Assembly: GCA_026770615.1 (NCBI GenBank)
Contig: MU631538.1
Coordinates: forward strand, 129,589 to 141,251
Reading direction: 5' to 3'
Source: Pavlovales sp. CCMP2436
Taxonomy: Eukaryota > Haptophyta > Pavlovophyceae > Pavlovales
DNA length: 11,663 nt
Shown: piece by piece, positions 1 through 11,663 of the stretch
Layout: each line of letters opens with the position of its first letter
How positions within the stretch are numbered: the first letter of the stretch is position 1
Notes under the pieces: generated by a model
What the model saw: only the letters and a program-made list of their open reading frames with translations
Told to the model about the DNA's origin: nothing
Database searches by the model: none
Translations under genes and position numbers: made by a program

Positions 1-2
1 AT

Positions 3-269
3 GAGAAAGCCGAAAACAAAGCGATATATCATGCGCAGCTGCTGCTCGCGCGCTTGAGCGCGCTGGCCCCGATCGCTGCCCAGCGTGGGAACACGACAAA
101 CAGCAACCAGCAGATCATTTCCCTAAACGCCCTTGCCCGGGCACACTACCGGGGATCCATCGGCACGCGCGGTGGCGCCCAACTACCCAAGCCAGCGCAG
201 CCGACTAAGGCACGCAGCAGGCAATGGGCGATGCAGCGCTCAGACCAGCACAACATCCAGAACAGTTAG
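3..269 (+). pseudogene. Retroelement-like ORF fragment, C-terminal part
   Basis: An open frame runs from the left edge to a stop at 267-269. Its core, from HAQLLLARL through NSNQQIISLNALARAHY to GTRGGAQ, is nearly identical to the protein read from 6233-6613 on the minus strand; only a few residues differ, such as SAL here and SVL there. The 8-bp indel changes the reading frame of the last ~30 residues relative to that copy. The leucine- and alanine-rich helical C-terminus recalls C-terminal parts of algal reverse-transcriptase ORFs, but no catalytic motif is present and I cannot name the family. There is no ATG start; the gene body lies left of the window or is missing. Treated as a decayed fragment. 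Confidence 0.4.
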
Positions 270-298
270 ACGCCAGCTTGAATCCCTATCATAAATAT
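30..298 (+). repeat. Dispersed repeat copy 1 (retroelement 3' fragment)
   Basis: This stretch matches the reverse complement of 6143-6403 almost base for base. There are scattered substitutions and one 8-bp length difference (AACTACCC present here, near 180-187, and absent from the other copy). Lengths are 269 and 261 bp, so the indel accounts for the difference. In its coding sense the copy ends in CTTGAATCCCTATCATAAAT, a tail that also ends copy 2 and, in shortened form, copy 3 at 6605-6638. A shared 3' tail with variable 5' truncation is what retroposed fragments look like. Assignment to the non-LTR class is inference. Confidence 0.75.
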
Positions 299-376
299 GT
301 TTATCATGTTGCGCAGCGACTCCAGCGCTTTGTTTTCGGCTTCCTCATCATCCATTACTTCTACCAGCTCCTCACT
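266..376 (-). pseudogene. Short antisense coding remnant
   Basis: On the minus strand an open stretch of about 36 codons reads SEELVEVMDDEEAENKALES, then LRNMIN, and then runs into the repeat tail, where it stops at 266-268. The acidic helical composition outside the repeat looks coding, and the junction with the repeat lies near 298. One reading is a host or element gene interrupted by the repeat insertion. It is too short to assign, and could be chance. Confidence 0.2.
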
Positions 377-953
377 TCAGCGTAACGCGTAGGAGCCTGC
401 GTCGGAGCGCTAAGATCAGCCTGAGTCCAGTGCTTCTAAGATAGGCTAAATGAATTTTTACAGGATTTCTGTAGGTAGGTTTGGAGCGCCGATTTGAGCC
501 GGGCGGCGGGTAGCTACAACGGAACAACTCATCATCTGACTTGACTCAGATAGTAGTACTATACAACGGAACAAATATTGTAATATACTAGCTCAGCTTG
601 AGGCATTAAGACAGATTTGCTCTAAGAGGCTCAAAAAATTCTTCGGCCTCGCCGGCCGGTCCTAAAGGCAACTGCTGGGGGCCTGCTCCCAGACCCCCGC
701 ACTTACGCGGCGGGCGGTGTAACGGCTGTTTGTAGGTTCTGAAAATCGACTTTTTCAAGTTATCTTACTGAACCTGACTTAAACTTGAAACGTACCGCCA
801 GCCCAAAACCCCCTACAATAATATATCATATACCATATGGGTTCATATAGGTCGACTAATATTTATATTTAGTTATCCGAAGCCCTGAATTTAGAATATG
901 GCGCTCTTCTACACATTTGTGCGTACGTGTGTGCGTGTATGTGAACTCAATAA
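377..953. other. Intergenic stretch, no gene seen
   Basis: No convincing ORF lies here. ACAACGGAACAA occurs twice (near 517 and 554). A G/C-rich hairpin-like block near 675-702 contains GGGGGCCTGC and CAGACCCCCGC. The part from about 820 to 900 is AT-rich with TATA-like strings. It lies downstream of the minus-strand zinc-finger gene, so part of it would be that gene's 3' untranslated region. I see no clear polyadenylation signal. Confidence 0.5.
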
Positions 954-2135
954 CTACTCGTCTCGTCGGTGCTTGCCATGACTCGGCGCAGGGTCGCCGT
1001 CGGCGCACAGCCGGCTCGACGGGGGTGCAGTGCAGTAGACAGCCATCAGCGCGTCGAAGGCGCTCAGTTGCTCGGTCGCCTCGGAGGGCCAGCTCGGCGG
1101 CTGCATCTCTGCCGGAGAAAGCAGTAGCAGCTCAGTCCTGGCCACACTCCTTGCCAGGTGACCCAGCAACGGCTGCGCTAACGCCAGGATTGGCTGCTGC
1201 TGCTGCGCCGGAGCGAAAAATGGGGCGAGGGCGGGCGGGGCGGAGAGCGAGCCGGAAGCGGACGGAGCGGCACCCGCTCCCGGCGACGCAGATGCTGTAG
1301 CGATCCCTAGCCCCGCGCACGCAGGCGCCACCGCCTCGCCATCACCTCTGATCAGGGCGTGCGCGCGCTTGCACACCGAGAGGTGCGGGCCAAAGCCGCG
1401 CGGCGCCATCGCGCGCGCGCAGCCGGGGCACACGCATCGGCCGCCTAGGGCTGTCTCGCGCGTGCGGCATTCCTCGAGCTTGGCACGCAGCTCGAACTCG
1501 CTTTTGCTGAGGAGCGCCAGCTTGGGCCTCTGTCTGCGCAACTCCTCCTCGCGACCGGGGTGCGCCTCGTGCAGCGCCAGGTGACTCTTGAGTCGCTTCT
1601 TGTGCCGCAGCGCCTTGCCGCAGCCCGGGTGTGGGCACACGAAGCGCTCGCCCGAGTGGGCCACGCGCACGTGTGAGTCGAGATTGGACTGCTTGGTAAA
1701 GACTTTGCAGCAACCCGCCTGCGCGCACGCGAAGCTTGGGACTAGCCGCGCCACCGGGATGACGAGGCCCGCCGCCGCGCCCGGCGCGCCGGCAGCCTCG
1801 CGAGGGGGACAGGCGCCCCCCTGGCGTGGTTGCACGTGGTTGACGTTGACCAGCGGAACCCCCCTGGGCTCGAGCTCCAGATCCTTCGCGGCCGCCCGCT
1901 CCCAATGCGCTCGGGGCATGAGCTTCTCGACCCCCGTCGGGCGCATGGCCGTCTGGAAGACGATCGCGCCCCGCAGCCGCGGCGGCTCGTCCTCCCTGCC
2001 GCACACGTGCCGCGACACCTCGCGCGGGTCCACCAGCCGCCGCGCGAGCTTGCAGTCCGCCTCAGTGCAGTCACTGAGCGTGTAGGTCCACGCGCGGCCA
2101 GGCCGCGTGGCCGGGTCGCGACCCGCCCAGTCCAT
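954..2135 (-). CDS. CRESS Rep-like N-terminus fused to C2H2/C2HC zinc fingers
   Basis: A 393-residue ORF. The frame extends upstream to 2159, but only from a GTG; the first ATG is at 2135, so that start is used. Residues 15-85 resemble the beginning of the HUH endonuclease domain of circular Rep-encoding ssDNA (CRESS) virus and plasmid Reps: a motif-I-like WTYTLSD at 16-22, a GREDEPPRLRGAIVF block at 46-60 in the place of the histidine motif II, and MPRAHWERA at 73-81. Two C2H2 fingers follow, both C-x4-C-x12 type (C137/C142/H155/H160 and C167/C172/H185/H189), joined by SGER, a TGEKP-like linker. A charged, probably coiled-coil stretch (about 195-228) leads to a C2HC finger (C236/C239/H251/C255). 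The tail is Ala/Pro/Ser-rich with a QQQQ run. Fingers suggest nuclear DNA or RNA binding. Motif II has Arg in place of His, no YxxK tyrosine motif follows, and the Rep helicase domain is absent, so nicking activity is not expected. The Rep match is by eye. Confidence 0.8.
   Translation of the reverse strand: MDWAGRDPATRPGRAWTYTLSDCTEADCKLARRLVDPREVSRHVCGREDEPPRLRGAIVFQTAMRPTGVEKLMPRAHWERAAAKDLELEPRGVPLVNVNHVQPRQGGACPPREAAGAPGAAAGLVIPVARLVPSFACAQAGCCKVFTKQSNLDSHVRVAHSGERFVCPHPGCGKALRHKKRLKSHLALHEAHPGREEELRRQRPKLALLSKSEFELRAKLEECRTRETALGGRCVCPGCARAMAPRGFGPHLSVCKRAHALIRGDGEAVAPACAGLGIATASASPGAGAAPSASGSLSAPPALAPFFAPAQQQQPILALAQPLLGHLARSVARTELLLLSPAEMQPPSWPSEATEQLSAFDALMAVYCTAPPSSRLCADGDPAPSHGKHRRDE
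1881..2093 (-). other. Degenerate Rep endonuclease-like segment within the gene
   Basis: This marks residues 15-85 of the fusion protein. What is seen: an aromatic-x-x-T-L motif, about 30 residues of spacer, G-R-E, then P-P-R-L-R-G followed by a hydrophobic strand ending in F, then P-R-A-H-W-E. This order and spacing are those of motif I, motif II and the conserved strand after it in CRESS Reps. What is missing: the motif II histidine (Arg at residue 53) and any downstream tyrosine motif; the sequence after residue 90 is Pro/Gly/Ala-rich linker. The segment is read in frame with the fingers, with no stop. It is either an endogenous viral or plasmid fragment that became part of a host gene, or a decaying copy. 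Confidence 0.72.
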
Positions 2136-2910
2136 CGCCCCCCCCCCCTCGAGTGTCACTGGACGCCGGGACCCCCGTTGGATCGTGGCTCACGCGGTTT
2201 TTTAATCTTTCTTTTTGTCAGTGGTGGGCCTTCAGCGCTTAGCTGAAGGTACCTGCTGGCACGGCGGATTCACTCGCGAGAGTGACGTCTTTATGAACCG
2301 ACGCCGTTGAGAGACGCGGGCGGAATAAATAATAAAATAAAGTAATTGTTGCGAAGGTTGCGCGCCGCAGAGCCTTGGCCCCGCGGCGCGGCCGTTTGTT
2401 TGTACGGAGCAACGCACCGTTACTGTTAGCAACAAACAAAGAATGAAAAAAAGGCAAAGCTGCAGCCTAATAAGCCTGCACTGACCTCACTTCGCAGTGT
2501 AAAATGTGCGCATCGCAGGATTTTCACGCCCAATATTACGAGGTTCCAGCTTGAGCAGAACTTGAACGCATGCCCGAGAGCTCTCGAATAGCAACGCTTC
2601 GGCTTCGCGCGCGGTTGGTCCTCCAGCTGTGCCGCGTTCAGAAAATGATGTAATTGCTCGAGATTCTCTCGGAGGTCCAGCTAGGGACGTCCTGGATTCT
2701 GGACCTCGTGGACGTCCCGGGTCCGGTTTTTGAGGGAGCATTTGAGGGAGTTGCAGGCTTAAGAGTAGTAGTAAGAGTAGTACATAGTTGCACGCGTAGG
2801 ACGCAACTACGCGCGCTCATAGCGCGCGCGCTGCGCGCGCGAACTGCCGCAGACGACGCGCGCGTTTGTAGACTTTAAAGATGCCAGGTTCGGAAACTTG
2901 GCGCGCTGAA

Positions 2911-2958
2911 GCTGCGGGGGGCTGGGAGCCCACCGCTGCGGGGGGCTGAGAGCCCACC
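2911..2958 (+). repeat. 24-bp tandem repeat, two units
   Basis: Two adjacent units, 2911-2934 and 2935-2958, start GCTGCGGGGGGCTG and end AGCCCACC, and differ at one base. The GCGGGGG-CTGGGAGC core resembles the reverse complement of the G/C-rich block at 687-702, which may indicate a dispersed family. Confidence 0.8.
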
Positions 2959-2988
2959 GTACTTCAGTGTGATTGTGGGTGGACGTGT

Positions 2989-3009
2989 GGGTGGGTGGGT
3001 GAGTGCGGG
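2989..3009 (+). other. G-quadruplex motif
   Basis: Four GGG tracts (2989-2991, 2993-2995, 2997-2999, 3007-3009) are separated by loops of 1, 1 and 7 nt, which meets the usual G3+N1-7 definition. A further GGG lies just upstream at 2977-2979. Formation in the cell is unproven. Confidence 0.5.
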
Positions 3010-3685
3010 TGCGTATGAGTGCGCGGGAATGGCGAAGGGCGGGGGGCTGTAGTCTCGGCTATGACCCCTGCCCAACGCCTTCTCTGATGCGTGTTTGGCA
3101 TGAAGCTCTCAGACCCAGACCTCTTGAAAACTGCTCAGCCGCTACATATAGACTTTAAAGATATGCACGGTCCGTATGAACACACCCTTAAATTTTCAGA
3201 CCCAATAGAGCTGTTGGCCAGGCGTTGTGATCAAAACCATTATTAATAACTCTTTTTTTTTTCGTTAATTTAGAGATATACTACAAACAACCGTGATGAA
3301 TTTCCTAGCTATTAATAGAGAAATATATCTAGAAAATTAGACTATATTCACTAGAAACTAACGTCTTGTACGCAAAAAATGCTCAAAAAGGGCCAATAAG
3401 AATTTCTCGCAAGCGAAGGGAGGCTCCCGCCGGCCGAGCACCTCCGGCGGAGCTGAGAACGTCCCCCCCTCGGGACGTCCCTTTCAACGTTTCTGAACGC
3501 GGCAGCTGTGAGGGCGTGACGACTAACGTCGCCGTTGAGCGTCGAATCGAATGCGGAGTGATGGTTAAGTTTGTACAACTGTTGCATCAAGAATCAAATT
3601 TGACATACTATTACTAAGAAATTCACCGCGGCAAAAGCACACTGCGCTGCTTCAGAGGGCCAGCCGGCTGAAGCGAGCTATGCGG

Positions 3686-4870
3686 TTACGCAGCATCAGC
3701 CGGCGCGGCGCCGTGCTCGTCTGCGGCCGCCGCAGCTTCCTCCCGCGCCGCGGCAAAGGTCTTGCAGCTCTGCTTGTGCACGGGCCACATGCGCCGGACG
3801 CACTCGGCGCCACAAAACTTTGCGGTGAGACACTTGGAGCACGCCCTGAGCTTCCGCGTCTTGCCGCAGCCGACGCAGCACGCCTTGACAACGTTAGGAT
3901 CGTGCGCGTACTCGCTGAGCAAAGCGAGCCCATCGAAACGTACCTCCTCGTCTCCCGTCTGCTGCGCCGCCTGCGCGAGGAAGCGAGCGGCCTCTCCCGG
4001 CGCGACAGGCAGCGTACTTCCCGTAGCCGTCGTCTCAAGGAGGAGCCTGCCCAGGAAGAGCTGGGATCGCGCGAGCCCCTGCTCGGCTGCGAGGCGGAAG
4101 AGGTGAACAGCCTCGCCAATGTCCTGCGGGATGCCCCTGCCCAAGCAGCAGAGCATCGCGAGGTTGTGCTGGGCTTGAGCGTAGCCCTGCTCGGCTGCGA
4201 GACGGTAATAACGAGCAGCCTCGGCGTCGTCCTGCGACACGCCCCTGCCTTCTTCGCAGAGCACCGCGAGGTTGTGCTGCGCACCAACGTGGCCCTGCTC
4301 GGCTGCAAGGCGGTATAAGCGAGCAGCCTCGGCGTCGTCCTGCGGCTCGCCCCTGCCTTGTTCGCAGAGCACCGCGAGGTTGTTCTGCGCACCAGCGTGG
4401 CCTTGCTCGGCGGCCAGGCCGAAGAGGCGAACACCCTCGCGATCGTCCTTTGGCACTCCCCTGCCTTGTTCGTAGCATTGACCGAGGCAGTACTGCGCCA
4501 ACGGGTTCCCTTGCTCGGCCGCGCGGCGGTAGAGGCGAGCAGCCTCGTCGTGGTCCAGCGGCATGCCCCTACCAAAGTCGTAGCATTGCGCAAGCGCGCA
4601 CTGCGCGTCCGCGTGCCCCTTGTTGGCCGCGCGGCGGAAGAGGCGAGCAGCCTCGCGGTCGCCCTGAGGCACGCCCTTACCATCGCGGCAGCAAATCCCG
4701 TAGTTGTACTGCGCACCCAAGTGGCCCTGGTCGGCGGCGCGGCGGAGGAGGTCAGCAGCCTTGGCGTAGTCCTGCGTCACGTGCTCCCCACGGTAGTAGC
4801 ACCCACCGAGAGTGTGCTGCGCTTCCGCGTCGCCCTGGTCGGCCTTTCGGCGGAGCGCGGTCACGTCCAT
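3686..4870 (-). CDS. Sel1-repeat protein with C-terminal MYND zinc finger
   Basis: A 394-residue ORF using the first ATG (4870). The frame stays open upstream to 4996 but begins at a GTG and encodes a low-complexity SPLAA-rich stretch. Seven full 36-residue Sel1 repeats span residues 10-261, each with the A-x-Q-G-x(4)-Q ... G-x-G-V-x-x-D ... E-A-x-x-x-x-R-x-A pattern; a partial eighth reaches about residue 279. Residues 332-369 form a canonical MYND finger with ligands C332, C335, C344, C347, C353, C357, H365 and C369. Sel1 repeats are TPR-like helical pairs that scaffold protein complexes, and MYND fingers bind proline-rich peptides, so an adaptor role is likely; the partner is unknown. An Ala/Glu-rich tail follows. 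The protein has no signal peptide or membrane segment and appears intact. Sel1-MYND combinations are common in large families of algae and other protists. Confidence 0.88.
   Translation of the reverse strand: MDVTALRRKADQGDAEAQHTLGGCYYRGEHVTQDYAKAADLLRRAADQGHLGAQYNYGICCRDGKGVPQGDREAARLFRRAANKGHADAQCALAQCYDFGRGMPLDHDEAARLYRRAAEQGNPLAQYCLGQCYEQGRGVPKDDREGVRLFGLAAEQGHAGAQNNLAVLCEQGRGEPQDDAEAARLYRLAAEQGHVGAQHNLAVLCEEGRGVSQDDAEAARYYRLAAEQGYAQAQHNLAMLCCLGRGIPQDIGEAVHLFRLAAEQGLARSQLFLGRLLLETTATGSTLPVAPGEAARFLAQAAQQTGDEEVRFDGLALLSEYAHDPNVVKACCVGCGKTRKLRACSKCLTAKFCGAECVRRMWPVHKQSCKTFAAAREEAAAAADEHGAAPADAA
4088..4843 (-). repeat. 108-bp tandem repeats encoding the Sel1 units
   Basis: The seven full Sel1 units are a 108-bp tandem array at DNA level. 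Units 5, 6 and 7 (about 4088-4411) are the most alike, each beginning AEQG and sharing QDD/QDI turns, which suggests recent duplication within the gene. The GC-rich array also keeps other frames open for long stretches, including an antisense frame of over 300 codons. Confidence 0.75.
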
Positions 4871-5263
4871 CGCACCGGGCAGCGGCGAGGCGCGGAGGCA
4901 CTCGGCCCGAGCTGCGAGAGGCGAGGCTCGCAGAGGAGCTGCGAGCGGCGAGCGGGAGGAAGCGGCTGCAAGAGGCGAGGTGCGGAAGAGTCCCACGCGA
5001 CGAGGCGGTGGCTGCCGAGGCGAAAGGGGCGGCGGCCGAGCCTGCGAGGGGGCAGAGAGAGGCTGCCGAGCGAGGCGCCGGCTTTGAAAACAGACAAGCG
5101 CGAGCTCAGAGCATCATGCCCCTACCGGCAAGCGCGCACTGACCCGGGGATGGCGCCGCATGCTGCAGGTTCCACCGACGGCAGCCTGGTAACGCGCACG
5201 CGGGGCTGCCGAGCCTATTTCCCGAACTGCGCGCCCAGCAGCGGGCGGTGGTCGATTCTGCTC
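4871..5263. other. Upstream region of the Sel1-MYND gene
   Basis: About 4880-5000 contains imperfect short repeats built on GAGGCGAGG and GAGCTGCGAG; on the minus strand they read as SPLAA-type peptide. The region probably holds the 5' untranslated leader and promoter of the Sel1-MYND gene. No TATA box or other recognisable promoter element is visible. The right limit is the MITE at 5264. Confidence 0.4.
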
Positions 5264-5420
5264 TACAGGGGATCGCGGGCAATAAGAACGGCGGGTTTTG
5301 AGGCTGAGGATGAAATTCTTAGCAAATTACATACAAACAATGGTTAAAATTACGATCGGGCTAAAAAACGAGGATCAGTTTCTTAATACGACGGTTTCTT
5401 ATTGCCCGCGATCCCCTGTA
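5264..5420 (-). mobile_element. MITE copy 1, intact ends, TA-flanked
   Basis: The body (5266-5418, 153 bp) starts CAGGGGATCGCGGGC and ends with its complement. The terminal inverted repeats match over 23 bp, through the AATAAGAA stretch. TA dinucleotides at 5264-5265 and 5419-5420 fit the TA target duplication of Tc1/mariner-type elements. There is no coding capacity. Inside are ATTACATACAAACAATGG and CTTAGCAAAT strings shared with the other copies but in the opposite orientation, so this copy is inverted relative to copies 2 and 3. Family assignment rests on the TA duplication and terminal repeats only. Confidence 0.88.
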
Positions 5421-5606
5421 GCAGTAAGGATCTCTGCGCGCTGACGTGGCGCCTACCAGGGTTTAGTTAAGGTACTAAGCGGCTAAAGGGGCACACTGGG
5501 CTATGTGACAAGTTAGTTTTATGTTAGTCACAGAGCGGCCACGGCAGCGTACATCCCTGGGGTTCGACAATGGCCTCGCACTTAAAATTCCTCTATCTAC
5601 CATGGG

Positions 5607-5746
5607 TACAGGGGATCGCGGGCAATAAGAAACCGTCGTGTTAAGAAACTGAGCCTCTTTTTTTGCATTGTTTGTATGTAACTTAAACAAACTTAAGAAT
5701 TGCTTGTATGTAATTTGCTAAGAAACTCAGCCTCAGCCTCAAAAAT
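5607..5746 (+). mobile_element. MITE copy 2, right end lost
   Basis: It begins TA-CAGGGGATCGCGGGC and follows copy 3 through the ACCGTCG, GAAACTGAGCCTC and TTGTATGTAA segments up to CAGCCTCAAAA near 5744. The sequence then diverges into AT-rich DNA and the right terminal repeat is absent. An internal partial duplication is visible: TTGTATGTAA occurs twice (near 5672 and 5704). The copy is therefore decayed and should not be movable even in trans. It lies 186 bp from copy 1 in opposite orientation. Confidence 0.82.
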
Positions 5747-6142
5747 CGTATAATTCATTAAATAAATAAATTAAATAAATACATATTTTTAAATTTGGCG
5801 GCGGTTATAGCACGGTGTTTCGGCTGTAAATACCGGCTATAGCGTCGATTTTGCTAGATCATACGAGCCAGCACTTGATGTCAACATCCTGCAAGTCATA
5901 GACGAAGAGCGCAGGGTATACGTGTAGTCACAATGCGTTGTGCACTCGTTGCCGGGTACTCATCGCATACGTGTGCAGTACATGCCGCTCACACACGCAA
6001 CTCCTTGTCGTCTTCATACAAGCGACGATCGCTTGGGTGTAGAGAACATCTCGTTGAGACGAGCTTGACGCATCTTGCCCTTCTCGCTAAGATTCACGGC
6101 CAGATCGTGACTGATTAGCTCCTTAGTTACTATACTGCTTAT
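5747..6142. other. Intergenic stretch, no confident gene
   Basis: It begins with an AT-rich microsatellite-like run of TAAATAAA units (about 5757-5785) and then becomes mixed sequence. On the minus strand a short open stretch near 6014-6120 reads KELISHDLAVNLSEKGKMRQ, which looks helical and might be a coding remnant next to the retroelement fragment. It has no recognisable family and is not called as a gene. Confidence 0.4.
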
Positions 6143-6403
6143 ATATTTATGATAGGGATTCAAGCTGGCGTCTGGCTGTTCTGAATGTTGTGCTGGTCTG
6201 AGCGCTGCGTCGCCCATTGCCTGCTGCGTGCCTTAGTCGGCTGCGCTGGCTTGGGCGCCACCGCGCGTGCCGATGGATCTCCGGTAGTGTGCCCGGGCAA
6301 GGGCGTTTAGGGAGATGATCTGCTGGTTGCTGTTTGTCGTGTTCCCACGCTGGGCAGCGATCGGGGCCAGTACGCTCAAGCGCGCGAGCAGCAGCTGCGC
6401 ATG
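6143..6403 (-). repeat. Dispersed repeat copy 2 (inverted relative to copy 1)
   Basis: This is the reverse-complement partner of 30-298, with about a dozen substitutions and the 8-bp deletion. Similarity stops abruptly at 6403, where the coding frame continues on the minus strand into sequence not found in copy 1. This copy therefore keeps more of the 5' part of the element, and copy 1 is more truncated or recombined. The two form an inverted pair about 5.8 kb apart. Confidence 0.8.
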
Positions 6404-6613
6404 GCCGCGTGCCGCGATCGTACCGATCGTGTCGATGAGTTGCTTCTTGATGCGCGCGGCCGCCTCCATCGGACTCACGCCCATCAGCGCGTACATCTTG
6501 CGGCCTCCCTGCGCCGCGATTTCTTTGACGAGCGAGTGCGTATGGGCGCTGACATTACCGAAAGCGCCGATGACGATCCTGCGGATCGGCTTGCTTATAT
6601 TACTGATAGGGAT
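6233..6613 (-). pseudogene. Retroelement-like C-terminal ORF fragment (longer copy)
   Basis: On the minus strand a frame is open from after a stop at 6614-6616 down to a stop at 6233-6235, about 126 codons. The first ATG is at 6496, but coding character starts earlier (VIGAFGNVSAHTHSLVKEIA, then MYALMGVSP, then IKKQLIDTIGTIAARGHAQ). The glycine-containing V-x-G-x-F-G motif followed by two amphipathic helices and an AARGHAQLLLARL helix resembles the C-terminal region of reverse-transcriptase ORFs repeated in many algal genomes. This is a recollection of pattern, not a search result. No RT or endonuclease motif is present, so it is a 5'-truncated fragment. A host gene of unknown function is the alternative. 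Confidence 0.4.
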
Positions 6614-6638
6614 TCAAGCTGGCGTCTGACTGTTCTGG
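6605..6638 (-). repeat. 34-bp tail fragment, repeat copy 3
   Basis: It matches the tail of copies 1 and 2 over 34 bp, with the common GATAGGGATTCAAGCTGGCG followed by TCTGACTGTTCTGG on the plus strand. On the minus strand this puts the tail of one copy directly upstream of the body of copy 2, a head-to-tail arrangement. It also marks the left limit of copia sequence. Confidence 0.7.
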
Positions 6639-6640
6639 CT

Positions 6641-9366
6641 TATATACAGCTTATAAATACAACCATCGACAAGCGCATCTTCCACGCCCGTTTAGGACAC
6701 GCTTCGACCTGTACACTCAACGCGACCATCTCGGCCACGGACGGGCTACTCACCTCTCGACGTCTCAAGCAGATCTGTCCAGCTTGCGCGGAGGGTAAGG
6801 CGATCAGCTGACCTTCAACGACGCCCGTCACCAAGCTGCACAGCCCTTCGACACCGTCAGCGTCGATATCATAGGCCCCATCAACTCCCTCGAGTCCTTC
6901 CGCTCGAACGATCCATCGATGGGGTACTACTCCATGTTGTTCCTCGACCAGTTCTCCAACTACGCGTGGATCTACCAGCTCGAGACCAAGTCGCAGGCCC
7001 CCGATTTCCTCGACAAGTTTCTCGAAGACATCCAGACCTACACCGTCTCCCTCGGCTCCCTCGTTCGGCTATTTCGGCTTGACGGGGCCAAGGAGTTTGA
7101 CTCGGCACGCTGGAACGGCATCCTTCGCACCAACGGCATCGGCGGGTCCGAGATCACGCCGGCAAGGACTCCCCAGCTCAACGCGCACGCAGAGCGCTAC
7201 TTCGGCACCATCGACCGGGACGCGCGCGCACTACTCGCTCAAGCCGGCCTTCCCGACTCTTACGCCGACTCCGCCTTCCTCCACTCCGTGTACATTCGAA
7301 ACCGGCTTGTCTCAGATTTGTCGGCCGGCGTGACGCCCTATCAGCACATCCTCTGCCTCCGCCCCAACCTGTCGCACATCCGCGCCTGGGGCTCGGATGC
7401 CTGGGTCTTCGACACCCACTCGCATCTCTTCAAGCTCGACGCGCGCGCATTGTACGGCATCCTGATCGGCTACGGCGACTCGGGCCACATGATCAACGCG
7501 CCGGCTGGAGCACTCACTCGCTACACCAACGCGGCCGTGATCAAGCTCCACCCTTCTGGCAGGGTCGTCCTCAATCGGCATGTGCGGATCGATGAGAGCT
7601 CCGTTATCAACCGCATCGCGACGCGTCCACGACTTCCTCTTGGCGACCTACCTGCTCCCAAGGGCGACTCGTTGCCCGACGCCCCCGACCTGGAGTCCAT
7701 TCCCCTTGGCAACACTGCGCCGCTCGCTCTGCCGACTTCGGAACCCTCGGCGCGCACGCTCCGCTCCGCCTACAAGCAGAACATCCCGTACGTGTGCGCC
7801 CTACTCGCTCTCGTCGCCGAGTCCGACCAGCCGACGCTCAAGCAAGCTGTCTCCGGTCCACACTCGGTCGAGTGGTTCGCCTCCATCCAGTCAGAGTACG
7901 CTTCCATCGACTCAACTGGCACCTGGGTCGAGACCCCTCGGCGGCCCGGCATGAAGGTCCTCAAGACGGGCCTCGTTCTCAACCTCAAGCGCAAGTCCGA
8001 CGGCACCATTGACAAGTACAAGACTCGGTGCATCGCCAAGGGCTACGCGCAGCGCTTTGGCCTCGACTACGACGAGACGTTCTCCTCCGTCCTTCGCTAC
8101 GACTCGGCCAAGCTCATCATCGCACTCGCAGCCGCTCGCAGCGCACGCCTCTTCCACCTTGACTTCAAGACGGCGTACCTCAACGCGCCCCTCGACTACG
8201 ACATCTACGTCGACCCTCCCTACTCGTTCAAGATCAAAGGCAAGGGCGACATCGTTCTCAAACTTCACAAATCGCTCTACGGGCTCAAGCGGTCCGGCCG
8301 CAACTGGCGGCAGCTAATCGACAACTGGCTCATCGACTACGGCTTCACGCAGTCGCGCCAGGACCCGTGCGTGTACACACTTCACCATGACGACGGCCAC
8401 TTGTCGCTTGGTATCTACGTCAACGACCGCTTGATCGCCGGCTTCTCGCTCAAACCCGACGTCTGTGACAAGTTCCTCACCTCGATCACCACGGCCTTCA
8501 AGACGACGCTCAGCGACGACATTGACTCCTTCCTGTTCATGAAGCTGACGCGCTCCGACCTCGGCATCAAGGTGACCATCTCGCGCGCCATCCTCGAGCT
8601 CTTAGAGCGGACCGGCATGCTGAACGCGCACCACGTTGACACGCCGATGGCAGAAGGCCTGCACCTCAACATCTCCTCGGACTCGGAGCTCCTCGACCAA
8701 GACGGCGCCACGGAGTACCGCTCGATCGTCGGTGCGCTCATCCACATCTCGCACTTCCGCCGGATATCATGTACGCCATGGGCATGCTCACGCACTTTAT
8801 GAGCCGCCCGGCGAGCCGCACATGACCGCGGCCAAGCGCATCCTCCGCTACCTCGCTGGGACGCCCGACCTCGGCCTCAACTTCAAGGCCAAAGTCGAGC
8901 TCAACTTCAACGCCTTCGTCGACGCTGACTACGCCAACTGCATCGACACGCGCAAGTCCGTCTCCGGCTTTATCACGCAGGTAGGAGGCGGCACCGTCTC
9001 AGCCCAGCGCGAGAAGCAGAGCGTCGTCACGCTCAGCTCGACTGAGGCTGAGTACGTCGCGGTCACCTCCGTCTCCAAGGAGATCAGCGCAATGCGCCAG
9101 CTCCTCGCCGACCTCGGCTTCCCGCAAACTACTGCTACGCCCGTCGGCGAGGACAACTTTTCGTGCATCAACTTGTCCAAGAACGACATCGTGCACCGCC
9201 GGACCAAGCACGTGGACATCAAATTCCACTGGATCCGCGACCTCGTCAAGAACGGTATCATCAAGCTGTTTTTCATCAGCGGTCTCGACAACGTCGCCGA
9301 CATCATGACCAAGCCCTTGGCCCCAAGCTCTTCCTTCAACACCGCCGCACGCTCCTCGGCATGTAG
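6641..9366 (+). pseudogene. pol: Copia pol polyprotein, frameshifted
   Basis: Pieces in order: a pre-integrase zinc motif (H 6683, H 6698, C 6776, C 6785); an integrase core with the acidic triad D 6865, D 7081 and E 7192 (36 residues between the last two); a reverse transcriptase with HLDFKTAYLNA (catalytic D at 8161), SLYGLKRSGRNW, and a polymerase box at 8416-8427 reading YVND, so the first of the two aspartates is Asn; and an RNase H with FVDADYAN (from about 8915), STEAEY and TKHVDIKFHWIRD. The stop is at 9364-9366. The reading frame changes four times, near 6799-6811, 8757-8763, 8806-8812 and 9322-9330. Each change equals loss of one base, the last three in C or G runs. No in-frame nonsense codon separates these points. 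The family is normally one continuous polyprotein, so the copy as written is inactive. Confidence 0.87.
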
Positions 9367-9470
9367 ACGGTCACCATCGGTTTCTCCCTACTTAAGGGGG
9401 GGGGGGTTTCACCGACTACAAGCTCAAGCTGTACCAGTTCCTTCAACCTGAACGTGATGGCGTCCAGATT

Positions 9471-9479
9471 GAGGGAGGG
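9471..9479 (+). other. Polypurine tract
   Basis: GAGGGAGGG lies directly before the LTR start TGTCGGGA. This is the expected primer site for plus-strand DNA synthesis in LTR retrotransposons. A separate 11-G run at 9396-9406 is farther from the LTR and less likely to serve. Confidence 0.7.
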
Positions 9480-9789
9480 TGTCGGGAGCCCAAGTGTTTT
9501 ACACACTGTGGATCTGTCCGGTTCACCATCGGACTGCCCGGATTTTAATATCCCGGGCTCAGCTGCCGTCTTGACTGCTCTACGGCTGCTCTCGACGCAT
9601 CTTCAGCTCTCTTGTCAGGGTCTCTTACTTACTAAGAGACCTTGTGACACAGCTTCAGACCACCTGCTCTGTGTCGTATCGCCCTACGCTTCCTAGCTGG
9701 TTCCTGCCCTTTCGTTAGCCGCTTCACCGCGACTCGGACTCGATCCCCCCTAGCTCTCGCTGCAGACCTCGCACGCTCGCATCCTAACA
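9480..9789 (+). repeat. 3' LTR of the copia element
   Basis: About 310 bp, from TGTCGGGA after the polypurine tract to TCCTAACA. These ends are imperfect inverted repeats with the canonical TG...CA termini. The length suits copia LTRs. A GCCCGG/CCGGGC inverted repeat with an AT-rich loop lies near 9536-9558. No second LTR is found in the window. The right end is chosen from the TAACA motif and could be off by a few bases. Confidence 0.7.
9619..9675 (+). other. Two stem-loops inside the LTR
   Basis: GGTCTCTTA (9619-9627) pairs perfectly with TAAGAGACC (9633-9641) around a 5-nt loop. GACACAG (9645-9651) pairs with CTGTGTC (9669-9675). If this part lies in the transcribed R/U5 segment, the RNA would carry both hairpins next to each other. 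Their role, for instance in 3' processing or dimerisation, is unknown. Confidence 0.55.
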
Positions 9790-10285
9790 GTATCGGTCGT
9801 ACGGCCCTAGGATTCAAATGTACAGTAGCACGATTCAGAACGGCAGAATTGCATTTTACACCGGACCTGGACGCGTATGTAGCGCGCCCCCAGCGTAATT
9901 TCGACAAAAGGGCCGCCGTAGGCTTCAAGGGCCCGCAAACCACCCTCGCACCGTGGACAATTTTTGGATACAATTATTAGGTACACGCTGGCTGGACCAA
10001 CTGAAGTTGAATTTCCAGGATTAGTTTGAGCTATGTGCGTCAGCGGACCGCCAGTCAGCGAGCGCCGTCTCGCCAGCGCGCTCGTCGGCTTGACGCGCCT
10101 CTCGACGCGGCCGAGCTGCTCGTCCATCGACCGCGAGCCTACTCGCAGCTCTTAGCATCAGGCTCGGCAGCGCCACGTGCGGTCAGCCTCCTCTTCGGCG
10201 GCCCCCTGCGTGCGAAGGCCATCCCCTGCGGTGCGCTTCCAGGAGGCGCTATGCTCGCGCATTTTTAAAGCCGGCGCCAGTACTG
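9790..10285. other. Intergenic stretch, no confident gene
   Basis: Short open frames exist on both strands. The minus-strand one at 9807-10127 has a CPRC and further cysteines, but its composition is mixed and I recognise no family. The sequence is GC-rich from about 10030. It ends with TTTTTAAAG just before the third MITE. Confidence 0.4.
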
Positions 10286-10458
10286 TACAGGGGATCGCGG
10301 GCAATAAGAAACCGTCGCGTTAAGAAACTGAGCCTCGTTTTTTTGCCCTTCAATTTAGCAATTTTAACCAAAATTTAACCATTGTTTGTATGTAATTTGC
10401 TAAGAAACTCAGCCTCAGCCCCAAAACCCGCCGTTCTTATTGCCCGCGATCCCCTGTA
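10286..10458 (+). mobile_element. MITE copy 3, intact ends, TA-flanked
   Basis: The body (10288-10456, 169 bp) begins CAGGGGATCGCGGGC and ends with its complement, between TA at 10286-10287 and TA at 10457-10458. Its left subterminal part (ACCGTCGCGTTAAGAAACTG) matches copy 2 and its right part matches the left end of copy 1, so it is the most complete reference for the family here. It has no ORF. A short direct or inverted motif built on AGAAACT(C/G)AG occurs near both ends. Confidence 0.9.
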
Positions 10459-10476
10459 CCACAATACCATGGAAGT

Positions 10477-10523
10477 TGGTTTAGGACCCCAGCCCTTTGG
10501 GGCGAGGTCGGGGGTTCAAATCC
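10477..10523 (+). other. tRNA-like RNA polymerase III box A/box B pair
   Basis: GGTTCAAATCC at 10513-10523 matches the B-box consensus, and TGGTTTAGGAC at 10477-10487 matches the A-box at 10 of 11 positions, at a spacing usual for tRNA genes. A hairpin CCCCA/TGGGG sits between them. The T stem and acceptor stem do not pair, so this is not a functional tRNA. It may be a tRNA relic or the head of a tRNA-derived SINE, starting right beside the MITE. Confidence 0.3.
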
Positions 10524-10725
10524 AATTCCTGGTCCCTTACGCCTTACGCCTTTGGCCCCTTTAGGTGAGCACCCTTTGGTTAAGTCGGTTTGGCCCCGCA
10601 CCTCCCTTCCCGGCGTCTGGTTGAGCGCCGGGGAGGCGATTGAGGCTTCGGACTGAAAAGATCGTCGTCTCTAGGCGAGCTGTCGTAGGACACGTCATTC
10701 TAGAATTTTATGGGGGTAACATTAA

Positions 10726-10767
10726 TGCTTTAATGTGGCACATTAAGATCGCGTGCCACATTAGCAC
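10726..10767 (+). other. Strong hairpin upstream of the right-end gene
   Basis: TAATGTGGCAC (10731-10741) is perfectly complementary to GTGCCACATTA (10753-10763) around an 11-nt loop. The stem can extend through TGCT/AGCA with a 2-nt bulge. It sits 24 bp upstream of the ATG at 10791 and would fall in a leader if transcription starts further left. The loop repeats CATTAA. A protein-binding palindrome or mobile-element end is also possible. Confidence 0.5.
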
Positions 10768-10790
10768 GAGGCACGGCGCGACGCGCAAGG

Positions 10791-11663
10791 ATGTCGTGGT
10801 GGTGGGGGCGGCCCTCAGCGATCACACCACCCGGTCAGCGGTTGCCCCTCTTCAGCCGGTACCCGCCGTACGAGGATCCGCCGCTCGAGCCCGTGTCCGA
10901 AGCTGACGAGCCGCGCACGGCCGGCAAGGCTCCGAGGCACATCGTCGTGTCCGACGACGAGGACGAGGACGCGTTGGACACGCCGAGTGCACAGGGCGTA
11001 CTCAACGCGCTCGCTGCCGACGAGGCGGACGATGCTGACGAGGTGGACCCCCACCCCGGTCTGGAGATGGGGGTGGACAGCGACGATGAGGGGCATGCGG
11101 CGATGATAGATGATGAGGAGGAGCACACGTTCAAGACGTCAGCTAAGGACTCGGGCTGGTTCAAGGAGTGGACGGCGGAGACACTCCGGAGGAATTGCGA
11201 CCAATCTATACCCGGCCGGCTGGTGCGCATGTTGCGCGAGACGCCCCCGTGGCATCGCCCCATCCCCGACCCTGGGTTCCCTGGGCTCGTCGCGGCCATG
11301 CAGCAGGACAACAACGACAAATCAAAGCAAGCCTGCATCGATGTGTTCGGCAGCAAAAACAACGATTGCAGCGTGCGCCTCGGGCGCCACCTGAGCCTCT
11401 CCTCGTTGGCAAGAACAAGCGCCCCGCGCCCGAGGCGCCGTCCGTGCTCGAGAGTCTACAGCGCGACTTCAACCGGATTAAAAACGTGCCGACGCTCCCG
11501 CTGCTATGGCTTTGCTGCCACCTCTTCGTCATCTTCTGGATGGTGACCCAGCCGCGCATGGCGAAGTACTTCCTCGAGCACGCGTTCGTCTTCTGCTGGA
11601 CGCGCGTGCAGGTAGGGCGAGGGCGGGGGCTAGGGGACCATATTCTACAACTAATCCCCCCCC
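10791..11663 (+). CDS. Unrecognised acidic protein with hydrophobic segment, partial
   Basis: The ATG at 10791 opens a frame rich in Asp/Glu in its first ~115 residues (for example SDDEDEDALDT and DSDDEGHAAMIDDEEE). A conserved-looking globular part follows, with GWFKEWTAETLRRNCDQS, RMLRETPPWHRPIPDPG and AAMQQDNNDKSKQAC. Near 11351-11362 the coding character moves to another frame, consistent with loss of one base in the run of A's. The second frame carries APEAPSVLESLQRDFNRIKN, then a hydrophobic stretch at 11495-11545 that could span a membrane, and stays open to the window edge. The original frame instead becomes Arg/Ser-rich and stops at 11544-11546. I do not recognise the family. The most N-terminal ~25 residues may not be real, and an intron could explain the frame change. 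Confidence 0.5.
11609..11617 (+). other. Candidate 5' splice site
   Basis: CAG|GTAGGG, cut between 11611 and 11612, follows the last protein-like codons (FVFCWTRVQ) in the second frame. After it the sequence turns G-rich and simple. This fits an exon end, but no acceptor can be seen before the window ends. Confidence 0.35.

Follow-up and report, generated by a model that had tools for sequence, protein, structure and literature searches.

The window, by which we mean the whole stretch of 11,663 nucleotides analysed here, lies on a 217-kb contig (C229) of a 119-Mb genome, and 10 matches to the chlorophyll-binding family in this genome (E<=1e-10) indicate that the host is likely an alga. We identified a 393-aa open reading frame on its minus strand, running from an ATG at 2135 down to 954, in which a Rep-type domain is joined to three zinc fingers (Table 1). 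Frame 1 of the plus strand over 954-2135 contains several stops. Upstream of the ATG the frame stays open for 18 further codons (411 aa open in all), and the ATG has a G at both -3 and +4, a context in favour of a single gene.

Table 1. Parts of the 393-aa frame, with positions counted from the first letter of the window.
Feature	Position	Strand	Basis or remark
393-aa ORF: Rep HUH domain and three zinc fingers	2135-954	-	ATG 2135, stop 954-956
CRESS Rep endonuclease (HUH) domain, residues 10-108	1812..2108	-	profiles, relatives, predicted fold
Motif I position, YTLSDC, residues 18-23	2067..2084	-	YTINNY in algal relatives
Motif II position, R53-L54-R55	1971..1979	-	HLQ in relatives
Motif III position, L88-E89-P90-R91	1863..1874	-	Y-x-x-K in relatives; YELK in P0003 and C39 fragment
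Linker rich in Pro/Ala/Gly, residues 109-133	1737..1811	-	without Met (none between residues 73 and 243)
Candidate splice acceptor AG	1797..1798	-	consensus hit alone
Three-finger host module, residues 134-264	1344..1736	-	63% identity to P0123 and P0124
C2H2 finger 1, residues 135-160	1656..1733	-	ligands C137/C142/H155/H160
C2H2 finger 2, residues 165-189	1569..1643	-	ligands C167/C172/H185/H189
C2HC finger, residues 236-255	1371..1430	-	ligands C236/C239/H251/C255; kept in P0123, P0124
Low-complexity C-terminal tail, residues 265-393	957..1343	-	little conserved in P0123/P0124

Elsewhere in the window, we identified a Sel1-repeat protein of 436 aa with a C-terminal MYND finger (3686-4996, minus strand), and a remnant of a copia-type retrotransposon (RVT_2; 6919-9451, plus strand) in two overlapping frames, 6919-8802 and 8636-9451. 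Inverted copies of a sequence of ~265 bases, 96-97% alike, were found at 30-298 and 6143-6403; as a near-identical peptide string occurs in another locus of the genome (L026), this sequence looks like a dispersed repeat. We additionally identified inverted repeats resembling MITEs at 5263-5420, 5606-5744 and 10285-10458, whose ends carry TACAGGGGATCGCGGGCAATAAGAA or its complement.

The first-pass annotation had placed two C2H2 fingers and one C2HC finger in the same frame as the N-terminal domain, and all three are present with every ligand in place. The C2H2 fingers show homology to their class and its characteristic spacing (C-x2-4-C-x12-H-x3-5-H), with a Pfam zf-C2H2 match at E 0.006, below the curated cut-off. 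Residues 134-264 are 63% identical over 131 residues to two environmental proteins (P0123 and P0124), which keep all three fingers and match zf-C2HC_2 below its cut-off. These proteins share the two C2H2 fingers and the C2HC finger with the fusion protein but contain no Rep domain: P0123 starts, with MAPGA, directly before finger 1, and P0124 starts 56 residues before it. Their contigs are short (up to 5416 and 3140 bases, respectively), so that an upstream exon is possible there. When the genome was searched with P0123, the fusion gene was by far the best of the matches listed (E 1.6e-50); the next covered the fingers alone (E 2.4e-8), and a broken stretch at C80 covered residues 5-144 (32%, E 0.0099). 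The existence of close finger relatives without a Rep domain fits the proposal that a host gene captured the viral fragment, and, judged from these two short-contig proteins, the simplest polarity would be that a host finger gene gained a Rep domain.

The motifs on which a Rep-like N-terminus had been proposed, YTLSD (residues 18-22), GRE (46-48), PPRLRG (51-56), VF (59-60) and PRAHWE (74-79), are all present. The suggested check against the Rep profiles of Pfam was negative when performed directly: the whole protein and residues 1-111, 12-94 and 17-86 matched no Rep family at E<=10, with Gemini_AL1 (PF00799) absent from the same searches in which PF02407 fails too, and residues 1-111 gave 0 matches to PDB by sequence. 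Prokaryote contigs gave no match, which is uninformative for a eukaryotic gene. Detection instead needed relatives and profiles of our own. We built a profile from 114 Reps, mostly environmental proteins, which were drawn from a set of 122 by leaving out the fusion protein itself (P0001), five Reps lacking the HLQ string (P0030, P0058, P0062, P0096 and P0102), and P0002 and P0003. Against this profile the fusion protein scored 32.9 bits over residues 10-84 (E 2.3e-12, as one comparison), and none of 20,000 shuffles of residues 1-125 scored above 10.5 bits.

Searches within the genome gave the same relationship in both directions. Among the matches listed, two endogenous Rep copies, at C35 (L002; 40%, E 5e-10) and C83 (L003; 41%, E 1e-9), covered the N-terminal domain, and the reverse search from the endogenous copies returned only C35, C83 and the fusion gene (E 6e-11 for the last). 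The Viral_Rep model run over the whole genome made two matches, the C35 and C83 copies, the fusion gene being absent. Residues 21-120 of a further Rep, P0003, aligned to the fusion protein at 46% identity (E 2e-15). The likeness extends to motif III, where KDLELEPRGVPLVNVNH of the fusion protein aligned to KDFSYELKGEVVVNVNH of a Rep fragment at C39 (0 of 5000 shuffles as good) and to KDFSYELKGDVIVNVNN of P0003 (1 of 5000). Since the match runs through motif III, the domain comprises approximately residues 10-108, a whole HUH unit; the homology proposed at first pass therefore stands, and the extent then given, residues 15-85, was too short, as the domain reaches to ~103-108, past the motif III position. 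Over residues 10-108 the fusion protein and CRESS Reps (PF02407 plus the helicase PF00910; L002, L003, P0003) share the block LVxxxEVxRHVCG and VNVN. By sequence comparison through intermediates and our own profiles, we consider it confirmed that the N-terminal domain is a homologue of the CRESS Rep HUH domain.

Comparison of a predicted structure with HUH folds, a check that had also been proposed, gave a match to PCV2 Rep; because a Rep alignment went into the model, the prediction is biased towards such a fold. The best matches of the domain are CRESS Reps, and in the predicted-model comparison geminivirus Reps rank below circovirus Reps.

The fusion protein differs from CRESS Reps in lacking the residues of motifs I, II and III and the helicase, and in carrying three zinc fingers. 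In Rep endonucleases HLQ binds the metal and the tyrosine is catalytic. At motif I, SD replaces NN, departing from the FT/YT-[IL]-N-N of active Reps; at motif II, RLR replaces the metal-binding HLQ/HUH; and at motif III, L88 and R91 align to the catalytic tyrosine and lysine. Within a set of 121 relatives, consisting of the C35 copy and proteins sharing words with it and hence biased towards it, T[IL]NN was found in all 121, HLQ in 116 (108 by a stricter pattern) and Y..K in 112. The loss of these signature residues would make nicking by the fusion protein very unlikely, and the model suggests that the HUH fold seems to be kept although the catalytic residues are gone. We found no Pfam match to an SF3 helicase domain in the fusion protein. 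Searched by tblastn at the fusion locus, P0003 matched over its residues 17-121 only, and P0007 over its residues 9-73, plus an 18-residue hit on an unrelated strand (E 0.70). Near the gene we found neither the remainder of a Rep nor the second viral ORF described below, the sole hits being of 13 and 18 residues (E ~0.7).

We identified Rep pieces at four other loci of this genome, C35 (L002), C83 (L003), C39 (L026) and C493 (L040; E 4e-4). The C35 and C83 copies have the ordinary form of a Rep N-terminus, including YTINNY and GTPHLQG, and exceed the Viral_Rep cut-off at 32.7 and 31.9 bits, respectively. A second ORF beside the endogenous Reps has 17 matches genome-wide and is oriented divergently to Rep in three loci (C35, C83 and C493). 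At C83, pieces of this ORF flank Rep on both sides, an arrangement expected of a tandem or rearranged insertion, and at C493 a helicase-like ORF with GPTGTGKT, matching PF00910 below its cut-off, lies next to an ORF with a basic, Arg/Lys-rich N-terminus. The second ORF gave no Pfam match over a cut-off and a structure model with a pLDDT of 35; its divergent position in the three loci, together with the Arg/Lys-rich N-terminus at C493 only, suggests that it may be capsid-like. The first-pass annotation had left the donor as viral or plasmid, and the Viral_Rep copies beside a divergent second ORF speak for the former and against the latter, such that the donor looks viral rather than plasmid.

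Among the best 120 of 138 proteins, the closest to the C35 copy is P0003 (68%), a Rep with its motifs kept on a 243-kb contig of Pavlovales sp. CCMP2436; all those that follow carry Viral_Rep, some being named as Reps of circoviruses or other CRESS viruses. The location of P0003 on a large contig of a haptophyte suggests that the CRESS lineage of P0003 and C35 is associated with haptophytes. A tree of 67 rows, namely 64 of P0003-P0069 (three without HLQ dropped) and three from the genome under study, groups the Rep domain of the fusion protein with three algal Reps, with weak support (87/59) and on a long branch (1.05). By the patterns used, IMG/VR yielded no relative of the Rep domain, the L003 Rep, P0123, the second ORF or the Rep alignment.

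The junction between Rep domain and fingers, claimed to be in frame, holds at the DNA level. A search for orthologues with the same fusion, as proposed at first pass, gave a negative result: none was found among 349 candidates scored from a set of 5.8 billion proteins (restricted to 0.55-1.75 times the length), and residues 1-110 matched only the fusion protein itself at E<=0.1. This same 393-aa protein (P0001) is recorded from one contig whose 1283 bases only just exceed the frame in length. That contig may be either a transcript, in which case it would show expression, or a short piece of genomic DNA. The open frame was rejected as proof of a gene, since at GC 0.7 a neutrally decaying fragment is stop-free with a probability of ~0.2, and is thus weak evidence alone.

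A fragment of an endogenous Rep might instead precede the finger gene in frame by chance and never be made as a folded domain, with the finger transcript beginning in another exon spliced near 1797-1798, or inside the fragment. This reading draws on the low cost of open frames at such GC (P ~0.2), on the start of P0123 right before its fingers, and on a pyrimidine-rich AG between the two parts; by the rule applied (an AG preceded by 11 or more pyrimidines in 15 bases), 1797-1798 is the only candidate acceptor between codons 84 and 136, with 12 of 15. Against it, the Rep domain runs for ~99 codons in frame and stops near its natural boundary, and no start codon occurs from residue 73 to the fingers; as there is no Met until residue 243, any product with the fingers would include part of the Rep domain unless splicing occurs. 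GC by codon position in the Rep part is 0.75/0.55/0.91 (59 versus 98 of 108 at positions 2 and 3, p 2e-9), the signature of coding sequence, which also speaks against a fossil. So does the Rep profile score, 36.8 bits over residues 4-84: when neutral decay of L003 was simulated, 3998 of 4000 decays scored lower. Each simulated decay was matched in identity and required to leave the frame open, with 11-19 of 2000 decays per run that gave no score set to -10. The starting point of the simulations was an endogenous copy as it stands today rather than the true ancestor, and any constraint that they reveal may date from the viral past. Values of dN/dS, 0.51/1.12 over 77 codons against L003 and 0.42/0.72 over 63 against L002, are only moderately below 1 and may reflect the viral past rather than the time after capture. 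We regard a chance neighbour as unlikely, and infer that Rep domain and fingers are probably expressed as one protein that would have been kept by selection since capture.

Capture is the preferred reading. At its 5' end, and in frame, a host gene encoding a small protein with three fingers would have gained the HUH domain of a CRESS Rep, of a type also represented by endogenous copies in this genome. The captured domain has lost its catalytic residues, the viral helicase is absent, and the fold seems to be kept. The fingers would hold double-stranded DNA and the product would be a nuclear DNA-binding factor, to which the dead HUH domain may add a second surface for nucleic-acid binding or self-association. 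Papillomavirus E1 and polyomavirus T antigen possess origin-binding domains that are HUH-like and non-nicking and that provide such a surface. That the Rep surface for DNA binding may be reused, as raised at first pass, is plausible, and we infer DNA binding through both parts. Taken whole, from captured dead domain to a single expressed DNA-binding factor, this explanation is in our judgement somewhat probable.

A more specific role would be that of an antiviral decoy, in which the dead Rep domain would occupy the origins of CRESS viruses related to it or of their endogenous copies, or bind and poison their Rep, and the fingers would tether a repressor, so that viral replication is blocked. 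The loss of signature residues with an apparently kept fold would suit such a role, as would the several related endogenous elements in the genome, which indicate that such viruses met this lineage. IMG/VR, however, holds no exogenous relative by the patterns used, and the identity to the endogenous Reps, only ~40%, makes shared origin recognition doubtful. We consider this role improbable; if true, the protein would be a virus-derived immunity factor against CRESS viruses whose remains are in the same genome. Finally, a chance likeness of a GC-rich N-terminus to Rep motifs, with which the negative direct Pfam and PDB sequence tests would agree, is contradicted by the profile against 20,000 shuffles, the reciprocal matches, the motif III alignment and the predicted fold, and can be dismissed as extremely improbable.

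Helitron RepHel proteins, which combine a two-tyrosine HUH domain with a Pif1-type helicase that follows it, were considered too, but the domain described here has its best matches among CRESS Reps. Endogenous Reps are known from many eukaryotes including a green alga, and some are expressed, according to the text available of that report (PMC3198968). In Camellia, an endogenous geminiviral rep is transcribed with a host HSP70, with some sites under purifying selection (PMC7758297); the case differs in being from a plant, geminiviral, with another partner, and composed of separate genes on one transcript, and the available portion of the source mentions no dead domain. In yams, endogenous geminiviral Rep has been under selection after integration, and differs, in what is available of that source, in standing alone, with canonical motifs in 21 of 29 uninterrupted copies and no fused host domain (PMC5014472). 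Among the matches listed from titles and abstract beginnings in the open-licence literature, we found no description of a Rep domain joined to zinc fingers. Endogenous Reps, some of them transcribed or selected, are known. If the preferred reading is true, the gene, with a Rep HUH domain that lacks all three motif signatures but keeps its fold, would be an actual example of the conversion of a viral nickase to a DNA-binding module joined to host fingers, and because related copies that keep their motifs are present in the same genome, the claim could be tested by comparison with them.
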